A stretch of DNA of 64,000 bases from the NCBI GenBank assembly GCA_017452505.1, contig JAFTMI010000026.1, positions 29,551-93,550 of the forward strand, in the 5' to 3' direction. Source of the DNA: Oscillospiraceae bacterium (lineage in GTDB: Bacteria > Bacillota > Clostridia > Oscillospirales > Oscillospiraceae). Positions 1 through 64,000 of this stretch are shown here, piece by piece; the stretch's first letter is position 1, and every line of letters starts with the position of its first letter. The notes under the pieces are model-generated. The model saw only the letters and a list, made by a program, of their open reading frames with translations, was not told the DNA's origin and made no database searches. Made by a program: the position numbers and the translations under genes.

Positions 1-1044
1 ACCCAGGAACTCTAAGTTCTCCAGGCTGAGAGCACGCACGCGGTCGCTCTTTCTGCCGATGCCACCACCGAACACGATGGCATCCACACCGCCCATTGCG
101 GCCGCATACGCACCGATATACTTCTTAATGCCGTATGCATATGCCTTGATGGCGTTCTGGCAGTCTTCGTTGCCGTTATCCGCGGCTTCCTGGATATCAC
201 GGAGGTCATTGGAAACGCCGCCGGACAGGCCGTACAGGCCGCTCTTGGTCTGCAGCATAGTTTTAACCTCGTCCAGGGTCATTCCGCATTCTTCTACCAA
301 ATGGAAGATGATATAGGGGTCCATATCACCGGCTCGGTTGTTTTGCAGCACGCCGCATTGCAGGCCCATACCCATTGTGGTGTCGATGCTCACACCATCC
401 TTCACAGCGCACAGGCTGCCGCTGCCGCCCAAATGGCAGCATACCAGTTTCAGATCCTCACGCCCCATCTCTTTAGCGGCAAAGGTGGAAAGATACTCTA
501 AAGATGCACCGTGGAAACCGTAGCGCCGAATAGCGTGCTCTTTGCTTAATTCCAGGGGGATGGGGTAGAGGTAGGCTTCCGGGGGCATATTGGCGTGGAA
601 AGCAGTCTCAAAAGAACCGATCATGGGTGTGTCCGGCATCAGATTCTTAAACTGCCGGATGGCAGCGATATAGGGCGGGTTGTGAGCAGGTGCCACGGAA
701 TTAAAATCCGCCATCGCCCGCAGAACATCCTCGGTCAGATACTGTACGCCGGTTACGCCCTTAGCGTGAACCACCTTAAATCCTACACAGGAAATGTCCA
801 GCAAAGATTCCAAACAACCGCAAAGAATCTGCTCCAGCATTGCGCAGATAGCTTCCCGATGGGTGGGGAACACCGCCTCCTGGTGAACGGCATCACCGGT
901 GAGATTATTCTTGTGATAGAAAAGGCTTTTGGCTGCGCCAACACGCTCCGCACCACCGGCGCAGAGAACTTTTTCGCCTGCGTCCATATCAAACAGCTGA
1001 TACTTAAGAGACGTGCTGCCGACATTGCAAATTAAGATTTTCAT
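1..1044 (-). CDS. Divergent acetate/propionate kinase family protein (partial, C-terminus off left edge)
   Basis: The first 348 residues of an acetokinase-fold (ASKHA) protein; the stop lies beyond the left edge. Acetate kinases interconvert acetyl phosphate + ADP and acetate + ATP. The phosphate-binding motif NVGSTSLKYQL (residues 7-17) and the family landmarks ETAFH (146-150), RRYGFHGAS (173-181) and NNRAGDMDP (235-243) place it in the family. Several active-site positions differ from the usual enzyme: GHRVVHGG reads GFKVVHAKG (Arg to Lys90), DTAFH reads ETAFH (Asp to Glu146), HGTSH reads HGASL (second His to Leu182), and GIGENS reads GIGRKS (331-332). His178 and Arg237 are kept. The ATG overlaps the stop of the MATE gene (ATGA), with AAAGGAG inside that gene's end. 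It may have weak or different substrate use; the family call is firm, the reaction is not. Confidence 0.8.
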   Translation of the reverse strand, partial: MKILICNVGSTSLKYQLFDMDAGEKVLCAGGAERVGAAKSLFYHKNNLTGDAVHQEAVFPTHREAICAMLEQILCGCLESLLDISCVGFKVVHAKGVTGVQYLTEDVLRAMADFNSVAPAHNPPYIAAIRQFKNLMPDTPMIGSFETAFHANMPPEAYLYPIPLELSKEHAIRRYGFHGASLEYLSTFAAKEMGREDLKLVCCHLGGSGSLCAVKDGVSIDTTMGMGLQCGVLQNNRAGDMDPYIIFHLVEECGMTLDEVKTMLQTKSGLYGLSGGVSNDLRDIQEAADNGNEDCQNAIKAYAYGIKKYIGAYAAAMGGVDAIVFGGGIGRKSDRVRALSLENLEFLG

Positions 1045-2414
1045 ATAGTACTCCTTTGGGGTAATGTATTTTGCATTTTCATTTTTTTAGATAGAGCAAC
1101 GTGAACCATTATACACAACACTAAGAATGTGATGATCCAGCTGATAGGATAGGAGATGTACAGGCTTTGGATAGTGTGGAACTTCTCAAAAATTGTATAA
1201 ACCCAAAGTATCCGCAATCCACAAGCGCCCATGAGAGTTATGAACATGGGCGTGAGGGAATAGCCAAGACCTCGCATAGCGGCTGTGCTGCAGTCCATAA
1301 GGCCCAGCAGGAAATAGGGCAGGCCCATATAAGTCAGGCGCAAAATGCCATAGCTGATAGCTTCTGCAGAATCGGTGATGAACAGAGAAAGAAAGGACTC
1401 ACCGAAAATAAAGAAAGTCAAGCTGATAGCCATGACTGTCGGGGTCACACAACCCAAACAGGTGTAGTAGATTCTTTTCACCCGCTTAAAATTGTGAGCT
1501 CCGGCATTTTGTCCCACATAGTTTGTGGTCGTAGTAGAGAAGCCGCTGGCGACAGCGTGGTTCATAGCTTCCAAACTGGCTGCAGCACCGTGACCGGAGA
1601 TCAGCGCTTCCGAGTTGAAGGAATTAATGGCAGATGTAATAATAATGTTGGATAATGCAAACAGAGAGTTTTGAATACCGGCCGGCATACCATTGCGGAT
1701 GATCGCAAGCAGCTGTTTTCCGTAAATCCGCATTTTCTTGGGAATGAACCGGCAGGAATCCGTTCTGCGCATCAGCGCAATCACAGCGAGGATGGCAGAC
1801 AGGGCCTGAGAGATAGCAGTAGCCAAAGCCACGCCACCCACATTCATATTTAATACAGTCACAAAGAAAACATTCAATACTACATTAACTACACCGGCAA
1901 TGGACAGGAAGTAGAGGGGGAGCTTTGTCTCACCGGCAGCCCGTAATATAGATGCGCTGAAATTGTACACCATATTAAAGATCATACCTGCAAAGTATAT
2001 CCGAACATACAAAGTGGAGAGGGGCAGAACAGTAGCGGGTGTTCCCATCCAGGTAAGAATCGTGGGCGCAAAGAAAATACCGACCACAGAAAGGATTCCA
2101 CCACAGATGGCGGCGGTGGGTAGTGCGGTGTGTACGGTACGATGCACCACTTCGTCCTTGTGTCCACCCAAGGCGCGTGCTACGCACACGCCAGTACCCA
2201 CGGAAAAGCCGATAAAGAAGTTTACGAATAAGGTCGTTAGTGTTGAGGTGGCGCTGATAGCGGCAATGGAAAGGCTGCCGCAGTACTGTCCCACCACAAT
2301 TTTGTCTGCCGTGTTATACAGAATCTGCAAAAGGTTTGTCAGAATGATCGGAAAGGCAAAACGGAGAATTCCGCCAAGCAGCGGACCTTCCAACATATCA
2401 ATTCTCTTTTTCAT
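1041..2414 (-). CDS. MATE family multidrug/cation efflux transporter
   Basis: A 457-residue polytopic membrane protein of the MATE family, which exports drugs or metabolites in exchange for Na+ or H+. It starts MKKRIDMLEGPLLGG, followed by alternating hydrophobic helices consistent with the usual 12, and has the typical length. The N-terminal stretch with LQILYNTADKIVVGQYCG is the characteristic MATE helix-1/2 region. Its ATG overlaps the trmO stop by four bases and its own TGA overlaps the next start by four, so translation of trmO, this gene and the kinase-like gene is probably coupled. The substrate cannot be told from sequence; the location in a zinc-uptake transcript is suggestive only. 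Confidence 0.9.
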   Translation of the reverse strand: MKKRIDMLEGPLLGGILRFAFPIILTNLLQILYNTADKIVVGQYCGSLSIAAISATSTLTTLFVNFFIGFSVGTGVCVARALGGHKDEVVHRTVHTALPTAAICGGILSVVGIFFAPTILTWMGTPATVLPLSTLYVRIYFAGMIFNMVYNFSASILRAAGETKLPLYFLSIAGVVNVVLNVFFVTVLNMNVGGVALATAISQALSAILAVIALMRRTDSCRFIPKKMRIYGKQLLAIIRNGMPAGIQNSLFALSNIIITSAINSFNSEALISGHGAAASLEAMNHAVASGFSTTTTNYVGQNAGAHNFKRVKRIYYTCLGCVTPTVMAISLTFFIFGESFLSLFITDSAEAISYGILRLTYMGLPYFLLGLMDCSTAAMRGLGYSLTPMFITLMGACGLRILWVYTIFEKFHTIQSLYISYPISWIITFLVLCIMVHVALSKKMKMQNTLPQRSTI

Positions 2415-3094
2415 AGCTTGATAACTTCCTTTACATATAGTGTTTTATCCTCTACAGTAAAACGAATGTCAAAACCGGCAAAGGAAAGGCCATAAAGCCT
2501 TTCAGAGTCAGCCTGATAAGAAGGCCGGGGGTCGTGGGAGAGGACCTCCACGGCGGCAGCCCGTTTATCCGCAGGCAGCCGTTCCAAAAGACCGGGCGGA
2601 AAATCCACTATAAGTAAGTAATCATCAGCATTTGTGGTGAAGCCACCCAGCGCCTCCGGGTGGGCATCACAGTAGGGAATGTAGGGCTTAATATCCAAAA
2701 TGGGCGTGCCGTCCATCAAGTCGGCACCGGCCACATGGATCACAGTGCCGTTATCCGGCGTTTGTTCCAGTCCGATAATCTTCACACAGGAAAGCCCGAT
2801 GGAATTGGGCCGGAATGGAGAACGGGTGGCAAACACACCCATCCGGGTATTGCCCCCTAACCGAGGCGGACGGACCGTAGGCGTCCACTCCTTTCGAACT
2901 GCCTGGGAAAATTGCCAAATGATCCACAGGTGGGAGAATTCCTCCAAGCCCCGCAGTGCATCGGCATTCCGGTACAGGGGCTCAAAGACGATGGTGGAGC
3001 GGAGATTCTCGGCTAGCCCGCTTTGACGGGGAATGCCGAATTTGGTGGGAAAGTCACTGCGCATTTTGGCAATGGGATGCATAGAAATCTTCAT
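2411..3094 (-). CDS. trmO: TsaA-like tRNA(Thr) m6t6A37 methyltransferase TrmO
   Basis: A 227-residue TrmO/TsaA/VirR family protein. TrmO uses S-adenosylmethionine to N6-methylate t6A37 of tRNA-Thr. The N-terminal MHPIAKMRSDFPTKFGIPRQ, the FEHLWII-like stretch (EEFSHLWIIWQF) and the strongly conserved RMGVFATRSPFRPNSIGLS are the diagnostic TsaA beta-barrel segments; the C-terminal LYGLSFAGFDIRFTVED extension matches longer bacterial forms. It starts one base after the znuB stop and overlaps the MATE start by four bases. Its presence in a metal-uptake operon looks like operon packing rather than shared function. Confidence 0.9.
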   Translation of the reverse strand: MKISMHPIAKMRSDFPTKFGIPRQSGLAENLRSTIVFEPLYRNADALRGLEEFSHLWIIWQFSQAVRKEWTPTVRPPRLGGNTRMGVFATRSPFRPNSIGLSCVKIIGLEQTPDNGTVIHVAGADLMDGTPILDIKPYIPYCDAHPEALGGFTTNADDYLLIVDFPPGLLERLPADKRAAAVEVLSHDPRPSYQADSERLYGLSFAGFDIRFTVEDKTLYVKEVIKL

Positions 3095-3095
3095 A

Positions 3096-3935
3096 TCAGC
3101 ACCGAACCTTTCTGAGGAAGAAAGAAATCACAAAGATTCCTGCAAGTACCAAAGAAATGGCTGCGCCGGCAGATGCGCCCACATAGTAGGAAATGATCAA
3201 TCCGCCCACACCGGCGACCAAGGCAAAAAGAACGGAAAACAGATGATATTGCCGCAGATTTTTCGCCACATTTCTGGCTGAAGCTGCAGGCAGGATCAGC
3301 AGGGAATTGAGGATCAGAAGACCTACCCAGGAGATCGCCAAAGTTACAACCACCGCAATGACCGCAGTAAACAGTCCTTGGGAAAGAGCAGGGGAGAAGC
3401 CCCGGGACGAGGCTAATTCCGGATGAATGGCAGACAGGGTCAGCCGGTTGGAAAATATGACCCAAAAGATACCTACAGCCACAAAAGCCAAGGCCAGCGC
3501 GCCGATCTCACCGGGCGTAACAGAAAGAATATCACCAATCAAGTATTTGTTGAATTTTGTGAAGCTGCTGCCATTTAAGGTGGCAATGAAAATGCCCAAG
3601 GCTACAGCGGTGCTGGAAAAAACACCGATCAGCGTGTCAGCGGTCTGATTGCTCTTGCTGCGCACATAGGAAAATAGGACAGCAAAGACCAGCGCAAAGA
3701 TCACAGCGATCCACACAGGCGCGCTGACACCGCAAATGCAGCCGATGGCGATTCCGGTAAAGGCGGAATGGCCCAAGGCATCAGAGAAGAAACTCATCCG
3801 TCCGGTGACGATCATGGTAGAGGTAAGACCGAAGAGAAAGGCCATTAAGATAGTTGCCAGCAGCGCATTGCACATAAAGTCCCAGCGGAGCATTTCAGTG
3901 GGCAAAAGCCTGCAAAGGGAGTACCATATTTCCAT
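3096..3935 (-). CDS. znuB: Zinc/manganese ABC transporter permease (ZnuB-like)
   Basis: A 279-residue permease of the ABC-3 family, forming the membrane channel of a high-affinity Zn/Mn importer. Hydrophobic helices run through the whole length, and the early MSFFSDALGHSAFTGIAIG segment is the conserved ABC-3 signature helix/loop. Length fits the family. It is co-encoded with the ATPase (one-base overlap, TAATG) and the lipoprotein, so the three make a complete importer. Zinc is favoured because the partner lipoprotein carries a His-rich loop. Confidence 0.92.
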   Translation of the reverse strand: MEIWYSLCRLLPTEMLRWDFMCNALLATILMAFLFGLTSTMIVTGRMSFFSDALGHSAFTGIAIGCICGVSAPVWIAVIFALVFAVLFSYVRSKSNQTADTLIGVFSSTAVALGIFIATLNGSSFTKFNKYLIGDILSVTPGEIGALALAFVAVGIFWVIFSNRLTLSAIHPELASSRGFSPALSQGLFTAVIAVVVTLAISWVGLLILNSLLILPAASARNVAKNLRQYHLFSVLFALVAGVGGLIISYYVGASAGAAISLVLAGIFVISFFLRKVRC

Positions 3936-4687
3936 TATAGGTTACCTCCTTTGCGGTGGAATACCCGCCGGAAATCCTCGGAATCCAGTACTTCTCCGGG
4001 CGTTCCCTGACAGATGAGCTTCTTGTTCAGCAGAATAACCTGATCAGCATATCGACTAAGCATAGAAAAGTCGTGGGTGATCATCAGAATGGACAGATCG
4101 TATGTCTTGCGGATCTCGTCCAGCATATCCATGAGAGTTTCCATACCCTCTACATCCACACCGGACAGCGGTTCGTCGAGGATCAAAATATTAGGCAGCG
4201 GCTCCAAAGCCAGCGCCAGTAAAACCCGTTGCAATTCGCCGCCGGAGAGGGTGCCTACCCGCTTGTCAATAAGATTTTCACTGTGTACCCGTTCCAGGCA
4301 GACAGAAATCTTCTCCAGCAAGGTCTTGGATTGTCCTAAAAAGGCAGGCCGCTTGCTCATACAGCAGGCAAACAGGTCGGCTACCGTCACCGAATCTCCC
4401 GGATCAAAGGCCGGACTTTGGGGCACATAACCGATCTTGGGCTTTCTGTTGCGGCTGCCGGGTACGGAAAAGGAGATAATTCCCTCGTATGCCTGTTGCC
4501 CCAAAATGGTTTTCAGCAGAGTGCTTTTACCGGCGCCGTTGGGGCCAATGAGGGCGATCATCTCACCACAGTGGACGTGAAGATTGATGTTTTCCAATAT
4601 GGTGTCAGCACCGATCTTCACAGTCAGATCCTGCACCCGCAGACAGCAGGAATGGCCGCAGGCACCGCCGTGTGTTCCTATGTTCAT
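3935..4687 (-). CDS. znuC: Zinc/manganese ABC transporter ATP-binding protein (ZnuC-like)
   Basis: A 250-residue ABC ATPase that powers the ZnuB permease from the cytoplasmic face. The Walker A GPNGAGKST, Q-loop YVPQSPAFDPGD, signature LSGGELQRVLLALAL, Walker B ILILDEPLSGVD and switch His MITHDFSML are all present in order. The N-terminus carries CGHSCCLRVQD, a small Cys/His-rich start not needed for ABC function and possibly metal-binding. The start codon overlaps the znuA stop by four bases (ATGA), and the gene ends on the ATG of znuB. Confidence 0.93.
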   Translation of the reverse strand: MNIGTHGGACGHSCCLRVQDLTVKIGADTILENINLHVHCGEMIALIGPNGAGKSTLLKTILGQQAYEGIISFSVPGSRNRKPKIGYVPQSPAFDPGDSVTVADLFACCMSKRPAFLGQSKTLLEKISVCLERVHSENLIDKRVGTLSGGELQRVLLALALEPLPNILILDEPLSGVDVEGMETLMDMLDEIRKTYDLSILMITHDFSMLSRYADQVILLNKKLICQGTPGEVLDSEDFRRVFHRKGGNL

Positions 4688-5538
4688 CCCAACGCCTCCT
4701 TTACAGTGCGGATGTTGTGGTACATCGCATCAAAATAACTGTCACCGGCCATCGCCATATCCAGTTCGTAAACCGTACTCCCGGTTTCCGCGGAAATTAC
4801 CTTTGCGGCGGCAGTGCTGCCGTTACACTCAGTAAAAATGGCAGGTAGGTCGTTGACCTTGACCAAATCGATGATCTCGATCAATTCCTTGGCAGAAGCC
4901 TCGCTGCCGGATTCTTCCTCCACTGCCTTCAGAATATGCAGATCAAAGCTCTCGGCAAAATAAGAGAATCCGTCGTGGAATGTGATCAGATTCCGGTTTT
5001 TAAGATTTGAAAGTTCCGTTTCTCCGTATGCCTGCAAGGCATCCAATTTGTCAATCAAAGCGCTTAAATTGCTTTCGAATCTATCTTTGTGAGCAGGGTA
5101 TAGCTTGGATAATTCCTCGCAAATAGTCCGGCACATCTGCTTGGCCTTTTCCGGGGAGAGCCAAATGTGGGGATCACCTTCGTGGTCATGTCCTTCGTGG
5201 TGATGAGCGCAGATCAATTCCACATCTTCAGATGCATCAATCACCTGGTCAGCTGCTTTTAGAACATCGCCTAAGAAGTCTTCCAATCCGCCACCGTTTA
5301 GGATCACTACATCCGCAGCCTCCACAGCCTGCATTTGGGTTACCTGCAGGGTGTAATCATGCAGGCAGGATACTTCCTCTGTGATGAGCCGGGAAACAGA
5401 GATGCCTGTTCCTTGGCAAAGAGTACTTGTGAATTCATAAACAGGCAGTGTGCTTGCCACGATCTGTGGATCATTATTCCTGCCGCAGCCGCACAAAAGC
5501 AGGGAAAGCACTATGAGAAATAAGCAGAGTTTTTTCAT
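4684..5538 (-). CDS. znuA: Zinc ABC transporter substrate-binding lipoprotein (ZnuA-like)
   Basis: A 284-residue cluster-A-I metal-binding protein. The start was set at MKKLCLFLIVLSLLLCGCGR, a clear lipoprotein signal peptide with lipobox LLCGC; a longer in-frame reading would run back into the upstream gene and lacks a signal. A charged His-rich loop CAHHHEGHDHEGDPHIWLSP lies mid-protein, as in zinc-specific ZnuA proteins, followed by the conserved THDGFSYFA-type segment (TFHDGFSYFAESF) and FTECN near the C-terminus. It binds the metal outside the membrane and delivers it to ZnuBC. It heads the six-gene coupled run down to the kinase-like gene. Confidence 0.92.
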   Translation of the reverse strand: MKKLCLFLIVLSLLLCGCGRNNDPQIVASTLPVYEFTSTLCQGTGISVSRLITEEVSCLHDYTLQVTQMQAVEAADVVILNGGGLEDFLGDVLKAADQVIDASEDVELICAHHHEGHDHEGDPHIWLSPEKAKQMCRTICEELSKLYPAHKDRFESNLSALIDKLDALQAYGETELSNLKNRNLITFHDGFSYFAESFDLHILKAVEEESGSEASAKELIEIIDLVKVNDLPAIFTECNGSTAAAKVISAETGSTVYELDMAMAGDSYFDAMYHNIRTVKEALG

Positions 5539-5564
5539 AATCAATAACCAGCTTGTGTAATTTA

Positions 5565-5598
5565 TATTTCTAATGTATATCATACCATACAATGTCAA
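5565..5598 (-). promoter_or_regulatory. Probable znuA promoter with inverted repeat
   Basis: On the minus strand a TTGACA -35 (5593-5598) follows immediately on the T-run of the preceding terminator. The -10 is poorly defined in the AT-rich stretch 5565-5576. Downstream of the -35 is an inverted repeat TGTAT-N8-ATACA (5574-5578 and 5587-5591) placed where a repressor would occlude the promoter. It does not match a Zur consensus that I recognise. Confidence 0.4.
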
Positions 5599-5627
5599 GA
5601 AAAAGAGACTGCAAATAGCAGTCTCTT
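5599..5627 (-). terminator. Intrinsic terminator between small unknown gene and znuA
   Basis: A perfect 10-base stem (5603-5612 with 5618-5627, loop of five) followed on the minus strand by TTTTTC. It ends the 77-residue gene's transcript and separates it from znuA; the T-run abuts the znuA -35. Confidence 0.85.
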
Positions 5628-5647
5628 GACAAAAAAGGATATATTTT

Positions 5648-5881
5648 TTAAGGACGGTCTGCCAACCAGGCATCCACCTTGGTTTTTGCGATCCGCAGAA
5701 TATCCTCGCCGGGGTAGGGAGAAGCAATGCCGCCGCAGACATACACAAAATAAAGACCGTCCGGGGTCTGGTACAATTGCTCCTCATAGCCGGTGGGGTC
5801 ACCCCAAAATCCGTAGGTAAACCGCTTGAGCATAGTGGCAGTTTCGGTGTTGTATTCCTTTTTGCCGATGACCTTTTTCAT
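5648..5881 (-). CDS. Small conserved-type protein of unknown function
   Basis: 77 residues, starting MKKVIGKKEYNTETATMLKR, with an excellent ribosome site (AAAGGAG) and its own promoter and terminator, so it is very probably expressed. It is soluble, rich in aromatic residues (FTYGFWGDPTGYEEQLYQT), with no signal peptide or cysteine cluster. The pattern of a Lys-rich N-terminus with YNTETA resembles short unannotated proteins seen in Clostridia, but I cannot assign a family or function. Confidence 0.7.
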   Translation of the reverse strand: MKKVIGKKEYNTETATMLKRFTYGFWGDPTGYEEQLYQTPDGLYFVYVCGGIASPYPGEDILRIAKTKVDAWLADRP

Positions 5882-5913
5882 TGGAAAATCTCCTTTCGTA
5901 GGTTTTTATCTCT

Positions 5914-5941
5914 ATTATAAGCAATATTTTTGCAAAGTAAA
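5914..5941 (-). promoter_or_regulatory. Promoter of the 77-residue gene
   Basis: Minus-strand TTTACT (5936-5941), 16-base spacer, TATAAT (5914-5919), about 30 bases upstream of the start codon. Confidence 0.6.
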
Positions 5942-6006
5942 GGGAGTTTGGTCGGATAAGTAGCTTTTGTCAGAAAAATGTGTTATGATTGTATCGAGGT
6001 GAGATT

Positions 6007-6648
6007 ATGCGGGATTTTCCTATATTTACAACTCAAAATGGCGCAGCCAGTTTGGTTTTACGGGAGATTCCCTACCGGGGCGAGGCCTACATTACTTTGC
6101 AGGATACCCAAAACCCAGAGCTGCTGCTTGGTGAATGTATAGACTTTTGCAAAATGGCCGGCGCGGAGAAGATATATGCCACCGGCCATTGTTGGTTGGA
6201 AAGATACCCGGTCTATACCTCGGTGGTAAAAATGCAGCGCCCCCGTGAGGGTTTGGAAGAAAGTAACGCAGCCTTGTTCCCGGTCACGGAAAAGACAGTT
6301 GAGCAGTGGCGCAGCCTGTATAATAAAAGAATGCAGAATGTCCCCAATGCTTCAACAATGACCCGTGATGAAAGCAAGCAGTTGCTTGCCAAGGGTGGCG
6401 GCTATTTTGTTCATAAAGATGGAGAACTGCTGGGCATTGGTATTGCCCGGGAGGACAAAATAGAAGCCATCGCTTCGACAAAGCCGGGAGCAGGGAAGAC
6501 GGTGCTTTTGAGCCTGTGCAGTGTCCTGTTTTCAGAAAATGTGGTTCTGGAGGTTGCCTCCAATAATGAACCAGCTATCCGCCTGTATGAAAGCATGGGT
6601 TTTCTGAAAACCGAATTGCTCCGTACATGGTACGATGTTTCAAAATAA
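6007..6648 (+). CDS. GNAT family N-acetyltransferase
   Basis: 213 residues with a C-terminal GNAT fold: GGGYFVHKDGELLGIGIAR, then LEVASNNEPAIRLYESMGF, the classical motif A/B ending where acetyl-CoA-dependent enzymes bind the cofactor. The N-terminal half (MRDFPIFTTQNG...) is less conserved. The ATG at 6007 was chosen because GAGGTGAG precedes it; an in-frame TTG at 5989 has no ribosome site. A possible extended -10 (TGTTATGAT, 5981-5989) would give a very short leader. The acetyl acceptor is unknown. Confidence 0.8.
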   Translation: MRDFPIFTTQNGAASLVLREIPYRGEAYITLQDTQNPELLLGECIDFCKMAGAEKIYATGHCWLERYPVYTSVVKMQRPREGLEESNAALFPVTEKTVEQWRSLYNKRMQNVPNASTMTRDESKQLLAKGGGYFVHKDGELLGIGIAREDKIEAIASTKPGAGKTVLLSLCSVLFSENVVLEVASNNEPAIRLYESMGFLKTELLRTWYDVSK

Positions 6649-6672
6649 TTTATAGGTGACAAGAAAAAATAC

Positions 6673-6701
6673 TTGACAAAGTCTGATCTTTGTTGTATCA
6701 T
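6673..6701 (+). promoter_or_regulatory. Promoter of the ylxM-ffh operon
   Basis: TTGACA (6673-6678), 17-base spacer, TATCAT (6696-6701), about 40 bases before the ylxM start. Confidence 0.8.
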
Positions 6702-6742
6702 AACCCAGGTGTAAAGGAAAACTGATTGACAGGAGGCCACCC

Positions 6743-7087
6743 ATGGACGCAGTTGAGATGCTTTTGCTGTTTGATTATTACGGCGATATGCTCACAGAGC
6801 GCCAGCGGATGTGCTTAGACCTGCGATACAATCAAGACCTTTCTCTGGCAGAGATTGCTGAGGAATTGGGCGTCAGCCGCCAGGGCGTTCACGATAATAT
6901 CACCCGCGCAGAAGCCCATCTTGCCAAGATGGAGGAAAGAACCGGGTGTGTCCGCCGCAATTTGCAGAGCCGCCAGGCAATGCAGGCGATCTTGTCGGCA
7001 GCCAAGGAATTGGCGCAATACCCCGACCCCGTTGTCCGGGATGCGATTGCAAAAATCACCCAAGCGGCAAGTTCCATTGAGGAGTAA
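6743..7087 (+). CDS. ylxM: YlxM/p13-like sigma-70 region 4-type helix-turn-helix protein
   Basis: 114 residues, UPF0122 family. The helix-turn-helix LTERQRMCLDLRYNQDLSLAEIAEELGVSRQGVHDNI-type region covers residues 18-53 (key residues SLAEIAEELGVSRQGV). YlxM is the usual partner gene of ffh in Firmicutes and in some species stimulates SRP GTPase activity. It has an AGGAGG ribosome site and its stop is three bases before the ffh ATG, so the two are co-translated. The gene ftsY, often upstream in Bacillus, is absent here. Confidence 0.92.
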   Translation: MDAVEMLLLFDYYGDMLTERQRMCLDLRYNQDLSLAEIAEELGVSRQGVHDNITRAEAHLAKMEERTGCVRRNLQSRQAMQAILSAAKELAQYPDPVVRDAIAKITQAASSIEE

Positions 7088-7090
7088 ACT

Positions 7091-8440
7091 ATGGCATTTG
7101 AAGGATTGACCGAAAAAATCTCTGCGGCCTTCAAAAAGCTCAGAGGCAAGGGCCGTCTGAAAGAATCCGATGTAAAAGAGGCAATGCGTGAGATCCGCAT
7201 GGCTCTTTTGGAAGCGGATGTAAGCTATAAGGTCGTTAAGGATTTTGTAAAGTCCGTTACCGAGCGGTGCGTGGGCAGCGATGTGTTGGAAGCCCTCAGT
7301 CCTGCTCAGATGATCGTAAAGATCGTCAATGAAGAGCTGACCAATCTGATGGGCAGCGAAACAAAGCATATTACCATCAACCCGGCAGGACCCACAGTGG
7401 TTATGCTGGTTGGTTTACAGGGCGCAGGTAAGACAACCAACGGCTCCAAGCTTGCCGGTCTTATGAAACGGCAGAATAAGAACCCCCTGCTGGTCGCCTG
7501 TGATATTTACCGGCCTGCCGCGATTCAGCAGCTGAAGGTCTGTGGTGAAAAGCTGGGTATCCCTGTGTTTGAAAAGGGTCAGACCGACCCTGTGCAGATC
7601 GCTAAGGATGCAGTTCTTTATGCCCGTCAGCACGGCCACGATATGGTGTTCCTGGATACCGCAGGCCGTCTGCATGTGGACGAGACCCTGATGGAGGAAC
7701 TGAAGAACATCAAAGCCGCTGTCAAGCCCGACGAGATTATGTTGGTGCTGGACGCAATGACCGGCCAGGATGCGGTGAATGCTGCCCAGAGCTTTAACGA
7801 ATGGTTGGATATCGACTCCGTGATGCTCTCCAAGCTGGATGGCGATGCCAGAGGCGGCGCGGCACTGTCCGTGCGGGCCATCACCGGCAAGCCCATCAAG
7901 TTCGCCGGTATGGGCGAAAAGCTCGAAGACATTGAGCCCTTCCATCCGGACCGTATGGCTTCCCGGATCTTGGGTATGGGCGATGTGCTGTCCCTCATTG
8001 AAAAAGCTGAGCAGGCGTTTGATGAAAAGAAGGCCGCTGAGTTAGAGGAGAGACTGAAAACCAATAAGTTCACACTTCAGGACTTCTATGACCAAATGGT
8101 CCAGCTGAAGTCTATGGGTTCTATGCAGGATCTTTTGGCCCATATGCCCGGCGGTGCCGGTCTGAAGAATGTACAGCTGGACGAAAAGGCCATGGGTCGC
8201 ACCGAAGCGATCATCCTGTCCATGACCCCTAAGGAGCGGGAAAACCCCGGCATTATCGGTGCCAGCCGTAAAAAGCGCATTGCAAACGGCGCCGGTGTTA
8301 AAGTGGAGGATGTGAACAGACTGCTGAAATCCTTCGACCAGATGCGGGCGATGATCAAGCAATTCTCCGGCCCGGGAATGGGCAAGAAAATGAAGCGTAT
8401 GGGTAAATTCGGCGGTTTCGGTGGATTCCCCGGTTTCTAA
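7091..8440 (+). CDS. ffh: Signal recognition particle protein Ffh
   Basis: 449 residues, full length. Ffh binds SRP RNA and signal peptides on nascent chains and targets ribosomes to FtsY at the membrane. N domain (about 1-90), GTPase G domain with GLQGAGKTT, DTAGRLHVDE, SKLDGDARGGAALS and the GMGEKLEDIEPF closing motif, then the Met-rich M domain ending GMGKKMKRMGKFGGFGGFPGF. Its RNA partner is encoded in this window at about 25.4-25.75 kb. Confidence 0.97.
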   Translation: MAFEGLTEKISAAFKKLRGKGRLKESDVKEAMREIRMALLEADVSYKVVKDFVKSVTERCVGSDVLEALSPAQMIVKIVNEELTNLMGSETKHITINPAGPTVVMLVGLQGAGKTTNGSKLAGLMKRQNKNPLLVACDIYRPAAIQQLKVCGEKLGIPVFEKGQTDPVQIAKDAVLYARQHGHDMVFLDTAGRLHVDETLMEELKNIKAAVKPDEIMLVLDAMTGQDAVNAAQSFNEWLDIDSVMLSKLDGDARGGAALSVRAITGKPIKFAGMGEKLEDIEPFHPDRMASRILGMGDVLSLIEKAEQAFDEKKAAELEERLKTNKFTLQDFYDQMVQLKSMGSMQDLLAHMPGGAGLKNVQLDEKAMGRTEAIILSMTPKERENPGIIGASRKKRIANGAGVKVEDVNRLLKSFDQMRAMIKQFSGPGMGKKMKRMGKFGGFGGFPGF

Positions 8441-8510
8441 AGTGGTTCGCTCTAAGCAAAAAACGCTTTGCGATATAGATTATTCAGAAAAATTATGGAG
8501 GTGAAAACCA

Positions 8511-8750
8511 ATGGTTAAAATCAGACTGAGAAGAATGGGCGCAAAGAAGGCTCCTTTCTACCGTGTCGTTGTTGCGGATGCTCGCTCTCCCCGTGACGGT
8601 CGTTGCATCGAAGAGATCGGCACCTACAACCCCCTGACCAACCCCGCTACTATCAATGTGGACGCTGAGAAGGTTCAGGCTTGGATCAAGAACGGCGCAC
8701 AGCCCACTGATACCGTACGTGGCCTGCTGAAGAAGGCCGGTATCCTGTAA
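8511..8750 (+). CDS. rpsP: 30S ribosomal protein S16
   Basis: 79 residues, normal length for bS16. It begins [20 protein letters not shown] and contains [14 protein letters not shown], the hallmark S16 segments. Strong ribosome site GGAGGTGAAAACC. It lies 70 bases after ffh, in the standard Firmicute order ahead of khpA-rimM-trmD. S16 is a primary-binding protein of the 30S body. Confidence 0.97.
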
Positions 8751-8770
8751 TTACCCGAAGGAGTATTCCA

Positions 8771-9001
8771 ATGAAAGAGCTTTTGCTGTATATGGCAAAG
8801 AATCTGGTGGACGAGCCTGAGGCAGTTACAGTAACGGAAGTTTCTGATGAGGAAGGCAAGGTCCTGGAGCTCCGTGTCGCCCCCGGCGATATGGGTAAGG
8901 TCATCGGCCGCCAGGGTCGGATTGCTAAGGAGATCCGTACCATTGTGAAAACCGTTGCCCAGCGCACCGGCGAAAAAGTCACGGTGGAAATCGTGGATTA
9001 A
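8771..9001 (+). CDS. khpA: KH-domain RNA-binding protein KhpA (YlqC)
   Basis: 76 residues, a single type-II KH domain. The RNA-binding loop is in MGKVIGRQGRIAKEIR (GxxG = GRQG). KhpA is a small RNA chaperone-like protein which in Firmicutes forms a heterodimer with KhpB/Jag and affects cell wall growth and RNA stability. Adjacent to rpsP as usual. A terminator-like hairpin begins seven bases after its stop. Confidence 0.93.
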   Translation: MKELLLYMAKNLVDEPEAVTVTEVSDEEGKVLELRVAPGDMGKVIGRQGRIAKEIRTIVKTVAQRTGEKVTVEIVD

Positions 9002-9007
9002 TGGCTT

Positions 9008-9044
9008 ATGCGTGACGCTTGGCGCCACGCATTTCCATTTTTTT
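9008..9044 (+). terminator. Terminator-like hairpin between khpA and rimM
   Basis: Stem ATGCGTG/CACGCAT (9008-9014 with 9026-9032), one mismatch, then CGC/GCG with a TTG loop, followed by TTCCA and seven T. It looks like an intrinsic terminator or attenuator inside the operon; the rimM ribosome site lies directly after it. Confidence 0.65.
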
Positions 9045-9053
9045 GGAGGAACT

Positions 9054-9554
9054 ATGAAGCAGATTTATATCGATGCAGGCGAGATCGTCACTACCCACGG
9101 TGTTCGTGGTGAGGTGAAGGTGCTGCCCTGGCTGGACTCAGCCGATATGCTTTGTGAATTTGAACGTTGCCGCATTGACGGAAAAGAATATATTATGGAA
9201 AATTGCCGCGTGCAGAAAACCTGCAACCTGGTAAAGCTCCAGGGAATTGACACGATGGAAGCTGCCCAGGCAATGCGGGGTAAAACCGTACAGCTGTACC
9301 GGGAAGATATCGATGATGACGTAATCTTCGGTGTGGAGCTTTTGGGTGTAGAGGTATACTGCGACGGCGAAATTATCGGTAAGATCACAGAAGTGCTGGA
9401 TTATCCCGGCAACTCTGTGTATGTGATCGGTGACGATAAGGTGAAAAACCGCTATATGATCCCTGCGGTGAAGGAATTTGTCCTGTCCACCGATCTTGAT
9501 AAAAATGAAATGCAGGTGCGCCTGATCGAGGGGATGGGAACCGATGAGAATTGA
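9054..9554 (+). CDS. rimM: Ribosome maturation factor RimM
   Basis: 166 residues. RimM binds S19 and helps assemble the 30S head. The N-terminal barrel has GEIVTTHGVRGEVKVLPW and the C-terminal PRC-barrel has LLGVEVYCDGEIIGKITEVLDYPGN-type sequence followed by YMIPAVKEFV. The ATG at 9054 follows TTTTTGGAGGAACT; longer readings would overlap khpA and the hairpin. It overlaps trmD by 11 bases. Confidence 0.95.
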   Translation: MKQIYIDAGEIVTTHGVRGEVKVLPWLDSADMLCEFERCRIDGKEYIMENCRVQKTCNLVKLQGIDTMEAAQAMRGKTVQLYREDIDDDVIFGVELLGVEVYCDGEIIGKITEVLDYPGNSVYVIGDDKVKNRYMIPAVKEFVLSTDLDKNEMQVRLIEGMGTDEN

Positions 9555-10293
9555 TATTCTGACCCTGTTCCCGGACACTCTGCTGGATGTGCTGTCTGAC
9601 AGCATTTTGGGCCGTGCCCAGGAGCGAGGAATTATTACCATTGATGCGCACCAGATCCGGGAGTACACTGCCAATAAGCAGATGCAGGTGGATGACTATC
9701 CCTATGGCGGCGGTCGCGGCGCGGTGATGCAGGCGGATCCGTTGTATCGTTGCTGGGAAGCCGTCTGCGACAAAGCAGGTGGCCCGGTGCATACCATTTA
9801 CCTGTCGCCCTGTGGCAAGACATTCAAGCAGGCTGATGCCATCCGTCTGAGCAAAATGGAGAACATCATTTTTGTCTGCGGTCACTACGAGGGTATCGAT
9901 CAGCGCTTTATTGACGAATGTGTTGACGAGGAATTGTCCCTGGGTGATTTTGTGCTGACCGGCGGTGAGATCGCCGCAATGGCTATGACCGATGCCATCT
10001 GCCGTATGGTGCCCGGTGTGCTGGCAGACCCGGAGTGCTTTGAAGATGAGAGCCACTTTAACGGTCTTTTGGAATATCCCCAGTACAGCCGCCCTGCGGT
10101 CTGGCACGGCCGGGAAGTGCCGGAGATATTGCTGTCCGGCAATCACCAAAAAGTGGCGCAGTGGCGCCGTAAGCAGGCTCTGCGCCGCACGAGAGAGCGC
10201 AGACCCGATATGTATGAAAAGCTTGATTTAACCAGCAAGCAGGATAAAAAGCTTCTGCAGGAAATGGAAGCGGAAGATAACGAAAGCAAGTAA
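9544..10293 (+). CDS. trmD: tRNA (guanine37-N1)-methyltransferase TrmD
   Basis: 249 residues. TrmD methylates G37 of tRNAs reading CNN codons, preventing frameshifts, with S-adenosylmethionine bound in a trefoil knot. Hallmarks: MRIDILTLFP start, DDYPYGGGRGAVMQADP, CGHYEGIDQRF, and DFVLTGGEIAAMAMTDAICR forming the knot. C-terminal HHRRRKQALRRT-type tail (WRRKQALRRTRERRPDMYEKL). Normally rplS follows; here the operon ends at a terminator instead. Confidence 0.96.
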   Translation: MRIDILTLFPDTLLDVLSDSILGRAQERGIITIDAHQIREYTANKQMQVDDYPYGGGRGAVMQADPLYRCWEAVCDKAGGPVHTIYLSPCGKTFKQADAIRLSKMENIIFVCGHYEGIDQRFIDECVDEELSLGDFVLTGGEIAAMAMTDAICRMVPGVLADPECFEDESHFNGLLEYPQYSRPAVWHGREVPEILLSGNHQKVAQWRRKQALRRTRERRPDMYEKLDLTSKQDKKLLQEMEAEDNESK

Positions 10294-10330
10294 AAACCGC
10301 CGCAGCTTATCGCTGCGGCGGTATTGTTTA
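10290..10330. terminator. Bidirectional terminator, trmD versus LRR gene
   Basis: An 11-base GC-rich stem (10296-10306 with 10312-10322, loop TTATC) flanked by A-run and T-rich sequence, serving the convergent trmD and LRR genes. Confidence 0.85.
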
Positions 10331-12073
10331 ACCCTTGTGATCGTAGACTACGATAACGCCCATAGTCGTTAAGGCGCTTACCTGGGAATTTTTGGTTACG
10401 CCTGTCCGGGCAACATTTACCTGAATCAGTCTGGGACAGGTTTTAAGGATTTCCACATTGGAGATTGCCTTGTTGTCATCCATATAGACATTGTTCAGAT
10501 AACTAAGTCCCTTCAACGGTTCCAGGGTTTGAATCAGATTGTTGGAACCTTCGATGTTGATCAAAGCGCAGCTGCCCCCCCAGTTGGGCAAAGCTGTCAC
10601 TTGATTGTGGGAGAAGTTAAAATTGGTCAGCTTTTTCAATGCAGACAATGCAGATATGTCCGAAATTTTGTTGTGTGAAATGTTAAGCACTTCCAACTCT
10701 GTATTGTCAGCTAAGAGGGAAACGTCAGAAATCTTGTTGTTGGAAGCGTTCAAATCAACCAAATGAGAAAGCTCAGCAACACCGGTAAGCTCTGTCAGAT
10801 TGTTGTTTGCAACATTCAGCTTTTCCAAACCGGCTACAGTAGAGAGGGGAGTTAAAGAAGTTAGTTCGTTGTGGGACACATTCAAGTTGATCAGCTTTTT
10901 TAGACCGGACAGCGCCAACAAGTCCTTCAACGCGTTGGTGGTCAAGTCCAGCTCTTCGAGATTTTGCAGTTTGGACAGGGGCGCAATATCCCGCAGAGAA
11001 TTGTTGCTTAGGTTCAAATAAGTTAAGCCTGTAGCCTGTTCCAGTCCAACCGCAGTGGAAAGACTGCATTTTTTCAGTGTCAACCGTTTTAGGGATTTTA
11101 GTTGCGCTAAGTAGGGAAGCTCTTCAGCTTGGACAGCAGTGTTGGTAATAATAACTTCTTCCAAGTTGGGAAGCTGAGAGATATGACTTAACTGACCGGT
11201 GGGAGCAGCATCCATTGTAAGGGTCTTCAGGAAGACCAGGTGCTGCAGATCGTCCAGCTTTTTGACACCGGCAGGAACCGTGAGTTCCTGGATTTTCCAC
11301 AGATCGCTGGTAAATAGCGTTTTTTCCTTATCGACACTCAAAAGTTCCCGGAAAGTAGTTTCCATAACGGGATCCACAAACTCTACTTCCTTTACAACGC
11401 CGCCAACAGTAAAGGCGAAAATGGAAACAGGACTTGCTAAGCCGTTCTCACCAACAGCAATGGCATAGATCTTGTTTTCACCATCTTTTAGGGTGATGCC
11501 TTGCTTGTTGTAAAGATCTGTTTCGGTTGAGGGGAATTCGCCGTTGGCATTTACGTACATAGCCTTAGCCTTGGCGCTGAGGTCGATGGTGATGTACTGG
11601 GTGTAATGGGATCCGTCTGCAATGGGGTCGGGGGTACAGGTAGGCGCGGCAGGCCGCATTTGTTCCAGTTGTGCTTTGATATCCTTGTTGGCAACATTGT
11701 CAATCATACGGACGGCGTCTAAAAGCTTGTTTTGCTCAACAAAGAGCTTGGACAGGGCCATATAAAGATCAATGCCGCCACCGTCAGCAATTGCAGAGGT
11801 AAGGGTATACTCTGCTTTTGTATAATTTCCGGAGATTTTGTATTGATTGGAAAGTTCAATGGCGACAGTATCATTGTTTCCTGCCTGCTCAAAGGCACGG
11901 TTATAAAACCAGGCAGAGGCGGAAAGATTGCCGGTGTCTTCAAAAAAACGGGCAGCCTTTACAAGAATATCCCGCGTAAACACACGGTCATAGACAAAAA
12001 GATACCAGATAGTGCAAAAGAGAATAGCAACAACCAGTACAAGCGGTATTATAATTCGAAAAGCCTTTTTCAT
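10328..12073 (-). CDS. Membrane-anchored protein with TPR-like region, FN3/CHB-like domain and InlA-type leucine-rich repeats
   Basis: 581 residues. A single N-terminal membrane anchor (residues about 6-28, IIIPLVLVVAILFCTIWYLF) with no lipobox leaves the rest outside. Residues about 35-145 look like paired TPR-type helices (FFEDTGNLSASAWFYNRAFE, then YTKAEYTLTSAIADG). Next an FN3-like/chitobiase C-terminal-like stretch (ITIDLSAKAKAMYVNANG), then about ten 22-residue leucine-rich repeats of the internalin type (for example LTYLNLSNNSLRDIAPLSKL). The start at 12073 follows GGAGCAG; an in-frame ATG at 12085 has no ribosome site. LRRs of this kind bind proteins, so a surface adhesion or sensing role is possible, but no partner is evident. 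Confidence 0.8.
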   Translation of the reverse strand: MKKAFRIIIPLVLVVAILFCTIWYLFVYDRVFTRDILVKAARFFEDTGNLSASAWFYNRAFEQAGNNDTVAIELSNQYKISGNYTKAEYTLTSAIADGGGIDLYMALSKLFVEQNKLLDAVRMIDNVANKDIKAQLEQMRPAAPTCTPDPIADGSHYTQYITIDLSAKAKAMYVNANGEFPSTETDLYNKQGITLKDGENKIYAIAVGENGLASPVSIFAFTVGGVVKEVEFVDPVMETTFRELLSVDKEKTLFTSDLWKIQELTVPAGVKKLDDLQHLVFLKTLTMDAAPTGQLSHISQLPNLEEVIITNTAVQAEELPYLAQLKSLKRLTLKKCSLSTAVGLEQATGLTYLNLSNNSLRDIAPLSKLQNLEELDLTTNALKDLLALSGLKKLINLNVSHNELTSLTPLSTVAGLEKLNVANNNLTELTGVAELSHLVDLNASNNKISDVSLLADNTELEVLNISHNKISDISALSALKKLTNFNFSHNQVTALPNWGGSCALINIEGSNNLIQTLEPLKGLSYLNNVYMDDNKAISNVEILKTCPRLIQVNVARTGVTKNSQVSALTTMGVIVVYDHKG

Positions 12074-12105
12074 AATCTGCTCCATTTCGACAATTTAACA
12101 GGATA

Positions 12106-12134
12106 ATTATACTTCCAATGGCCTAATGTGTCAA
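12106..12134 (-). promoter_or_regulatory. Promoter of the LRR gene
   Basis: Perfect consensus on the minus strand: TTGACA (12129-12134), 17-base spacer, TATAAT (12106-12111). Confidence 0.85.
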
Positions 12135-12212
12135 GTGGAACAAATTTCAAAACCTGCCAGAATTCGTCAGCATTTTGAGGCCTTCAGCGGTACAATACCC
12201 GGGGGTGATAGG

Positions 12213-13187
12213 ATGAATCAAAGCGGCAAAGCGTGGCTTATGGCCATGGTGATGGGGATATTACTCCCCGGACTGCTCTTTTCGGTAAGTGAGAAATTCA
12301 TATCCCGTGAGGGGAGAAAACCGATACTTGAAGGAACCGCTGTGGCAACGGAACCGGTGCAGCAGCAGGATGCAGAGGTTCTTGTGTTAATGCCCAATGG
12401 ACAGGCAGAAATGGATATGCAGACCTATTTGACCGGCGTGCTGTTGGCGGAGATGCCGGTGGATTTTTCGGAGGAGGCGCTGAAGGCCCAGGCAGTGGTA
12501 TCCAGAACCTATGCCCTTAGGCGCAATAGCTTAGGAAACAAACATCCACAGGGCGCTGTATGTACGGAGTCTTCCTGCTGTCAGGCTTACAGAGCGATTG
12601 AGGATTTTCTGTCCAAAGGCGGTACAGAGGAAATGCTCAAAAAGGTATCCCAAGCGGTAGAACTTACGGAGAATCAAGTATTAACCTATAATGGCGCCTT
12701 GATAGAAGCTACCTATTTTTCCTGTTCCGGAGGCCGAACAGAGGATGCTTTGGCGGTGTGGGGAACAGATATTCCCTACTTGCAGGCGGTTGACAGCCCT
12801 GGAGAAGAAAGCGCAGCCCATTTTGTGGATACAGCAGAGTTTACAACTGCAGAGTTTGCATCTTTGCTTGGAATATCTCCCAAAGGGTCGGCCACCACTT
12901 GGTTGGGCAGTGCAACCTATACTGACGGCGGCGGTGTTGACACGATGATAATTGGCGGCAAAACCTTTTCCGGTACGGAGATCCGTCAGAAATTAGGCCT
13001 TCGTTCCACTGTGTTTTCCATGTATGCCACAGAGGATAAAATTTACATTTCTACCAGAGGGTTCGGCCACCGTGTGGGGATGAGTCAATACGGTGCAGAA
13101 GCAATGGCCGTCCGGGGCAGTGACTATCAAAAAATTCTATACCATTACTACCCCGGAACCCAGCTGACCGCCTACACCCGGAATTGA
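12213..13187 (+). CDS. spoIID: SpoIID/LytB domain protein (stage II sporulation protein D)
   Basis: 324 residues. SpoIID is a membrane-anchored lytic transglycosylase of the engulfment machinery (with SpoIIM and SpoIIP). An N-terminal membrane segment (about 8-22) precedes the SpoIID domain: LLAEMPVDFSEEALKAQAVV, then RTYALRR, a central ATYFSCSGGRTEDALAVWG, and the C-terminal GFGHRVGMSQYGAEAMA. The ATG at 12213 follows GGGGGTGATAGG. The region upstream has TACAAT (12192-12197), which may belong to a sporulation promoter, but I see no convincing -35. It marks the organism as a spore former. Confidence 0.92.
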   Translation: MNQSGKAWLMAMVMGILLPGLLFSVSEKFISREGRKPILEGTAVATEPVQQQDAEVLVLMPNGQAEMDMQTYLTGVLLAEMPVDFSEEALKAQAVVSRTYALRRNSLGNKHPQGAVCTESSCCQAYRAIEDFLSKGGTEEMLKKVSQAVELTENQVLTYNGALIEATYFSCSGGRTEDALAVWGTDIPYLQAVDSPGEESAAHFVDTAEFTTAEFASLLGISPKGSATTWLGSATYTDGGGVDTMIIGGKTFSGTEIRQKLGLRSTVFSMYATEDKIYISTRGFGHRVGMSQYGAEAMAVRGSDYQKILYHYYPGTQLTAYTRN

Positions 13188-13212
13188 CAAAGGGGGGATT
13201 CTTTAGTAAAAT
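13184..13212 (+). promoter_or_regulatory. Promoter of metA
   Basis: TTGACA (13184-13189), 17-base spacer, TAAAAT (13207-13212). The -35 contains the TGA stop codon of spoIID (13185-13187). Confidence 0.8.
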
Positions 13213-13241
13213 GAAGAAAACACAGAAAGGGGGAGAATCCC

Positions 13242-14168
13242 TTGCCTATTCAAATTCCCAATGACCTGCCCGCTGCGGGTGTTCTGCAGCAGGAAAATAT
13301 ATTTGTTATGCCCCAGGATCGGGCAATGACCCAGGATATCAGACCCTTAGAGATCGTTCTGCTGAACCTAATGCCCACCAAGATCGTCACTGAGACCCAG
13401 CTCAGCCGCCTTTTGGGTAATACCCCCTTGCAGGTGCGCCTGGAGCTGATGCATATGAAGACCCACACTTCCAAGAACACAGCGCAAGAGCATCTTCTAA
13501 ACTTCTATAAGACCTTCGATGAACTGAAGCACCGGAAGTTTGATGGTATGGTTATCACAGGTGCGCCGGTAGAGAATATGCCCTTTGAGGATGTGGATTA
13601 TTGGCAGGAGCTGTGTGAGATCATGCAGTGGTCTACCACCAATGTCCACAGCACCTTCCATATTTGCTGGGGCGCACAGGCCGGCCTTTACTACCACTAT
13701 GGCATTCCGAAATATCCGCTCGATGGTAAAATGTTTGGTGTCTTTGAACATACCAAGGACTATCCTCGCTCCATTCTTTTGCGGGGCTTCGATGATGTTT
13801 TCTATGCGCCCCATTCCCGGCATACAACTGTTCGCCGTGAGGATGTGGAAAAGATCCCGGAGCTGAAGATCCTGGCTTCTTCGGAGGAGGCGGGTATCTA
13901 TGCGATCATGAGCAAGGGCGGACGGCAGATTTTTGTCACCGGTCATTCCGAGTATGACCCGGATACCCTGGAAAAGGAGTATCTGCGGGATAAAAACCAG
14001 GGCTTGCCAATTGCCGTGCCTAAGAATTATTATCCCGGCGACGATGATACCAAGCGTCCGATTGTTCGGTGGAGAGGACATGGCAACCTGCTGTTCTCAA
14101 ATTGGCTGAATTATTTCGTATATCAGACTACACCTTACGATATTATGAGTATCGGTAAAGAAAACTAA
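13242..14168 (+). CDS. metAA: Homoserine O-acetyltransferase (MetA fold)
   Basis: 308 residues, full-length MetA family. It acylates homoserine in the first committed step of methionine synthesis. Catalytic Cys142 (HICWGAQAG), His235 and Glu237 (GHSEYD) all fall at the numbering known for the family. Residue 111 is Glu (GAPVE), the determinant reported to give acetyl-CoA use, whereas Gly111 gives succinyl-CoA; so acetyl transfer is predicted. The start is a TTG eight bases after AGAAAGGGGGAG. No S-box or T-box leader fits in the 54-base gap, so control must differ from many Firmicute met genes. Confidence 0.92.
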
Positions 14169-14184
14169 GTTTGGAGGGATTGCC

Positions 14185-15888
14185 TTGAAGCTGAAAATTA
14201 ACGGATATGAGATTGCGCCCCAGCCGGGGCAGACCCTGCTGGAACTGGTGAAATACCTGGGCCTTGACAAAGAAGCGCTTTCCCATAGACCCATTGCGGC
14301 AAAGATCGCCGGCGAGGTGTTCAACCTCAACTATGTGCCTGTGCGTATAACGGAACTGTGTTCGGAGCGGCCCTCCATCCGCCGTGCAATGGCGGCATCA
14401 AACGGTGAGATTCAGCTGCTTTCCTATAGTGACCCCAGCGGTAAGGATGTGTACCGCCGCACGGTACAGTTTGTGCTGTTTTTGGCCCTACAGAATACAT
14501 ATCCTCACATCGAAGCGAAAATGGGTAGTACCGTAGGCCCAGCGCTTATGATCCATCTGTCTTCTGTGGAAGACTTTGACTTAAACAAGTTGAAAGCAGA
14601 GATCAAGCGCCTTGTAGAGTTGGATATTCCCTTGATTCGCCGGCGTGTTACCACCCAGACGGCTATTGAACGCTTTGAAGCGGCCGGTAAAGCCGATAAA
14701 GCAAGGCTTTTGGAGTACCGCACGGCAGAATACTTTGATGAGTATGCCTATGGGGATTTTTCTGACTATTACTATGGCGAGTTAGCACCTTCCACCGGCT
14801 ATATGCAGGTGTGGGATGTGCTGAGCGCAGAGGGTGGTTTCCTGTTCCTGTATCCTGACGATAAGAACCCCAGCCAGGTTGCGCCCTATGTGGATATGCC
14901 TCATTTCCGGGCGGTTACCAATGAGGGCGCCCGTTGGTGTGCGCTGATGGAATGTGAGACAGTTTCTGACCTAAATGACCTGGTAAATACCGGAAAGATC
15001 CGGGAGCTGATCCGTGTCAACGAAGCCCTTCACGAAAAGGGTTATTCCCAGATCGCGGATATGGTTTGTCAGCGAGGCGCTAAGGCTGTGATGTTGGCAG
15101 GCCCCAGCTCTTCCGGTAAGACCACCTCGGCCAACCGTTTGGCCACACAGCTCCGTGTCCACGGCAAAAAGCCCATTTTGATGAGCCTGGATGATTATTA
15201 TGTGGACCGAGATACGATCCAGCCCGGCCCGGACGGACAGATCGATTTTGAACATATCGATACCATCGATACAGACCTGTTCCGTGTCCACCTGCGGCAG
15301 CTATTGGCCGGTGAAGAGGTGGAGCTGCCTGTGTTCAATTTTCTTACCGGAAAACGGGAATGGAATGGACATAAGATGCGCCTGTCCCAGGACACTGTGA
15401 TCATTGTGGAAGGCCTTCACGCGCTCAATCCTGTTCTGTTGCCGGCGGATTTGGACAAAACGCTGGTGTTTAAGCTCTATGTGAGCGCGTTGCTTCCCCT
15501 TAACTTAGACGACCATAACCGCATTCCTTCCAGCTACCTGCGTTTGCTGCGGCGTACGGTTCGGGATTATGAGAACCGAGGTTCTTCTGTGGAAAAGACC
15601 CTTTCCATGTGGGATTCCGTCCGCAGGGGAGAGGAGCGGTGGATATTCCCGTATCAGGAGAATGCCGATGTGATCTTCAACAGTTCCACCCTTTATGAAC
15701 TGGCTGTGCTGAAGAATCATATTTACCCGCTGCTCAATGCGGTACAGCCGGAGCAGAGCTGTTATGAGCAGGTCCGCGCAATGGTTAAGATCCTTAATTA
15801 TGTTCAGCCGGCCCAGGTGGAGGATGAAATTCCGCCTACCAGCCTGGTTCGTGAATTCATTGGCGGCAATAGCTTTTACCGAAAATAG
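14185..15888 (+). CDS. Nucleoside (uridine) kinase with TGS/ThrRS-like N-terminal domains
   Basis: 567 residues in two parts. Residues 1-250 resemble the TGS and second-additional domains of threonyl-tRNA synthetase (MKLKINGYEIAPQPGQTLLEL; HPHIEAKMG-like TYPHIEAKMGSTVGPALMIH). Residues about 280-500 are a P-loop uridine kinase/phosphoribulokinase domain: AGPSSSGKTTSANRL, MSLDDYYVDRD, VEGLHALNP. The composite form is common in Clostridia and Thermotogae as a putative nucleoside kinase. Start TTG with GGAGGGAT upstream, 16 bases after metA, so co-transcribed. Why the editing-type domain is retained is not known to me. Confidence 0.88.
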   Translation: MKLKINGYEIAPQPGQTLLELVKYLGLDKEALSHRPIAAKIAGEVFNLNYVPVRITELCSERPSIRRAMAASNGEIQLLSYSDPSGKDVYRRTVQFVLFLALQNTYPHIEAKMGSTVGPALMIHLSSVEDFDLNKLKAEIKRLVELDIPLIRRRVTTQTAIERFEAAGKADKARLLEYRTAEYFDEYAYGDFSDYYYGELAPSTGYMQVWDVLSAEGGFLFLYPDDKNPSQVAPYVDMPHFRAVTNEGARWCALMECETVSDLNDLVNTGKIRELIRVNEALHEKGYSQIADMVCQRGAKAVMLAGPSSSGKTTSANRLATQLRVHGKKPILMSLDDYYVDRDTIQPGPDGQIDFEHIDTIDTDLFRVHLRQLLAGEEVELPVFNFLTGKREWNGHKMRLSQDTVIIVEGLHALNPVLLPADLDKTLVFKLYVSALLPLNLDDHNRIPSSYLRLLRRTVRDYENRGSSVEKTLSMWDSVRRGEERWIFPYQENADVIFNSSTLYELAVLKNHIYPLLNAVQPEQSCYEQVRAMVKILNYVQPAQVEDEIPPTSLVREFIGGNSFYRK

Positions 15889-15891
15889 GGC

Positions 15892-15930
15892 AAAAAACCG
15901 ATGGCTGATAACCAGTCATCGGTTTTTTAA
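15892..15930 (+). terminator. Terminator after the nucleoside kinase gene
   Basis: AAAACCGATGGCTG-ATAAC-CAGTCATCGGTTTTTT hairpin with a T-run, right after the stop. Confidence 0.9.
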
Positions 15931-15974
15931 ATACTGTTTTATTTTTCCGAATATCTGCAATCATTTTTCTGTAT

Positions 15975-16003
15975 TTGCCAGAATATGCGCTGTTTCATAT
16001 AAT
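15975..16003 (+). promoter_or_regulatory. Promoter of tdh-kbl
   Basis: TTGCCA (15975-15980), 17-base spacer, TATAAT (15998-16003). Confidence 0.8.
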
Positions 16004-16038
16004 AAAGTGACGAAAATAATAGTATGGGAGCGCTGAAA

Positions 16039-17070
16039 ATGAAGGCACTTGTGAAGAAATACCCGCAAAAGGGACTGTGGTTTGAGGAAGTTCCCGAACC
16101 GCAAATCGGCCCGAATGATGTGAAGATCAAAATCCATAAGACAGCTATCTGTGGCACGGATCTGCATATCTACAACTGGGACGAATGGTCTCAAAAGACC
16201 ATTGAAACACCCCGCGTTATCGGTCACGAATATGTGGGCGAGATCGTAGAATTGGGCGCCAATGTGAAGGGGTGGCAGATCGGACAAATGGTTTCCGGCG
16301 AGGGCCATATCGTCTGCGGCAGATGCCGTAACTGTTTGGCAGGTAACGGCCACCTGTGTAAAGAAACGGTAGGTGTGGGCGTGAACCGGGACGGTGCATT
16401 TGCCCAGTTTCTGGTGATTCCTCAGGAGAATGTCCGGCCTTGTGAACCCGGTGTTCCTTTGGAAATGTATGCTATTTTTGACCCCTTTGGCAATGCTGTG
16501 CATACTGCGCTGTCCTTTGATCTGACCGGTGAGGACGTTCTGATCACAGGTGCAGGACCTATCGGTATTATGGCCGCTGCGGTGTGTAAGCACGTGGGCG
16601 CCCGTCGGGTGGTGATCACGGATATTAACGATACCCGGTTGGAACTGGCAAAGAAATTGGGGATTCAGCATACTGTGAATACCGCTAAGGAAGACCTTTC
16701 TGTGATTATGGAAGCACTTAATATCCGGGAGGGTTTTGATGTTGGCCTTGAGATGTCCGGCAGTGAGATCGCTATGAATACCATGATCGACCATATGATC
16801 CACGGCGGACGCATCGCGCTTTTGGGACTGCTGAAAAGCGATGCCAAGATCGATTGGTCTAAGGTTATTTTCAATGGCTTGACCATTAAGGGTATCTATG
16901 GTCGACAGATGCACGAAACCTGGTATAAAATGTCCGCAATGCTCCAAAGCGGATTGGACATCTCTCCCATTATCACCCACAGAATGGATGTGCGGGATTA
17001 TGAGGAGGGCTTCGCAGCTATGAACAGCGGCAGAAGCGGCAAGGTAATTTTGGATTGGACGAAACTCTAA
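16039..17070 (+). CDS. tdh: L-threonine 3-dehydrogenase
   Basis: 343 residues, zinc-dependent medium-chain dehydrogenase. It oxidises L-threonine to 2-amino-3-ketobutyrate with NAD+. Catalytic zinc residues lie in [15 protein letters not shown] and [12 protein letters not shown]; structural zinc cysteines in [15 protein letters not shown]; the Rossmann motif is [11 protein letters not shown]. The ATG at 16039 has GGGAGCG seven bases upstream; the in-frame ATG at 16024 sits on that site. Ten bases separate it from kbl, the next enzyme of the pathway. Confidence 0.95.
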
Positions 17071-17080
17071 GGAGGATACT

Positions 17081-18262
17081 ATGAAAACAGCACTGAAGTA
17101 TTTTGACGATCTGTGTGAGACCATTGAAAGAGATGGCCTTACCAAGAACGAGAAGATCATTGTATCTCCCCAGGGAGCAAGAGTGGCCCTGCAGGACGGT
17201 CGGGAAGTGATCAACATGTGCGCCAACAACTATTTGGGCCTGGCCAGTGATCCCCGGATCATTGCTGCTGCCAAGGAAAGCTACGATACCTATGGCTACG
17301 GCCTTTCCTCTGTTCGCTTTATCTGCGGCACACAGAAGCTACACAAGGACTTAGAAGAGAAACTCAGCAAATTTCTGGGAACGGAGGATACTATTTTGTA
17401 TTCTTCCTGCTTTGACGCCAATGGCGGTCTGTTTGAGACGTTGCTCACGCCGGAGGATGCTGTTATCAGTGACGAGCTGAATCATGCCAGCATTATTGAC
17501 GGTGTGCGTCTGTGCAAGGCACAGCGCTTCCGCTACAAGAACAACGATATGGCCGACCTGCGGGCCAAGCTGGAGGAGGCCAAGGACTGCCGTATCAAGC
17601 TGATCGCCACCGATGGCGTGTTCTCGATGGATGGCATTGTAGCGGATCTCAAGAGCATCTGCGACCTGGCTGATGAGTATGATGCTTTGGTAATGGTTGA
17701 TGATAGCCACGCTACCGGCTTTATGGGTGCTACAGGCCGTGGTACGCCGGAGCATTGCGGTGTGGCAGACCGGGTGGATATTATCACGGGTACTTTTGGT
17801 AAGGCTTTGGGCGGCGCCTCCGGCGGTTTTACTTCCGGTCGCAAGGAGATCATTCGGCTTTTGCGTCAGCGCTCCCGTCCGTACCTGTTCTCCAATACTT
17901 TGGCACCTGCTGTGGCAGCGGGTACGCTGAAAGTGCTTGAAATTTTGGAAAATGACTTATCCATGCGGGAAAAGCTCTTTGAAAATACCCGTCTTTTTGC
18001 TGAGAAAATCAAGGAGATTGGCCTGGATGTGATGGACCGGGGCGCACCTATTATTCCTGTTATGCTGTATGATGAGCATAAGGCTGTGGAAATGGCAAAG
18101 CGGATGATGGAAAAGGGTGTATACGTGGTAGCGTTCTCTTATCCTGTTGTGCCCAAGGGCAAAGCCCGTATCCGCACCCAGCTTTCTGCTGCGTTGAGCC
18201 GCGAGGATATTGCATACATCGTGGATTGTTTCCGCCAGGTCAAAGAGGAAATGGGTCTGTAA
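17081..18262 (+). CDS. kbl: Glycine C-acetyltransferase (2-amino-3-ketobutyrate CoA ligase)
   Basis: 393 residues, PLP enzyme of the alpha-oxoamine synthase family. It cleaves 2-amino-3-ketobutyrate with CoA to glycine and acetyl-CoA, completing threonine breakdown with Tdh. Landmarks: [41 protein letters not shown] and the PLP lysine in [12 protein letters not shown]. The tdh-kbl pair supplies glycine and acetyl-CoA for the fermentation. Confidence 0.96.
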
Positions 18263-18267
18263 ATAAG

Positions 18268-18297
18268 AAAAGCGAGGGAGAAATCCCTCGCTTTTGA
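18268..18297. terminator. Terminator after kbl, also serving the convergent membrane gene
   Basis: AAAAGCGAGGGA-GAAA-TCCCTCGCTTTT, symmetrical A and T runs. Confidence 0.9.
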
Positions 18298-18298
18298 T

Positions 18299-18634
18299 TT
18301 ATTTTTGCTGTGTTACAGAATTTTCTTTTTCCACCGGTTTATATTTGTTGGGACTGGGGAAATTGAGTACTAAGGACATAAACAAACAGAAGGCAATAGC
18401 ACCGGCACCTACAGTCATCCACAAGCTCCGCTGCCGCAGAAGTTCTTTGGAATTGTATAAGACCCAAAGAATATAACCAGACAGAGCAAAGCACACCAGT
18501 GTCAAAATAACCTTCAGCCAAATAATGCCCAACCCGGCAAAAATCATATACAGAATAAAAGCGACAGCATCAGCGCAGAGTGCAATGGTCATAAATTGTT
18601 CGAAAACTTTATATTTATTCGGTTTCATAGCCAT
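18299..18634 (-). CDS. Small three-helix membrane protein of unknown function
   Basis: 111 residues. Three hydrophobic segments are visible (about 13-34, 36-58 and 71-93), with Lys-rich ends (MAMKPNKYKV at the front, KYKPVEKENS at the back). The ATG at 18634 follows GAGGTGATTGAA; a longer reading has no ribosome site. It has its own promoter. No recognisable family. Confidence 0.7.
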   Translation of the reverse strand: MAMKPNKYKVFEQFMTIALCADAVAFILYMIFAGLGIIWLKVILTLVCFALSGYILWVLYNSKELLRQRSLWMTVGAGAIAFCLFMSLVLNFPSPNKYKPVEKENSVTQQK

Positions 18635-18654
18635 TTCAATCACCTCGTATTGTA

Positions 18655-18683
18655 AGTTTATCATAATTTGTCGAAATTTGCAA
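18655..18683 (-). promoter_or_regulatory. Promoter of the three-helix membrane gene
   Basis: Minus strand TTGCAA (18678-18683), 17-base spacer, TAAACT (18655-18660). Confidence 0.65.
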
Positions 18684-18709
18684 GAATAATGTTATTTTTT
18701 AACAAAAGC

Positions 18710-18738
18710 TTGCAGGATGAGGGAAAGTTTGCTATAAT
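18710..18738 (+). promoter_or_regulatory. Promoter of the scpAB operon
   Basis: TTGCAG (18710-18715), 17-base spacer, TATAAT (18733-18738). Confidence 0.75.
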
Positions 18739-18777
18739 GGAAACAATATTATGTGATAGTATGCGCAAGGAGCGACT

Positions 18778-19587
18778 ATGGTAGAACCAAAATACCACTT
18801 AGAGGGCATTGTCCGCACGAAAAGTGAACTGATGGAGGACTTTGAGGGTCCTTTGAATGTTATCTTTTTGCTGCTGAGTAAAAATAAAATAGAGATTCAG
18901 GACGTGTCCATCGCGACCATTTTGGAGCAGTACCTGGCATACCTGGAAGAAATGAAGCGGCTGGACATTGAGCTGGCCAGCGAGTTTATCACCATGGCGT
19001 CTCACTTGATGCTCATTAAGACAAAAATGCTTTTGTCTGCAGCGGAGGCTATGGAAGCGGAAACGGAACTGGACATTCTCCGTCAGTCCCTCATCGAGCG
19101 CCAGCGCCATGAAGCAATGGATCAGATCCGTATTGCCATTTCTGCCTTGGAGCCTATGAACGATTTGGGCAGATGCCTGTTTACCAAAGCCCCGGAGCCT
19201 TTGCGTCGTGACGATACCTACCGCTATGAGCATGATCCTTCTGATATGCTCCTGGCGTTGGATGAAATTGCCGAACGGAATCAGCGCCGCCTGCCGCCTC
19301 CTACCATGAACTTTAAGGGCATTGTGGGCAAAGAGCCCTATCCCGTGGGCAAAAAGGCCAAGGAGCTTGTTCGCAATTTGGTTCTTCGTGGCGTTGAAAA
19401 GCTGAAGAATCTTTTTAAGGGCAGCCGCAGCCGTTCGGAGATCGTAGCAACATTCCTGGCGGTCTTAGATTTGTGCAAGACAAATTCTGTGACCCTTGAG
19501 GACGATAATTCCGGTGAGAATCCCACCGTGCGCCTGATAAATGATGATATTACCATTGAAGGAGATGACGGAAATGGAACAAATTGA
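18778..19587 (+). CDS. scpA: Segregation and condensation protein A
   Basis: 269 residues. ScpA is the kleisin that bridges SMC heads and holds ScpB. The N-terminal FEGPLNVIFLLLSKNKIEIQDVSI-type segment (residues 20-44) and LASEFITMASHLMLIKTKMLL (residues about 63-83) are the ScpA signatures; the C-terminal winged helix includes SRSEIVATFLAVLDLCK. It overlaps scpB by 14 bases. Confidence 0.95.
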   Translation: MVEPKYHLEGIVRTKSELMEDFEGPLNVIFLLLSKNKIEIQDVSIATILEQYLAYLEEMKRLDIELASEFITMASHLMLIKTKMLLSAAEAMEAETELDILRQSLIERQRHEAMDQIRIAISALEPMNDLGRCLFTKAPEPLRRDDTYRYEHDPSDMLLALDEIAERNQRRLPPPTMNFKGIVGKEPYPVGKKAKELVRNLVLRGVEKLKNLFKGSRSRSEIVATFLAVLDLCKTNSVTLEDDNSGENPTVRLINDDITIEGDDGNGTN

Positions 19588-20152
19588 ATTACAGCGGGCC
19601 ATTGAAGCCATCTTGTTTGCAGCAGGAGAACGGGTGGAGATCGCTCAGCTTGTGGGTGTTTTAGAAGCCGATAAAAAGGATATTATTGAGGCAACCAACG
19701 CTTTGGCTGATGAGCTTGCTTTTAACCGTCGGGGTATCCGTATCCTGCGGCTGGAGGACGGTTATCAAATGGTGTCCTCTGCTGAGATGGCAGATTACAT
19801 TACAAGCGCCCTGGAAACCCGCAAACCGCCCCGTCTGTCCTCTTCCCAGTTGGAAACCTTGACGATCATTGCATATTACCAGCCTGCAACCAAAGCTATG
19901 GTGGAGCAGCTCAGAGGCGTGGACAGCAGCTATTCTGTTGGCGCATTGCTGAATAAGAAACTCATTGAGGAAGCCGGTCGGCTGAATGTACCGGGAAGAC
20001 CCATTCAGTACCGTACAACTCCCAACTTCCTGCGTACTTTTGGCCTCAGCTCCCTGGAAGAATTGCCGCCCATTGAAAAGGTGAGCCTGGGCGAACCCAT
20101 TATTCCCGAGGAGAAGCCCGATCCCAATCAGATCACCCTGGAGGGGGTCTGA
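19574..20152 (+). CDS. scpB: Segregation and condensation protein B
   Basis: 192 residues, two tandem winged helices. ScpB dimers bind the ScpA linker in the SMC complex. IEAILFAAGERVEIAQL at the start and LETLTIIAYYQPATKAMVEQLRGVDS-type sequence mid-protein are characteristic, then GRPIQYRTTPNFLRTFGLSSLEELP. The start at 19574 was chosen for the family N-terminus; GGAGATGACGGAA lies upstream inside scpA. Confidence 0.95.
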   Translation: MEQIELQRAIEAILFAAGERVEIAQLVGVLEADKKDIIEATNALADELAFNRRGIRILRLEDGYQMVSSAEMADYITSALETRKPPRLSSSQLETLTIIAYYQPATKAMVEQLRGVDSSYSVGALLNKKLIEEAGRLNVPGRPIQYRTTPNFLRTFGLSSLEELPPIEKVSLGEPIIPEEKPDPNQITLEGV

Positions 20153-20154
20153 GT

Positions 20155-20736
20155 ATGGGCTGGCTCATTGCCTTAGCGGTGCTTGTGGGCATAGCGCTTT
20201 TGCCCATTGGTGTTCGCGGTGTGTACCGGGAGTCAACTGCCGGTGTTTGGGTGCTGATCGGACCGTTAAAATTCCGACTGTACCCAGCAAAACCGAAAAC
20301 CAAGAAAACATCCTCTCAGCCTAAAAAAGGTGGCAATAAAAACGCCAAAAAGGGAGGAAGTCTTAGCGATTTCTATCCCATTGTGCGAACGGTCCTGGAT
20401 TTTTTGGAACAGCTTCGCCGGAAAGTGCGGGTAAAGGATTTAGAATTAAAAGTGATCCTGGCGGGGGATGACCCCTGTAACCTGGCTGTCAATTACGGGC
20501 GAGCCTGGGCGGCTGTAGGTAGCTTGATGCCACAGCTGGATCGGTTTTTATCCATTCGCAAGAAGAACATAGAAGTTGAATGTGATTTCGTTGCAGAAAC
20601 CACTAAAGTATATGCAAAGGTGGATGCAACATTATCGTTGGCGCGGGCGTTTAGCCTTGGAGCTCGCCACGGTATTAAAATCATAAAGGATATTTTGAAA
20701 CTGAAAAAATTACGAAAAGGCGGTGCCGAATTATGA
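20155..20736 (+). CDS. DUF2953 domain protein
   Basis: 193 residues. An N-terminal membrane segment (MGWLIALAVLVGIALLPIGV), a short strand region, a Lys-rich linker (residues about 45-65), then the DUF2953 domain with LAGDDPCNLAVNYGRAWAAVG. Such proteins sit beside ytfJ in sporulating Firmicutes (YtfI in Bacillus) and are probably spore- or membrane-associated; no biochemical role is known. It starts two bases after scpB and overlaps ytfJ by four. Confidence 0.85.
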   Translation: MGWLIALAVLVGIALLPIGVRGVYRESTAGVWVLIGPLKFRLYPAKPKTKKTSSQPKKGGNKNAKKGGSLSDFYPIVRTVLDFLEQLRRKVRVKDLELKVILAGDDPCNLAVNYGRAWAAVGSLMPQLDRFLSIRKKNIEVECDFVAETTKVYAKVDATLSLARAFSLGARHGIKIIKDILKLKKLRKGGAEL

Positions 20737-21122
20737 GTAAAAATCTTCCCAATATGCTGGAAAGCACCATCTCTAAGATCCGTGAGATGCTGGATGCCAA
20801 TTCTGTGGTGGGTCAGCCCATTGTGGTGGATGGCGTAACCATTATCCCCATTTCCAATATCAGTGTCGGTCTTGGCGGTGGCGGCTCCGATTATGTGTCA
20901 AAGCACCCTAACAACCAGGAAAACCCCTTTGGTGGCGGTGTTGGCGCCGGCGCAAAGGTCACGCCTGTTGCCTTTTTAATCATCAAGGACGGCGCAACCC
21001 GGATGGTTCCTGTGCCTGTTCCCGCCAATACGACGGTTGACCGTGTTGTGGAAATGGTACCCGATACGCTGGATAAAATTGCCAGCTTTATTGAATCCAA
21101 AACCGAGAAAAAAGCAGAATAA
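20733..21122 (+). CDS. ytfJ: GerW family sporulation protein YtfJ
   Basis: 129 residues. The GerW/YtfJ family is needed in Bacillus for normal spore germination. It matches in MLDANSVVGQPIVVDGVTIIP and the glycine-rich SVGLGGGGSDY stretch, ending in TLDKIASFIESK. The ATG overlaps the DUF2953 stop by four bases, so the two are coupled, again pointing to a shared spore role. Confidence 0.93.
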   Translation: MSKNLPNMLESTISKIREMLDANSVVGQPIVVDGVTIIPISNISVGLGGGGSDYVSKHPNNQENPFGGGVGAGAKVTPVAFLIIKDGATRMVPVPVPANTTVDRVVEMVPDTLDKIASFIESKTEKKAE

Positions 21123-21132
21123 TTGCAACCAA

Positions 21133-21153
21133 CCCGGGGACACTATCCCCGGG
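21133..21153 (+). other. GC-rich hairpin over the dacF ribosome-binding region
   Basis: Perfect eight-base stem CCCGGGGA/TCCCCGGG with a five-base loop, lying between ytfJ and dacF. The right arm contains the GGG of GGGTGATT, the only Shine-Dalgarno-like sequence in front of the dacF ATG. No T-run follows. Confidence 0.6.
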
Positions 21154-21161
21154 TGATTCAA

Positions 21162-22250
21162 ATGAAACGACTACTTGCCGGGACGGCAGCTGCGATCTTA
21201 GCTGCTGCCCTGGTTTTTCCTTGTGAGGCGGTTTCGGCAGAAAGCGCAATTTTGCTGGACGCACAAACCGGACGGGTGCTTTTTGAGAAGCAGGCCGATA
21301 AGCAGAGCCTGATCGCCAGCACCACAAAGATCATGACGGCTTTGGTGGTCTGTGAGCAGACCAATGTTCTTGACCGGGTTCGTATTCCCCAGGAAGCGGT
21401 GGGGATCGAGGGGTCATCTATGTACCTGAAAGCCGGGGAGATCATGACTGTGCAGGAGCTTTTGTATGGGCTTATGCTCCACAGCGGCAATGATGCGGCT
21501 GTGGCGCTTGCTATCTACTGCGGCGGTACGGTTGAAGGGTTCGCGGAGCTGATGAACGACAAAGCCCATCGGCTGGGAATGGACGATACCCACTTTGTCA
21601 ACCCTAACGGCTTAGATGCTCCCGGTCATTATTCCACAGCCCGGGATATGGCAAAACTGGCTGCTTACGCAATGGAAAATCCTATTTTTGCCAAAACGGT
21701 TTCCACCAAGTCCGTAAAGGCTGCGGGTCGCACCCTCACAAACCACAATAAACTCCTGTGGAGTTTGGAGGGTGCAGAGGGGGTAAAAACCGGCTTTACA
21801 AAGGCAGCCGGCAGAATCCTTGTGTCCAGCTGCAGCCGACAGGGCCGCAGATTGATTGCGGTAACTATGAACGACCGCAACGATTGGCAAGACCATAAGC
21901 AGCTGATGGATGGGGGATTTGCGGATTTTTCTGTCCGACAGTTGGTAACAGCCGGAGAATGCTTAGGAACTGTGCAAGTTATCTCCGGTGAAAGGGAAAC
22001 AGTGCAGCTGCTGGCTGCAGAGGACTTTTCTTATGCGCTGACAGCGGAAGAGCAACCGGAATTGGTGCTGTCAAAGCCCGGATTTGTCTATGCTCCCGTG
22101 GTGAGCGGACAGGACGCTGGCTTTGCCTATTTATGTCTGAATGGAAAATCCTTTGGGAAAATCCCTCTCATTTATGGGGAAACCGTGGAAATAGAAGAAA
22201 TTAAGAAACCCTCCCTGTGGGAAAAGCTTTTGAAAGGAGGCAAACAATGA
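21162..22250 (+). CDS. dacF: D-alanyl-D-alanine carboxypeptidase (DacF/DacB type)
   Basis: 362 residues, serine-type low-molecular-weight penicillin-binding protein. A signal peptide (MKRLLAGTAAAILAAALVFP) is followed by the SxxK motif STTK (around residue 49), SGN (HSGNDAA) and KTG (VKTGFTKAAG), the three active-site motifs. It trims the terminal D-Ala of peptidoglycan; its place after ytfJ suggests spore cortex, as for Bacillus DacF. The C-terminal domain lacks an obvious membrane helix. It overlaps rluB by four bases. Confidence 0.93.
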   Translation: MKRLLAGTAAAILAAALVFPCEAVSAESAILLDAQTGRVLFEKQADKQSLIASTTKIMTALVVCEQTNVLDRVRIPQEAVGIEGSSMYLKAGEIMTVQELLYGLMLHSGNDAAVALAIYCGGTVEGFAELMNDKAHRLGMDDTHFVNPNGLDAPGHYSTARDMAKLAAYAMENPIFAKTVSTKSVKAAGRTLTNHNKLLWSLEGAEGVKTGFTKAAGRILVSSCSRQGRRLIAVTMNDRNDWQDHKQLMDGGFADFSVRQLVTAGECLGTVQVISGERETVQLLAAEDFSYALTAEEQPELVLSKPGFVYAPVVSGQDAGFAYLCLNGKSFGKIPLIYGETVEIEEIKKPSLWEKLLKGGKQ

Positions 22251-22954
22251 CTCAGAGATTACAGAAAATCATTGCATCCCGGGGCGTGACATCCCGCCGC
22301 AAGGCAGAGGAAATGATCACTGCCGGCCGTGTGACCTGCAATGGCAGGGTTTGCCTGCTGGGCGAAAGCGCTGACCCGGATATAGATATTATCTTGCTGG
22401 ACGGGAAGCCGCTCCCGTCCGGCGGTGAATACACGTACATTATGCTCCATAAGCCCAGAGGCTTTGTTACCACCCTGTCCGATGAGAAAGGCCGCAGAAA
22501 TGTGGCGGAATTGGTGAAGGATTGCGGTCAGCGGGTCTACCCGGTGGGCCGCCTGGATATGGACTCTGAAGGCCTGTTGCTGCTTACCAATGACGGTGAC
22601 TTTGCCAACCGCCTTATGCACCCTAAACATCTTGTGGACAAGACCTACCTTGTAACAGTGGAGGGGTATTCTGAAACCGGCCTGGAGCAGTTGGGTCAGC
22701 CCATCACGATAGACGGCTACACCATAGCCAAGCCCTCTGTAAAACTGATCACTGCGGACGAAAAGGGAAGAGCCCAGTTGGAAGTTGTGATCCACGAAGG
22801 CAGAAACCGCCAGGTCCGCCGTATGTGCGCTGCTGCCGGTATGCAGGTGATCCGCCTGGTGCGTATCGCTGAGGGAGACTTGCAGCTGGGTGAGCTGCCT
22901 TTGGGCAAGTGGCGAGAACTGACGGACAGGGAAGTGCAGATGCTGAAAAGATGA
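22247..22954 (+). CDS. rluB: Ribosomal large subunit pseudouridine synthase B-type
   Basis: 235 residues. An N-terminal S4 domain (LQKIIASRGVTSRRKAEEMI) precedes the RsuA/RluB catalytic domain with GRLDMDSEGLLLLTNDGDFANRLMHP-type sequence, in which the Asp of GRLDMDSEG is the nucleophile, and GRNRQVRRMCAAAG. It converts a 23S rRNA uridine (helix 80-93 region in homologues) to pseudouridine. Ribosome site AAAGGAGG; end of the scpA-rluB operon. Confidence 0.92.
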   Translation: MTQRLQKIIASRGVTSRRKAEEMITAGRVTCNGRVCLLGESADPDIDIILLDGKPLPSGGEYTYIMLHKPRGFVTTLSDEKGRRNVAELVKDCGQRVYPVGRLDMDSEGLLLLTNDGDFANRLMHPKHLVDKTYLVTVEGYSETGLEQLGQPITIDGYTIAKPSVKLITADEKGRAQLEVVIHEGRNRQVRRMCAAAGMQVIRLVRIAEGDLQLGELPLGKWRELTDREVQMLKR

Positions 22955-22978
22955 ATTTGCAATTTTTCTTACGGCATC

Positions 22979-23007
22979 TTGCAAAATGTGAAGGAATGTG
23001 CTACAAT
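22979..23007 (+). promoter_or_regulatory. Promoter of the RpiR regulator gene
   Basis: TTGCAA (22979-22984), 17-base spacer, TACAAT (23002-23007). Confidence 0.75.
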
Positions 23008-23038
23008 GTGACCAATTTCTGTGTTATCGGAGGCTATT

Positions 23039-23908
23039 ATGAACGAAGATATTATTTCTCTGATGCAAGAGAAAATGCCGACATTCTCAAAAGGGCAAAA
23101 GAGAATTGCCGCTTACATAACTGAATACTATGATAAAGCTGCCTTTATGACCGCCAGCAAGCTGGGAAGCATTGTGGGAATTTCCGAATCTACGGTGGTT
23201 CGTTTCGCTGTGGAATTGGGCTACAACGGTTACCCCAGTATGCAAAAGGCTATGCAGGAGATGGTGCTCAACCGTCTGACTTCTGCGCAACGATTGGAGA
23301 TCGCCAATGACCGTATGGGCAGCCAGGATGTGGTGACAAGCGTTCTCCAAGCTGATGCAGATAAGCTGCACCAAACTGCGGAAACCATCAACCGGGAGGA
23401 TTTTGCGGCTGTGGTGGATGCTATTCTGCGTGCAAAGCATATCTATTTGTTGGGTGTGCGTTCTGCTGCCGCCTTAGCAAATTTTGCCGGTTATTACCTA
23501 AATTATATGTTTCCCAATGTCCGGGTGATCACAACCTCCGGCGGCGGTGAGATGTTTGAGCAGCTTGTGAATGTAGAGGCAGGAGATGTAGTGCTGGCAT
23601 TCAGCTTTCCCCGCTATTCTACAGCTACGATTAAGGGTGCTCGATATTGCCAAAGTGTGGGTGCTAAGGTGGTTGCCATCACCAATAGCTATGCATCGCC
23701 TCTTGCCCAGTGCGGAGATTTTGTGCTGGTCGCCAAGAGCGATATGGTTTCCTTTGCGGACTCTTTGGTAGCGCCTCTTAGCGTGGTAAATGCGCTGCTG
23801 GTTGCTTTAAGCACCAAGCGTGAGCCGATCTTAGAAAAGAATTTTGATACCTTAGAGCGGGTTTGGGAAGAATACCATATCTATGAAAAGCAGGTGAAGC
23901 TGCCGTGA
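23039..23908 (+). CDS. MurR/RpiR family transcriptional regulator
   Basis: 289 residues. An N-terminal RpiR helix-turn-helix (FSKGQKRIAAYI, then TASKLGSIVGISESTVVRFA) and a C-terminal SIS phosphosugar-binding domain (IYLLGVRSAAALANFAGYYL; FSFPRYSTATIKGAR). Such regulators sense phosphosugars or amino-sugar phosphates. Start at 23039 with TCGGAGG. It overlaps the next gene by GTGA; the regulated genes are not evident nearby, as the partner is a flavoprotein. Confidence 0.88.
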   Translation: MNEDIISLMQEKMPTFSKGQKRIAAYITEYYDKAAFMTASKLGSIVGISESTVVRFAVELGYNGYPSMQKAMQEMVLNRLTSAQRLEIANDRMGSQDVVTSVLQADADKLHQTAETINREDFAAVVDAILRAKHIYLLGVRSAAALANFAGYYLNYMFPNVRVITTSGGGEMFEQLVNVEAGDVVLAFSFPRYSTATIKGARYCQSVGAKVVAITNSYASPLAQCGDFVLVAKSDMVSFADSLVAPLSVVNALLVALSTKREPILEKNFDTLERVWEEYHIYEKQVKLP

Positions 23909-25131
23909 GCTATGATGTGATCGTCATTGGCGGTGGCCCTGCCGGTATGTTTTCTGCTATAACAGCGGCGGAAAGAGGCCTGCGGGTATTGCTTTTAGAA
24001 GCCAATGACCGCCTGGGCAAAAAGCTGCTGATCACCGGTAAGGGTCGGTGTAATGTGACCAACGATTGCACGTCCCAGGAGGTTCTCCAGAATATACCCA
24101 GAAACGGACGCTTTCTGTATAGCGCAATGGAAAACTGCCCCCCTTCTTCTGTGATGGCCTTCTTTGAAGACCACGGTTGCGCCCTAAAGACAGAACGAGG
24201 AAACAGAGTTTTCCCGGTGAGTGATAAGTCAGTATCTATACTGGAATGCCTGCGGAATGTGATGCACAGGCTGCAGGTGAAGATTCAAACCGCTCGCGCC
24301 CAGGAAATCCTTACCGATAACGGCATTGTTACCGGTGTGAAGACCTCTGCAGGTGTCTTTACAGCCCCGGCTGTGATTTTGGCAACAGGCGGTGTGTCCT
24401 ATCCCACGACGGGCTCCACAGGTGACGGTTATGCCATGGCAAAAGCCTTGGGACATACGGTAATCGAGCCTGAGGGCTCTTTGGTGCCCTTGGAAACGGC
24501 GGGAAACACTTGTCAGCGAATGCAGGGCCTTTCTTTGCGCAATGTGGCTGTGAAGCTGTTGGATGGTAAGGGTAAGACCTTGTATAAGGACTTTGGCGAA
24601 TTGCTCTTTACCCATTTCGGTGTGTCCGGCCCTACAGCACTCAGCGCCAGTGCCCATCTGAAGGGGGAGGGCTGTCGGCTTGTTATTGACCTGAAGCCTG
24701 CTTTGGATGAAAATAAGCTCAATGATCGGATACTCCGGGATCTGGAAGTTTATAAAAACCGCACGATGGAAAATGCATTAACAGACCTGCTTCCTCGTTC
24801 TATGATCCCCGTGGTGCTGGATATACTGTCAGTGCCGGCTACCTTGGAGGCAAATTCCTTTACCAAGCAGCAACGCCGAGCTTTGGTGGAACTGTTAAAG
24901 GGATTTCCTGTTGATATTGTAGGGAAGCGCCCGGTTGCAGAGGCAATCATTACCTCCGGCGGCATCAAGGTTTCGGAGATCAATCCCAAGACGATGGAAT
25001 CCAAACTGATTCCCGGCCTGTATTTTGCCGGTGAGATCCTTGATTGCGATGCTTATACTGGCGGATTCAATCTGCAAATCGCCTGGGCAACTGCATTTGC
25101 AGCAGGTAGCAGCCTAAAAAACTGTGATTGA
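23905..25131 (+). CDS. HI0933/YhiN-type NAD(P)/FAD-dependent oxidoreductase
   Basis: 408 residues. It opens with the dinucleotide-binding motif VIGGGPAGMFSAITAAERG, followed by LLEANDRLGKKLLITGKGRCNVTN-type sequence (positions about 28-52), diagnostic of the HI0933-like (BaiN/YtfP) flavoprotein family. The C-terminal YFAGEILDCDAYTGGFNLQIAW closes the FAD site. Substrate unknown; BaiN of Clostridium scindens was proposed to act on bile acids, but homologues are near-universal, so that is not inferred here. The start is GTG overlapping the previous stop. Confidence 0.88.
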   Translation: MSYDVIVIGGGPAGMFSAITAAERGLRVLLLEANDRLGKKLLITGKGRCNVTNDCTSQEVLQNIPRNGRFLYSAMENCPPSSVMAFFEDHGCALKTERGNRVFPVSDKSVSILECLRNVMHRLQVKIQTARAQEILTDNGIVTGVKTSAGVFTAPAVILATGGVSYPTTGSTGDGYAMAKALGHTVIEPEGSLVPLETAGNTCQRMQGLSLRNVAVKLLDGKGKTLYKDFGELLFTHFGVSGPTALSASAHLKGEGCRLVIDLKPALDENKLNDRILRDLEVYKNRTMENALTDLLPRSMIPVVLDILSVPATLEANSFTKQQRRALVELLKGFPVDIVGKRPVAEAIITSGGIKVSEINPKTMESKLIPGLYFAGEILDCDAYTGGFNLQIAWATAFAAGSSLKNCD

Positions 25132-25156
25132 CAAACAACCCTGTATGTAATAAAAT
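25128..25156 (+). promoter_or_regulatory. Promoter of acpP
   Basis: TTGACA (25128-25133), 17-base spacer, TAAAAT (25151-25156). The -35 overlaps the TGA stop of the upstream gene (25129-25131). Confidence 0.8.
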
Positions 25157-25196
25157 ATACCAGTATAAAGTAAGACCTTTATGGAGGAGATAGACT

Positions 25197-25418
25197 ATGT
25201 ACGAAAAGCTTGTTTCTTATGCTTCCAAGCAATTGGAACTGAACCCCGAGGAGATCACCCGTGAGAGCACCTTTGAGAGCCTGGGTATCGACTCTTTGGA
25301 TGTTGTTGAAATGATCATGGACTTAGAATCCGAGCTGGGCGTTGAGCTGGAAATGGAAGATCAAAAGATCTCCACCTTCGGTGAGCTGGCTGAGTTTATT
25401 GAGTCCAAGCTGAACTAA
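25197..25418 (+). CDS. acpP: Acyl carrier protein
   Basis: 73 residues, acidic. The phosphopantetheine attachment Ser33 lies in LGIDSLDVVEMIMDLE. It carries acyl chains as thioesters for fatty-acid synthesis. AGGAG ribosome site. It is alone, away from fab genes, between a flavoprotein and the SRP RNA. Confidence 0.95.
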   Translation: MYEKLVSYASKQLELNPEEITRESTFESLGIDSLDVVEMIMDLESELGVELEMEDQKISTFGELAEFIESKLN

Positions 25419-25442
25419 GTAATCGAATACCCTTGTTATGGC

Positions 25443-25747
25443 GACCGGCTTATAACAAGGTCGCACTAATCGGGGAGTTAGCGGTGCCCTGTACCTGCAA
25501 TCCGCTATAGCAGGGGTGAATCCCCGCACCCGGGCCTGTCCCGGTACTGTCCGGGCCTTGTAAGCGGTGTTGATGGAGCGGTCTCGCGCAACAGAATCCC
25601 GTGAACCATGTCAGGTGGGGAACCAAGCAGCATTAAGCGGATCTTTCCGTGTGCCGCGGGGTTGCCGTTTCTGAGCTGGCTGCAAGGTTTTCGGGTATTG
25701 AGCAGGTTCAAATGCGGGTGTGCGATCTTGTTATGAGCCGGTCTTTT
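25443..25747 (+). ncRNA. ffs: Large (Bacillus-type) signal recognition particle RNA
   Basis: The conserved S-domain apical sequence is present: CCATGTCAGGTGGGGAACCA followed by AGCAGCATTAAG (25606-25638). The Alu domain is also recognisable: TAGCGGTGCCCTGTACCTGC and AATCCGCTATAGCAGGGG upstream, and GTGCCGCGGGGTTGCC downstream. The ends pair: CCGGCTTATAACAAG (25445-25459) with CTTGTTATGAGCCGG (25727-25741), followed by TCTTTTT. About 300 nt, as in Firmicutes with an Alu domain. It is the RNA partner of Ffh. The exact 5' end is uncertain. Confidence 0.93.
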
Positions 25748-25765
25748 TGAGAGGAATGTGTAAGT

Positions 25766-27370
25766 ATGTACCAGGCGTTGTATCGAAAATATAGACCTCA
25801 GACCTTTGATGATGTGGTGGGTCAGCTTGCGGTGACGCAAACACTGAAGACCCAGCTGCAGAGTGGTCGTCTGAGCCATGCCTACCTGTTCACCGGCTCT
25901 CGGGGAACGGGCAAAACCAGCAGCGCCAAAATTTTAGCAAAGGCGGTTAACTGTGAAAATCCCCAGGACGGCAATCCCTGTAATTGCTGCCCGTCCTGCC
26001 GTGCCATTGACTCCGGCAGCTGTATGGATGTGCTGGAAATCGATGCCGCCTCCAATAACGGCGTGGATAATGTCCGTGATTTGCGGGATGATGCGGTATA
26101 TACCCCCTCTCAGGTGAAAATGCGTGTGTACATCATCGATGAGGTGCATATGCTTTCCATTTCGGCATTTAATGCTTTGCTGAAAATCATCGAAGAACCC
26201 CCGGAGCATTTGTTATTCATACTGGCTACTACGGAACTGCATAAAGTTCCTGCCACCATTCTTTCCCGCTGCCAGCGGTTTTCTTTCCGGCGTATCAGCC
26301 AGGAGGATATTGCAGCACGGCTGCAGTATGTTGCTTACCAGGAGAATATTGAACTGGACGATTCTGCTGCCCGGGTGTTGGCCCGCTTGGCTGACGGCGG
26401 TATGCGTGACGGTTTGAGCCTTCTTGACCAGTGCGCGTCGGCCACCACCGGTGACCTTACGGCAGAGAAGGTCTATGCCTGCCTTGGTATTGCCGGTATT
26501 CAGGATTGCGGCAAGCTGATGGCCTGCATTGCAGATAAAAATGCCGGTGAGGCGCTGACACTGCTGAACCGCTATTATGCTGAGGGCAAGGATATGGGTG
26601 CGCTGCTTGACGAGCTTGCTTGTCTGACCCGTGATTTTATGGTAATGCAGACTGCTCCCCGGGAAGCTATCAGTATGCTCTCCGGTGTGGCCTCTGACGA
26701 CGAGGTGCGTAGCCTTGCAGGGCGGTTTACTTCCGCTGAACTGACCCGGATGCTGGAGTTGATCCAGAAGACCGCTGCAGGATTTATCCGAAGCGCCAGC
26801 CGCCGTTTGGATGCGGAGCTTTGTATTGTAAGCCTGTGCCAGCCGGAGCTGCAAATGGATGCGCAAAGCTTAAATGTGCGTATCTCCCGCCTGGAAGAGC
26901 AAATCAAAACCGGTAATATCACAGTAAATGCAATACCTGCGCAGATGAGCCCAAAACCGAGAGAGCAAAAGGAAGAAGTACCCAAACCCCAGCCTGTGGC
27001 AGCGGATGTTGCAGTGGCTGAAGGCGAGGAATTGGAGATCAATGTGTGGTCTGAGCTTTGTGCCCAGCTGCGCAGTGAACTTTCCCCTCCGGAGGTTGGT
27101 TTCTTCCCGGCTTCTCTCAACGGCCCTGTGAAGGGCATTTTGCGGGGGGATACCTTGGTGCTAATGTGCACCAATTCCTTTGCCAAGGCAGTTGTGGACA
27201 AGCGTGAGGTGCTGGAGTTGGCAGCCCGTAAGGCAACAGCTATGTTTGGCAGACCCATTCGGGTGATTGCTGCAGATAAAGAAACGGCTAATGTGAGAAA
27301 CGATCAGATGGAGCAGCTCCTGCAGTTTGGCAGAGACCACTCAGACATAATCAATATCAAGAAGGATTAA
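25766..27370 (+). CDS. dnaX: DNA polymerase III gamma/tau subunit
   Basis: 534 residues. It is the clamp-loader ATPase. Walker A in TGSRGTGKTSSAKILA, zinc cysteines in CENPQDGNPCNCCPSC, EIDAASNNGVDNVRDL, DEVH box IIDEVHMLSISAFNALLK and sensor region CQRFSFRRI are all present; domain III follows, and a C-terminal tail from about residue 400 would contact the polymerase. I see no A-rich slippery site for a short gamma form. It leads dnaX-ybaB-recR directly after SRP RNA, the same neighbourhood as in Bacillus. Confidence 0.97.
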   Translation: MYQALYRKYRPQTFDDVVGQLAVTQTLKTQLQSGRLSHAYLFTGSRGTGKTSSAKILAKAVNCENPQDGNPCNCCPSCRAIDSGSCMDVLEIDAASNNGVDNVRDLRDDAVYTPSQVKMRVYIIDEVHMLSISAFNALLKIIEEPPEHLLFILATTELHKVPATILSRCQRFSFRRISQEDIAARLQYVAYQENIELDDSAARVLARLADGGMRDGLSLLDQCASATTGDLTAEKVYACLGIAGIQDCGKLMACIADKNAGEALTLLNRYYAEGKDMGALLDELACLTRDFMVMQTAPREAISMLSGVASDDEVRSLAGRFTSAELTRMLELIQKTAAGFIRSASRRLDAELCIVSLCQPELQMDAQSLNVRISRLEEQIKTGNITVNAIPAQMSPKPREQKEEVPKPQPVAADVAVAEGEELEINVWSELCAQLRSELSPPEVGFFPASLNGPVKGILRGDTLVLMCTNSFAKAVVDKREVLELAARKATAMFGRPIRVIAADKETANVRNDQMEQLLQFGRDHSDIINIKKD

Positions 27371-27382
27371 GGAGAATTTACA

Positions 27383-27733
27383 ATGGCAAAAGGTGGATTC
27401 CGGGGTATGCCCGGTGGCGGCGGTATGAACCAGGCCGCTATGATCAAGCAGGCACAGAAAATGCAGCAGGAGATGCTGCGTATGCAGGAAGAAATGGAGA
27501 ACAAGACCTTTACCGCAGCTGCCGGCGGCGGTATGGTAAAGGCGACAGTGAATGGTAAGCACGAGGTCGTGGCGTTGGAAATCAATCCTGAGGCTGTGGA
27601 TCCTGATGATGTGGAGATGTTGCAGGATATGGTCATTGCCGCTGTAAACGAGGCAATGCGCGCCGCAGACGAGGATTCTGCCAATAATATGTCCAGAATT
27701 ACCGGCGGTCTGAACTTAGGCGGCCTGTTCTAA
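27383..27733 (+). CDS. ybaB: YbaB/EbfC family nucleoid-associated protein
   Basis: 116 residues. A Gly/Met-rich N-terminal tail, then the YbaB core MIKQAQKMQQEMLRMQEEME and VKATVNGKHEVVALEINPE. Small DNA-binding dimer that sits between dnaX and recR in most bacteria. Co-transcribed with both (12 and 9 base gaps). Confidence 0.95.
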   Translation: MAKGGFRGMPGGGGMNQAAMIKQAQKMQQEMLRMQEEMENKTFTAAAGGGMVKATVNGKHEVVALEINPEAVDPDDVEMLQDMVIAAVNEAMRAADEDSANNMSRITGGLNLGGLF

Positions 27734-27742
27734 GGAGGGGCT

Positions 27743-28342
27743 ATGCAGTATTTTCCTGCAGCGCTACAGGATTTGGCAGACCAGTTTGCAAGACTTCCCG
27801 GTATTGGTGGCAAAACCGCCCAGCGGCTTGCATTCTATGTGTTGGGACTTCCTCAGGAGGAAGCCCAAAGCTTTGCCGATGCCATTCTGGAGGCCAAGCG
27901 TACAGTCCATACCTGTCCTGTGTGCCAAAACTTAACTGACCGGGAGGTTTGCCCTATTTGTGACGATCCTGCCCGTAACAGAGGGCTCATCTGCGTGGTG
28001 GCTGAGCCTAAGGATGTGATCGCAATGGAGCGTAGCCGTGAATTTAACGGTGTGTATCACGTGCTCCACGGCGTGATCTCCCCGCTGAACCATATCACCC
28101 AGGACGATATCCGGGTAAAGGAACTGCTGCAGCGTGTGGCAGCTGGCGGCGTGTCGGAAGTGATCATGGCAACCAATCCGGATACAGAGGGAGAAGCTAC
28201 AGCAATGTACATCTCCCGGCTTCTGCGGCCTATGGAGATCAAAGTGACCCGCCTTGCCTACGGTGTGCCTGTGGGCAGTCAATTGGAATATGCCGACGAA
28301 GTGACCCTTTCCCGGGCTTTGGAAGGCAGACAAGAAATTTAA
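27743..28342 (+). CDS. recR: Recombination mediator RecR
   Basis: 199 residues. Helix-hairpin-helix LARLPGIGGKTAQRLAFYVL-like start (FARLPGIGGKTAQRLAFYVL), a zinc finger CPVCQNLTDREVCPIC, and a Toprim domain with VVAEPKDVIAMERS and YHVLHGVISPLNHI. With RecO/RecF it loads RecA at gaps. End of the dnaX operon; a terminator follows. Confidence 0.96.
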   Translation: MQYFPAALQDLADQFARLPGIGGKTAQRLAFYVLGLPQEEAQSFADAILEAKRTVHTCPVCQNLTDREVCPICDDPARNRGLICVVAEPKDVIAMERSREFNGVYHVLHGVISPLNHITQDDIRVKELLQRVAAGGVSEVIMATNPDTEGEATAMYISRLLRPMEIKVTRLAYGVPVGSQLEYADEVTLSRALEGRQEI

Positions 28343-28346
28343 TTAC

Positions 28347-28380
28347 AAAAAAGATGGCTCAATTCTGAGCCATCTTTTTT
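28347..28380. terminator. Bidirectional terminator, recR versus AraC gene
   Basis: AAAAAAGATGGCTC-AATTCT-GAGCCATCTTTTTT. Confidence 0.92.
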
Positions 28381-29144
28381 CTGTATGCAGTTGGAGTCAT
28401 TCCATAATGCTTCTGAAATGCACGATTAAAGGTTCTTATTGTGGAAAAACCGGATAGATTTGCAATTTCTGTAATTGTGTAATTCTGATTTTTCATCGTG
28501 TCAGTTGCTTCGCTAAGGCGCAGAGAATTGATGTAATCACTGAAACTCATTGAAATGCGATCACTGAAAATATGAGAAACACAGCTGGGGCTGAGTTGAA
28601 GCTGTGAAGCTACAGATTCTACTGTTAGATCCTCTTTATAATGCGCTGTGCAGTATTCCAGAATTTTCAATACATTATCTCTATGAAAACCGGATTTTTC
28701 AACAGGGAAGTAGGGAAGTAGTTTTCCAAATAATGCGGTCAAGTAAGCGGCAATTACCTCACTGTATCCATCTTCCTGGTAGTCTTGTAGTGCAGTTTTT
28801 AAAAGAAAGGATAATCGTATATTGTCTTGTAAGCAATACGCAGCGCATTGGGGTGCCCCGGTTCTAAATATCTGCTGGTATCGTAAAAGATCTGACGGTT
28901 TCAAGATCAAAACATAATAGTTACCAAGTGCAAAGTCGGTATAACGATGCACCTGGTTAGGAAAAACCAGAAACCATGTGCCGTCGGTCAGCGTGTACGG
29001 TTTACCGTCACACCATGCCGTGCCGTTTCCTTTTTCCACAAAGACCAGTTCGATGTCATCGTGAATATGTGCAGGAAAGTCAATACTGTTTCTTTGCCGA
29101 AAGTAAAATTGGGATTTTATCTCGCGAAAGATATGCTCCATCAT
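28359..29144 (-). CDS. AraC family transcriptional regulator (divergent from GH3 gene)
   Basis: About 261 residues. An N-terminal cupin sensor (FPAHIHDDIELVFVEKGNG, PNQVHRYTDF) and a C-terminal pair of AraC helix-turn-helix motifs (LTVESVASQLQLSPSCVSHIF; YTITEIANLSGFSTIRTFNRAF). Two adjacent ATG codons at 29144/29141 follow GTGTGGTGAT; longer starts lack a ribosome site. Divergent orientation and a shared 100-base intergenic region suggest it activates the beta-glucosidase gene in response to a sugar. Confidence 0.88.
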   Translation of the reverse strand: MMEHIFREIKSQFYFRQRNSIDFPAHIHDDIELVFVEKGNGTAWCDGKPYTLTDGTWFLVFPNQVHRYTDFALGNYYVLILKPSDLLRYQQIFRTGAPQCAAYCLQDNIRLSFLLKTALQDYQEDGYSEVIAAYLTALFGKLLPYFPVEKSGFHRDNVLKILEYCTAHYKEDLTVESVASQLQLSPSCVSHIFSDRISMSFSDYINSLRLSEATDTMKNQNYTITEIANLSGFSTIRTFNRAFQKHYGMTPTAYRKKMAQN

Positions 29145-29189
29145 ATCACCACACTTGCAGAAAATGTCCATAAATGCATATTTAGTTTC

Positions 29190-29218
29190 TTGAATTGTAG
29201 CACAAATTGTCCTATAAT
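29190..29218 (+). promoter_or_regulatory. Promoter of the GH3 gene
   Basis: TTGAAT (29190-29195), 17-base spacer, TATAAT (29213-29218). Confidence 0.8.
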
Positions 29219-29248
29219 GCAAGTATAACTTAAAAGGAGGGAATGCGT

Positions 29249-31576
29249 ATGCATATTAAACGATGGGATGGAAAGCCGGAAAGATGGGCCAGATACAAAT
29301 ATAATCTTACCACCAATATAGGTGAGAACGGAAAGCGTCTTACCGGCTGCGAAGAGCATGTTGCTCTTTCCAAAGCTGTTGCCGAGGAGGGTATGGTGCT
29401 GCTGGAAAATAATGGTCTCCTTCCGCTAAAAGAGGGGACAAAAGTCGCTCTTTTTGGTGTTGGCTCGTTGGATTTTGTAAAAGGCGGCGGTGGCAGCGGA
29501 CGGGTATTTCCTGCCTATACCCGTAATGTTTATGAGGGATTTGCGGCAAAAGCACCACGGTTCAGCATTTATGAACCCCTGTCTCAGTATTATTACGATT
29601 ATGCTATGAACCAATGTGAGGCAGACCCTCGCATCCATAATTATTTTGCCCTTGTCCAGGAGACTGAAGTTCCCGAAACGCTGGTTTGCGACGCGGCTAA
29701 GAACGCGGATGTGGCTGTGATCGTGATCCACCGCTACTCCGGCGAATCCAGCGACCGCAAAGCAGAAAAGGGCGATTTCTACTTAACGGATGTGGAACAG
29801 AAATTAGTGGACGATGTGACTGCCGCTTTTGCACACAGTGTAGTCGTATTGAATGTTGGCGCTATTGTGGATACCGAATGGATTCGCAATAATCCTAAGA
29901 TTGACGCTGCTCTTCTGGCCTGGCAGCCGGGCATGGAAGGCGGTTTGGTGGTTGCGGATATTCTCTGCGGCGATGTAAACCCATCCGGCAAACTGGTGGA
30001 CACCTTCGCAAAATCCTTCAGTGACTATCCCTCCGCAGATACCTTCCATGCCAGCGATGATTATGTGGCATATTATGAGGATATCTATGTTGGCTACCGG
30101 TATTTTGAAACCATTCCGGGTGCCAAGGAAAGGGTGAATTATCCTTTCGGTTACGGCCTGTCCTATACCCAATTTGACAAGAGTAGGCCCGTTGCGGCTT
30201 TGAAGGATGACAAGATCGAAGTTACTGTCTCTGTTACCAATGCGGGTAATCTTCCGGGTAAAGAGGTCATCCAGGTTTACTTCTCCGCGCCTCAGGGCCG
30301 TTTGGGCAAGAGTGCTATCAGCTTGATTGGTTTCCAAAAAACAAAGCTGCTTGCTCCCGGCGAAAAGGAAGATATTACGATTACCTTCCCGGTGTCCGAT
30401 ATGGCAAGCTTTGACGATTTGGGTAAATGTCAAATGTCTGCCTATGTGCTGGAGCAGGGTAATTATCAATTCTTTGCGGGTACAAGCTGTCGTGAACTCC
30501 AAAAGTGTGACTATGAATACACTGTGACTGAGGAATTTGTTGTCACCAAACAACTGAAGCAGCTTTGTGCCCCCAATATGTTGGAAAAGCGAATGCTCTC
30601 CGATGGCAGTTTTGAGGAACTCCCTGCATTCCCCATTGTTCATTATCCTGCGCAGCCCATTGAGAGTTCAGCTGTAAAAGCTCCTGAAAAGCTGCAACCC
30701 CTGTCTGCTGTTGCGGAAGGCAAACTCTCCTTGGATGAATTTGTGGCACAGATGACCGACGAGGAGCTGATCCAAATGGTCAGCGGCATTCCCGATCGGG
30801 GCCTGGCCAATACCAATGGTTGGGGCGGTATTGACCGTCTGGGAATTCCGGCTGTAATGACAGCGGATGGCCCTGCCGGTTTCCGTATAAATCCTGCAGT
30901 TGGCATTCCTACAACAGCCTGGCCTTGTGCAACCCTGGTTGCCAGCACCTGGAATCCGGAATTAAGCTATGAAATGGGTGTTGCCGGTGGTATGGAATGT
31001 AAGGAAAACGGCATCGCCACCTGGCTCACGCCGGCAATGAATATCCACCGCAACCCACTGTGTGGCAGAAACTTCGAGTATTACAGCGAAGACCCCTTGA
31101 TTGCCGGTAAATTTGCCGCCGCTAAGGTACGGGGCATTCAGAGTACGCACACAGCCGCCTCTGTGAAGCATTTTGTGGCGAACAACAAAGAAACTAACCG
31201 CTATTACAGTGACAGCCGTATGTCCGAGCGTGCGTTGCGGGAGATATACCTGCGGGGCTTTGAAATTTGTGTGAAGGAGTCCCAGCCTTGGACAATAATG
31301 ACTTCTTATAATGTTCTCAACGGACGGCGCGTCTGCGAATGCTTTGAGCTGTTAGACGGTATTCTCCGCGGTGAATGGGGATATAGCAATATGGTCATTA
31401 CTGACTGGCATGGCCCCTGTAACCAGGAGCACAATATTATCGCCGGTAATGATGTGCGTATGCCTACCGGCTACCCGGATGTCCTGCGGGAAGCACTGAA
31501 ACACAGAAGAATTCGAAGAGAGCATTTGGAAATTTGCGTGAAGCGTATTTTAGAAATGATCTTGAAATTAGATTGA
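29249..31576 (+). CDS. Glycoside hydrolase family 3 beta-glucosidase, circularly permuted domain order
   Basis: 775 residues. GH3 enzymes release terminal beta-linked glucose or related sugars. The order is reversed relative to most GH3: the alpha/beta-sandwich domain comes first (VAEEGMVLLENNGLLPL at residues about 40-56; LLAWQPGMEGGLVVADILCG), then FN3-like beta domain (VTNAGNLPGKEVIQVYFSAP), and the TIM barrel last (residues about 490-775; MTADGPAGFR, RNPLCGRNFEYYSEDPLIAG, SVKHFVANN). The nucleophile is Asp719 in VITDWHG. This layout is known from ruminal beta-glucosidases such as Ruminococcus albus. No signal peptide, so it acts on imported sugars. ATG 29249 is better spaced from AAAGGAGG than 29243. 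Confidence 0.92.
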   Translation: MHIKRWDGKPERWARYKYNLTTNIGENGKRLTGCEEHVALSKAVAEEGMVLLENNGLLPLKEGTKVALFGVGSLDFVKGGGGSGRVFPAYTRNVYEGFAAKAPRFSIYEPLSQYYYDYAMNQCEADPRIHNYFALVQETEVPETLVCDAAKNADVAVIVIHRYSGESSDRKAEKGDFYLTDVEQKLVDDVTAAFAHSVVVLNVGAIVDTEWIRNNPKIDAALLAWQPGMEGGLVVADILCGDVNPSGKLVDTFAKSFSDYPSADTFHASDDYVAYYEDIYVGYRYFETIPGAKERVNYPFGYGLSYTQFDKSRPVAALKDDKIEVTVSVTNAGNLPGKEVIQVYFSAPQGRLGKSAISLIGFQKTKLLAPGEKEDITITFPVSDMASFDDLGKCQMSAYVLEQGNYQFFAGTSCRELQKCDYEYTVTEEFVVTKQLKQLCAPNMLEKRMLSDGSFEELPAFPIVHYPAQPIESSAVKAPEKLQPLSAVAEGKLSLDEFVAQMTDEELIQMVSGIPDRGLANTNGWGGIDRLGIPAVMTADGPAGFRINPAVGIPTTAWPCATLVASTWNPELSYEMGVAGGMECKENGIATWLTPAMNIHRNPLCGRNFEYYSEDPLIAGKFAAAKVRGIQSTHTAASVKHFVANNKETNRYYSDSRMSERALREIYLRGFEICVKESQPWTIMTSYNVLNGRRVCECFELLDGILRGEWGYSNMVITDWHGPCNQEHNIIAGNDVRMPTGYPDVLREALKHRRIRREHLEICVKRILEMILKLD

Positions 31577-31605
31577 GAAAAGCCCTGCCATTGGCAGGGC
31601 TTTTC
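31577..31605. terminator. Bidirectional terminator, GH3 versus GH4 gene
   Basis: Fourteen-base stem GAAAAGCCCTGCCA/TGGCAGGGCTTTTC between convergent genes. Confidence 0.9.
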
Positions 31606-31607
31606 AG

Positions 31608-32927
31608 TTAGTTAAACTTGGGCATCCAATCGCCGTGGGCCTCGATCAGTTCGTCCACCATCTTCTTGATGGAGTCAATATCCAATTCGCTGCCGGTGTG
31701 TGGGTCAAGCATAGCGGCCTGGTAGATATGATCCTTTTTGTGAGTCTTGGCTGCTTCGATGGTCAGCAGCTGCACATTGATATTGGTCATATTCATGGCT
31801 GCGCACTGCACAGGTAACTTACCAACATAGCAGGGGGTCACGCCGTTGCCGTTTACCAAACAGGGGACTTCCACGCAGGCATCGGCAGGCAGATTGGTGA
31901 TGAGGTGGTTGGTGTTTAACACATTGCCGCCGATCTCATAGGGCGTGTTGGTGACGATGGACTCCATGATATGGGACGCATACTCCAGAGAGCGGCTGTG
32001 TTCCTTGATACCGGAAGAAAGAATTTCCTGATACTCATTCTTCCAGGCGTTGATTTGGTTGATACAGCGCCGGGGATACTCGTCCAGGGGGATGTTGTAC
32101 CGCTCAATCAGCTCCGGGTACTTGGATTTGATGTAGAAGGGATTGTATTCTGCGTTGTGTTCGCTGGATTCGGTGCAGTAGTAGCCGAAATGCTTGATAT
32201 AATCCAGCCGTACTTTATTTTTGCAGTCCGGATCATGCAGCTTACCCTCAATGAGGGTTTTGATCTCGGGATAGAGGTCATTACCGAATTTGTCCTTGAT
32301 CTCCAGCAACCAGGCCATATGGTTGATGCCGGCGATCAAAGTCTTGCAACCCTCTAACTTTTCCTCCAAGCCAACAGTTTCCAGTAAGCTCTTGGCACAG
32401 ACCTGTACACTGTGACACAGACCGACTGTTTTTACGCCGGTGTAGTGCTGCATATAGCTGGAAAGCATAGCCATGGGATTGGTGTAATTGAGCAGAAGGG
32501 CGTTGGGGCAAACTTCTTCCATATCCCGGGCGAAATCTTCCATTACGGGAATGGTGCGAAGAGCGCGCATAATGCCGCCAATGCCCAGGGTATCGGCGAT
32601 AGTCTGCTGCAGACCGTATTTCTTGGGGATTTCAAAATCGATGATAGTGCAGGGATCATAGCCGCCAACCTGAATAGCATTTATAACAAAATCGGCATCC
32701 TTTAAGGCAGCTTTTCGCTGTTCAACACCTGCAAAACAGGTGATTTTGCCGTAACCGCCTTTTTCTTTCTTCATGGCTTCCAAAATGACACGGCTTTGCT
32801 CCGTTCTTTGAGGATCAATGTCATAAAGAGCAAATTCGCTGTCTCGCAGAGCCTCACTGCACATACAGTCGCCAATTACGTTTCGGGCAAATACGGTGCT
32901 GCCAGCACCTAAAAATGTTATTTTCAC
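31608..32927 (-). CDS. melA: Glycoside hydrolase family 4, alpha-galactosidase (MelA) type
   Basis: 439 residues. GH4 enzymes use NAD+ and Mn2+ in a redox-elimination mechanism. The N-terminus MKITFLGAGSTVFARNV is the NAD-binding loop; the metal-site motif is CHSV (GLCHSVQ, Cys171-His172), the form found in alpha-galactosidases, whereas phospho-glycosidases and alpha-glucuronidases carry other residues. NYTNPMAMLSSYM and AGINHMAWLLE are further signatures. Start set at a GTG (32927) spaced seven bases from AAGGAAG and giving the canonical N-terminus; a GTG three codons earlier is too close. Acts in the cytoplasm, probably on melibiose-type sugars. Confidence 0.85.
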   Translation of the reverse strand: MKITFLGAGSTVFARNVIGDCMCSEALRDSEFALYDIDPQRTEQSRVILEAMKKEKGGYGKITCFAGVEQRKAALKDADFVINAIQVGGYDPCTIIDFEIPKKYGLQQTIADTLGIGGIMRALRTIPVMEDFARDMEEVCPNALLLNYTNPMAMLSSYMQHYTGVKTVGLCHSVQVCAKSLLETVGLEEKLEGCKTLIAGINHMAWLLEIKDKFGNDLYPEIKTLIEGKLHDPDCKNKVRLDYIKHFGYYCTESSEHNAEYNPFYIKSKYPELIERYNIPLDEYPRRCINQINAWKNEYQEILSSGIKEHSRSLEYASHIMESIVTNTPYEIGGNVLNTNHLITNLPADACVEVPCLVNGNGVTPCYVGKLPVQCAAMNMTNINVQLLTIEAAKTHKKDHIYQAAMLDPHTGSELDIDSIKKMVDELIEAHGDWMPKFN

Positions 32928-33045
32928 AAATTGCACTTCCTTTATGAAAAATTTTGTTGTATACTGATATTATACAGAATTTGTTGGCTATGAAAATTGC
33001 TGAGTGTTTTGAAAACTTAGCATATTGTTAGCTGTGAGGTGCGCT

Positions 33046-33813
33046 ATGAATTTGTCTGAAATTATCATTGATGAGCATTATGAGGGCTTGAACCCTATGC
33101 AGTTGGGGCATGAGCGGTGCGAGCCGGGGCATAGCTACGGTCCTGCTGTCCGTACTCATTGGCTGCTGCACTATGTGGTTAGCGGGTGCGGATATTTCAC
33201 AAAAGAGGGAAAGACCCATTTGGTTTCACCCGGGGAAACCTTTGTGATTGCACCCTATGAGGAAACCTATTATGAAGCAGATATGGAAAATCCCTGGCAT
33301 TATATTTGGATCGGCTTTACCGGTGTGCTTCCCTGTGAGCTGAATATACCCGTGCTGCATAAACCGGAGCTGGGGGATATATTCACTGATGCACTGGGGT
33401 GCAAAGGTATGAACCGGGGCAAAAGTGCTTTCTTGGCAGGTAAGCTGTGGCAGATATTTGCCTGCCTGTTGGAAGAGAACCCGGCAGAGCAGGACTACAT
33501 CAGCCAGGCCATTCACTGTATGAAATTAGAGTATGCTGATGGGATCACCGTTGCAGAGATTGCCAAACGGTTGAGTTTAAACCGCAGCTATTTTTCGGTT
33601 TTGTTTAAGGAACGGACCGGACAGACACCCCAGGATTACCTCACGGCCCTGCGAATGGAAAAGGCAATTGAACTGATGACCCAACACGGAAAATCTCCCT
33701 CCATTGCTGCTGCATCCACCGGCTATAGCGATATCTACAATTTCTCCCGTATGTTTAAGCGCTATACAGGACTTTCTCCAAGGGTATATATACAGCAAAA
33801 GAGCAGGCATTAA
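33046..33813 (+). CDS. AraC family transcriptional regulator (divergent from GH4 gene)
   Basis: 255 residues. N-terminal AraC-type cupin (THWLLHYVVSGCGYFTKEGK, SPGETFVIAPYEETYY, the MsmR/RafR-like pattern) and C-terminal helix-turn-helix pair (ITVAEIAKRLSLNRSYFSVLFKE; SIAAASTGYSDIYNFSRMFK). Start at 33046 after TGAGGTG. The resemblance to raffinose/alpha-galactoside activators agrees with its divergent GH4 neighbour, whose expression it probably controls from the shared 118-base gap. Confidence 0.88.
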   Translation: MNLSEIIIDEHYEGLNPMQLGHERCEPGHSYGPAVRTHWLLHYVVSGCGYFTKEGKTHLVSPGETFVIAPYEETYYEADMENPWHYIWIGFTGVLPCELNIPVLHKPELGDIFTDALGCKGMNRGKSAFLAGKLWQIFACLLEENPAEQDYISQAIHCMKLEYADGITVAEIAKRLSLNRSYFSVLFKERTGQTPQDYLTALRMEKAIELMTQHGKSPSIAAASTGYSDIYNFSRMFKRYTGLSPRVYIQQKSRH

Positions 33814-33826
33814 GCCTGCTCTTTGT
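33798..33826. terminator. Bidirectional terminator, AraC versus PTS gene
   Basis: AAAGAGCAGGC-ATTAA-GCCTGCTCTTT overlapping the end of the AraC coding region. Confidence 0.85.
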
Positions 33827-33827
33827 G

Positions 33828-34934
33828 TTACAGATTCAACTTGAGATCGCCGTCCTTGATCCAGTTCAGCTTTCGCATGAGCTCACATACGATCAAGCTG
33901 ATAATGGCAGGGAGGATAAAGCAAATCAGTACCATTCCAACCCAGTCCATAGCGGTGATAGCAGCCTTTGCGCCGCTGGCTACATCGTTTACCCAGCCGG
34001 TATAAACACCGATCTGACCGACCAAACCGCAGGTACCCATACCGGAGGAGACCGGCGCGCCGTTCATTTGCAGTTTAAACAGGCAGGTAGCCAAAGGACC
34101 GGTAATAGCGGATGCAACTACAGGGGGGATCCAGCAGCGGGGATTTTTTACTAAATTAGGCATTTGCAGCATACTGGTGCCGATGCCTTGGGCAACAAGC
34201 CCACCCCAGCGGTTTTCCTTAAAGCTCATCACAGCAAAGCCAATCATATGGGCGCAGCAACCGGCAACAGCAGCGCCACCGGCAAGACCGGTAAGTCCAA
34301 AAGCAGCACAGATAGCTGCAGAGCTGATGGGCAATGTCAGCGCAATGCCGATGATAACAGAAACCAAAATACCCATGAAGAAGGGTTGCAGATCTGTTGC
34401 CCACATTACTGCCGTACCAACAGACTTGGCGGCGGTGCCGATGGGCTCTGCAATCAGGCAGGAAAGACCGATACCCACTAAAATGGAAACGATCGGTGTG
34501 ACCAAAATGTCGATCTTGGTTTCCTTGGAAACCAGCTTGCCGCATTCGGTGGCGGCAATGGCAACGAAGTAAACAGCCAAAGGACCGCCTGCGCCGCCGA
34601 TAGCGTTGGCGGCAAAGCCAACAGGAATCAGCGAAAACAGAACCAAGCCGGGAGCATTCAACGCAAGGCCAATAGCCACCGCAATGCCGGGGCCAACCAT
34701 AGCGGAAGCAAGACCGCCAACAGTATAGGCAATCTCGTTATCACCGCTTTTTAGGGTTACGATCACCTTATTTAGAAATGCAACTCCGAACTGCTGTCCG
34801 ATGGTATTTAAAATCGTACCCACCAACAGTGTGCAGAACAAGCCCTGAGCCATTGCGCCCAAAGCATCAATACCATAGCGCTTTGCAGAGAAGATAATAT
34901 TTTTCCTCTGTAAAAAAGCATTCACTTTTCCCAT
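33828..34934 (-). CDS. PTS EIIC-type membrane permease (PF13303-like)
   Basis: 368 residues, highly hydrophobic, about ten membrane helices. The segments GIDALGAMAQGLFCTLLVGTI and AVAIGLALNAPGLVLFSLIPVGFAANAIGGAGGP-type stretch (positions about 80-120) match the compact EIIC family that occurs without fused EIIA/EIIB. No other PTS components lie nearby, so it may use general partners or be a non-PTS transporter. Co-transcribed with the thioesterase upstream (17-base gap). Substrate unknown. Confidence 0.8.
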   Translation of the reverse strand: MGKVNAFLQRKNIIFSAKRYGIDALGAMAQGLFCTLLVGTILNTIGQQFGVAFLNKVIVTLKSGDNEIAYTVGGLASAMVGPGIAVAIGLALNAPGLVLFSLIPVGFAANAIGGAGGPLAVYFVAIAATECGKLVSKETKIDILVTPIVSILVGIGLSCLIAEPIGTAAKSVGTAVMWATDLQPFFMGILVSVIIGIALTLPISSAAICAAFGLTGLAGGAAVAGCCAHMIGFAVMSFKENRWGGLVAQGIGTSMLQMPNLVKNPRCWIPPVVASAITGPLATCLFKLQMNGAPVSSGMGTCGLVGQIGVYTGWVNDVASGAKAAITAMDWVGMVLICFILPAIISLIVCELMRKLNWIKDGDLKLNL

Positions 34935-34951
34935 TTTGCTACCTTCTTTCC

Positions 34952-35338
34952 TTAAAGCTTGGCGTAGGTCTTGTCCAGGAAACGCTGTGAGGTAACAATA
35001 GCCCGCTTATGGGTGCCTTCACCGATTTTACCTGCCTCATCGTAGGCGGTAACGGAGAAGGTAATGATATTCCCTTCAACAGCTGTGACCTCAGCTTCGG
35101 CCCGCACATCCATGCCCACGGGCGTTGCCGCCAAATGGGAAATGTTCAGCTCGATACCCACAGTGGTCTTATCTTCGCTGACTGCATCGGCAATAGCCTC
35201 GCAGGCTGCGCCTTCCATCAGTGCCACCATACAGGGTGTCGCATACACCAGCAGAGAGCCGGAACCTACTTCCAAAGCAGTATCTTCCCGCTCCACAGAA
35301 GTGGATGCAGTACCAGTCATTCCAACAGTAATTTCCAT
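34952..35338 (-). CDS. FlK-like hotdog-fold acyl-CoA thioesterase
   Basis: 128 residues, single hotdog domain. The residues Thr34 (ATPCM), Glu42 (LMEGAACEA) and His68 (NISHLAATPVG) have exactly the spacing of the catalytic Thr42-Glu50-His76 of the fluoroacetyl-CoA thioesterase FlK, and VGMDVRAEAEVTAVEG is typical of the family. Most homologues are not fluoroacetate-specific; a role in clearing short acyl-CoAs is likely. GGAGGTAATTTT ribosome site. Confidence 0.85.
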   Translation of the reverse strand: MEITVGMTGTASTSVEREDTALEVGSGSLLVYATPCMVALMEGAACEAIADAVSEDKTTVGIELNISHLAATPVGMDVRAEAEVTAVEGNIITFSVTAYDEAGKIGEGTHKRAIVTSQRFLDKTYAKL

Positions 35339-35364
35339 AAAATTACCTCCGTTCTTTTTCTCTT

Positions 35365-35393
35365 AATATAGTGCAAAAAGACACCCTTGTCAA
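35365..35393 (-). promoter_or_regulatory. Promoter of the thioesterase-PTS operon
   Basis: Minus strand TTGACA (35388-35393), 17-base spacer, TATATT (35365-35370). Back to back with the pncB promoter. Confidence 0.8.
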
Positions 35394-35403
35394 TATAAGT
35401 GTA

Positions 35404-35432
35404 TTGATTTTTCTTGTGTTTTCAACTATAAT
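35404..35432 (+). promoter_or_regulatory. Promoter of pncB
   Basis: TTGATT (35404-35409), 17-base spacer, TATAAT (35427-35432). Confidence 0.8.
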
Positions 35433-35463
35433 AAATACAATAATACTTTAACGAGGTGTAATT

Positions 35464-36918
35464 ATGGCTATACAGGATAAGTTAAACCTTACAATGCTTT
35501 GCGATTTTTATGAGCTGACCATGGGAAACGGATATTTTGAAAAGGGCTACAAGGACAGGATCTGCTATTTTGATGTGTTCTTCCGCCAATGTCCGGACCA
35601 CGGCGGTTTTGCCATTGCGGCCGGCTTGGAGCAGATCATTGACTACATTCAGAATCTGCATTTCTCCCCGGAGGATATCGAGTATCTGCGTGGCAGAAAG
35701 CTATTCAGCGAGGAATTTTTGGAATATCTCTCCAATTTCCGCTTCACAGGTGATATTTGGGCAGTACCGGAGGGAACTCCCATTTTTCCCAAAGAACCAA
35801 TTATGACTATTCGCGCACCGGCTATCGAGGCGCAGCTGATGGAAACCTTCATCCTGCTGTCCATTAACCATCAAAGTTTGATTGCCACCAAGGCCAACCG
35901 CGTGGTTCGGGCAGCACAGGGGCGTACGGTTCTGGAATTTGGTTCCCGTCGGGCCCAGGGTGCAGATGCAGCTATCTTGGGCGCCAGAGCGGCATATATC
36001 GGCGGTTGTAACGGAACGGCCTGTACCATTTCCGATCAGCTCTTCGGCGTCTATGCCGGTGGCACAATGGCCCATGCCTGGGTACAGATGTTTGATACAG
36101 AATATGAAGCATTCAAGGCCTATTGTGAGATGTATCCCAACAATGCAACATTGCTGGTGGACACGTACAACACCCTGAAATCCGGTGTACCCAATGCCAT
36201 TAAGGCTTTCAATGAAGTGCTGAAACCCATGGGTATTACCAAGTGTGGCATTCGCCTGGATTCCGGTGATATGGCATATTTGAGCCGCAAGGCAAGAAAA
36301 ATGCTGGACGAGGCCGGCTGGACAGAGTGTCAGATCTCGGTATCTAATTCCTTGGACGAGTACATTATCCAGGATCTGCTTCGCCAGGGTGCGCAGATCG
36401 ATATGTTTGGCGTGGGCGAGCGGTTGATCACAGCAAAATCTGAGCCTGTTTTTGGCGGTGTGTACAAGCTTACCGCTGTGGAGGAGGATGACGGCACAGT
36501 TACCCCCAAGATCAAGATCTCCGAAAATACCGGTAAGATCACCAATCCCCACTATAAGAAGCTTTATCGTTTCTATGGCAATGATACCGGTAAGGCCATT
36601 GCAGACTACCTGTGTGTCTACAATGAAACAGTGGATGACAGCAAGGATATGGAGATTTTTGATCCGGAGGCCACCTGGAAGACCAAGACGGTCTATGACT
36701 TTACCGCTAAGGAGCTGCAGGTGCCCATTTTCAAGAATGGCCAGTTGGTATATAAATGTCCCAGTATCGCGGATGTCCGGAAATACTGCTTAGAGCAGGT
36801 GGATACTCTGTGGGATGAAGTCAAGCGTTTCGACAATCCCCATACCTATTATGTGGACCTGTCCCAAAAGCTGTGGGATATCAAATATTCCCTGCTGAAG
36901 CAACAGGGAAAGAAATAG
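35464..36918 (+). CDS. pncB: Nicotinate phosphoribosyltransferase
   Basis: 484 residues. It makes nicotinate mononucleotide from nicotinate and PRPP, the NAD salvage entry. The start LTMLCDFYELTMGNGYFEKG, the central LEFGSRRAQGADAAILGARAAYIGGCNGT-type block (positions about 158-187) and the PRPP-site GIRLDSGDMAYLSRKARKML are all typical of the long Firmicute type. Translationally close to the GIY-YIG gene (three-base gap). Confidence 0.95.
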   Translation: MAIQDKLNLTMLCDFYELTMGNGYFEKGYKDRICYFDVFFRQCPDHGGFAIAAGLEQIIDYIQNLHFSPEDIEYLRGRKLFSEEFLEYLSNFRFTGDIWAVPEGTPIFPKEPIMTIRAPAIEAQLMETFILLSINHQSLIATKANRVVRAAQGRTVLEFGSRRAQGADAAILGARAAYIGGCNGTACTISDQLFGVYAGGTMAHAWVQMFDTEYEAFKAYCEMYPNNATLLVDTYNTLKSGVPNAIKAFNEVLKPMGITKCGIRLDSGDMAYLSRKARKMLDEAGWTECQISVSNSLDEYIIQDLLRQGAQIDMFGVGERLITAKSEPVFGGVYKLTAVEEDDGTVTPKIKISENTGKITNPHYKKLYRFYGNDTGKAIADYLCVYNETVDDSKDMEIFDPEATWKTKTVYDFTAKELQVPIFKNGQLVYKCPSIADVRKYCLEQVDTLWDEVKRFDNPHTYYVDLSQKLWDIKYSLLKQQGKK

Positions 36919-36921
36919 ACT

Positions 36922-37191
36922 ATGGAAAAGCAATGGCTCGTGTATATCCTGCAGTGTGGTGACGGAACTTTGTATACCGGTATAACCGATGATTTGCCCC
37001 ACCGGCTGGAAATGCACAGGGCAGGCAAGGGTGCAAAATACACCCGTGGCCGTGCTCCTTTGACTCTGGTTTATCGGGAGAATGTACCATCTTATTCTGA
37101 TGCCTTGAAACGGGAATACCGGATCAAGCAGCTGCCTCGTACAGAGAAACTCAAATTGATTGAAAGCTATAAGAAAACGGCTACCGAATGA
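36922..37191 (+). CDS. GIY-YIG nuclease-domain protein (UPF0213)
   Basis: 89 residues, a stand-alone GIY-YIG domain: VYILQCGDGTLYTGITDDLPHRL with the paired Tyr motifs, Arg in GRAPLTLVY and the catalytic-type Glu in LKREYRIKQLPR. The YhbQ/UPF0213 group is widespread, with suspected DNA repair roles. Its stop lies in the loop of the terminator hairpin. Confidence 0.9.
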   Translation: MEKQWLVYILQCGDGTLYTGITDDLPHRLEMHRAGKGAKYTRGRAPLTLVYRENVPSYSDALKREYRIKQLPRTEKLKLIESYKKTATE

Positions 37192-37206
37192 TCGGTAGCC
37201 GTTTCG
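37173..37206. terminator. Bidirectional terminator, GIY-YIG versus EamA gene
   Basis: GAAAACGGCTACCGA-ATGA-TCGGTAGCCGTTTC, with A/T flanks. Confidence 0.88.
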
Positions 37207-37213
37207 CTTTGTA

Positions 37214-38134
37214 TCAGAGTTCTTCACTTACTGCTAACAAGAGGATGCCGATGATTACAACAGCAATAAAGGCATAGGTTTTCCAGGACAGCTTTTCTTT
37301 CAGGAAGATCCGGGAAAGCAACAGGGAAACAACACAAACAGAGGAAATGATCGGTGCAGCGATTGCGCCGTTGCCACTCAAGGCATATACATATGTAAAC
37401 TGACCGGCGGTTTCAAATACTGCAGCGAGGATCTTGTCCTTGTGCTGGGGAATGGGACCGAACTTAACTTTCTTAGCCTTCATAAAGATGAACAGACCCA
37501 ATGCAAACAGGGCGAAAGTCAGCTCGTAGCTGGTGTTAGCAACATCTTCGATGGTGTCTTCTGTTACACCGATAAGCGGAGTGCTGGCAAAGTCGTCCAG
37601 ATAGAAGATATCAACAAAGGAGCCGAAAGCATCGAGCAAGGCATAAACAAAGGGCATGCAGAATGCAATGATAGCCAGTTTCTTTCCCAGGTTCTTCTTT
37701 CTTTGCGTGTCACCCTTGTTTTCCAAAAAACCAACGCCTAAAACGCCAATGACGATAACGAGAATGGCAATAACAGAAAGGGGAGAAAGGGACTCTTTCA
37801 GAAAAATAACGCAGAGCAAACTACAGATGGCGCCGGAGGTGTTCTCAATGGGGTCAGAAATGGACTCCTCTAAGAACCGCATTCCGAAATAGGAAAAGGC
37901 CATGGATACGATATACAGCAAAGATACCGGCAGGTAAACAAGCAAATTTATGGGATTGTAGGCAATATCCTTTGTCAGCAGGGTAAAGACGGCGTGGGCA
38001 CCCATTACAGCACCAACGCAGACACAGATTTTTAAGTGGGAGTACTTTTCGTTAGGCAGAGCACCTTTTTTGTAAAACAGTTCTGCCGCACCCCATAAAA
38101 GCGCGGTTGCAATGGAAAAGAACAACCAAGACAT
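37214..38134 (-). CDS. EamA/DMT superfamily transporter
   Basis: 306 residues, ten predicted hydrophobic helices arranged as two EamA repeats (first with AVFTLLTKDIAYNPINLLVY; second with AVFETAGQFTYVYALSGNG and VVSLLLSRIFLKEKLSWKTY). DMT transporters export amino acids or other metabolites. It is the last gene of the AbrB/methionine-gamma-lyase-like operon (24-base gap), so an amino-acid or sulfur-metabolite export role is possible. Confidence 0.85.
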   Translation of the reverse strand: MSWLFFSIATALLWGAAELFYKKGALPNEKYSHLKICVCVGAVMGAHAVFTLLTKDIAYNPINLLVYLPVSLLYIVSMAFSYFGMRFLEESISDPIENTSGAICSLLCVIFLKESLSPLSVIAILVIVIGVLGVGFLENKGDTQRKKNLGKKLAIIAFCMPFVYALLDAFGSFVDIFYLDDFASTPLIGVTEDTIEDVANTSYELTFALFALGLFIFMKAKKVKFGPIPQHKDKILAAVFETAGQFTYVYALSGNGAIAAPIISSVCVVSLLLSRIFLKEKLSWKTYAFIAVVIIGILLLAVSEEL

Positions 38135-38158
38135 AAAATTACCTCTTTCTATAAATAT

Positions 38159-39442
38159 TTACAGTGTCACCAGACCGGCATCAACCATTTTCTGCAGGCT
38201 CATTAAAATACCCAATTTTGCGTGGCACCAGGTCAAACCGCCCTGGAAGTAAACTGCATAGGGAGGACGGATAGGACCGTCAGCCGAAAGCTCAATGGAA
38301 GAGCCCTGCACAAAAGCACCGGCTGCCATGATCACTTTGTCGTTATAGCCGGGCATATCCCAGGGGAGCGGGGTTGCAAAGGAATCCACCGGCGCAGCGG
38401 CTTGGATGCCCTTGCAGAAGGCGATCATACCTTCTTCGCTGCCCAGTTCCACTGCCTGGATAATGTCGTGGCGGCTCTCTGTGGCGTTAGGAACGCACTT
38501 AAAGCCCAAGGGCTCGTAGAGATTTGCTGCAAAGATTGCGCCCTTCTCAGCGCCTGCAACAACCGTAGGTGCCATAAAGAAGCCTTGATACAGAGCAGGC
38601 ATCAAACCCAAATTCGCGCCAACCTCCTGGCCCAGGCCGGGAGCGGAAAGCCGATAAGCGCAGCGCTCAACGCAGCTTTGTGTGCCGCAGATATAACCGC
38701 CAATGGGAGCAAGACCGCCACCGGGGTTCTTGATCAGACTACCCACGACCATATCCGCGCCCACGTCGGAAGGCTCGATGGCTTCTACAAACTCGCCGTA
38801 GCAGTTATCCACCATACAGATGATGTCAGGCTTAATTGCTTTTACATAAGCGATCAACTCGCCTATCTGCTTTACAGAGAAGCTGGGGCGGGTGGCGTAA
38901 CCCTTGGAACGCTGAATGGTTACCAGCTTGGTTTTGTCGTTAATGGCCTTTTTGATGTTATCGTAATCAAAAGTGCCGTCTTCCAGCAAATCCACCTGCC
39001 GATAGGAAACGCCGTACTCCTTCAAAGAGCAGGGGCTTTCCCGAATGCCGATAACCTCTTGCAAAGTATCATAAGGCAGACCGACAGGGGAGAGCAGTTC
39101 GTCACCGGGCAGCAGATTTGCTGACAGCGCAACGGTCAGCGCATGGGTGCCGCAGGTGATCTGAGGCCGAACCAAAGCAGCTTCCGTGTGGAATACATCC
39201 GCATAAACCTTCTCTAAATTATCCCGGCCTACATCGTCATATCCGTAACCGGTGGTGGCCGCAAAGCAAGCAGCTGATACACGGTTTTTCTGCATGGCGG
39301 CAATGACCTTCGCCTGATTGTGCTCTGCAATCTTATCAATTTCAGCGAAACGTTCTTTTAAGTTTTCTAAAGTCTTTTCGCCATAGGCGTAAACACCGGA
39401 GCTGATGCCCATGGTGTTGTATAATTCCAGTAATTCTTTCAT
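38159..39442 (-). CDS. PLP-dependent protein of the methionine gamma-lyase-like/aluminium-resistance family (YnbB)
   Basis: 427 residues, PF06838-type. Landmarks: YGYDDVGRDNLEKVYADVF, QITCGTHALTVALSANLLPGDEL, MVDNCYGEFVE and the PLP lysine in VVGSLIKNPGGGLAPIGGY. Although called methionine gamma-lyase or aluminium resistance protein, the reaction of this family has not been settled to my knowledge; fold type I PLP enzyme is certain. Start overlaps the AbrB gene stop by four bases. Confidence 0.88.
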   Translation of the reverse strand: MKELLELYNTMGISSGVYAYGEKTLENLKERFAEIDKIAEHNQAKVIAAMQKNRVSAACFAATTGYGYDDVGRDNLEKVYADVFHTEAALVRPQITCGTHALTVALSANLLPGDELLSPVGLPYDTLQEVIGIRESPCSLKEYGVSYRQVDLLEDGTFDYDNIKKAINDKTKLVTIQRSKGYATRPSFSVKQIGELIAYVKAIKPDIICMVDNCYGEFVEAIEPSDVGADMVVGSLIKNPGGGLAPIGGYICGTQSCVERCAYRLSAPGLGQEVGANLGLMPALYQGFFMAPTVVAGAEKGAIFAANLYEPLGFKCVPNATESRHDIIQAVELGSEEGMIAFCKGIQAAAPVDSFATPLPWDMPGYNDKVIMAAGAFVQGSSIELSADGPIRPPYAVYFQGGLTWCHAKLGILMSLQKMVDAGLVTL

Positions 39443-39684
39443 TTCTTTTCCCTCTTTGTATTGCTGTCAAATATTTCGTCTGCAAGATCCCGGAGAAGTT
39501 CAGGACGGGATACGATCAATCCTTTGTTCTCTTCACCGAGGATCAGCAAGGTATCGCCCGGCTGAATGTTGAACAGCTCTCTGGCCTCTTTGGGGATCAC
39601 GATTTGGCCCCGATCACCCACTTTGGCTGTGCCGAAGACCCGTCGGGAATTGCCTTTGCCCAAGACATGTTTGCCTCCTGCCAT
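39439..39684 (-). CDS. AbrB/SpoVT-type DNA-binding protein
   Basis: 81 residues, swapped-hairpin AbrB N-terminal domain: RVFGTAKVGDRGQIVIPKEARELFNIQPGDTLLILGE-type region (residues 15-51), followed by a short charged tail rather than a SpoVT GAF domain. Probably an autoregulator of the operon it leads. Ribosome site AAAGGAG. Confidence 0.88.
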   Translation of the reverse strand: MAGGKHVLGKGNSRRVFGTAKVGDRGQIVIPKEARELFNIQPGDTLLILGEENKGLIVSRPELLRDLADEIFDSNTKREKK

Positions 39685-39728
39685 TGGCTTTCTCCTTTCC
39701 TACTTTTCATACTTTTCACACAAGAGTA

Positions 39729-39757
39729 AGTATAATAAAATCCGCTCCGGTTGTCAA
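39729..39757 (-). promoter_or_regulatory. Promoter of the AbrB operon
   Basis: Minus strand TTGACA (39752-39757), 17-base spacer, TATACT (39729-39734). The -35 lies in the loop of the upstream terminator hairpin. Confidence 0.8.
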
Positions 39758-39770
39758 GCCCGGAGCGGTT
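39738..39770 (-). terminator. Terminator of the zinc metallopeptidase gene
   Basis: Nine-base stem CCGCTCCGG/CCGGAGCGG (39742-39750, 39760-39768) followed on the minus strand by ATTTTATT. The loop holds the next promoter's -35. Confidence 0.7.
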
Positions 39771-39780
39771 AAAAATAGTG

Positions 39781-40497
39781 TTAATCGTTTCTTCTTCGAC
39801 CACCGAAAAGCAAAATCAAACGAAGAAGCTGCGCAGCGGCAACTGCTACAGCGGCAACATAGGTCATAGCCGCAGCCGTGAGGGTTTTTCTTGCGCCTTT
39901 CTGCTCTTGGGGAGTCAAAATACCCCGGTTAGCAATGGCTTGCATAGCCCGGCGGCTGGCGTTGAATTCTACAGGCAGGGTCACAAGCTGGAATACAAGA
40001 CTCAAAGAGAAACAGGCAATTCCTGCGTAAACCAAGGTATAGGAATAGCTGCCGCCTATACCAAAGAGCACACCCAAAAGGATCAAAGGCATGGCAAGCC
40101 TTGAGCCAATATTGGTAGCAGGAATGATCGCGGCGCGAACCTTCATGGGGAAGTATTCCGTTGCATACTGTACAGCATGACCGGCCTCGTGGCAGGCAAC
40201 ACCGATGGCGGCGGTGGAGGTGCTGTCATACACATTATCAGACAGGCGGATCACATTTGTCTTAGGGTCAAAGTGGTCAGTCAGCTTGCCGGCTACCCGC
40301 TCCACCCGCACATTGGTAATGCCGTGGGATTCCAGCACACAAATTGCCGCATCCCGGCCGGTAATTCCCCGGCTAGAAAGTTGCTTGGAATAGCGCTTAA
40401 ATGTGGAGTTTACACTGGAGCTTGCCCAAAGGGATAAGAGGAAGCAGGGCAGGACAATATAAAGATAAGTCCAGTCAAAACCGTAAAAATAAGGCAT
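39781..40497 (-). CDS. YugP-type membrane zinc metallopeptidase
   Basis: 238 residues. A membrane helix near the N-terminus, the metal-binding HEAGH motif in GVACHEAGHAVQYA (about residue 110), then two to three more helices. The LPVEFNASRRAMQAI segment is family-specific. Start at 40497 after GGGAGGTATATCT. The substrate is unknown; the protein probably cleaves membrane or envelope targets. Confidence 0.88.
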   Translation of the reverse strand: MPYFYGFDWTYLYIVLPCFLLSLWASSSVNSTFKRYSKQLSSRGITGRDAAICVLESHGITNVRVERVAGKLTDHFDPKTNVIRLSDNVYDSTSTAAIGVACHEAGHAVQYATEYFPMKVRAAIIPATNIGSRLAMPLILLGVLFGIGGSYSYTLVYAGIACFSLSLVFQLVTLPVEFNASRRAMQAIANRGILTPQEQKGARKTLTAAAMTYVAAVAVAAAQLLRLILLFGGRRRND

Positions 40498-40586
40498 AGA
40501 TATACCTCCCAATTAAAGTCGTTATTTTCTATATAGTATATCCCTTTTTCTGAAAAAGCAAGTGGAAAAGCCAAGCTCACAATAAC

Positions 40587-40615
40587 TTTACATTTTGGTA
40601 ATATCTGTGTATAAT
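40587..40615 (+). promoter_or_regulatory. Promoter of the PAP2-hydrolase-nrdG-dut run
   Basis: TTTACA (40587-40592), 17-base spacer, TATAAT (40610-40615). Confidence 0.75.
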
Positions 40616-40640
40616 ATTATGAAAGTAAAGGAGGTTGCCG

Positions 40641-41555
40641 ATGGAACTTTTGTATTTCTTTGAGAAGATCCGCATTCCGGGTTTGAACGAATTTATGCTG
40701 GCTATCACCACCTTGGGCGAGGAAACTGCGTTCCTGGTAATTGCGTTGATCCTGTTTTGGTGTATCGATAAGTATGTGGGCTATTATACACTTTCTGTTG
40801 GATTTATCGGTACGATCGCCAATCAGTTTCTAAAGCTGTGGTTTCGGATCCCCCGGCCATGGGTGTTGGATGAGAATTTTACCATTTTGGAGCAGGCCAG
40901 GGAAGGCGCCGGCGGCTATAGCTTTCCCAGTGGACATACCCAAAGCGCGGTTGGTACATTTGGCAGCATTGCAGCTACTGTAAAGAATAAGAAGATTTGC
41001 ATTGCCGCCATCTTGATCGCAGCGTTGGTTGCGATTTCCAGAATGTACATCGGTGTCCATACGCCCTTAGATGTGGGCGTGTCTGTGATTTTGGCAGTTG
41101 CCTTGGTTTTTGCAGTTCGTCCGTTGGTTTTTAAGCATCGCAGAATCGGTATGCCCGTCCTTTTGGCGGCTATGATCTTGTTGGCTGTGGGCTATCTTTG
41201 TTTCGTAGAGTTTTATCAATTCCCTGCGGAGGTCTTTGCAACTGACAATTATCACCACGGCCTGGAAAATGCGTACACCCTATTGGGTGCGCTTGCCGGC
41301 CTGGTCATCGTGTATATTGTGGACGAAAAGTGGCTACATTTCTCTGTGAAGGCTGTATGGTGGGCGCAGATCCTCAAGGTCGTAATTGGCTTAGGGCTTG
41401 TGCTTGCGGTAAAAGCCGGCATGAAGGGTATGCTGAATGGAATTTTTGGCGAATTGTTGGGCCGTTCTGTCCGGTATGGACTGATTGTAATTGTTGCCGG
41501 TATTCTGTGGCCTCTTAGTTTCCGCTTTTTTGCAAAGCTTGGTAAGAAGGAGTAG
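40641..41555 (+). CDS. PAP2 superfamily membrane phosphatase
   Basis: 304 residues. The three acid-phosphatase motifs are intact: KLWFRIPRP (K-x6-RP), PSGH and SRMYIGVHTPLD. Multiple membrane helices with an extended C-terminal membrane half beyond the usual PAP2 length. Likely dephosphorylates a lipid such as undecaprenyl diphosphate or phosphatidate. ATG 41 bases after the -10, with AAAGGAGG. Confidence 0.9.
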   Translation: MELLYFFEKIRIPGLNEFMLAITTLGEETAFLVIALILFWCIDKYVGYYTLSVGFIGTIANQFLKLWFRIPRPWVLDENFTILEQAREGAGGYSFPSGHTQSAVGTFGSIAATVKNKKICIAAILIAALVAISRMYIGVHTPLDVGVSVILAVALVFAVRPLVFKHRRIGMPVLLAAMILLAVGYLCFVEFYQFPAEVFATDNYHHGLENAYTLLGALAGLVIVYIVDEKWLHFSVKAVWWAQILKVVIGLGLVLAVKAGMKGMLNGIFGELLGRSVRYGLIVIVAGILWPLSFRFFAKLGKKE

Positions 41556-41561
41556 TTTTCT

Positions 41562-42503
41562 ATGCGGTTTGTCTTTTATGTTCTGCTGGCTGTATTGGTG
41601 CTGCTGATTGTCAGTGGTGGCTATACCTTTTGGGCTGCCTGCGTTCGCAGAAAAGAACTGCCCTGGCTGGTGGAGGAAGAACTGCAAAAGACATCCTATG
41701 GAAAGTACTGTAAATACATTCGCCATTCGGTTGCTTATCTCAATGACCACAACGCACAGGAAGTTTCTATTACCAGTTCTGATGGTTTGAAATTGAGCGG
41801 TACATGGTTAGAAACGGAGAATCCCAAGGGTACGATCATCCTTGCCCATGGCTACCGCAGCTGCAAGCTGGTGGAATTCAGTATGGTCTTAGACTTCTAC
41901 CGGGATTACGGTTTGAATATCCTTTTACCCGATCAACGCGCACACGGCAAAAGTGAAGGCCGACTCATTACCTTCGGTGTGAAGGAATGCAAGGATATGA
42001 AAAGGTGGATCCGTTGGGTCAACAAAAGCCAAGGCAATCGACCTGTTATACTCAGCGGCCTGTCTATGGGCGCATCGACTATGCTGTTTCTGGCAGATGA
42101 AAAACTACCGGCCAATGTGAAAGGCATTATTGCCGATTGCGGTTTTACCTCGCCCTGGGAGATTATTTCCTGTGTGTTCCGTAAAGTGACCCATCTGCCG
42201 GCGACCCCCAGCCTGTGGGTAGCGGAGCTGTTTGCCAGGATTTTTGGCGGCTTTAGCCTACGGCAGAAGAATACCAAAGAAGTGCTGAAAAACAGCAGAC
42301 TGCCTGTTTTAATGATTCACGGTATGGAAGATGGCTTTGTTCCCTGTGAAATGACCCAGCAGGGCTATGATACCTGCACCGGAGAGAAGGAAATCTTCTT
42401 AGTAGAAGGTGCCGATCACGGCCTAAGTTTTTTGAAGGATACCGAGCGCTATAAAGAAAGAGTTAGGGCGTTTTTGGACAGAAACCTGGAGGAATCTCAA
42501 TGA
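41562..42503 (+). CDS. Alpha/beta-hydrolase with N-terminal membrane anchor
   Basis: 313 residues. An N-terminal membrane helix (residues 1-24) precedes an alpha/beta-hydrolase domain: oxyanion ILAHGYRSCK, nucleophile elbow LSGLSMGASTM, Asp in MIHGMEDGFVP and His in GADHGLSF. The arrangement resembles YqkD/BAAT-like cytoplasm- or membrane-bound esterases. Substrate unknown. Overlaps nrdG by four bases. Confidence 0.87.
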   Translation: MRFVFYVLLAVLVLLIVSGGYTFWAACVRRKELPWLVEEELQKTSYGKYCKYIRHSVAYLNDHNAQEVSITSSDGLKLSGTWLETENPKGTIILAHGYRSCKLVEFSMVLDFYRDYGLNILLPDQRAHGKSEGRLITFGVKECKDMKRWIRWVNKSQGNRPVILSGLSMGASTMLFLADEKLPANVKGIIADCGFTSPWEIISCVFRKVTHLPATPSLWVAELFARIFGGFSLRQKNTKEVLKNSRLPVLMIHGMEDGFVPCEMTQQGYDTCTGEKEIFLVEGADHGLSFLKDTERYKERVRAFLDRNLEESQ

Positions 42504-43042
42504 ATTACGCAGAGATAAAAAATTGCGATATTGCCAACGGACCGGGTGTGCGGGTGAGCCTGTTTGTTTCCGGGTGTACCCACCGGTGTAAGGGCTGTTT
42601 TAATGAAATTGCCTGGGATTTTGGGTACGGAAAACCCTTCACCCAAGAAACGGTGGATATGCTCCTGAAGATGCTGGAACCGGACCATATCAAAGGTATC
42701 ACCCTTTTGGGCGGCGAACCCTTTGAACCCCAAAATCAGCCGGCGGTTGTGGACTTTTTGCGGCAAATGAAAACAAAATACCCCGATAAAACCGTTTGGG
42801 CTTTTTCAGGATATTTATTCGACAAAGATATGCTTTCCGGCAGACTTGGCGAGCTTACAAAAGAATTTCTAAGCTATGTTGACGTGCTGGTGGACGGCCC
42901 GTTTGTGGAAGCAAAAAAGAATCTGAGCCTTCGGTTCCGGGGCTCCTCAAACCAAAGAATCATCGATGTGCCTGCATCCTTACAGACGGGAGAAATTGTC
43001 CTGTGGGAGGATTGGCAGGGCCACGGAAAGGGAATGAAATAA
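42500..43042 (+). CDS. nrdG: Anaerobic ribonucleotide reductase activating protein
   Basis: 180 residues, radical SAM activase. FeS motif CTHRCKGC (CxxxCxxC) near residue 28, followed by the SAM-binding GITLLGGEPFEPQN. It generates the glycyl radical on NrdD. Usually encoded beside nrdD, which is not here. Coupled to the hydrolase upstream (ATGA) and to dut downstream (TAATG); the pairing with dut makes sense as dNTP supply. Confidence 0.92.
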   Translation: MNYAEIKNCDIANGPGVRVSLFVSGCTHRCKGCFNEIAWDFGYGKPFTQETVDMLLKMLEPDHIKGITLLGGEPFEPQNQPAVVDFLRQMKTKYPDKTVWAFSGYLFDKDMLSGRLGELTKEFLSYVDVLVDGPFVEAKKNLSLRFRGSSNQRIIDVPASLQTGEIVLWEDWQGHGKGMK

Positions 43043-43479
43043 TGGATGCAATTCGTGTAAAAAAAATAAAAGCAAATGCAATTCTGCCTACATATGGCTC
43101 TGCAGATGCAGCGGGTGCAGACCTGTATGCCTGCCTGGATGAGAAGATTTTGATTCAGCCCGGTGAGTCTGTCTTTGTGCCGACCGGTTTGGCGATGGAG
43201 ATTCCTAAGGGCTATGCGGGACTCATCTATGCCCGCAGCGGTTTGGCCTGTAAGCGTGGCTTAGCGCCTGCCAATAAAGTTGGTGTCATTGACAGTGATT
43301 ACCGTGGGGAATTTATCGTGGTTTTGCACAACCACGGAGCAATTGCGCAGGAAATTGCCCATGGCGAGCGGATCGCTCAGCTGGTCATCACACCGGTATT
43401 TACACCGGGTTTTGCAGAGGCGGAAGAACTGACAGATACCACGCGTTCCGCCGGTGGCTTTGGCTCAACAGGTAAATAA
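43042..43479 (+). CDS. dut: dUTP diphosphatase
   Basis: 145 residues, trimeric dUTPase. Motifs in order: SADAAGADLYA, ARSGLACKRGL, NKVGVIDSDYRGEF, HGERIAQLVI and the C-terminal RSAGGFGSTG that closes the active site. It removes dUTP and makes dUMP for thymidylate synthesis. Complete family length. Confidence 0.96.
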   Translation: MDAIRVKKIKANAILPTYGSADAAGADLYACLDEKILIQPGESVFVPTGLAMEIPKGYAGLIYARSGLACKRGLAPANKVGVIDSDYRGEFIVVLHNHGAIAQEIAHGERIAQLVITPVFTPGFAEAEELTDTTRSAGGFGSTGK

Positions 43480-43556
43480 TTTGTGCAGGTTGCTTATAAT
43501 AGAATTGAGACAACTCTCTGATTTTATACGAATTAAACAAAAGTAGAATTTGGGGG

Positions 43557-43585
43557 TTGACAATGAAAAATGCCGGTGTTATCAT
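43557..43585 (+). promoter_or_regulatory. Promoter of the lysine-riboswitch transcript
   Basis: TTGACA (43557-43562), 17-base spacer, TATCAT (43580-43585), about 20 bases upstream of the riboswitch aptamer. Confidence 0.82.
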
Positions 43586-43605
43586 TGGCACAAATTGAAT
43601 CGCTT

Positions 43606-43772
43606 GAGATAGAGGCGCGGGATTCATCAGTACCCACCACAAGGCCAGGTAGCCGTGGCAGGGGAAAGGGGATACCGCCGAAGCTCGAATTACGTGCCTG
43701 TGTATTTCCTGCTGGGCCGTCAGAGAATATCTGCCGGACTGTCACATTAACTTTTGTGGAGCGCTATCGATT
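43606..43772 (+). promoter_or_regulatory. Lysine riboswitch (L box)
   Basis: The aptamer core is recognisable: GAGATAGAGGCGC at the 5' side, AGTA loop segment, GGGGAAAGGGGATACCGCCG then AAGC, GCTGGGCCGTC, GGACTGTCA, and closing TGGAGCGCTATC. The P1 strands GATAG (43608-43612) and CTATC (43764-43768) pair. Lysine binding should stabilise P1 and let the downstream terminator form. It controls the ABC importer that follows, so the importer most likely carries lysine. Confidence 0.92.
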
Positions 43773-43821
43773 ACAGTGAGTATTTTCGTACCTTTTCCGG
43801 ATGGGTATTGGTATTTTCTGT

Positions 43822-43857
43822 TTGGATCGCTTGACGAGAGCGATCCAATTTTTATTT
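43822..43857 (+). terminator. Riboswitch-controlled terminator (expression platform)
   Basis: Ten-base stem TTGGATCGCT/AGCGATCCAA, seven-base loop, then TTTTTATTT. The P1 3' strand (AGCG-CT-ATC, 43760-43768) can pair with GATCGCT of the left arm, giving a mutually exclusive antiterminator. Confidence 0.88.
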
Positions 43858-43903
43858 GGGCAAAGCCCGGAAATACCAAACCAAAATGGAAAGGAAAATT
43901 GTT

Positions 43904-44842
43904 ATGAGAAGAATTGTGAATTTGAGTGTCCTGCTGTTGCTTGTGTGCGCAATGTTGTTTGCCGCTTGTGATGCAAAGCGGAATGCGGGTAAGATCAATG
44001 CAGATGATTACCTGTCCGGTGTTCCTAAGGTCGAGAATCTGACCGAAATGGATACAAGCAAGATCATTGGCCTTGAAGACGGTGTTCTGACTGTTGGTAT
44101 GGAATGCGCCTACGCGCCTTACAACTGGACACAGACCGATGACAGCTACGGTGCTGTTCCTATCTCCAATGTGGCCGGTTCCTATGCCAATGGCTACGAT
44201 GTAATGATCGCAAAGCGTATTTGCGAAACCTATGGTTGGGAGTTGGAGATCGTTTCCTCTGCGTGGGATTCTTTGACACCCGCGGTCCAGTCCAAGACCA
44301 TGGATGCCAACATTGCCGGTCAGTCTATGACCGCAGACCGTATGGATGAGGTCAATATGGCTGGCCCTTACTACTATGCCACCATCGTATGCCTGACCAC
44401 CAAGGATAGCCCCTATGCTGCAGCTAAGTCCATTGCTGACCTGGCCGGTGGCAAGTGTACTTCTCAGAGCGGCACTATCTGGTATGAATCCTGCTTGCCG
44501 CAGATCAAGAATGCTGAGCTGATTGCGCCTGCAGAAACTGCAAATGCAATGATCATGCAGCTGCAGACCCGTACGGTTGACTTCGTCTGCACAGATCTGC
44601 CTACAGCCAAGGGTGCAGTTGCAAAGGATGATAACCTGGTTATTCTTGATTTCTCCGGCACTACAGGTGATTTCCAGTTTGCCAATGAACAGGAGCGTGC
44701 TGAGAATGTAAATATCGGCATCTCTGTACTGAAGGGCAATGAGGAATTGACCAACGCCGTCAACCGGGCACTGTCTATCCTGGATGAAGAAGACTTCAAC
44801 GCGCTGATGGACTATGCCATTGCTATTCAGCCGGAGCTGTAA
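43904..44842 (+). CDS. Amino-acid ABC transporter substrate-binding lipoprotein, predicted lysine
   Basis: 312 residues, family-3 solute-binding protein. The lipoprotein signal is MRRIVNLSVLLLLVCAMLFA with lipobox FAAC. LTVGMECAYAPYNWTQ is the typical first-strand ligand motif and DSLTPAVQSKTMDANIAGQS-type sequence follows. Start at 43904; an upstream in-frame ATG has no ribosome site or signal. The lysine riboswitch in front gives the ligand. It delivers the amino acid to the permease. Confidence 0.9.
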   Translation: MRRIVNLSVLLLLVCAMLFAACDAKRNAGKINADDYLSGVPKVENLTEMDTSKIIGLEDGVLTVGMECAYAPYNWTQTDDSYGAVPISNVAGSYANGYDVMIAKRICETYGWELEIVSSAWDSLTPAVQSKTMDANIAGQSMTADRMDEVNMAGPYYYATIVCLTTKDSPYAAAKSIADLAGGKCTSQSGTIWYESCLPQIKNAELIAPAETANAMIMQLQTRTVDFVCTDLPTAKGAVAKDDNLVILDFSGTTGDFQFANEQERAENVNIGISVLKGNEELTNAVNRALSILDEEDFNALMDYAIAIQPEL

Positions 44843-44843
44843 G

Positions 44844-45719
44844 ATGGATATGCTTTTAAAATTGGTCCAGGATATGGGCCGGCTATGGAGCAAATACGGC
44901 GGAATGTATATGCGGGGCGTTGGCAGCACACTGGTGCTTGCTTTGATTGCCACTTTGCTTGGCTGTGTCATCGGCTTTGTTTGCGGTGTGTTGAATACCA
45001 TTCCCTATACATCCCGTGATCCGCTGCCTAAGCGGTTTGTCTTGAGGGCAATTCGCGTGCTGGTGCGAGCATATGTGGAGGTGTTCCGGGGGACGCCTAT
45101 GGTGCTGCAAGCGGTATTTATTTACTACGGACTGCCTTATTTTACCCACAACGCTTTGCGCTTTGAAAGTGTCTGGACAGCGGCAATTCTAATCGTTTCC
45201 ATCAATACCGGTGCCTATATGGCAGAATCTGTCCGAGGTGGCATTATTTCCATTGACCCCGGCCAAACCGAAGGCGCTAAGGCCATTGGTATGACCCATC
45301 TGCAGACGATGCTTAGGGTGATCCTGCCCCAGGCTTTGCGCAACATCATGCCGCAGATCGGCAATAATTTCATCATCAATGTGAAGGACACTTCTGTGAT
45401 GTTCATTATCAGCTTTACAGAGCTGTTTGCTGCCCACCGGTACATTGTTGGCGTAAATAATATGTATTTTCCCTCGGCAGCCATTGAGATGGTTGCGTAC
45501 CTGACAATGACCTTGGCGGCATCAATACTGCTGCGTTGGGTAGAGCGGTGGCTGGATGGCCCGGATAACTACCAAATGGTGCAGGAGGATCCATTGGTGA
45601 TGACAGCTGGAACCTACAGCCATCCCAAGCGGGGCAGCAATTATGATGAGCAGAGTAAAGAGTTTCGGGATCGTGTCAAACAGAGCTTGAAATTCGGAAG
45701 AAACAGGGGAGGGCGATAA
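44844..45719 (+). CDS. Amino-acid ABC transporter permease
   Basis: 291 residues, HisMQ family. The N-terminal segment [40 protein letters not shown] and the ATPase-contact loop [21 protein letters not shown] are all typical. The C-terminal tail of about 60 residues after the last helix is longer than usual and hydrophilic. Starts two bases after the binding-protein stop. Confidence 0.92.
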
Positions 45720-45720
45720 T

Positions 45721-46461
45721 ATGAGTGAGATGCTTTTGGATATTCGCCACCTGTCCAAGTCTTTTGGCTCCCATGAAGTGTTGCGGGATATCGATTTTAC
45801 TGTTGCAAAAGGTGAGGTTATTTCGGTTATCGGCGCATCCGGTTCAGGAAAATCCACACTTTTGCGGTGTATTAACCTGCTGGAAACCCCAAATTCCGGA
45901 GAAATTTTGTACCGCGGTCAGAATGTGCTGGGTGGAAGCATGAAGCCCCATACATACCGCGCCCATGTCGGTATGGTGTTCCAATCCTTTAACCTGTTCC
46001 ACAATATGACCGTGTTGGAAAACTGTATTGTCGGTCAGCAGCAAGTGCTGAAAAGATCAAAGGAGGAAGCCCGGGAGGTGGCGATGGACTACCTTGAGAA
46101 GGTAGGAATGACGCCTTATATTCATGCAAAACCCCGGCAACTTTCCGGTGGTCAGAAGCAGCGGGTAGCCATTGCCAGAGCCCTGGCAATGAATCCGGAG
46201 GTACTGCTGTTTGATGAACCAACCTCAGCCTTGGATCCGGAAATGGTGGGTGAGGTGCTGAGCGTAATGCAGGATCTTGCCCGGGAGGGTATGACCATGT
46301 TGGTGGTTACCCATGAGATGGCCTTTGCCCGGGATGTGAGCAGCCGTGTAGTATATATGAATGAAGGTGTCATTTGCGAACAGGGTACACCGGCAGAAAT
46401 TTTTGGTAATCCGCAAAGAAAAGAAACCCAGGACTTTCTTTCTCGTTTTAGAAATGTGTAA
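45721..46461 (+). CDS. Amino-acid ABC transporter ATP-binding protein
   Basis: 246 residues, GlnQ/HisP type. Walker [11 protein letters not shown]-loop MVFQSFNLF, signature [15 protein letters not shown], Walker [16 protein letters not shown] and H-loop VVTHEMAFA, all intact. Completes the importer; the single ATPase gene probably works as a homodimer with a homodimeric permease. Confidence 0.95.
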
Positions 46462-46462
46462 G

Positions 46463-46503
46463 AAAAAGGAACCACCGGGAAAACCGGTGGTTCCTAATTT
46501 TTA
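46463..46503. terminator. Terminator after the lysine importer, also facing glnN
   Basis: Twelve-base stem AGGAACCACCGG/CCGGTGGTTCCT, loop GAAAA, with A and T runs on both sides. Confidence 0.9.
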
Positions 46504-48585
46504 ATAGAACAGCAGATCAGAGTAGGTGGGATACGGCCAGTAGCTCTTGTCAGTAAGGCTTTCCAATATGTCAGCCTGCTCACGGAGGTTTTGCATATCT
46601 GTTACAATGGTATCGTGGTAGTAATTCACGATATCCTCCTTGCCTTCCGGAATGTGCTCCAGATCCTCACGGAGCTTCTCACAGCACAGGTACAGCTTAT
46701 CCGTAGTATCGGAAAGCTTTCTTGCAATGGAATCTTCGGCCTTGCAGGGAATACGCAATTCCTTCTTGGTGAGGATTCCTTGGCACAGGTCCTTGGCATA
46801 ACGGACCGCAGCCGGCAATATCTGATGGAGTGTCATATCCAGGCAGGTCTTTGCTTCAATGTTAATGATTTTGCGATAAGCGTCCAGATAGATCTCGTAT
46901 CTTGCCCGGAATTCATCTTCTGTATAAATGCCATGGCTGGTGACTAGATCGATGTTCTTCTGGCTAATGTAAGTGGGTAGGCACTGGGCGGTGGAGGGAT
47001 AGTTACTCAGACCACGGCGGGCTGCCTCTTCTTTCCATTCCTCGCTGTATCCGTTGCCGCCGAAGATGATCCGCTGATGCTCTGTAAAGGTGCGGCAGAC
47101 CAGCTTTTGCAGGGCGGAGTCGAAGTCGTCAGCTTGCTCCAGCTCATCGGCAAATTTACCCAATTCCTCAGCCATAATGGTGTTCAGAGCAATGTTAGGG
47201 CCTGCAATGGACAGGGAAGAGCCCAGCATACGGAACTCGAACTTATTACCGGTGAAAGCCAAGGGAGAGGTGCGGTTCCGGTCGGTGGTGTCTTTGGGAA
47301 TAGAGGGTAGAACGTCCACACCGATTCGCATAACACTCTTCTCGGGATCGGTATAGTTGGTGCCGTTGATGATGGAGTTTACAACAGCATTCAGCTCGTC
47401 ACCCAGGAAGATGGAAATGATAGCGGGGGGAGCTTCGTGAGAACCCAAACGGTGATCGTTACCGGCGGACGCTACCGTGCAGCGCAGGAAGTCCTGGTAC
47501 TCGTCAATGCCCTTGATAAAGGCCGCCAGGAACACCAGGAAGCGGGCGTTTTGCCGGGGGGTCTTACCGGGGCTAAACAGGTTGTGACCGGTGTCGGTGG
47601 CTAAAGACCAGTTGTTGTGCTTACCGGAGCCATTCACACCAGCAAAAGGCTTTTCGTGCAACAAGCACACTAAATTATGTTTGGCAGCGCACTTTTTCAT
47701 CACCATCATGATCAGCTGGTTGGCATCGCAGGCGCTGTTTGCATCGGTGTAAATGGGCGCGATCTCGTGCTGACAGGGAGCGGTTTCGTTGTGCTTGGTC
47801 TTGGACAGAATGCCCAGCCGCCAAAGCTGCTCATCCAGGTCGCGCATAAACTTGGAAACCCGAGTGCGGATGGTGCCGAAATAATGGTCATCCAATTCCT
47901 GCCCCTTGGGGGGCAGCGCGCCAAAGAGGGTTCGACCGGTCAGTCGCAGGTCTTCTCTTTGGGCATACATATCCTTAGGCAACAGGAAATACTCCTGCTC
48001 AGCACCTACGCAGGTCACTATACGCTTGGTCTCGGTGTCACCAAAAAGCCGCATAATGCGCATAGCTTCTCTGGAAACTTCGTCAATGGAGCGGAGCAGC
48101 GGGGTCTTCATATCCAACGCCGCGCCGGTAAAAGAGAAGAAGCAGGTGGGAATGTACAGACTGCCGTCTTTCACAAAAGCGAAGGCAGTGGGATCCCATG
48201 CCGTATAGCCTCTTGCCTCAAAGGTAGCCCGCAGACCGCCGGAGGGGAAAGAGGAGGCATCCGGTTCACCGCGAACCAAAGATTTGCCGTTAAATTCCAT
48301 TATTATCCGACCGTCATCAGTGGGCGCGATAAAAGAATCGTGCTTTTCGGCGGTGATGCCGGTCATAGGCTGGAACCAGTGGGTGTAGTGGGTTGCGCCC
48401 TTTTCAATGGCCCAATCCTTCATTGCCTCGGCAATCTCGTTGGCAACAGACAGCTCCAGAGGGGTGCTGTTTTGGATGCATTGCTTCCAGGCATTATATA
48501 TATCCGGGTGAAGGCGTTGCTTCATCACGGCCTCATTAAAAACGTCGCTGGCAAAAATCTCAGGAACATTCAGATTGTGACTCAT
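46501..48585 (-). CDS. glnN: Type III glutamine synthetase
   Basis: 694 residues, the large dodecameric GSIII. It makes glutamine from glutamate, ammonium and ATP. The N-terminal extension with THYTHWFQPMTGITAEKHDSF, ATFEARGYTAWDPT, catalytic-region GAEQEYFLL, HEIAPIYTDAN, and GVNGSGKHNNWSL are family markers. GSIII is usual in gut Clostridia and Bacteroides. Good ribosome site AAAGGATG. Own promoter. Confidence 0.96.
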   Translation of the reverse strand: MSHNLNVPEIFASDVFNEAVMKQRLHPDIYNAWKQCIQNSTPLELSVANEIAEAMKDWAIEKGATHYTHWFQPMTGITAEKHDSFIAPTDDGRIIMEFNGKSLVRGEPDASSFPSGGLRATFEARGYTAWDPTAFAFVKDGSLYIPTCFFSFTGAALDMKTPLLRSIDEVSREAMRIMRLFGDTETKRIVTCVGAEQEYFLLPKDMYAQREDLRLTGRTLFGALPPKGQELDDHYFGTIRTRVSKFMRDLDEQLWRLGILSKTKHNETAPCQHEIAPIYTDANSACDANQLIMMVMKKCAAKHNLVCLLHEKPFAGVNGSGKHNNWSLATDTGHNLFSPGKTPRQNARFLVFLAAFIKGIDEYQDFLRCTVASAGNDHRLGSHEAPPAIISIFLGDELNAVVNSIINGTNYTDPEKSVMRIGVDVLPSIPKDTTDRNRTSPLAFTGNKFEFRMLGSSLSIAGPNIALNTIMAEELGKFADELEQADDFDSALQKLVCRTFTEHQRIIFGGNGYSEEWKEEAARRGLSNYPSTAQCLPTYISQKNIDLVTSHGIYTEDEFRARYEIYLDAYRKIINIEAKTCLDMTLHQILPAAVRYAKDLCQGILTKKELRIPCKAEDSIARKLSDTTDKLYLCCEKLREDLEHIPEGKEDIVNYYHDTIVTDMQNLREQADILESLTDKSYWPYPTYSDLLFY

Positions 48586-48621
48586 TTTTGGCGCATCCTT
48601 TCAAATTGATACTTACAATAA

Positions 48622-48650
48622 ATTTTATTCTAAATTCTGTAAAATTGCAA
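48622..48650 (-). promoter_or_regulatory. Promoter of glnN
   Basis: Minus strand TTGCAA (48645-48650), 17-base spacer, TAAAAT (48622-48627). Confidence 0.78.
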
Positions 48651-48741
48651 GGGATAAATGTGTATAAATTTAAAGCTGAACAGTAAATTCCCTTGTTCAA
48701 TGAATACAAATTGGGGAAAATGAAATTTTCTTTCTCACAGC

Positions 48742-48770
48742 TTGCAATTTTGGCGAAAAAGGTGTATAGT
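48742..48770 (+). promoter_or_regulatory. Promoter of the aminotransferase gene
   Basis: TTGCAA (48742-48747), 17-base spacer, TATAGT (48765-48770). Confidence 0.78.
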
Positions 48771-48807
48771 ATTCTCTATATAAATAGTTGTAAAAGGAGA
48801 GATAATT

Positions 48808-50079
48808 ATGTCGTACATAACCATGACAAAGGACGAGTTGCAGAAGGAATATGCGCTGCAAACAGAGCGTTTTGATGCTTGCAAGGCGCAGAACTTGAAG
48901 CTGAATATGGCCCGGGGTAAGCCCGGTGCTGATCAGTTGGACTTGATCAGTGATATGCTGGGTTGTTTTGTTGACCCCAAAGAGTGCTTTACTGACGGTA
49001 TTGACGCCAGAAACTACGGTGAATTGGCAGGCCTGCCTGTTGCCCGTGCTTATTGGGCAGATGTGCTGGGCTGTAAGGCTTCCCAGACCTTCCTGGGTGG
49101 TTCTTCCAGCTTGACCTTGATGCATGATGTGATCGCAAAGGCTTTTTCTCACGGCCTGCTCCACAGCGAGCGTCCCTGGTGCAAAGAGGAAGTTGTAAAG
49201 TTCCTTTGTCCCAGCCCCGGCTATGACCGTCATTTCCGTATTACCGAGTTCTTTGGCGCAGAGCTGATCACTGTACCTATGACTGCTACCGGCCCTGATA
49301 TGGATGTGGTGGAGGATTTGGTAAAAGATCCCCAGGTCAAGGGCATTTGGTGTGTGCCCAAGTATTCCAATCCTGATGGCATCATTTACTCCGATGAAAC
49401 CATCCGCCGCTTTGCAAACTTGAAGCCCGCCGCTCCCGACTTTACCATTATGTGGGATAACGCTTACTGCGTCCACGAGTTTGACGGTGAGTTTGTGCCT
49501 TTTGCAGATATCATCTCTCTGTGCGAAGAGGCTGGTAACCCGGATATGGTCTTTGAGTTTGCATCGACCTCCAAAATCACTTTCCCCGGCGCCGGTATTT
49601 CCGTAATGGCATCTTCCGAAGCCAATATTGCTTATTTCACCAAGATGTTTGGTGTGCAGATGATCTCTCACGATAAGATCAACCAGCTGCGCCATGTGAA
49701 ATATTTGAAGGATAAGGCCCATACCCTGGAAATTATGAAGAAGCACGCATCCGTTTTGGGTCCGAAGTTCCGCGCTGTGGCTGAAATCCTGGATAAGGAG
49801 ATCACGCCCTGCGGCTTTGCCAACTGGAATACTCCCAAGGGCGGCTACTTTGTAAGTCTGAATACTATGGAAGGCACTGCTACCCGCGCTTTGACCCTGT
49901 GCGCGGAGGCCGGTGTGGTTATGACCCCTGCGGGCGCAACCTTCCCATATGGCAAAGAGCCTGCTGACAGCAATATCCGTATTGCGCCCAGCCTGCCTCC
50001 TGTTGCAGAACTGGAGAAGGCAATGGAAGTGTTCTGCATCTGCTTGAAGATTGCAGCTTTGGAAAAACTGCTGAAGTAA
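48808..50079 (+). CDS. Aspartate aminotransferase-type class I PLP enzyme (PF12897)
   Basis: 423 residues. Matches the group of long aspartate aminotransferases related to class Ic: LNMARGKPGADQLDL near residue 32, TFLGGSSSLTLMHDVI, VPKYSNPDGIIYSDETI, MWDNAYCVHEF and the PLP lysine in FASTSKITFPGAGISVMASS. It probably converts oxaloacetate and glutamate to aspartate and 2-oxoglutarate. Followed after ten bases by the LUD gene. Confidence 0.88.
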   Translation: MSYITMTKDELQKEYALQTERFDACKAQNLKLNMARGKPGADQLDLISDMLGCFVDPKECFTDGIDARNYGELAGLPVARAYWADVLGCKASQTFLGGSSSLTLMHDVIAKAFSHGLLHSERPWCKEEVVKFLCPSPGYDRHFRITEFFGAELITVPMTATGPDMDVVEDLVKDPQVKGIWCVPKYSNPDGIIYSDETIRRFANLKPAAPDFTIMWDNAYCVHEFDGEFVPFADIISLCEEAGNPDMVFEFASTSKITFPGAGISVMASSEANIAYFTKMFGVQMISHDKINQLRHVKYLKDKAHTLEIMKKHASVLGPKFRAVAEILDKEITPCGFANWNTPKGGYFVSLNTMEGTATRALTLCAEAGVVMTPAGATFPYGKEPADSNIRIAPSLPPVAELEKAMEVFCICLKIAALEKLLK

Positions 50080-50089
50080 GGAGTTCCCT

Positions 50090-50728
50090 ATGGAAACTGC
50101 TAAGAAGCTGTATTACAGCAAACGTGGCGAAGTTCTGGTTAAAAACTTGAATAAACGCCATTTTGACGCTGTGTACTGCGATACAAAAGAGGATGCCCTA
50201 AAGCAAGCCATTGCCTGGATCCCAGAAGGATCTACCGTTGGTTGGGGCGGTGCTACCTCTGCCCAGCAAATCGGTTTGATGGCAGCACTGAATGCAGGTA
50301 ACTATCAGACGCTTGATCGTGATCAATGTGAAACCGCCCAGGAGCGTGAGAAGATCGCAAGGGATTGCCTTTCTGCGGATGTATTTATCACCGGAGCTAA
50401 TGCACTCAGTATGGATGGCCAAATGGTGAATATTGACGGTAACGGCAACAGAGTTGCAGCCATCATCTATGGTCCTGGTTCTGTGGTAGTGATTGCCGGT
50501 TTGAACAAGGTAACTGACGATCTTGAAAGCGCAATCACCCGGGCAAGAACTGTGGCAGCGCCTATCAATCAGCAGCGCTTTGGATTAAACAATCCCTGTA
50601 CCGTTACTGGCACTTGCGCTGATTGTAAGTCCGAAACCTGTATTTGCAACCATATTGTCGTTACCCGCCATTGTCGCCCTGCTGGTCGGATCAAGTTTAT
50701 CCTGGTGGGTGAGGAGCTGGGATTCTAA
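50090..50728 (+). CDS. LUD domain protein (LutC/DUF162 family)
   Basis: 212 residues. The LUD core includes VGWGGATSAQQIGLMAALNAG, FITGANALSMDGQMVNIDGNGNR-type sequence (100-122) and VIAGLNKVTDDLESAI. A Cys-rich C-terminal patch CTVTGTCADCKSETCIC may bind metal or FeS. The LutABC lactate system is not complete here; stand-alone members of this kind are common in Clostridia and of unknown function. Ends six bases before the kamA -35. Confidence 0.87.
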   Translation: METAKKLYYSKRGEVLVKNLNKRHFDAVYCDTKEDALKQAIAWIPEGSTVGWGGATSAQQIGLMAALNAGNYQTLDRDQCETAQEREKIARDCLSADVFITGANALSMDGQMVNIDGNGNRVAAIIYGPGSVVVIAGLNKVTDDLESAITRARTVAAPINQQRFGLNNPCTVTGTCADCKSETCICNHIVVTRHCRPAGRIKFILVGEELGF

Positions 50729-50733
50729 ACTAC

Positions 50734-50762
50734 TTGACTTTAGGTGCATAATCCCGTATCAT
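50734..50762 (+). promoter_or_regulatory. Promoter of kamA
   Basis: TTGACT (50734-50739), 17-base spacer, TATCAT (50757-50762). Confidence 0.75.
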
Positions 50763-50796
50763 TTTAGTGAAAGATTTAGCCTTGGAGGAGCCAATT

Positions 50797-52041
50797 ATGA
50801 TAACGCCCAACGGCTTGTTTGCGGATGTCCCTGCCGAGCAGTGGAACGACTGGACCTGGCAGGCAAAGAACCGCATTACCACATTGCAAGACCTGAAAAA
50901 ATATATTACACTTACCCCGGAGGAGGAGCAAGGTATCGAAAAATGCCTTGCGACCTTCCGTATGGCAGTGACCCCATATTATCTGTCCCTTATGGATTTG
51001 AATGATCCTGAGGATCCTATCCGTAAGCAAGCGATTCCTTCTGCGGATGAACTGTACTTTGCGCCGGAAGAGTCTGCGGATTCCCTCCACGAAGATACGG
51101 ACTCTCCTGTTAAGGGTTTGACCCACCGCTATCCGGACAGAGTACTGTTTCTGCTCACTGACCGCTGCGCATCCTATTGCCGCCATTGTACCCGGCGCCG
51201 TTTGGTGGGTCAGACGGATAATTCTATGCCCAAGGAACAGATCGACGCCTGCATCGAGTATATCCGCAACCATCCCGAGGTTCGTGATGTTCTGCTTTCC
51301 GGCGGCGATGTGTTTATGCAGAGCGATGAGATGTTGGAGTATGTGATTTCTTCTCTGCGGGAGATCCCCCATGTAGAGATCATCCGACTGGGTACTCGCG
51401 TCCCGGTGGTGATGCCCCAACGTATTACCCAGGACCTCTGTGATATGCTGAAGAAGTATCATCCCATTTGGGTCAATGTCCACTTCAATCACCCCAATGA
51501 GATCACCCCTGAGTCGGCTGCAGCCTGCGCAAAGCTTGCCGATGCAGGCATTCCTTTGGGTAATCAAAGTGTCCTTTTGGCCGGTGTGAACGACTGTGTC
51601 CATGTGATGCGGAAGCTGGTCAACGATTTGGTAAAGATCCGTGTGCGTCCTTATTACATCTATGTTTGCGACCTGAGCCTGGGCCTGTCCCACTTCCGTA
51701 CCCCTGTCAGCAAGGGTATTGAGATCATCGAGGGCCTCCGTGGCCACACCAGCGGGTACTGCATTCCCACCTTCGTGGTGGATGCCCCAGGCGGTGGCGG
51801 TAAAGTGCCTGTAATGCCGAACTATGTTCTCAGCCAAACACCCCGTAAGGTGATCCTTCGGAACTTTGAGGGCGTGATCACGACCTTCACCGAGCCGGAG
51901 CACTACGAATCCAAGTGTAATTGCCCCGTATGCAGAGGAGAAAAAGAGAATATCCTCACCGGTGTAGCAGCGTTAGAACAGGGTAAAGCCCTAAGCTTTG
52001 AGCCTGCTGACCTGCCTCGCAAGAAGCGTTTCCAAAAGTAA
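50797..52041 (+). CDS. kamA: Lysine 2,3-aminomutase
   Basis: 414 residues, radical SAM and PLP enzyme converting L-lysine to beta-lysine. FeS cysteines 124/128/131 in CASYCRHCTRRR, PLP Lys336 in PGGGGKVP. Asp292 (CDLS) and Asp329 (VVDAP) are at the positions that bind the lysine side-chain amine in the Clostridium subterminale enzyme (numbered one higher there); glutamate mutases carry Lys and Asn, so lysine is favoured. Start 50797 follows TTGGAGGAG. Neither the rest of the lysine-fermentation genes nor ablB is in the window. Confidence 0.92.
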   Translation: MITPNGLFADVPAEQWNDWTWQAKNRITTLQDLKKYITLTPEEEQGIEKCLATFRMAVTPYYLSLMDLNDPEDPIRKQAIPSADELYFAPEESADSLHEDTDSPVKGLTHRYPDRVLFLLTDRCASYCRHCTRRRLVGQTDNSMPKEQIDACIEYIRNHPEVRDVLLSGGDVFMQSDEMLEYVISSLREIPHVEIIRLGTRVPVVMPQRITQDLCDMLKKYHPIWVNVHFNHPNEITPESAAACAKLADAGIPLGNQSVLLAGVNDCVHVMRKLVNDLVKIRVRPYYIYVCDLSLGLSHFRTPVSKGIEIIEGLRGHTSGYCIPTFVVDAPGGGGKVPVMPNYVLSQTPRKVILRNFEGVITTFTEPEHYESKCNCPVCRGEKENILTGVAALEQGKALSFEPADLPRKKRFQK

Positions 52042-52049
52042 TAAATAGT

Positions 52050-52080
52050 AAGAGCCACCCACAGGGTGGCTCTTTTTGTT
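52050..52080. terminator. Bidirectional terminator, kamA versus gatD
   Basis: AGAGCCACCC-ACA-GGGTGGCTCT followed by a T-run. Confidence 0.9.
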
Positions 52081-52798
52081 ATTTTTTCGGTTTTTCGTTT
52101 ATGAATTTTAAGGTGGCATCAAAGGAGGCTTTGGCAACAGGGTAGCAGCCCTCTGCGGAAATCTCCACACCCTTAGTCCGCATAATACCCTTTAAGATAT
52201 ATTCGCCAAACCAGGGATTTTTCACAAATAACGGGCCTAAGCAGTTGGTATAAATCAGGTTTTTATACCTTGCGCCCTCAGCCCCGGTGTTATTATTGCC
52301 CATGCCATAAACCGTTGTGCCCAGAGGTTGCTTGGCATCCACATCAGCCATTTGAATCTGAGAGCCGGCAAGTTCCATGTCGGTATCATTTAGTCTGAAG
52401 TGCAGGTCATCGCCCCACACATACTTCCGCTCCGTGGCATCCATATCCAAATAGCCCAAGCCGTTAATAACGCTGTCGTCTTCCCGGGTGATGGTTTTGC
52501 CGAACATCAAACCGGTTGTTCCCAATACCAACACATAGCCGTCCTTTTCCAGATATTCACCAAAGGCACTTGCTTGCAGAGCAGGGATCAAATGCCGGAA
52601 CATTGCAATTTCACCGGGCAGGAAGATTAGCAGATCCAATTCTTCAAAGGGAATAGGATCGTCAAAATCCTCAATGCGCTTGACTTGGATTTCTATGCCA
52701 AGCTGCTTGCCGATGGCCACAAGAGCCTGCACACTGCCTCGTTCGCCGTGGAGATTTAACAGGTTGGGGTACATCCAGCCAACAGTGATTTTATCCAT
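52079..52798 (-). CDS. gatD: GatD-like glutamine amidotransferase subunit lacking catalytic Cys and His
   Basis: 239 residues, CobB/CobQ-like class I amidotransferase fold, partner of MurT. N-terminus TVGWMYPNLLNLHGERGSVQAL is typical. In active GatD the nucleophile lies in an ICG-type turn; here the turn is VLVLGTTGLMFG with Gly in place of Cys. The GSYFHGP-type motif carrying the catalytic His reads YTNCLGP, without His; the GFENHxG motif reads LAGSQIQMA. YGMGNNNTGAEGARYKN is kept. If so the protein cannot hydrolyse glutamine itself. It overlaps murT by eight bases, keeping the pair together. Confidence 0.85.
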   Translation of the reverse strand: MDKITVGWMYPNLLNLHGERGSVQALVAIGKQLGIEIQVKRIEDFDDPIPFEELDLLIFLPGEIAMFRHLIPALQASAFGEYLEKDGYVLVLGTTGLMFGKTITREDDSVINGLGYLDMDATERKYVWGDDLHFRLNDTDMELAGSQIQMADVDAKQPLGTTVYGMGNNNTGAEGARYKNLIYTNCLGPLFVKNPWFGEYILKGIMRTKGVEISAEGCYPVAKASFDATLKFINEKPKK

Positions 52799-54152
52799 TG
52801 GATGCGCCTCCTTCCTTGAAATAGGCCTTGATTTCCGGTGCGTGATAGGTGTTGGTTAAAATATAAACCACCTTGGCATCAATCTCATCCAGGACCTTAA
52901 ATATGGTTGCCGGATCATTGGTGTCAAAGATCCGTACCCGGGATTCGTCAGCGCCTGCCAAAATCATACGGCTGGCAATATCGTTGGCGACAGTTTGAGA
53001 AAATGCCACAAAGTCGGTTGCGTTGCTTTCTACAATTGGGGTGAAATCACAATCGAAGAAGTAAAAACTGCCGCCATAATGGGGATAAAAGTCCGTAATT
53101 CGGTACATACCTACAAAAACAGCTTTTTCCCGCTTGTCAGCTGCAATGATATCCAACTGAGATTGAAGAGCTTCCGGGTTTTCCTGCTTACCCCGCAGAT
53201 AATAAATTTCCTTACCCTTAAAGTAAATCACATCCCGGTGGTTGGCACGGTTGTTAAAGCTCGCAAAGCCTTTTTGGATTTCTGCATCTGTGAGGCCGAT
53301 ATTACGGCAGATGGCAATGCACATTGCGAAATTGTAAATGTAGAAAGGATTGTTGTAAGGTACTGTCCAAACAGAATCGCTGCAAACAAAGGTGTTTTTC
53401 TCAAAATCAATCCCGGAAATGATAACATCCGCTTCCTTATGGCTGGCATAATCGCACTTGACACAGTGGAAAGGACCAATATTGGCAAGATTGTATTTGT
53501 CGTAAACAATGGGATGACCGCATTTGGGGCAGGGAAGTGTGACATTATAGAAATCGTCCCGGGTATAGGTCTTATCATTATCTGCCACGCTAAAATACAC
53601 AGATTTACCAGCCTGCTCTTCTAAACTGCGGCTGCGGGGCTCTTCATTATTCAGATACAAGGTCATATCCTTGGTGATTGCACCACGGAATTTCCGCAGA
53701 ATGAAATCCGGGTCGCCGTTGCGCTGCACCTGGTCTTTTTGCAGATTGGTAAGGCCTAAATTCCGACCGGGCAGAACCTTGTGGATGGCAGGGAAGCTCC
53801 GCTCATCAATCTCTAAAACCAGGAATTCCTTGTTAAGTGCACCGCCCAAGGTGGAATTCTTAATGAGCGTAGTGGCCACACCGCCCATCATATTGGCGCC
53901 CTCTGTGTTGCAGGCAACGCCTTTGCCGGCGGACAGAAGGGTGTGATTCAACAGATTGGTGGTTGTGGATTTCCCGTTGGTGCCGGAAATGAAATACACC
54001 TTATCATAATCAATCTTCTTAAAACGGGCAACAAAGTCGGGCATAAGTCGAATGGCAATTTTGCCGGAATAGTTACTGCCTCGTTTCTTATCTACCAGAT
54101 TCACCGCGAAGGCGATGAATTTGCAGATCCATAAGGTAAGCAAAAAACGCAT
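52791..54152 (-). CDS. murT: MurT-type Mur ligase (lipid II isoglutaminyl synthase subunit)
   Basis: 453 residues. MurT with GatD amidates the alpha-carboxyl of D-glutamate in lipid II. The ATP site SGTNGKSTTTNLL, KDQVQRNGDPD-type middle, and a zinc ribbon CPKCGH...CVKCDY (about residues 205-230) are all as in MurT; the C-terminal DUF1727 domain is present. Start at 54152 after GGAGGTCAAAGGA. Given the GatD partner without catalytic residues, amide nitrogen may come from ammonia or from another source. Confidence 0.9.
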   Translation of the reverse strand: MRFLLTLWICKFIAFAVNLVDKKRGSNYSGKIAIRLMPDFVARFKKIDYDKVYFISGTNGKSTTTNLLNHTLLSAGKGVACNTEGANMMGGVATTLIKNSTLGGALNKEFLVLEIDERSFPAIHKVLPGRNLGLTNLQKDQVQRNGDPDFILRKFRGAITKDMTLYLNNEEPRSRSLEEQAGKSVYFSVADNDKTYTRDDFYNVTLPCPKCGHPIVYDKYNLANIGPFHCVKCDYASHKEADVIISGIDFEKNTFVCSDSVWTVPYNNPFYIYNFAMCIAICRNIGLTDAEIQKGFASFNNRANHRDVIYFKGKEIYYLRGKQENPEALQSQLDIIAADKREKAVFVGMYRITDFYPHYGGSFYFFDCDFTPIVESNATDFVAFSQTVANDIASRMILAGADESRVRIFDTNDPATIFKVLDEIDAKVVYILTNTYHAPEIKAYFKEGGASNG

Positions 54153-54181
54153 TCCTTTGACCTCCAAAGTATGTTTTTGTT

Positions 54182-54210
54182 AGTATAGCATATTCTGTAA
54201 AAATTTGCTA
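54182..54210 (-). promoter_or_regulatory. Promoter of murT-gatD
   Basis: Minus strand TAGCAA (54205-54210, weak -35), 17-base spacer, TATACT (54182-54187). Confidence 0.55.
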
Positions 54211-54211
54211 C

Positions 54212-54246
54212 TGAAAAATAAGTGGCTTATACATAAAGCCACTTAT
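54212..54246 (-). terminator. Terminator of the flavin-Rieske gene
   Basis: Nine-base stem AAGTGGCTT/AAGCCACTT (54220-54228, 54236-54244) then ATTTTTC on the minus strand; the stem starts at the stop codon. Confidence 0.8.
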
Positions 54247-55538
54247 TTCTTATCACCGTTTGCAGGATTGTCAATGACCTTGCCTTTTTCGGTAAATCGT
54301 GAGCCATGACAGGGACAATCCCAGGAATGCTCGAATTTGTTGTACGTCAAAGCGCATCCGAGATGAGGGCACCTGGGAGTAGTAGGTGTGATTAGACCAA
54401 GGGTGGTTTCAAGCAGATTGATGCCCAGTTGCGGATGAAAAATGTGTCTGTTTGGCGTAAACACCTTGGCAAACTTGTTATCTTTTTCCAAAACCAAATC
54501 TTTCAAAATCCTTGCTGCAACCATCGCGTTGGTCATGCCCCATTTGTTGAAACCGGTAGCCACATAGAGATTGGGTGTGCCGCTTGCGTATTGCCCAATA
54601 TAGGGAATGCCGTCCAAGCTCATACAATCCTGCGTTGCCCACCGGCCAACTTCTTCTGCACCGGGATAAAATTTCCTGCTGAATTCCGTCAGTTCACGCC
54701 AGTTGCCGCCATTTTTCCCGGTTCTGTGACTGCCACCACCCAAAAGCAAAAGATCCCCGCTTGTGCGGAAGGACAACCCCTTCAGTGAAGCATCCACATA
54801 CATGCCTTTTACATCGGGTGCATTTTTAAGCGCCAGCACATAAGAACGATGCTGATATAGCTTCAAAAAGTATGCGCCGTGTTTGTTGAGAAAAGGGAAG
54901 TGGGTGGCGACTATGATCTTTTCAGCCCGTATTTTGCCTCTGTTTGTGATGACCTCCCCAGGGCGGACCTTCAATGCTCGGGTGTTTTCAAATATTTGTA
55001 GATCCTTGGAGATAGCGTTTAAGAATTTAAGAGGATGAAACTGTGCTTGCTTAGGGACACGTACCGCGCTCTGGATCCGAAAAGGCAGATTGATATTTTC
55101 TGCAAAAATAGCCGGGCTGCCGATTCTCCGCAGAGCATTTGCTTCTTGTTCGATTTCGATTTGGCTGTTAAGTGAATACACAAAGGCATCTTTTTCCTCA
55201 AAATCACAATCGATTTTTGAAGCAAGTTGCCTGTAAATTGAGAGGGCTTGATCCTGTGCCTGAAAATAGAGCCGCGCAATATCGGTGCCGTATTTGCAGA
55301 TGAGCTTGTGATAGATGAGTCCGTGTTGGACTGTAATTTTTGCAGTTGTGTTGTGGGTAATACCCTGACATATTCTGCCGGCATCAATTACTGCACAGGA
55401 AACACCTGCTTTTTGCAAAAAATGTCCGCATAAAAGCCCGGTAATTCCACCGCCGATCACCAGTACATCTGTCTGTATATCACCGGTCAGCGGGTCAAAT
55501 CGGGGCATTTTTGCAGTTTTATCCCATAATGATTCCAT
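54243..55538 (-). CDS. FAD-dependent oxidoreductase with C-terminal Rieske domain
   Basis: 431 residues. N-terminal DAO-type flavin fold (TDVLVIGGGITGLLCGHFLQ at residues 23-42; CVIDAGRICQGITHNTTAKIT-like), then a Rieske [2Fe-2S] domain with CPHLGC and CPCHGS as cluster ligands (about residues 390-415). Similar to YhfW of Bacillus. Substrate unknown. Preceded by no clear promoter; upstream on the same strand is the NhaC terminator. Confidence 0.88.
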   Translation of the reverse strand: MESLWDKTAKMPRFDPLTGDIQTDVLVIGGGITGLLCGHFLQKAGVSCAVIDAGRICQGITHNTTAKITVQHGLIYHKLICKYGTDIARLYFQAQDQALSIYRQLASKIDCDFEEKDAFVYSLNSQIEIEQEANALRRIGSPAIFAENINLPFRIQSAVRVPKQAQFHPLKFLNAISKDLQIFENTRALKVRPGEVITNRGKIRAEKIIVATHFPFLNKHGAYFLKLYQHRSYVLALKNAPDVKGMYVDASLKGLSFRTSGDLLLLGGGSHRTGKNGGNWRELTEFSRKFYPGAEEVGRWATQDCMSLDGIPYIGQYASGTPNLYVATGFNKWGMTNAMVAARILKDLVLEKDNKFAKVFTPNRHIFHPQLGINLLETTLGLITPTTPRCPHLGCALTYNKFEHSWDCPCHGSRFTEKGKVIDNPANGDKK

Positions 55539-55584
55539 TTAACCACCTCGTTTGACCTTAGTGTGTGTTGTTTCCGGGCGGTTA

Positions 55585-55622
55585 AACAAAAAACAGGACG
55601 ATTTCATCGTCCTGTTTTTTTG
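55585..55622 (-). terminator. Terminator of nhaC
   Basis: Ten-base stem ACAGGACGAT/ATCGTCCTGT, loop TTC, T-run on both sides. Confidence 0.9.
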
Positions 55623-55627
55623 TTAGA

Positions 55628-57139
55628 TTAGTTCTTTTTCAGTCGAACGCGATTTTTGCCGGGTAGCTTCAGCATAGGCACAAAGCGGTCAAGACCGGTA
55701 AAGGTCAGGATAAGCAGAGAGCCTACAATGATAAAGCTTAAGTAGTTGTGGCCGATAATGTCCATGGGGGTGAAGGTGGCCAGAGGGAATACGGCAGATG
55801 CAATACCTGCGAAGAACACAGGGAAGCAGTGCCAGGGGATCATCTGAGAGCCGTAAATGCCCATACCGGAGGTAAAGGTCGCCAAGCGAACACGGAGGGT
55901 GTAGGCGGCTTCTTCGTCGTCGCATTCTACATTCTTTTCTACAATATCACGAATAATGGGAGACATAGTTGCTACCTGTGCAGCTTCGTCAGAAAGGGCA
56001 GCGTTGCCGGCTAAGCACAGAATACCGCACCAGCCCATCAGCTGCTGTACATTCTTAGATATCTTGACTACCAGTTTTGCCAAGGGATCAAATGCATTCA
56101 TGCTGTTCATAATGCCACCGAATGCAGAGACCCAAGTCATCATCACAATGACCCAGCTGCCGGCATCGGCGAAACCGGTAAGTAAAAGCTTATTGAGCCA
56201 GGTGGAGAAATCGGTGGTACCGGCAAACAGACCGCAGATGAGAGAAGACACCATACCTGCTGCCAGGCAGATCATCGTATGGAACTTCATAAAGGAAAGA
56301 CCGATCACCACGATCAGAGGAATAACCATAAAGTAGGGGACACCGGCTTCCACTTGATCCAGCAGAGCCAGCGCAGAGGGCCGTTCGGTGGCCAAAGCTT
56401 CTCTTGCCGCTTCGGGGATCTGAGAAATTGCGGCAGCTACGTCACCCTGTGTGCTGGGCAGATCATAGACAAAAATGCCAACCAAGGTTACAACGCCAAG
56501 AGCCAAAGCAAGAGAGCCGAATGCCCAAATTAACTGGTGCTTCAGTCTGTCGATGATCTTAACGTCCTGCATACCGCAGGACAGTACGGTCACATCGGAG
56601 ATCATACCGATGTTATCGCCAAAGCAGGAGCCGCCGGCAATAGAGCAGAGAGTCAGCAGATTGTTGCCGCCAACCAAATGGTTCAGCCAAAGGAAAATAG
56701 GGGCGCAGGCAGCGAATGTACCCCAGGAAGAACCTGTTGCGGTGGAGAGCAGACAGCAAACGATCAGGGTAACAGGCGCAATGGTCTGTGCGGTAACGCC
56801 GACCTCAAGAGCCAGGTTAATAAGGGCAGCACCGACACCGGTGGCCATAAAACACTCGGCAACGCCGTAAGCAAACATCAAGATAAAGAAAATCAAAACG
56901 ATGCGCTTGACGGACTTCAGACACTGTTCAAAAGCGCACTCAAAGTCCACTTTGTACAGGATCATATAAACTGCAATTGCGCTAAAGGTGGCAATCGGTG
57001 CGGCCAACAGCAGATCCAGCTTAAATATGATAACTGCAGCAGCAAAGACCAGCAAAGGCACGAACTTAAAAGCAGCAATCCGGCCGTTTTCCTTTCTTTG
57101 CACCGTTTCCTCCTTAGGTGCGTTGACAGACTCCTCCAT
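55628..57139 (-). CDS. nhaC: NhaC family Na+/H+ antiporter-type transporter
   Basis: 503 residues, about twelve helices. STATGSSWGTFAACAPIFLWL and SCFGDNIGMISDVTVLS are the conserved NhaC-type segments; a second AALSDEAAQVATMSPIIRDIVE motif lies near the C-terminus. Members exchange Na+ for H+ or amino acids/dicarboxylates (MleN, TetB-like types), so the substrate is open. Ribosome site CGGAGG; a palindrome lies in its upstream region. Confidence 0.88.
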   Translation of the reverse strand: MEESVNAPKEETVQRKENGRIAAFKFVPLLVFAAAVIIFKLDLLLAAPIATFSAIAVYMILYKVDFECAFEQCLKSVKRIVLIFFILMFAYGVAECFMATGVGAALINLALEVGVTAQTIAPVTLIVCCLLSTATGSSWGTFAACAPIFLWLNHLVGGNNLLTLCSIAGGSCFGDNIGMISDVTVLSCGMQDVKIIDRLKHQLIWAFGSLALALGVVTLVGIFVYDLPSTQGDVAAAISQIPEAAREALATERPSALALLDQVEAGVPYFMVIPLIVVIGLSFMKFHTMICLAAGMVSSLICGLFAGTTDFSTWLNKLLLTGFADAGSWVIVMMTWVSAFGGIMNSMNAFDPLAKLVVKISKNVQQLMGWCGILCLAGNAALSDEAAQVATMSPIIRDIVEKNVECDDEEAAYTLRVRLATFTSGMGIYGSQMIPWHCFPVFFAGIASAVFPLATFTPMDIIGHNYLSFIIVGSLLILTFTGLDRFVPMLKLPGKNRVRLKKN

Positions 57140-57187
57140 AGTAACCTCCGAAAATATTGATAAAATTGATATTATAAATAGATAAAA

Positions 57188-57223
57188 TGTTATAATATCT
57201 CTAATTCCGGCGGGATTATAACA
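57188..57223. promoter_or_regulatory. Inverted repeat upstream of nhaC
   Basis: A perfect 9-base inverted repeat TGTTATAAT...ATTATAACA with an 18-base spacer (57188-57196, 57215-57223), just upstream of a TATAAT-rich promoter region of nhaC. It could bind a dimeric regulator; it has no match I can name. Confidence 0.45.
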
Positions 57224-57277
57224 TATTGGTTTGGGAATTGCAAGAAGAATTGCTGAAAAATTTGCAAAAAATATAAA

Positions 57278-57308
57278 GAAAAAAGCTCTCCCTTTTGGGA
57301 TAGCTTTT
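57278..57308 (-). terminator. Second terminator behind the repeated tRNA 3' end
   Basis: Minus-strand AAAAAGCTATCCC-AAAA-GGGAGAGCTTTTTT, starting right after the CCA of the repeated tRNA end. Confidence 0.85.
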
Positions 57309-57328
57309 TGGTGCGAGAGATGGGACTC
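57308..57328 (-). repeat. Repeated 3' end of tRNA-Leu (copy without the tRNA body)
   Basis: Twenty-one bases identical to 57477-57497: the last 20 nucleotides of tRNA-Leu, from the T-loop to CCA, plus one. No acceptor 5' strand or anticodon arm precedes it; it lies 169 bases downstream of the true tRNA end and is itself followed by a terminator. Confidence 0.9.
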
Positions 57329-57431
57329 ATTGCATTTCTATCCTTCGGGTAGAAATCAAGGTAGACACCAGTGTTTGCACTGGTGGCAGCAATATGCCAC
57401 CGGCATATTGCAATTTAGTTCTTAGAGTCCC
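57322..57431 (-). other. Structured cassette between the two tRNA 3' ends
   Basis: GGGACTC (57322-57328) and GAGTCCC (57425-57431) pair to close a domain holding three perfect hairpins: 7 bp (57334-57340 with 57350-57356), 8 bp (57366-57373 with 57378-57385, loop of 4) and 10 bp (57389-57398 with 57402-57411, loop of 3). It follows the tRNA terminator, so would be made only on read-through or from its own promoter. No coding potential with a ribosome site. It could be a small folded RNA or a MITE-like repeat. Confidence 0.6.
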
Positions 57432-57435
57432 ACCT

Positions 57436-57477
57436 AAAAAAAGATTGAAGCAATCCTTATTAGGATTGCTTCAATCT
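57436..57477 (-). terminator. Terminator directly after tRNA-Leu
   Basis: Perfect 16-base stem (57441-57456 with 57463-57478), loop of 6, then seven T on the minus strand. The stem begins at the last base of the tRNA. Confidence 0.92.
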
Positions 57478-57560
57478 TGGTGCGAGAGATGGGACTCGAA
57501 CCCACACGGCGTAACCACACGCACCTCAAACGTGCTTGTCTACCATTCCAACACTCTCGC
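57478..57560 (-). tRNA. tRNA-Leu, anticodon GAG
   Basis: An 83-base class II tRNA. Acceptor GCGAGAG/CTCTCGC with discriminator A and encoded CCA. Anticodon arm CACGT-TTGAGGT-GCGTG gives anticodon GAG (reads CUC/CUU). T-loop TTCGAGT with stem GTGGG/CCCAT. Its own promoter lies just upstream and a terminator just downstream. Confidence 0.95.
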
Positions 57561-57575
57561 AGATGTTACCAAAGA

Positions 57576-57604
57576 ATTATAACCTGTTCCGGCTGTTTTG
57601 TCAA
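57576..57604 (-). promoter_or_regulatory. Promoter of tRNA-Leu
   Basis: Perfect consensus on the minus strand: TTGACA (57599-57604), 17-base spacer, TATAAT (57576-57581). Confidence 0.88.
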
Positions 57605-57626
57605 TACATTTTTCCCCAATGCCCAG

Positions 57627-57655
57627 TTGTTTTTGCGGACAAAATATGCTATACT
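57627..57655 (+). promoter_or_regulatory. Promoter of rsmE
   Basis: TTGTTT (57627-57632), 17-base spacer, TATACT (57650-57655); divergent from the tRNA promoter. Confidence 0.7.
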
Positions 57656-57687
57656 CCTTTTGGATATTTCCGAAAGGAGTAAGTCCT

Positions 57688-58419
57688 ATGACACGATTTT
57701 TTGTAACTCCGGAGCAGCTACAGGGAGATTTTCTTGTGCTGACCGGTGAAAATGCAGCTCACGCCAAGGTGCTGCGGCTGAGAGCGGGGGAACAGGTGCT
57801 GATTTGTGACGGGATCGGCAATGAATGTCTTTGCACCATCAGCGATGTGAGCCCCAATCAAATAAGCCTTGTGGTTAATAATCGCCAGGAGTCTTCAGCT
57901 GAGCCAAAGGTAAGGGCCAGTGTTTATATGGCCTTTTCCAAGGGTGATAAGTTAGAGCATGTGATCCAAAAAGCTACTGAGCTGGGCGCTTATGAGATCG
58001 TGGCATTCCCCAGCAGCCGTTGTGTGTCCCGTCCTGATGAGAAAAGCCTTGCCAAGAAAATGGAGCGGTGGCAGAAGATCGCTGCCTCTGCGGCGGAACA
58101 ATCGGGCAGGGGATGTATCCCAAAGGTGCTGACAGTAGACAGCTATAAGGCAGCTTTGAATCGAGCTGCGGAAGCCGACAAGGCGATCCTTTTCTATGAG
58201 AATGAACGGGCAACCACTTTGAAAATGGCTTTGGAGATGGAACCGTTTACATCCATAAGCCTGCTCACAGGCCCGGAGGGCGGCTTAGAGCCTAAGGAAG
58301 TGGAAATGGCAAAAGATGCCGGGCTGCATATCTGCACCCTGGGCAACCGTATTCTGCGCTGTGAGACGGCCCCTTTGTGCGCCCTGTCCGCCGTTATGTA
58401 CGCAACAGGAGAGTTTTAA
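57688..58419 (+). CDS. rsmE: 16S rRNA (uracil1498-N3)-methyltransferase RsmE
   Basis: 243 residues. SPOUT methyltransferase with an N-terminal PUA-like domain (ENAAHAKVLRLRAGEQVLICDG) and the knot region SLLTGPEGGLEPKEVEMAKDAG, LGNRILRCETAPLCALSAVMY. It methylates U1498 of 16S rRNA. Start at 57688 after AAAGGAGT; longer readings lack a ribosome site. Confidence 0.95.
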   Translation: MTRFFVTPEQLQGDFLVLTGENAAHAKVLRLRAGEQVLICDGIGNECLCTISDVSPNQISLVVNNRQESSAEPKVRASVYMAFSKGDKLEHVIQKATELGAYEIVAFPSSRCVSRPDEKSLAKKMERWQKIAASAAEQSGRGCIPKVLTVDSYKAALNRAAEADKAILFYENERATTLKMALEMEPFTSISLLTGPEGGLEPKEVEMAKDAGLHICTLGNRILRCETAPLCALSAVMYATGEF

Positions 58420-58423
58420 CAAT

Positions 58424-58453
58424 AAAGCACCGGAGTTTCCTCCGGTGCTTTTA
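58424..58453. terminator. Bidirectional terminator, rsmE versus rlmH
   Basis: Twelve-base stem AAAGCACCGGAG/CTCCGGTGCTTT between convergent genes, overlapping the rlmH stop. Confidence 0.9.
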
Positions 58454-58933
58454 CTTATGGTATTTGCTGCCTGCTTGAATGGCTTCTGCTCTGTAGAGTT
58501 GTTCCAGGACCATTACCCTTGCTAAATGATGTGGGAAGGTCATAGGACTCATTGAAAGCTTAAAGTCAGCCATTTCCTTGAGCCTTGGTGCCATACCAAA
58601 GGAAGAACCGATCAGAAAACAGGCGCAGCTTTTGCCCGACAGCTTCACATCTTTCATCTTTTCAGCCAGTGCTTCGGAGGACAGCAGTTTACCTTCCGGT
58701 GTGAGCGTGCAAAACCAGGCACCTTTTGGAATTTTAGCTAAGATAGTATCCGCCTCTTTTTCCAATGCGGCATGAATCTCCGCTTGAGAAGGGTTTTCCG
58801 GCAGGCGTACTTCCGGCAGCTCGATCAGATTGAACTGGCAGTAGCCCTTCATGCGCTTTTCGTATTCAGCGGCAGCGGATAAGTAGAATTTTTCTTTCAG
58901 CTTGCCCATTGCGATCAGAGTGATATCAAACAT
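58451..58933 (-). CDS. rlmH: 23S rRNA (pseudouridine1915-N3)-methyltransferase RlmH
   Basis: 160 residues, SPOUT fold. It methylates pseudouridine 1915 in helix 69. Begins MFDITLIAMGKLKEKFYL; the SAM-knot region FLIGSSFGMAPRLKEMADFK and the C-terminal FPHHLARVMVLEQLYRAEAI with YHK at the end are diagnostic. The IGGS of most members reads IGSS. Start at 58933 after AAGGAAGTGGTGAA. Confidence 0.95.
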   Translation of the reverse strand: MFDITLIAMGKLKEKFYLSAAAEYEKRMKGYCQFNLIELPEVRLPENPSQAEIHAALEKEADTILAKIPKGAWFCTLTPEGKLLSSEALAEKMKDVKLSGKSCACFLIGSSFGMAPRLKEMADFKLSMSPMTFPHHLARVMVLEQLYRAEAIQAGSKYHK

Positions 58934-58979
58934 TTCACCACTTCCTTTTCTTGAGTATAGCACAAATATCAGAAAATGG

Positions 58980-59240
58980 CTACGGTTTCTTCTTTTGAAG
59001 CTGGTATTTTTTACGGGTTGCCTGGCCGCCTCGGATATGCCGCTCGGCCTTGTTTAAGTTCAACACCTGTCGTACCTGTTGATAGAGTGTTTTGTTGTAT
59101 TGTGGGAGTCTTTGGGAAAGGTCTTTATGTACCGTGGATTTGGAAATGCCGAAGTGTTTGGCTGCACTGCGAACGGTGGCGCCGGTTTCTATGATATACA
59201 CGGCCAACGCGCAGGCTCTATCCTCAATGGTATCTGTCAT
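58980..59240 (-). CDS. spoIIID: Sporulation transcriptional regulator SpoIIID
   Basis: 86 residues. SpoIIID is the mother-cell DNA-binding regulator acting with sigma-E. The helix-turn-helix TVRSAAKHFGISKSTVHKDLSQRLP and the C-terminal basic segment HIRGGQATRKKYQ match the family closely. Start at 59240 after GGAGGGAATGAT. A sigma-E-like promoter lies upstream. Confidence 0.95.
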   Translation of the reverse strand: MTDTIEDRACALAVYIIETGATVRSAAKHFGISKSTVHKDLSQRLPQYNKTLYQQVRQVLNLNKAERHIRGGQATRKKYQLQKKKP

Positions 59241-59273
59241 ATCATTCCCTCCCTGCATATGTCTGCCGAGAAC

Positions 59274-59302
59274 AGATTATGATTGGGGGAGGGGAAATAT
59301 GA
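59274..59302 (-). promoter_or_regulatory. Candidate sigma-E promoter of spoIIID
   Basis: Minus strand TCATATT (59296-59302; matches the sigma-E -35 KMATATT), 14-base spacer as required, CATAATCT (59274-59281; six of eight to CATACAHT). Fits known sigma-E control of spoIIID in Bacillus. Confidence 0.6.
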
Positions 59303-59303
59303 C

Positions 59304-59332
59304 TTGACATATTATAGCGCATTTCGTAAAAT
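59304..59332 (+). promoter_or_regulatory. Promoter of the threonine-aldolase-family gene
   Basis: TTGACA (59304-59309), 17-base spacer, TAAAAT (59327-59332). Confidence 0.82.
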
Positions 59333-59360
59333 ATGAGTATTCATAGTGGGAGTGTATAAA

Positions 59361-60401
59361 ATGCGTTATTTTAACAACGATTATAATGAAGTTTGCCATC
59401 CGGCGATCCTTAACGCATTGGCGGAGAATTCCGGTGTTCAGATGCCAGGCTACAGTTCCGATACCTATTGCAGCGAAGCGGCAGAGCTGATCCGCAAAAA
59501 ATGCGATGCGCCGAATGCAGCTGTGCATTTTTTGGTAGGCGGAACGCAGACTAATTTGACAGTGATTGCTGCCTCCCTGCGCCCTCACCAGGGCGTGATC
59601 GCAGCGGAATCCGGTCACATCAATGTCCACGAAACCGGCGCCATTGAGGCAACCGGCCATAAGGTCATTATTCTGCCCTCTAAGGATGGAAAGGTCGATC
59701 CTGCTCTGGCGGAAAAGATCATAGAAAGCCAAAGCCTTTCTATGGATGCCGAGCATATCGTTCAGCCTAAGATGATCTACATTTCTAACCCCACCGAGTA
59801 CGGTACACTGTATTCCTTGGAAGAACTGAATGCGTTGTCCGCCCTGTGCAAAGAAAAGGGACTTTTCCTGTTTGTGGATGGTGCCCGTATGGGCTATGGT
59901 TTGGCAGCAAAGGGGAATGATATTACCCTGGCAGATTATGCGAAATACTGCGATGCCTTCTACATTGGTGGCACTAAGGTAGGCGCTATGTTTGGTGAGG
60001 CAGTGGTGATTCCCAATCCCGCCATTGCAGAGGACTTCCGCTATTTGATGAAACAGCGGGGTGGCATGCTGGCCAAGGGCTGGCTGCTGGGTCTGCAGTT
60101 CAAAACATTGTTTGAAAACGACCTGTATTTTGCGATTTCTGCCCATGCAGATAAGATGGCTGACAAGATCCGCAAAACCTTGACCGATTTAGGTTATGCG
60201 CTCTATTTGCCCGGAACAACTAACCAAGTGTTTGTAACCCTTCCGGACAAACTATTAAAGGAACTTGGTAAAGAATTTACCTTCGCAACCTGGGAAAAGG
60301 CGGATGAAGAGAATACTACCGTGCGCTTTTGTACCAGTTGGGCAACCACCGATGAAAATGTGGATGCTCTTTGCGCTGCGCTAAAGAATTTATCCGAATG
60401 A
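59361..60401 (+). CDS. Low-specificity L-threonine aldolase family protein
   Basis: 346 residues, fold type I PLP enzyme of the beta-eliminating/threonine aldolase group. NDYNEVCHPAILNAL at the start, HFLVGGTQTNLTVIAA, ESGHINVHETGAIEATGHKV, LFVDGARMGYGL and the PLP lysine in YIGGTKVGAMFGE. It would split threonine to glycine and acetaldehyde, an alternative to Tdh-Kbl in this window. Start at 59361 after GGGAGTGTATAAA. Confidence 0.9.
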   Translation: MRYFNNDYNEVCHPAILNALAENSGVQMPGYSSDTYCSEAAELIRKKCDAPNAAVHFLVGGTQTNLTVIAASLRPHQGVIAAESGHINVHETGAIEATGHKVIILPSKDGKVDPALAEKIIESQSLSMDAEHIVQPKMIYISNPTEYGTLYSLEELNALSALCKEKGLFLFVDGARMGYGLAAKGNDITLADYAKYCDAFYIGGTKVGAMFGEAVVIPNPAIAEDFRYLMKQRGGMLAKGWLLGLQFKTLFENDLYFAISAHADKMADKIRKTLTDLGYALYLPGTTNQVFVTLPDKLLKELGKEFTFATWEKADEENTTVRFCTSWATTDENVDALCAALKNLSE

Positions 60402-60437
60402 TACTTGCGTATAGTTATTCAGAAAGGGGAGATAAGA

Positions 60438-61682
60438 ATGCTGGAAGTGAATAAAAAGCTGCTTTCGCGGATTTTCTGGAGTATTTGCGGCTTCATTGTT
60501 CTGTACTGGTTACTGCATGATGCTGAGCGCGTAAGGTCTTTGAAAACGACACTTTCCGAGGTGTTCTCGCCGTTTATCCTGGGCGGTGTTTTGGCTTTCA
60601 TTTTGAATGTGCCAATGCGTTTCATTGAAAACACACCGTTTAAAAAGATTAAAAAGCCGGTCTTGCGGCGGGCGCTTTCAGTCGTGTTGACCTTTGTATT
60701 TCTCATGTTGGTAGTGACACTGGTGGTTTGGCTGTTGGTTCCGCAGCTGATCAATACGCTCAATGCCTTGATTCCTGCGCTTATTGATTTTGCAACACGG
60801 GTGGAAACCGCCTTGCGGAATTTGCTGAAAGAAAATCCTGCGGTACTGGAATGGCTCAATGCCAATACGGATTTTGAAACGGTGAATTGGAGCTCTCTGA
60901 TTAAGGAGGCGCTGTCCGGCTTCGGCAATCTGGCAACATCTGTTTTGGGAAGCGCTGTGAACGCTATCAGCGGATTATTCTCCGGTGCGTTTAAAGCGGT
61001 GATTGGGCTTGTGTTCTGCATTTATTGCCTGTTCCAAAAGGAAACCCTGGCCCGGCAAGGCAGAAAGCTTCTTTATGCATATTGCAAGGAAAGCTTTGCT
61101 GATAATGTGGTTCGTGTGGCCCGGCTGACTAACAGTACATTCTCCAATTTCCTGTCTGGACAGTGTATTGAGGTGTGTATTTTAGGCTCGCTGTTTGCTA
61201 TTTGTATGGCGATTTTCCGCATGCCCTTTATTCCGCTGATCAGTGTGGTGATCGCAGTTACGGCATTTATCCCTATCGTGGGTGCTTGGACCGGCTGCAT
61301 TCTCGGCGCATTTCTGATTTTTGTGCAGGACCCTATGCTGGCTGTTTGGTTTGTGGTTATGTTCCTTGTTATACAGCAGGTCGAGAATAATATGATCTAT
61401 CCCCGGGTAGTGGGTACATCTGTAGGCCTGTCCGGAATGTGGGTTCTGGTAGCTGTTTCTGTCGGTGGCAAGCTGATGGGTGTTGCCGGCATGTTCCTGA
61501 TGATCCCGATTGCTTCTGTTTTGTACACCTTATGTAAAGAAGCGGTAAATCACAAGCTGAAAAATTCTGCTGTTGATGCCCAAAAGCTGGAGCCCCAACC
61601 GCCGGAGCTGAAATCACCAATGAAGGTAAATCGGGAAAAACGCAAACTGCGCAAGCTGTTGAAATTAAAAAAAGATAAATAA
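60438..61682 (+). CDS. AI-2E family (PF01594) membrane transporter
   Basis: 414 residues. Helices in pairs with the family pattern SPFILGGVLAFILNVPMRF near the start, GLVFCIYCLFQKETLARQGR, and a C-terminal half with AFIPIVGAWTGCILGAFLIF and GMWVLVAVSVGGKLMGVAGM. Members include TqsA-like and Na+/H+ antiporter types; substrate unknown. A basic tail of about 40 residues ends the protein. Start 60438 after AAAGGGGAGA; 36 bases behind the aldolase gene. Confidence 0.88.
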   Translation: MLEVNKKLLSRIFWSICGFIVLYWLLHDAERVRSLKTTLSEVFSPFILGGVLAFILNVPMRFIENTPFKKIKKPVLRRALSVVLTFVFLMLVVTLVVWLLVPQLINTLNALIPALIDFATRVETALRNLLKENPAVLEWLNANTDFETVNWSSLIKEALSGFGNLATSVLGSAVNAISGLFSGAFKAVIGLVFCIYCLFQKETLARQGRKLLYAYCKESFADNVVRVARLTNSTFSNFLSGQCIEVCILGSLFAICMAIFRMPFIPLISVVIAVTAFIPIVGAWTGCILGAFLIFVQDPMLAVWFVVMFLVIQQVENNMIYPRVVGTSVGLSGMWVLVAVSVGGKLMGVAGMFLMIPIASVLYTLCKEAVNHKLKNSAVDAQKLEPQPPELKSPMKVNREKRKLRKLLKLKKDK

Positions 61683-61685
61683 AAC

Positions 61686-61718
61686 ACAAAGGCGATGGAT
61701 TAGTCCATCGCCTTTATG
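61686..61718. terminator. Bidirectional terminator, AI-2E gene versus HypC-like gene
   Basis: Twelve-base stem AAAGGCGATGGA/TCCATCGCCTTT, loop TTAG. Confidence 0.9.
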
Positions 61719-61869
61719 CTTGCGTAAATTCATAGTTTTCAAATTTCAACCGGTCGCCCACATCGACCCCAAAGGGCAGAAGCGCAATGGCAACCTCGGA
61801 AACAACGCCGGTTTCATCATATTTGACAAAGGCGTAGTCCCCACGAATATCGATTACTGTACAGAGCAT
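61714..61869 (-). CDS. Small HypC-like beta-barrel protein behind nifJ
   Basis: 51 residues from an ATG at 61869 with an ideal AGGAGGTAATT site. The pattern MLCTVIDIRGDYAFVKYDETG then VALLP...VGDRLKF has the layout of HypC/HupF chaperones (short barrel, xLLP-VGDxV), but Cys is at position 3 and the usual MCLAIP start is not kept. No hyp genes are seen. It lies 59 bases after nifJ with a strong hairpin in the gap. Function unknown; an iron-sulfur or metal-related role is only a guess. Confidence 0.6.
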   Translation of the reverse strand: MLCTVIDIRGDYAFVKYDETGVVSEVAIALLPFGVDVGDRLKFENYEFTQA

Positions 61870-61884
61870 AATTACCTCCTGTTG

Positions 61885-61916
61885 TAAAGGCCCACCCTCA
61901 GAAGAGGGTGGGCCCA
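61885..61916 (-). terminator. Strong hairpin between nifJ and the HypC-like gene
   Basis: Perfect 11-base GC-rich stem (61889-61899 with 61904-61914), loop of four. On the minus strand only TTTACAAC follows, so the T-run is weak; it may terminate partially or protect the mRNA end. Confidence 0.6.
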
Positions 61917-61928
61917 ATGTTTATAGGA

Positions 61929-64000
61929 TCAATCCTTGTACATCTCAACCAGCTTCAGCAGGTGCTCGTAACGCTCCTTAGCAGCAGCCTCGTTCTTAGC
62001 GAACAGGTCGGTTGCACGCTCGGGGAACTCACGGGTCAGACGGCTGTAGCGAGCCTCGTTCATCAGGAACTCCTGGTAACCATCCTTGGGAGCCTTGCTG
62101 TCCAGAGTGAACTTGCCGGTCTCCTTGGAGGGATCAAAGCGGAACAGATTCCAGTAACCGCAATCAACAGCCTTCTTCATCTCAGACTGGCAGTTCATCA
62201 TACCACCCTTGATGGAGTGCATCTCACAGGGAGCATAGCCGATGATCAGAGAAGGACCGTTGTAGGCCTCAGCCTCACAGATAGCCTTGATGGTCTGAGC
62301 CTGGTTAGCGCCCATAGCGATCTGAGCAACGTAAACATAGCCGTAGCTCATTGCGATCTCAGCCAGGGACTTCTTCTTGGTTTCCTTGCCGGAAGCTGCG
62401 AACTGAGCAACCTGGCCGATGTTGGAAGCCTTGGAAGCCTGACCGCCAGTGTTGGAGTAAACCTCGGTATCGAAGACGAAGATGTTAACGTCCTTGTTGG
62501 AAGCCAAAACGTGGTCAACACCGCCGAAGCCAATGTCGTATGCCCAGCCGTCGCCACCGAAGATCCAAACGGACTTCTTGGACAGGTATTCCTTCTTAGC
62601 CAGGATGTCAGCGACGGTGTCGCAGCAAACCTTAGCTTCCAGGTTAGCAATCAGAGCCTTGGTAGCAGCCTTGTTGGCTTCGCCATCGTTGAAGGTATCC
62701 AGGTAAGCCTGGCAAGCAGCCTTACGCTCCTCGGAAGCAGTGTCTTCCATAACCTTGCGGACCTTGTTAGCCAGGGACTCACGGATGACAGCCTGTGCGG
62801 TGTACATACCCAGACCGTGCTCGGCATTGTCCTCAAACAGGGAGTTAGCCCATGCAGGACCGTGGCCGTCAGCATTCACAGTGTAGGGAGCTGTAGCAGC
62901 GGGGCCACCCCAGATGGAGGAACAACCGGTAGCATTGGAAATGTACATACGGTCGCCGAACAGCTGGGTTACCAGACGAGCGTAGGAAGTTTCAGCACAA
63001 CCAGCGCAGGAGCCGGAGAACTCAAGCAGAGGCTTGCGGAACTGGCTGCCCTTGACAGTGTTGTCTTCCATTTCGGGCTTCTGAGCGACCTTGGAAACCA
63101 TGTAGTTGAAGACTTCCTGTTCACCCAGCTCTTGCTCCTGAGGAACCATGGTGATAGCGCCGGTGGGACATACGCCAACACAGACACCGCAGCCCATGCA
63201 GTCCAGGGGAGAAACAGCCATGGCGTACTTGTAAACGCCCTTGCCCTTGCCGGCCTTCACGTCCATCAGACGGGTGCCTGCAGGTGCGGCAGCAGCCTCG
63301 GCCTCAGTCAGTGCATAGGGACGGATGGTAGCGTGGGGACATACATAAGCACAGTTGTTACACTGGATACACTTGGTTTCATCCCAGTGAGGAACAGTAA
63401 CAGCAACGCCGCGCTTCTCGTAAGCGGAAACACCCAGGGGGAACTGGCCGTCTTCCAAGTCAGCAAAAGCGGATACAGGCAGGCTGTAGCCGTCCATCTT
63501 GCCGATAGGCTTGAGGATCTTCTTAGCAACAGCAACGGTAGCAGCGGGGCCTTCCAGGACCTCGTCAGCAGCCTTAGCCTCAGCCTTAGCCCAGGCAGCG
63601 GGAACATCGATCTTCACGAATGCGGTAGCACCGGCATCGATAGCGTCCCAGTTTTTCTCAACAACATCACGGCCCTTCTTCAGGTAGGAAGCCTCAGCAG
63701 CGGCCTTCATGTAGCCGATAGCCTCCTCGCTGGGCATAACCTTAGCCAGTGCGAAGAAAGCGGACTGCAGAATGGTGTTGGTGCGCTTGCCCATGCCAAC
63801 CTTGATAGCCAGGTCGATGGCGTTGATGGTGTACAGCTGAATGTTGTTTTCAGCAATGTAGCGCTTGGAAGCAGCATCCAGATGATGCTCCAGCTCCTCC
63901 AGGTTCCACTGGCAGTTGATCAGGAATACACCGCCGGGCATGACGTCCTGGACGATCTTGAAGCCCTTGGTGATGTAGGAGGGGTTGTGGCAGGCAACGA
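61929..64000 (-). CDS. nifJ: Pyruvate:ferredoxin oxidoreductase (partial, N-terminus off right edge)
   Basis: The last 689 residues of a homodimeric PFOR (about 1,170 in full); the frame stays open to the right edge. It converts pyruvate and CoA to acetyl-CoA, CO2 and reduced ferredoxin, the central fermentation step. Visible: end of the gamma domain (FALAKVMPSEEAIGYMKAAA), EKR-like linker, two [4Fe-4S] motifs CIQCNNCAYVCP and CMGCGVCVGVCP, and the TPP domain with CAGCAETSYARLVTQLFGDR, GGDGWAYDIGFGGVDH and SNTGGQASKAS. C-terminal tail intact (FAKNEAAAKERYEHLLKLVE). The codon use is strongly biased, typical of a highly expressed gene. Confidence 0.96.
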   Translation of the reverse strand, partial: VACHNPSYITKGFKIVQDVMPGGVFLINCQWNLEELEHHLDAASKRYIAENNIQLYTINAIDLAIKVGMGKRTNTILQSAFFALAKVMPSEEAIGYMKAAAEASYLKKGRDVVEKNWDAIDAGATAFVKIDVPAAWAKAEAKAADEVLEGPAATVAVAKKILKPIGKMDGYSLPVSAFADLEDGQFPLGVSAYEKRGVAVTVPHWDETKCIQCNNCAYVCPHATIRPYALTEAEAAAAPAGTRLMDVKAGKGKGVYKYAMAVSPLDCMGCGVCVGVCPTGAITMVPQEQELGEQEVFNYMVSKVAQKPEMEDNTVKGSQFRKPLLEFSGSCAGCAETSYARLVTQLFGDRMYISNATGCSSIWGGPAATAPYTVNADGHGPAWANSLFEDNAEHGLGMYTAQAVIRESLANKVRKVMEDTASEERKAACQAYLDTFNDGEANKAATKALIANLEAKVCCDTVADILAKKEYLSKKSVWIFGGDGWAYDIGFGGVDHVLASNKDVNIFVFDTEVYSNTGGQASKASNIGQVAQFAASGKETKKKSLAEIAMSYGYVYVAQIAMGANQAQTIKAICEAEAYNGPSLIIGYAPCEMHSIKGGMMNCQSEMKKAVDCGYWNLFRFDPSKETGKFTLDSKAPKDGYQEFLMNEARYSRLTREFPERATDLFAKNEAAAKERYEHLLKLVEMYKD

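Follow-up and report, generated by a model that had tools for sequence, protein, structure and literature searches.

The feature behind tRNA-Leu(GAG) in the window (the whole stretch of Oscillospiraceae DNA that was analysed, 64,000 nucleotides) is best read, tentatively and just short of probable, as a member of a family of short, mobile, integron-like cassettes that, within a single Oscillospiraceae genus, are anchored at tRNA and tmRNA genes and carry a dyad-rich recombination site. Copies are dispersed and anchored at tRNA genes, with arms that match the resident RNA and cores that are independent of its kind; close relatives differ in the presence or absence of units with a clean boundary in the T-loop, and units form tandem arrays and enclose genes. 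The order of parts is a terminator-like hairpin, an arm that we call I, which resembles the T-loop and T-stem of the host RNA in reverse complement, a core of two or three hairpins, and an arm that we call D, which repeats the 3′ end of the host RNA from T-loop to CCA.

The tRNA-Leu(GAG) locus

The direct repeat of the tRNA-Leu 3′ end that had been noticed in the sequence-only reading is exact over 21 bases on the minus strand (Table 1), whereas words shared with the tRNA end reached 9 nt at most when the 199 bases downstream were put through 2000 mononucleotide shuffles. That reading had also placed a terminator behind each copy of the repeat: the pattern scan recovers the first of these (T1) and misses the second (T0), which nevertheless forms a hairpin followed by a run of T when folded. 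T0 is probably the original terminator of the tRNA-Leu gene, judging from the with/without pair at tRNA-Ser(CGA) described below. Similarly, the closed domain of three hairpins holds, with h1 (10 pairs) and h2 (8 pairs) as first described, but the closing stem has 11 pairs instead of 7, and h3 is bulged and longer than the 7 pairs given for it. The folding energy of 57277-57435 is -67 kcal/mol (z -7.2), which none of 200 shuffles equalled, and the cassette stretch has no match in Rfam at gathering cut-offs. Elsewhere, the window also holds a lysine riboswitch (43602-43774, plus strand) and a large bacterial SRP RNA (25461-25725, plus strand).

Table 1. Parts of the tRNA-Leu(GAG) locus, in window coordinates
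Feature	Position	Strand	Basis
tRNA-Leu(GAG), anchor gene	57478..57560	-	ARAGORN call; CCA gene-encoded
Promoter-like match TTGACA-17-TATAAT, 12/12	57604-57576, upstream of tRNA-Leu(GAG)	-	pattern scan
Direct repeat copy 1: tRNA-Leu 3′ end, T-loop G57 to CCA, plus one base	57477..57497	-	
T1, terminator-like hairpin separating tRNA-Leu from the unit	57436..57477	-	pattern scan: 57478-57441, 17 pairs
I arm, near reverse complement of tRNA T-stem/T-loop; 5′ strand of closing stem	57425..57434	-	fold and sequence
h1 hairpin, centred on motif CCGGTGG	57389..57411	-	fold, 45-copy alignment
h2 hairpin CCAGTGCAAACACTGG; REP-like letters GTAG precede h2 on the plus strand	57364..57387	-	fold, alignment
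h3 hairpin; sequence and length variable	57334..57356	-	fold, alignment
D arm, copy 2 of tRNA 3′ end; first bases are the 3′ strand of the closing stem	57308..57328	-	fold and sequence
T0, second terminator-like hairpin	57279..57309	-	fold
Entire unit as covered by covariance model R1, 119.6 bits	57316..57434	-	

The E. coli tyrT region offers a parallel, in that the terminal bases of its tRNA recur about 170-180 nt behind the gene, as they do at the tRNA-Leu cassette. Unlike the tyrT repeats and their rtT RNA, the cassettes lie at many tRNA kinds and have a conserved core, an inverted arm and cargo.

A dispersed family at tRNA and tmRNA genes

A BLAST search with the cassette finds ten more places in the window's own genome (E < 1e-9), two of them on near-identical contigs; copies L002-L008 there lie behind tRNA-Arg(ACG), Ser(GGA), Val(CAC), Arg(CCG), Arg(TCT) and tmRNA, with Arg(TCT) being the same locus on two contigs. 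The covariance model R1, built from an alignment of 45 cassette copies, matches 15 places in this genome at E <= 1e-4, including four on C51 and C68, which are nearly identical. These two contigs hold near-identical tRNA-Gly/Arg/His clusters with units (L133 and L159), perhaps from a mixture of strains in the metagenome-assembled genome (MAG), for which contamination is 6.1%. In a first survey of relatives, R1 matched 60 of 119 genomes, all of the own genus (60 of 73), and none of the other 46, of which 38 belong to other genera of the same order and eight have no listed genus. A later and wider survey of the genus matched 113 of 136 genomes, the own genome included, under stricter filters that miss weak copies. 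A pattern scan of named genome contigs yielded 50 stretches whose titles are those of MAGs of Oscillospiraceae or other Clostridia, many of them from goat, sheep, cattle, deer, buffalo or yak gut. Three contigs of viral collections also carry a unit, located behind a whole tRNA-Lys, behind the 3′ half of a tRNA-Thr and behind the 3′ half of a tRNA-Lys where phage genes end. At L131 (~9750-9970), a unit follows a tRNA-Lys 3′ half that starts at the anticodon loop and closes a run of phage genes, the picture of a phage nested at a tRNA that was already occupied.

Applied to 100 sources, R1 gave 127 matches at E <= 1e-4, of which 118 (116 distinct sequences) were analysed; the nine left out are seven repeated loci or sequences, one partial match and one antisense match. 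A same-strand tRNA or tmRNA gene lies upstream in the examined stretch for 102 of the 118 copies, and 73, at 28 kinds of RNA, lie no more than 90 nt downstream of it, while an opposite-strand tRNA occurs within 90 nt of none of the 118 and a same-strand tRNA starts within 90 nt downstream of the unit in two. Because copies were recruited by similarity to the window's core and not by proximity to a tRNA, this anchoring is not built into the sample, which is biased to the window's core type. It was conceivable at the outset that the cassette would turn out to be a mobile repeat at unrelated sites, free of tRNA sequence; with the 73 copies directly behind a tRNA or tmRNA, this is not what we observe. 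Even distal and orphan copies mostly have, by eye, a recognisable tRNA end as their D arm, the exceptions being L078, the second copies of L146 and L173, and the last copy of L209.

The arms follow the resident gene. For 95 copies, a tRNA lies no more than 800 nt away. Their D arms score 14.9 out of 17 with their own tRNA and 9.35 with other kinds; 46 of them are perfect over 17 nt, and 71 beat every other tRNA kind. The I arm, compared over the full 17-nt end, scores 10.6 with its own tRNA and 8.7 with others and beats every other kind in just 20 of the 95, which counts against our preferred reading. Over the T-loop and T-stem, the I arm of 72 proximal units matches 9.81 of 11 positions in its own tRNA and 7.74 in others (0 of 500 permutations as good) and is perfect in 20 of the 72, as opposed to 1.8% in comparisons with other tRNAs. 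Reverse transcription primed by a tRNA, with the I arm as primer-binding site, was dropped as a candidate, as the I arm fits the T-loop and T-stem better than the whole end. The direct repeat starts at about C56-G57 in the T-loop, and in copies of the L043 type the tRNA end, T1 and the I arm form one long palindrome. In a census of the own genome (44 RNA-gene rows, five of them with less than 210 nt of downstream sequence), 12 have the end of the RNA repeated downstream in direct orientation (at least 14 of 17 positions, within 1500 nt); one of these is on a duplicate contig and another, Gly(CCC) at +777, may be due to chance.

We considered whether the unit is a structured RNA, such as an rtT-like small RNA, a sponge or a decoy for tRNA processing, made by read-through of the tRNA terminator. 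The strong fold, its covariation and the strict orientation behind the tRNA would suit such an RNA: the 45-copy alignment has 34 consensus pairs, 22 of which show changes on both sides. Yet G-U pairs make up only 6 of 1150 paired cells in h1 (0.5%) and 7 of 1060 in h2 (0.7%), with 5.0% in the closing stem and 2.3% in h3, against 11% in the minimum-free-energy folds of 72 tRNAs, a comparison that serves as a guide, the alignment having been fitted to the model and the tRNA folds being predicted. Furthermore, both strands fold equally well, the antisense strand being the more stable in 65 of the 118 copies, and the Rfam search noted above likewise speaks against a known RNA family. The combination of rare G-U pairs with many two-sided changes points to dyads in DNA, bound by protein or extruded, more than to an RNA gene. 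Since h1 and h2 are almost purely Watson-Crick, arrays of units enclose genes, and units differ between close relatives, the reading as small RNA or decoy is weakened, and we hold a structured RNA to be very improbable. The sequence-only reading had offered four identities for the cassette, of which a MITE-like insert and a relic of integration come closest to the dispersed, tRNA-targeted repeat found here, while small RNA and processing decoy have lost ground.

Differences between relatives and an apparent move between tRNA kinds

The own genome was compared with G060, the nearest relative at the tRNA-Leu locus, over 31 rows of RNA loci whose upstream sequences match (one G060 locus is counted twice, and the h1 detector is crude, R1 matches having been checked on the same stretches). 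At tRNA-Ser(CGA), a unit is present in G060 and absent from the own genome, a clean 173-bp difference at GTT/CGAATCC with nearly identical flanks. The tRNA-Ser(GGA) locus of the own genome has two units, of which G060 shares the distal one and lacks the one on the tRNA side, and Arg(TCT) is filled in the own genome and not in G060. These are pairs without an outgroup, and each difference is a gain or, equally possible, a precise loss between direct repeats, a point that weighs against our preferred reading. Four loci (Ser(GCT), Trp, Val(CAC) and Gln(CTG)) show a unit or related insert in one of the two genomes and, in the other, an integrase gene close by. Finally, at tRNA-Tyr both genomes carry a unit with the same T1, in which h1 differs as a whole stem.

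The cores suggest exchange between tRNA kinds. Among 85 units from 33 genomes and 28 kinds, cores at different tRNAs within one genome exceed unrelated pairs in identity by 0.066 (2 of 1000 permutations as good), and cores at the same tRNA kind in different genomes by 0.005 (370 of 1000). Since cores thus group weakly by genome and not by tRNA kind, copies seem to move between tRNA kinds with their arms renewed to follow. The nearest neighbour of a core lies at another kind in another genome for 51 of the 85 units, and neighbours are mixed; such a weak genome signal counts against the preferred reading.

We hypothesize that new units enter through site-specific recombination at the T-loop and that the stretch from I arm through core to D arm would act like the attC site of an integron, recognised by its dyads or as a folded strand and not by the exact sequence of the arms. 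The enzyme would act in trans and would probably be a tyrosine recombinase. A crossover in the T-loop replaces the 3′ half of the tRNA, and moving between kinds should therefore damage the tRNA unless the arms are corrected, a difficulty for our preferred reading; we suppose that they are adjusted afterwards, by conversion, correction of the palindrome or selection. The chief rival to a recombinase is spread by copying, in which template switching or gene conversion at the palindromic region of tRNA and terminator copies the tRNA end in both directions and pulls in the core of another copy. We regard it as unlikely but deserving of serious weight, for several observations suit it: the long palindromes of the L043 type, arms that track the resident tRNA, the rarity of G-U pairs in h1 and h2, and the whole-stem difference in h1 at the otherwise matching tRNA-Tyr locus. 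It is also favoured by the unit at tRNA-Ser(CGA) of G060, where T1 nearly duplicates the local T0; such a T1 would not come from a circular donor, and this observation therefore counts against such a donor and against our preferred reading. Elsewhere, as in the window and at L207, T1 differs from T0, and the boundary at the T-loop is clean, both of which argue against copying. Copying also leaves unexplained the gene-bearing arrays, in which genes are enclosed as in arrays built by a recombinase.

Arrays, enclosed genes and known systems

In G026, G055, G002 and G048, empty units stand in tandem with a period of 157-188 nt, including an array of four 157-bp units at tRNA-Ser(GGA) of G026, and six loci (L204, L205, L207, L208, L209, L210) have arrays that are fixed at an anchor and built of units ending in a palindromic site, as is typical of integrons. 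Other stretches bear genes. Specifically, 4.7 kb between two units at tRNA-Arg(CCG) of G008 hold a HaeIII endonuclease, two C5 methylases and Shedu SduA, and at tRNA-Tyr of G019, ParE and a Phd-like antitoxin (whose Phd match is below the Pfam cut-off) lie between two units. In G051, tRNA-Leu(TAG) and a unit flank a nuclease-like gene; G026 has a methyltransferase gene behind four units, and G050 has two near-identical DUF4417 genes in a gene-bearing stretch (the family scan was run on one of them). Genes of no assignable family also occur in G008. In G033, AbiEi/AbiEii and a resolvase are upstream of a unit whose arms are tRNA-Trp-like, with no tRNA in the examined stretch. In the mechanism that we propose, the enclosed defence genes would be cargo.

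The main weak point of the preferred reading is the enzyme, as no recombinase family was tied to the units and the gene-bearing stretches that were read hold no intact common mover. A Xer-like pair is present in eight of nine genomes; the exception, G035, also lacks R1 matches, but so do G006 and G021, which possess the pair. Large serine recombinases lie beside L212 and L255, and L257 holds a resolvase. At L259, L260 and L212 (contig C10 of the own genome, ~5.7-30 kb), about 24 kb separate tRNA-Lys from a displaced unit with tRNA-Lys-like arms; by eye, similar sequences of ~40 nt lie near both ends of this stretch, and a large serine recombinase ends 6 nt before the unit.

Among the gene-bearing stretches read, a single one encloses an integrase gene: at tRNA-Val(GAC) of G055 (L207, 2260-3001), two whole units are followed by a small gene, a truncated tyrosine-integrase gene (PF00589) and a half unit consisting of h2, h3 and the same tRNA-Val D arm. 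Its frame is ~31% identical to the ordinary integrases compared, and we take this remnant as a lead, not as proof of the mover. It would also suit the proposal that the units are minimal, non-autonomous tRNA islands, tiny elements moved by the tyrosine integrases of prophages or integrative and conjugative elements (ICEs) through an attP that carries the tRNA 3′ end, as would the displaced tRNA fragment in the same orientation and the integrase genes near Val(CAC), Trp, Ser(GCT) and Gln(CTG) in one of the two compared genomes. Such islands predict lineages specific to one tRNA, whereas the cores are not grouped by tRNA kind, and the I arm and folded core would have no explanation; we consider this origin rather improbable.

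A RAYT transposase was considered as mover because the plus strand of h2 in the window reads as GTAG plus a hairpin, as in REP elements, and one RAYT gene lies ~1.1 kb from an R1 match, a proximity confined to a single contig sequence seen in two assemblies (L301, L302). RAYT matches (Y1_Tnp) are present in 49 of 91 genomes of the genus; otherwise, the distance to a unit is 11 kb in L261, and L311 has a 20-bit partial match to h1. A scan for perfect hairpins in 260-nt flanks at 17 of the 20 fetched RAYT loci found no hairpin of the unit, on which RAYT as mover was rejected, and the letters at the foot of h2 differ by subtype (CTACC, CAACC, GATCC, TCTCC after h2; GTAG, on the plus strand, in that of the window). 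We therefore think it most improbable that the unit is a REP-type element moved by a RAYT transposase. Six of the 17 scanned loci (L308, L310, L313, L316, L318, L320) have RAYT genes flanked by GTAG-tagged palindromes of different sequence (for example GTAGGGGAGGGTC...GACCCTCCC), a separate repeat system.

Integrons, with IntI, attI and attC, build arrays of cassettes at one anchor, have a palindromic site in each unit, and carry toxin-antitoxin and defence genes as cargo. The cassettes resemble them in forming arrays at one anchor, in the palindromic site that closes each unit and in their toxin-antitoxin and defence genes; they differ in that the anchor is any of 28 kinds of tRNA or tmRNA, that the outer arms take on the sequence of that RNA, and that many units have no gene. 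Furthermore, IntI (TIGR02249) is above the cut-off in none of 91 genomes of the genus, which have sub-threshold matches only, as do 14 control genomes; a canonical integron was rejected on these grounds. In integrons, new cassettes enter beside the anchor; the extra unit of the own genome at tRNA-Ser(GGA), on the tRNA side, would be such an entry if it is a gain. An attC site carries R and L boxes, and its folded bottom strand is the substrate of recombination; in the cassettes, the outer arms pair, no inner L box was seen, a further point against our preferred reading, and neither strand folds better.

Genomic islands at tRNA and tmRNA genes share with the cassettes an intact tRNA, a displaced 3′ fragment in the same orientation and an end point in the T-loop (PMC4383910). 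The islands found with Islander have size peaks at 13.6 and 39.9 kbp (PMC4383910), whereas empty cassette units of ~160-190 bp leave no room for an integrase gene, carry an inverted second copy of the tRNA end, and have a core that is not tied to one tRNA kind. Likewise, REP and BIME sequences with RAYT are dispersed extragenic DNA palindromes, with GTAG as it stands before h2 in the window's subtype (PMC3733652, PMC2817692), and the cassettes differ from them in being tied to tRNA genes, in being a composite of 120 nt and in not lying beside RAYT genes in the 17 loci scanned. In Methanopyrus kandleri, a palindrome lies ~10 bp behind about half of the tRNA genes, and its authors speculate on a signal for 3′ maturation (PMC5217627); this too is a palindrome behind many tRNA genes of one organism, yet a short one, and the excerpted description mentions no repeated tRNA end.

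Under the terms used, no description of such tRNA-anchored cassettes was found in the open-licence literature. The working kind, that of integron cassettes and tRNA islands, is known, and the cassettes fail at least one tested feature of each. tRNA genes are classic entry ports of mobile DNA, but the tRNA piece with which an element restores its target also binds the element to that one tRNA; for a family to change its tRNA freely and still match the host with both arms, a new means of choosing and rewriting the target would be required. We consider it somewhat unlikely, if well worth entertaining, that the cassettes represent a system unlike integrons, islands and REPs, in which the T-loop would serve as universal docking site, a hairpin cruciform as recombination site, and the arms would be rewritten to match any tRNA or tmRNA entered. 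If this were true, one cassette lineage could enter nearly every tRNA gene and build arrays of defence genes there. Integron-like arrays with defence cargo that are polymorphic across a genus of uncultured gut bacteria would also provide, in their with/without pairs, a natural test bed for the mechanism.

Several other tRNA-linked repeats were observed in the same material. First, another type of cassette, which shares the kind of I arm but has a different core (...AAAGGCCGTTAAGAAAACATGCCGGTGGCATGTTTTTAGGCCGTGGGAGAGTCC...), lies behind tRNA-Leu(GAG) at L017, L022, L024, L031, L032 and L035; L021, L049 and L078 are related to it, and some loci have this type in tandem behind the tRNA. Second, folded inserts with other cores are linked to tRNA-Pro, Gln(CTG), Leu(CAA) and Leu(TAA) (L147, L148, L139, L151, L284), part of them with an I arm from the opposite side of the T-loop. 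At L256 (11003-11150), tRNA-Thr and tRNA-Tyr are fused by an apparent deletion, either natural or a fault of assembly. Finally, a multi-hairpin repeat of ~170 nt with the motif ATATCCGTTCC lies right behind the tRNA terminators at L142, L152, L149 and L133 (tRNA-Cys, Gly(CCC), Ser(TGA) and His).
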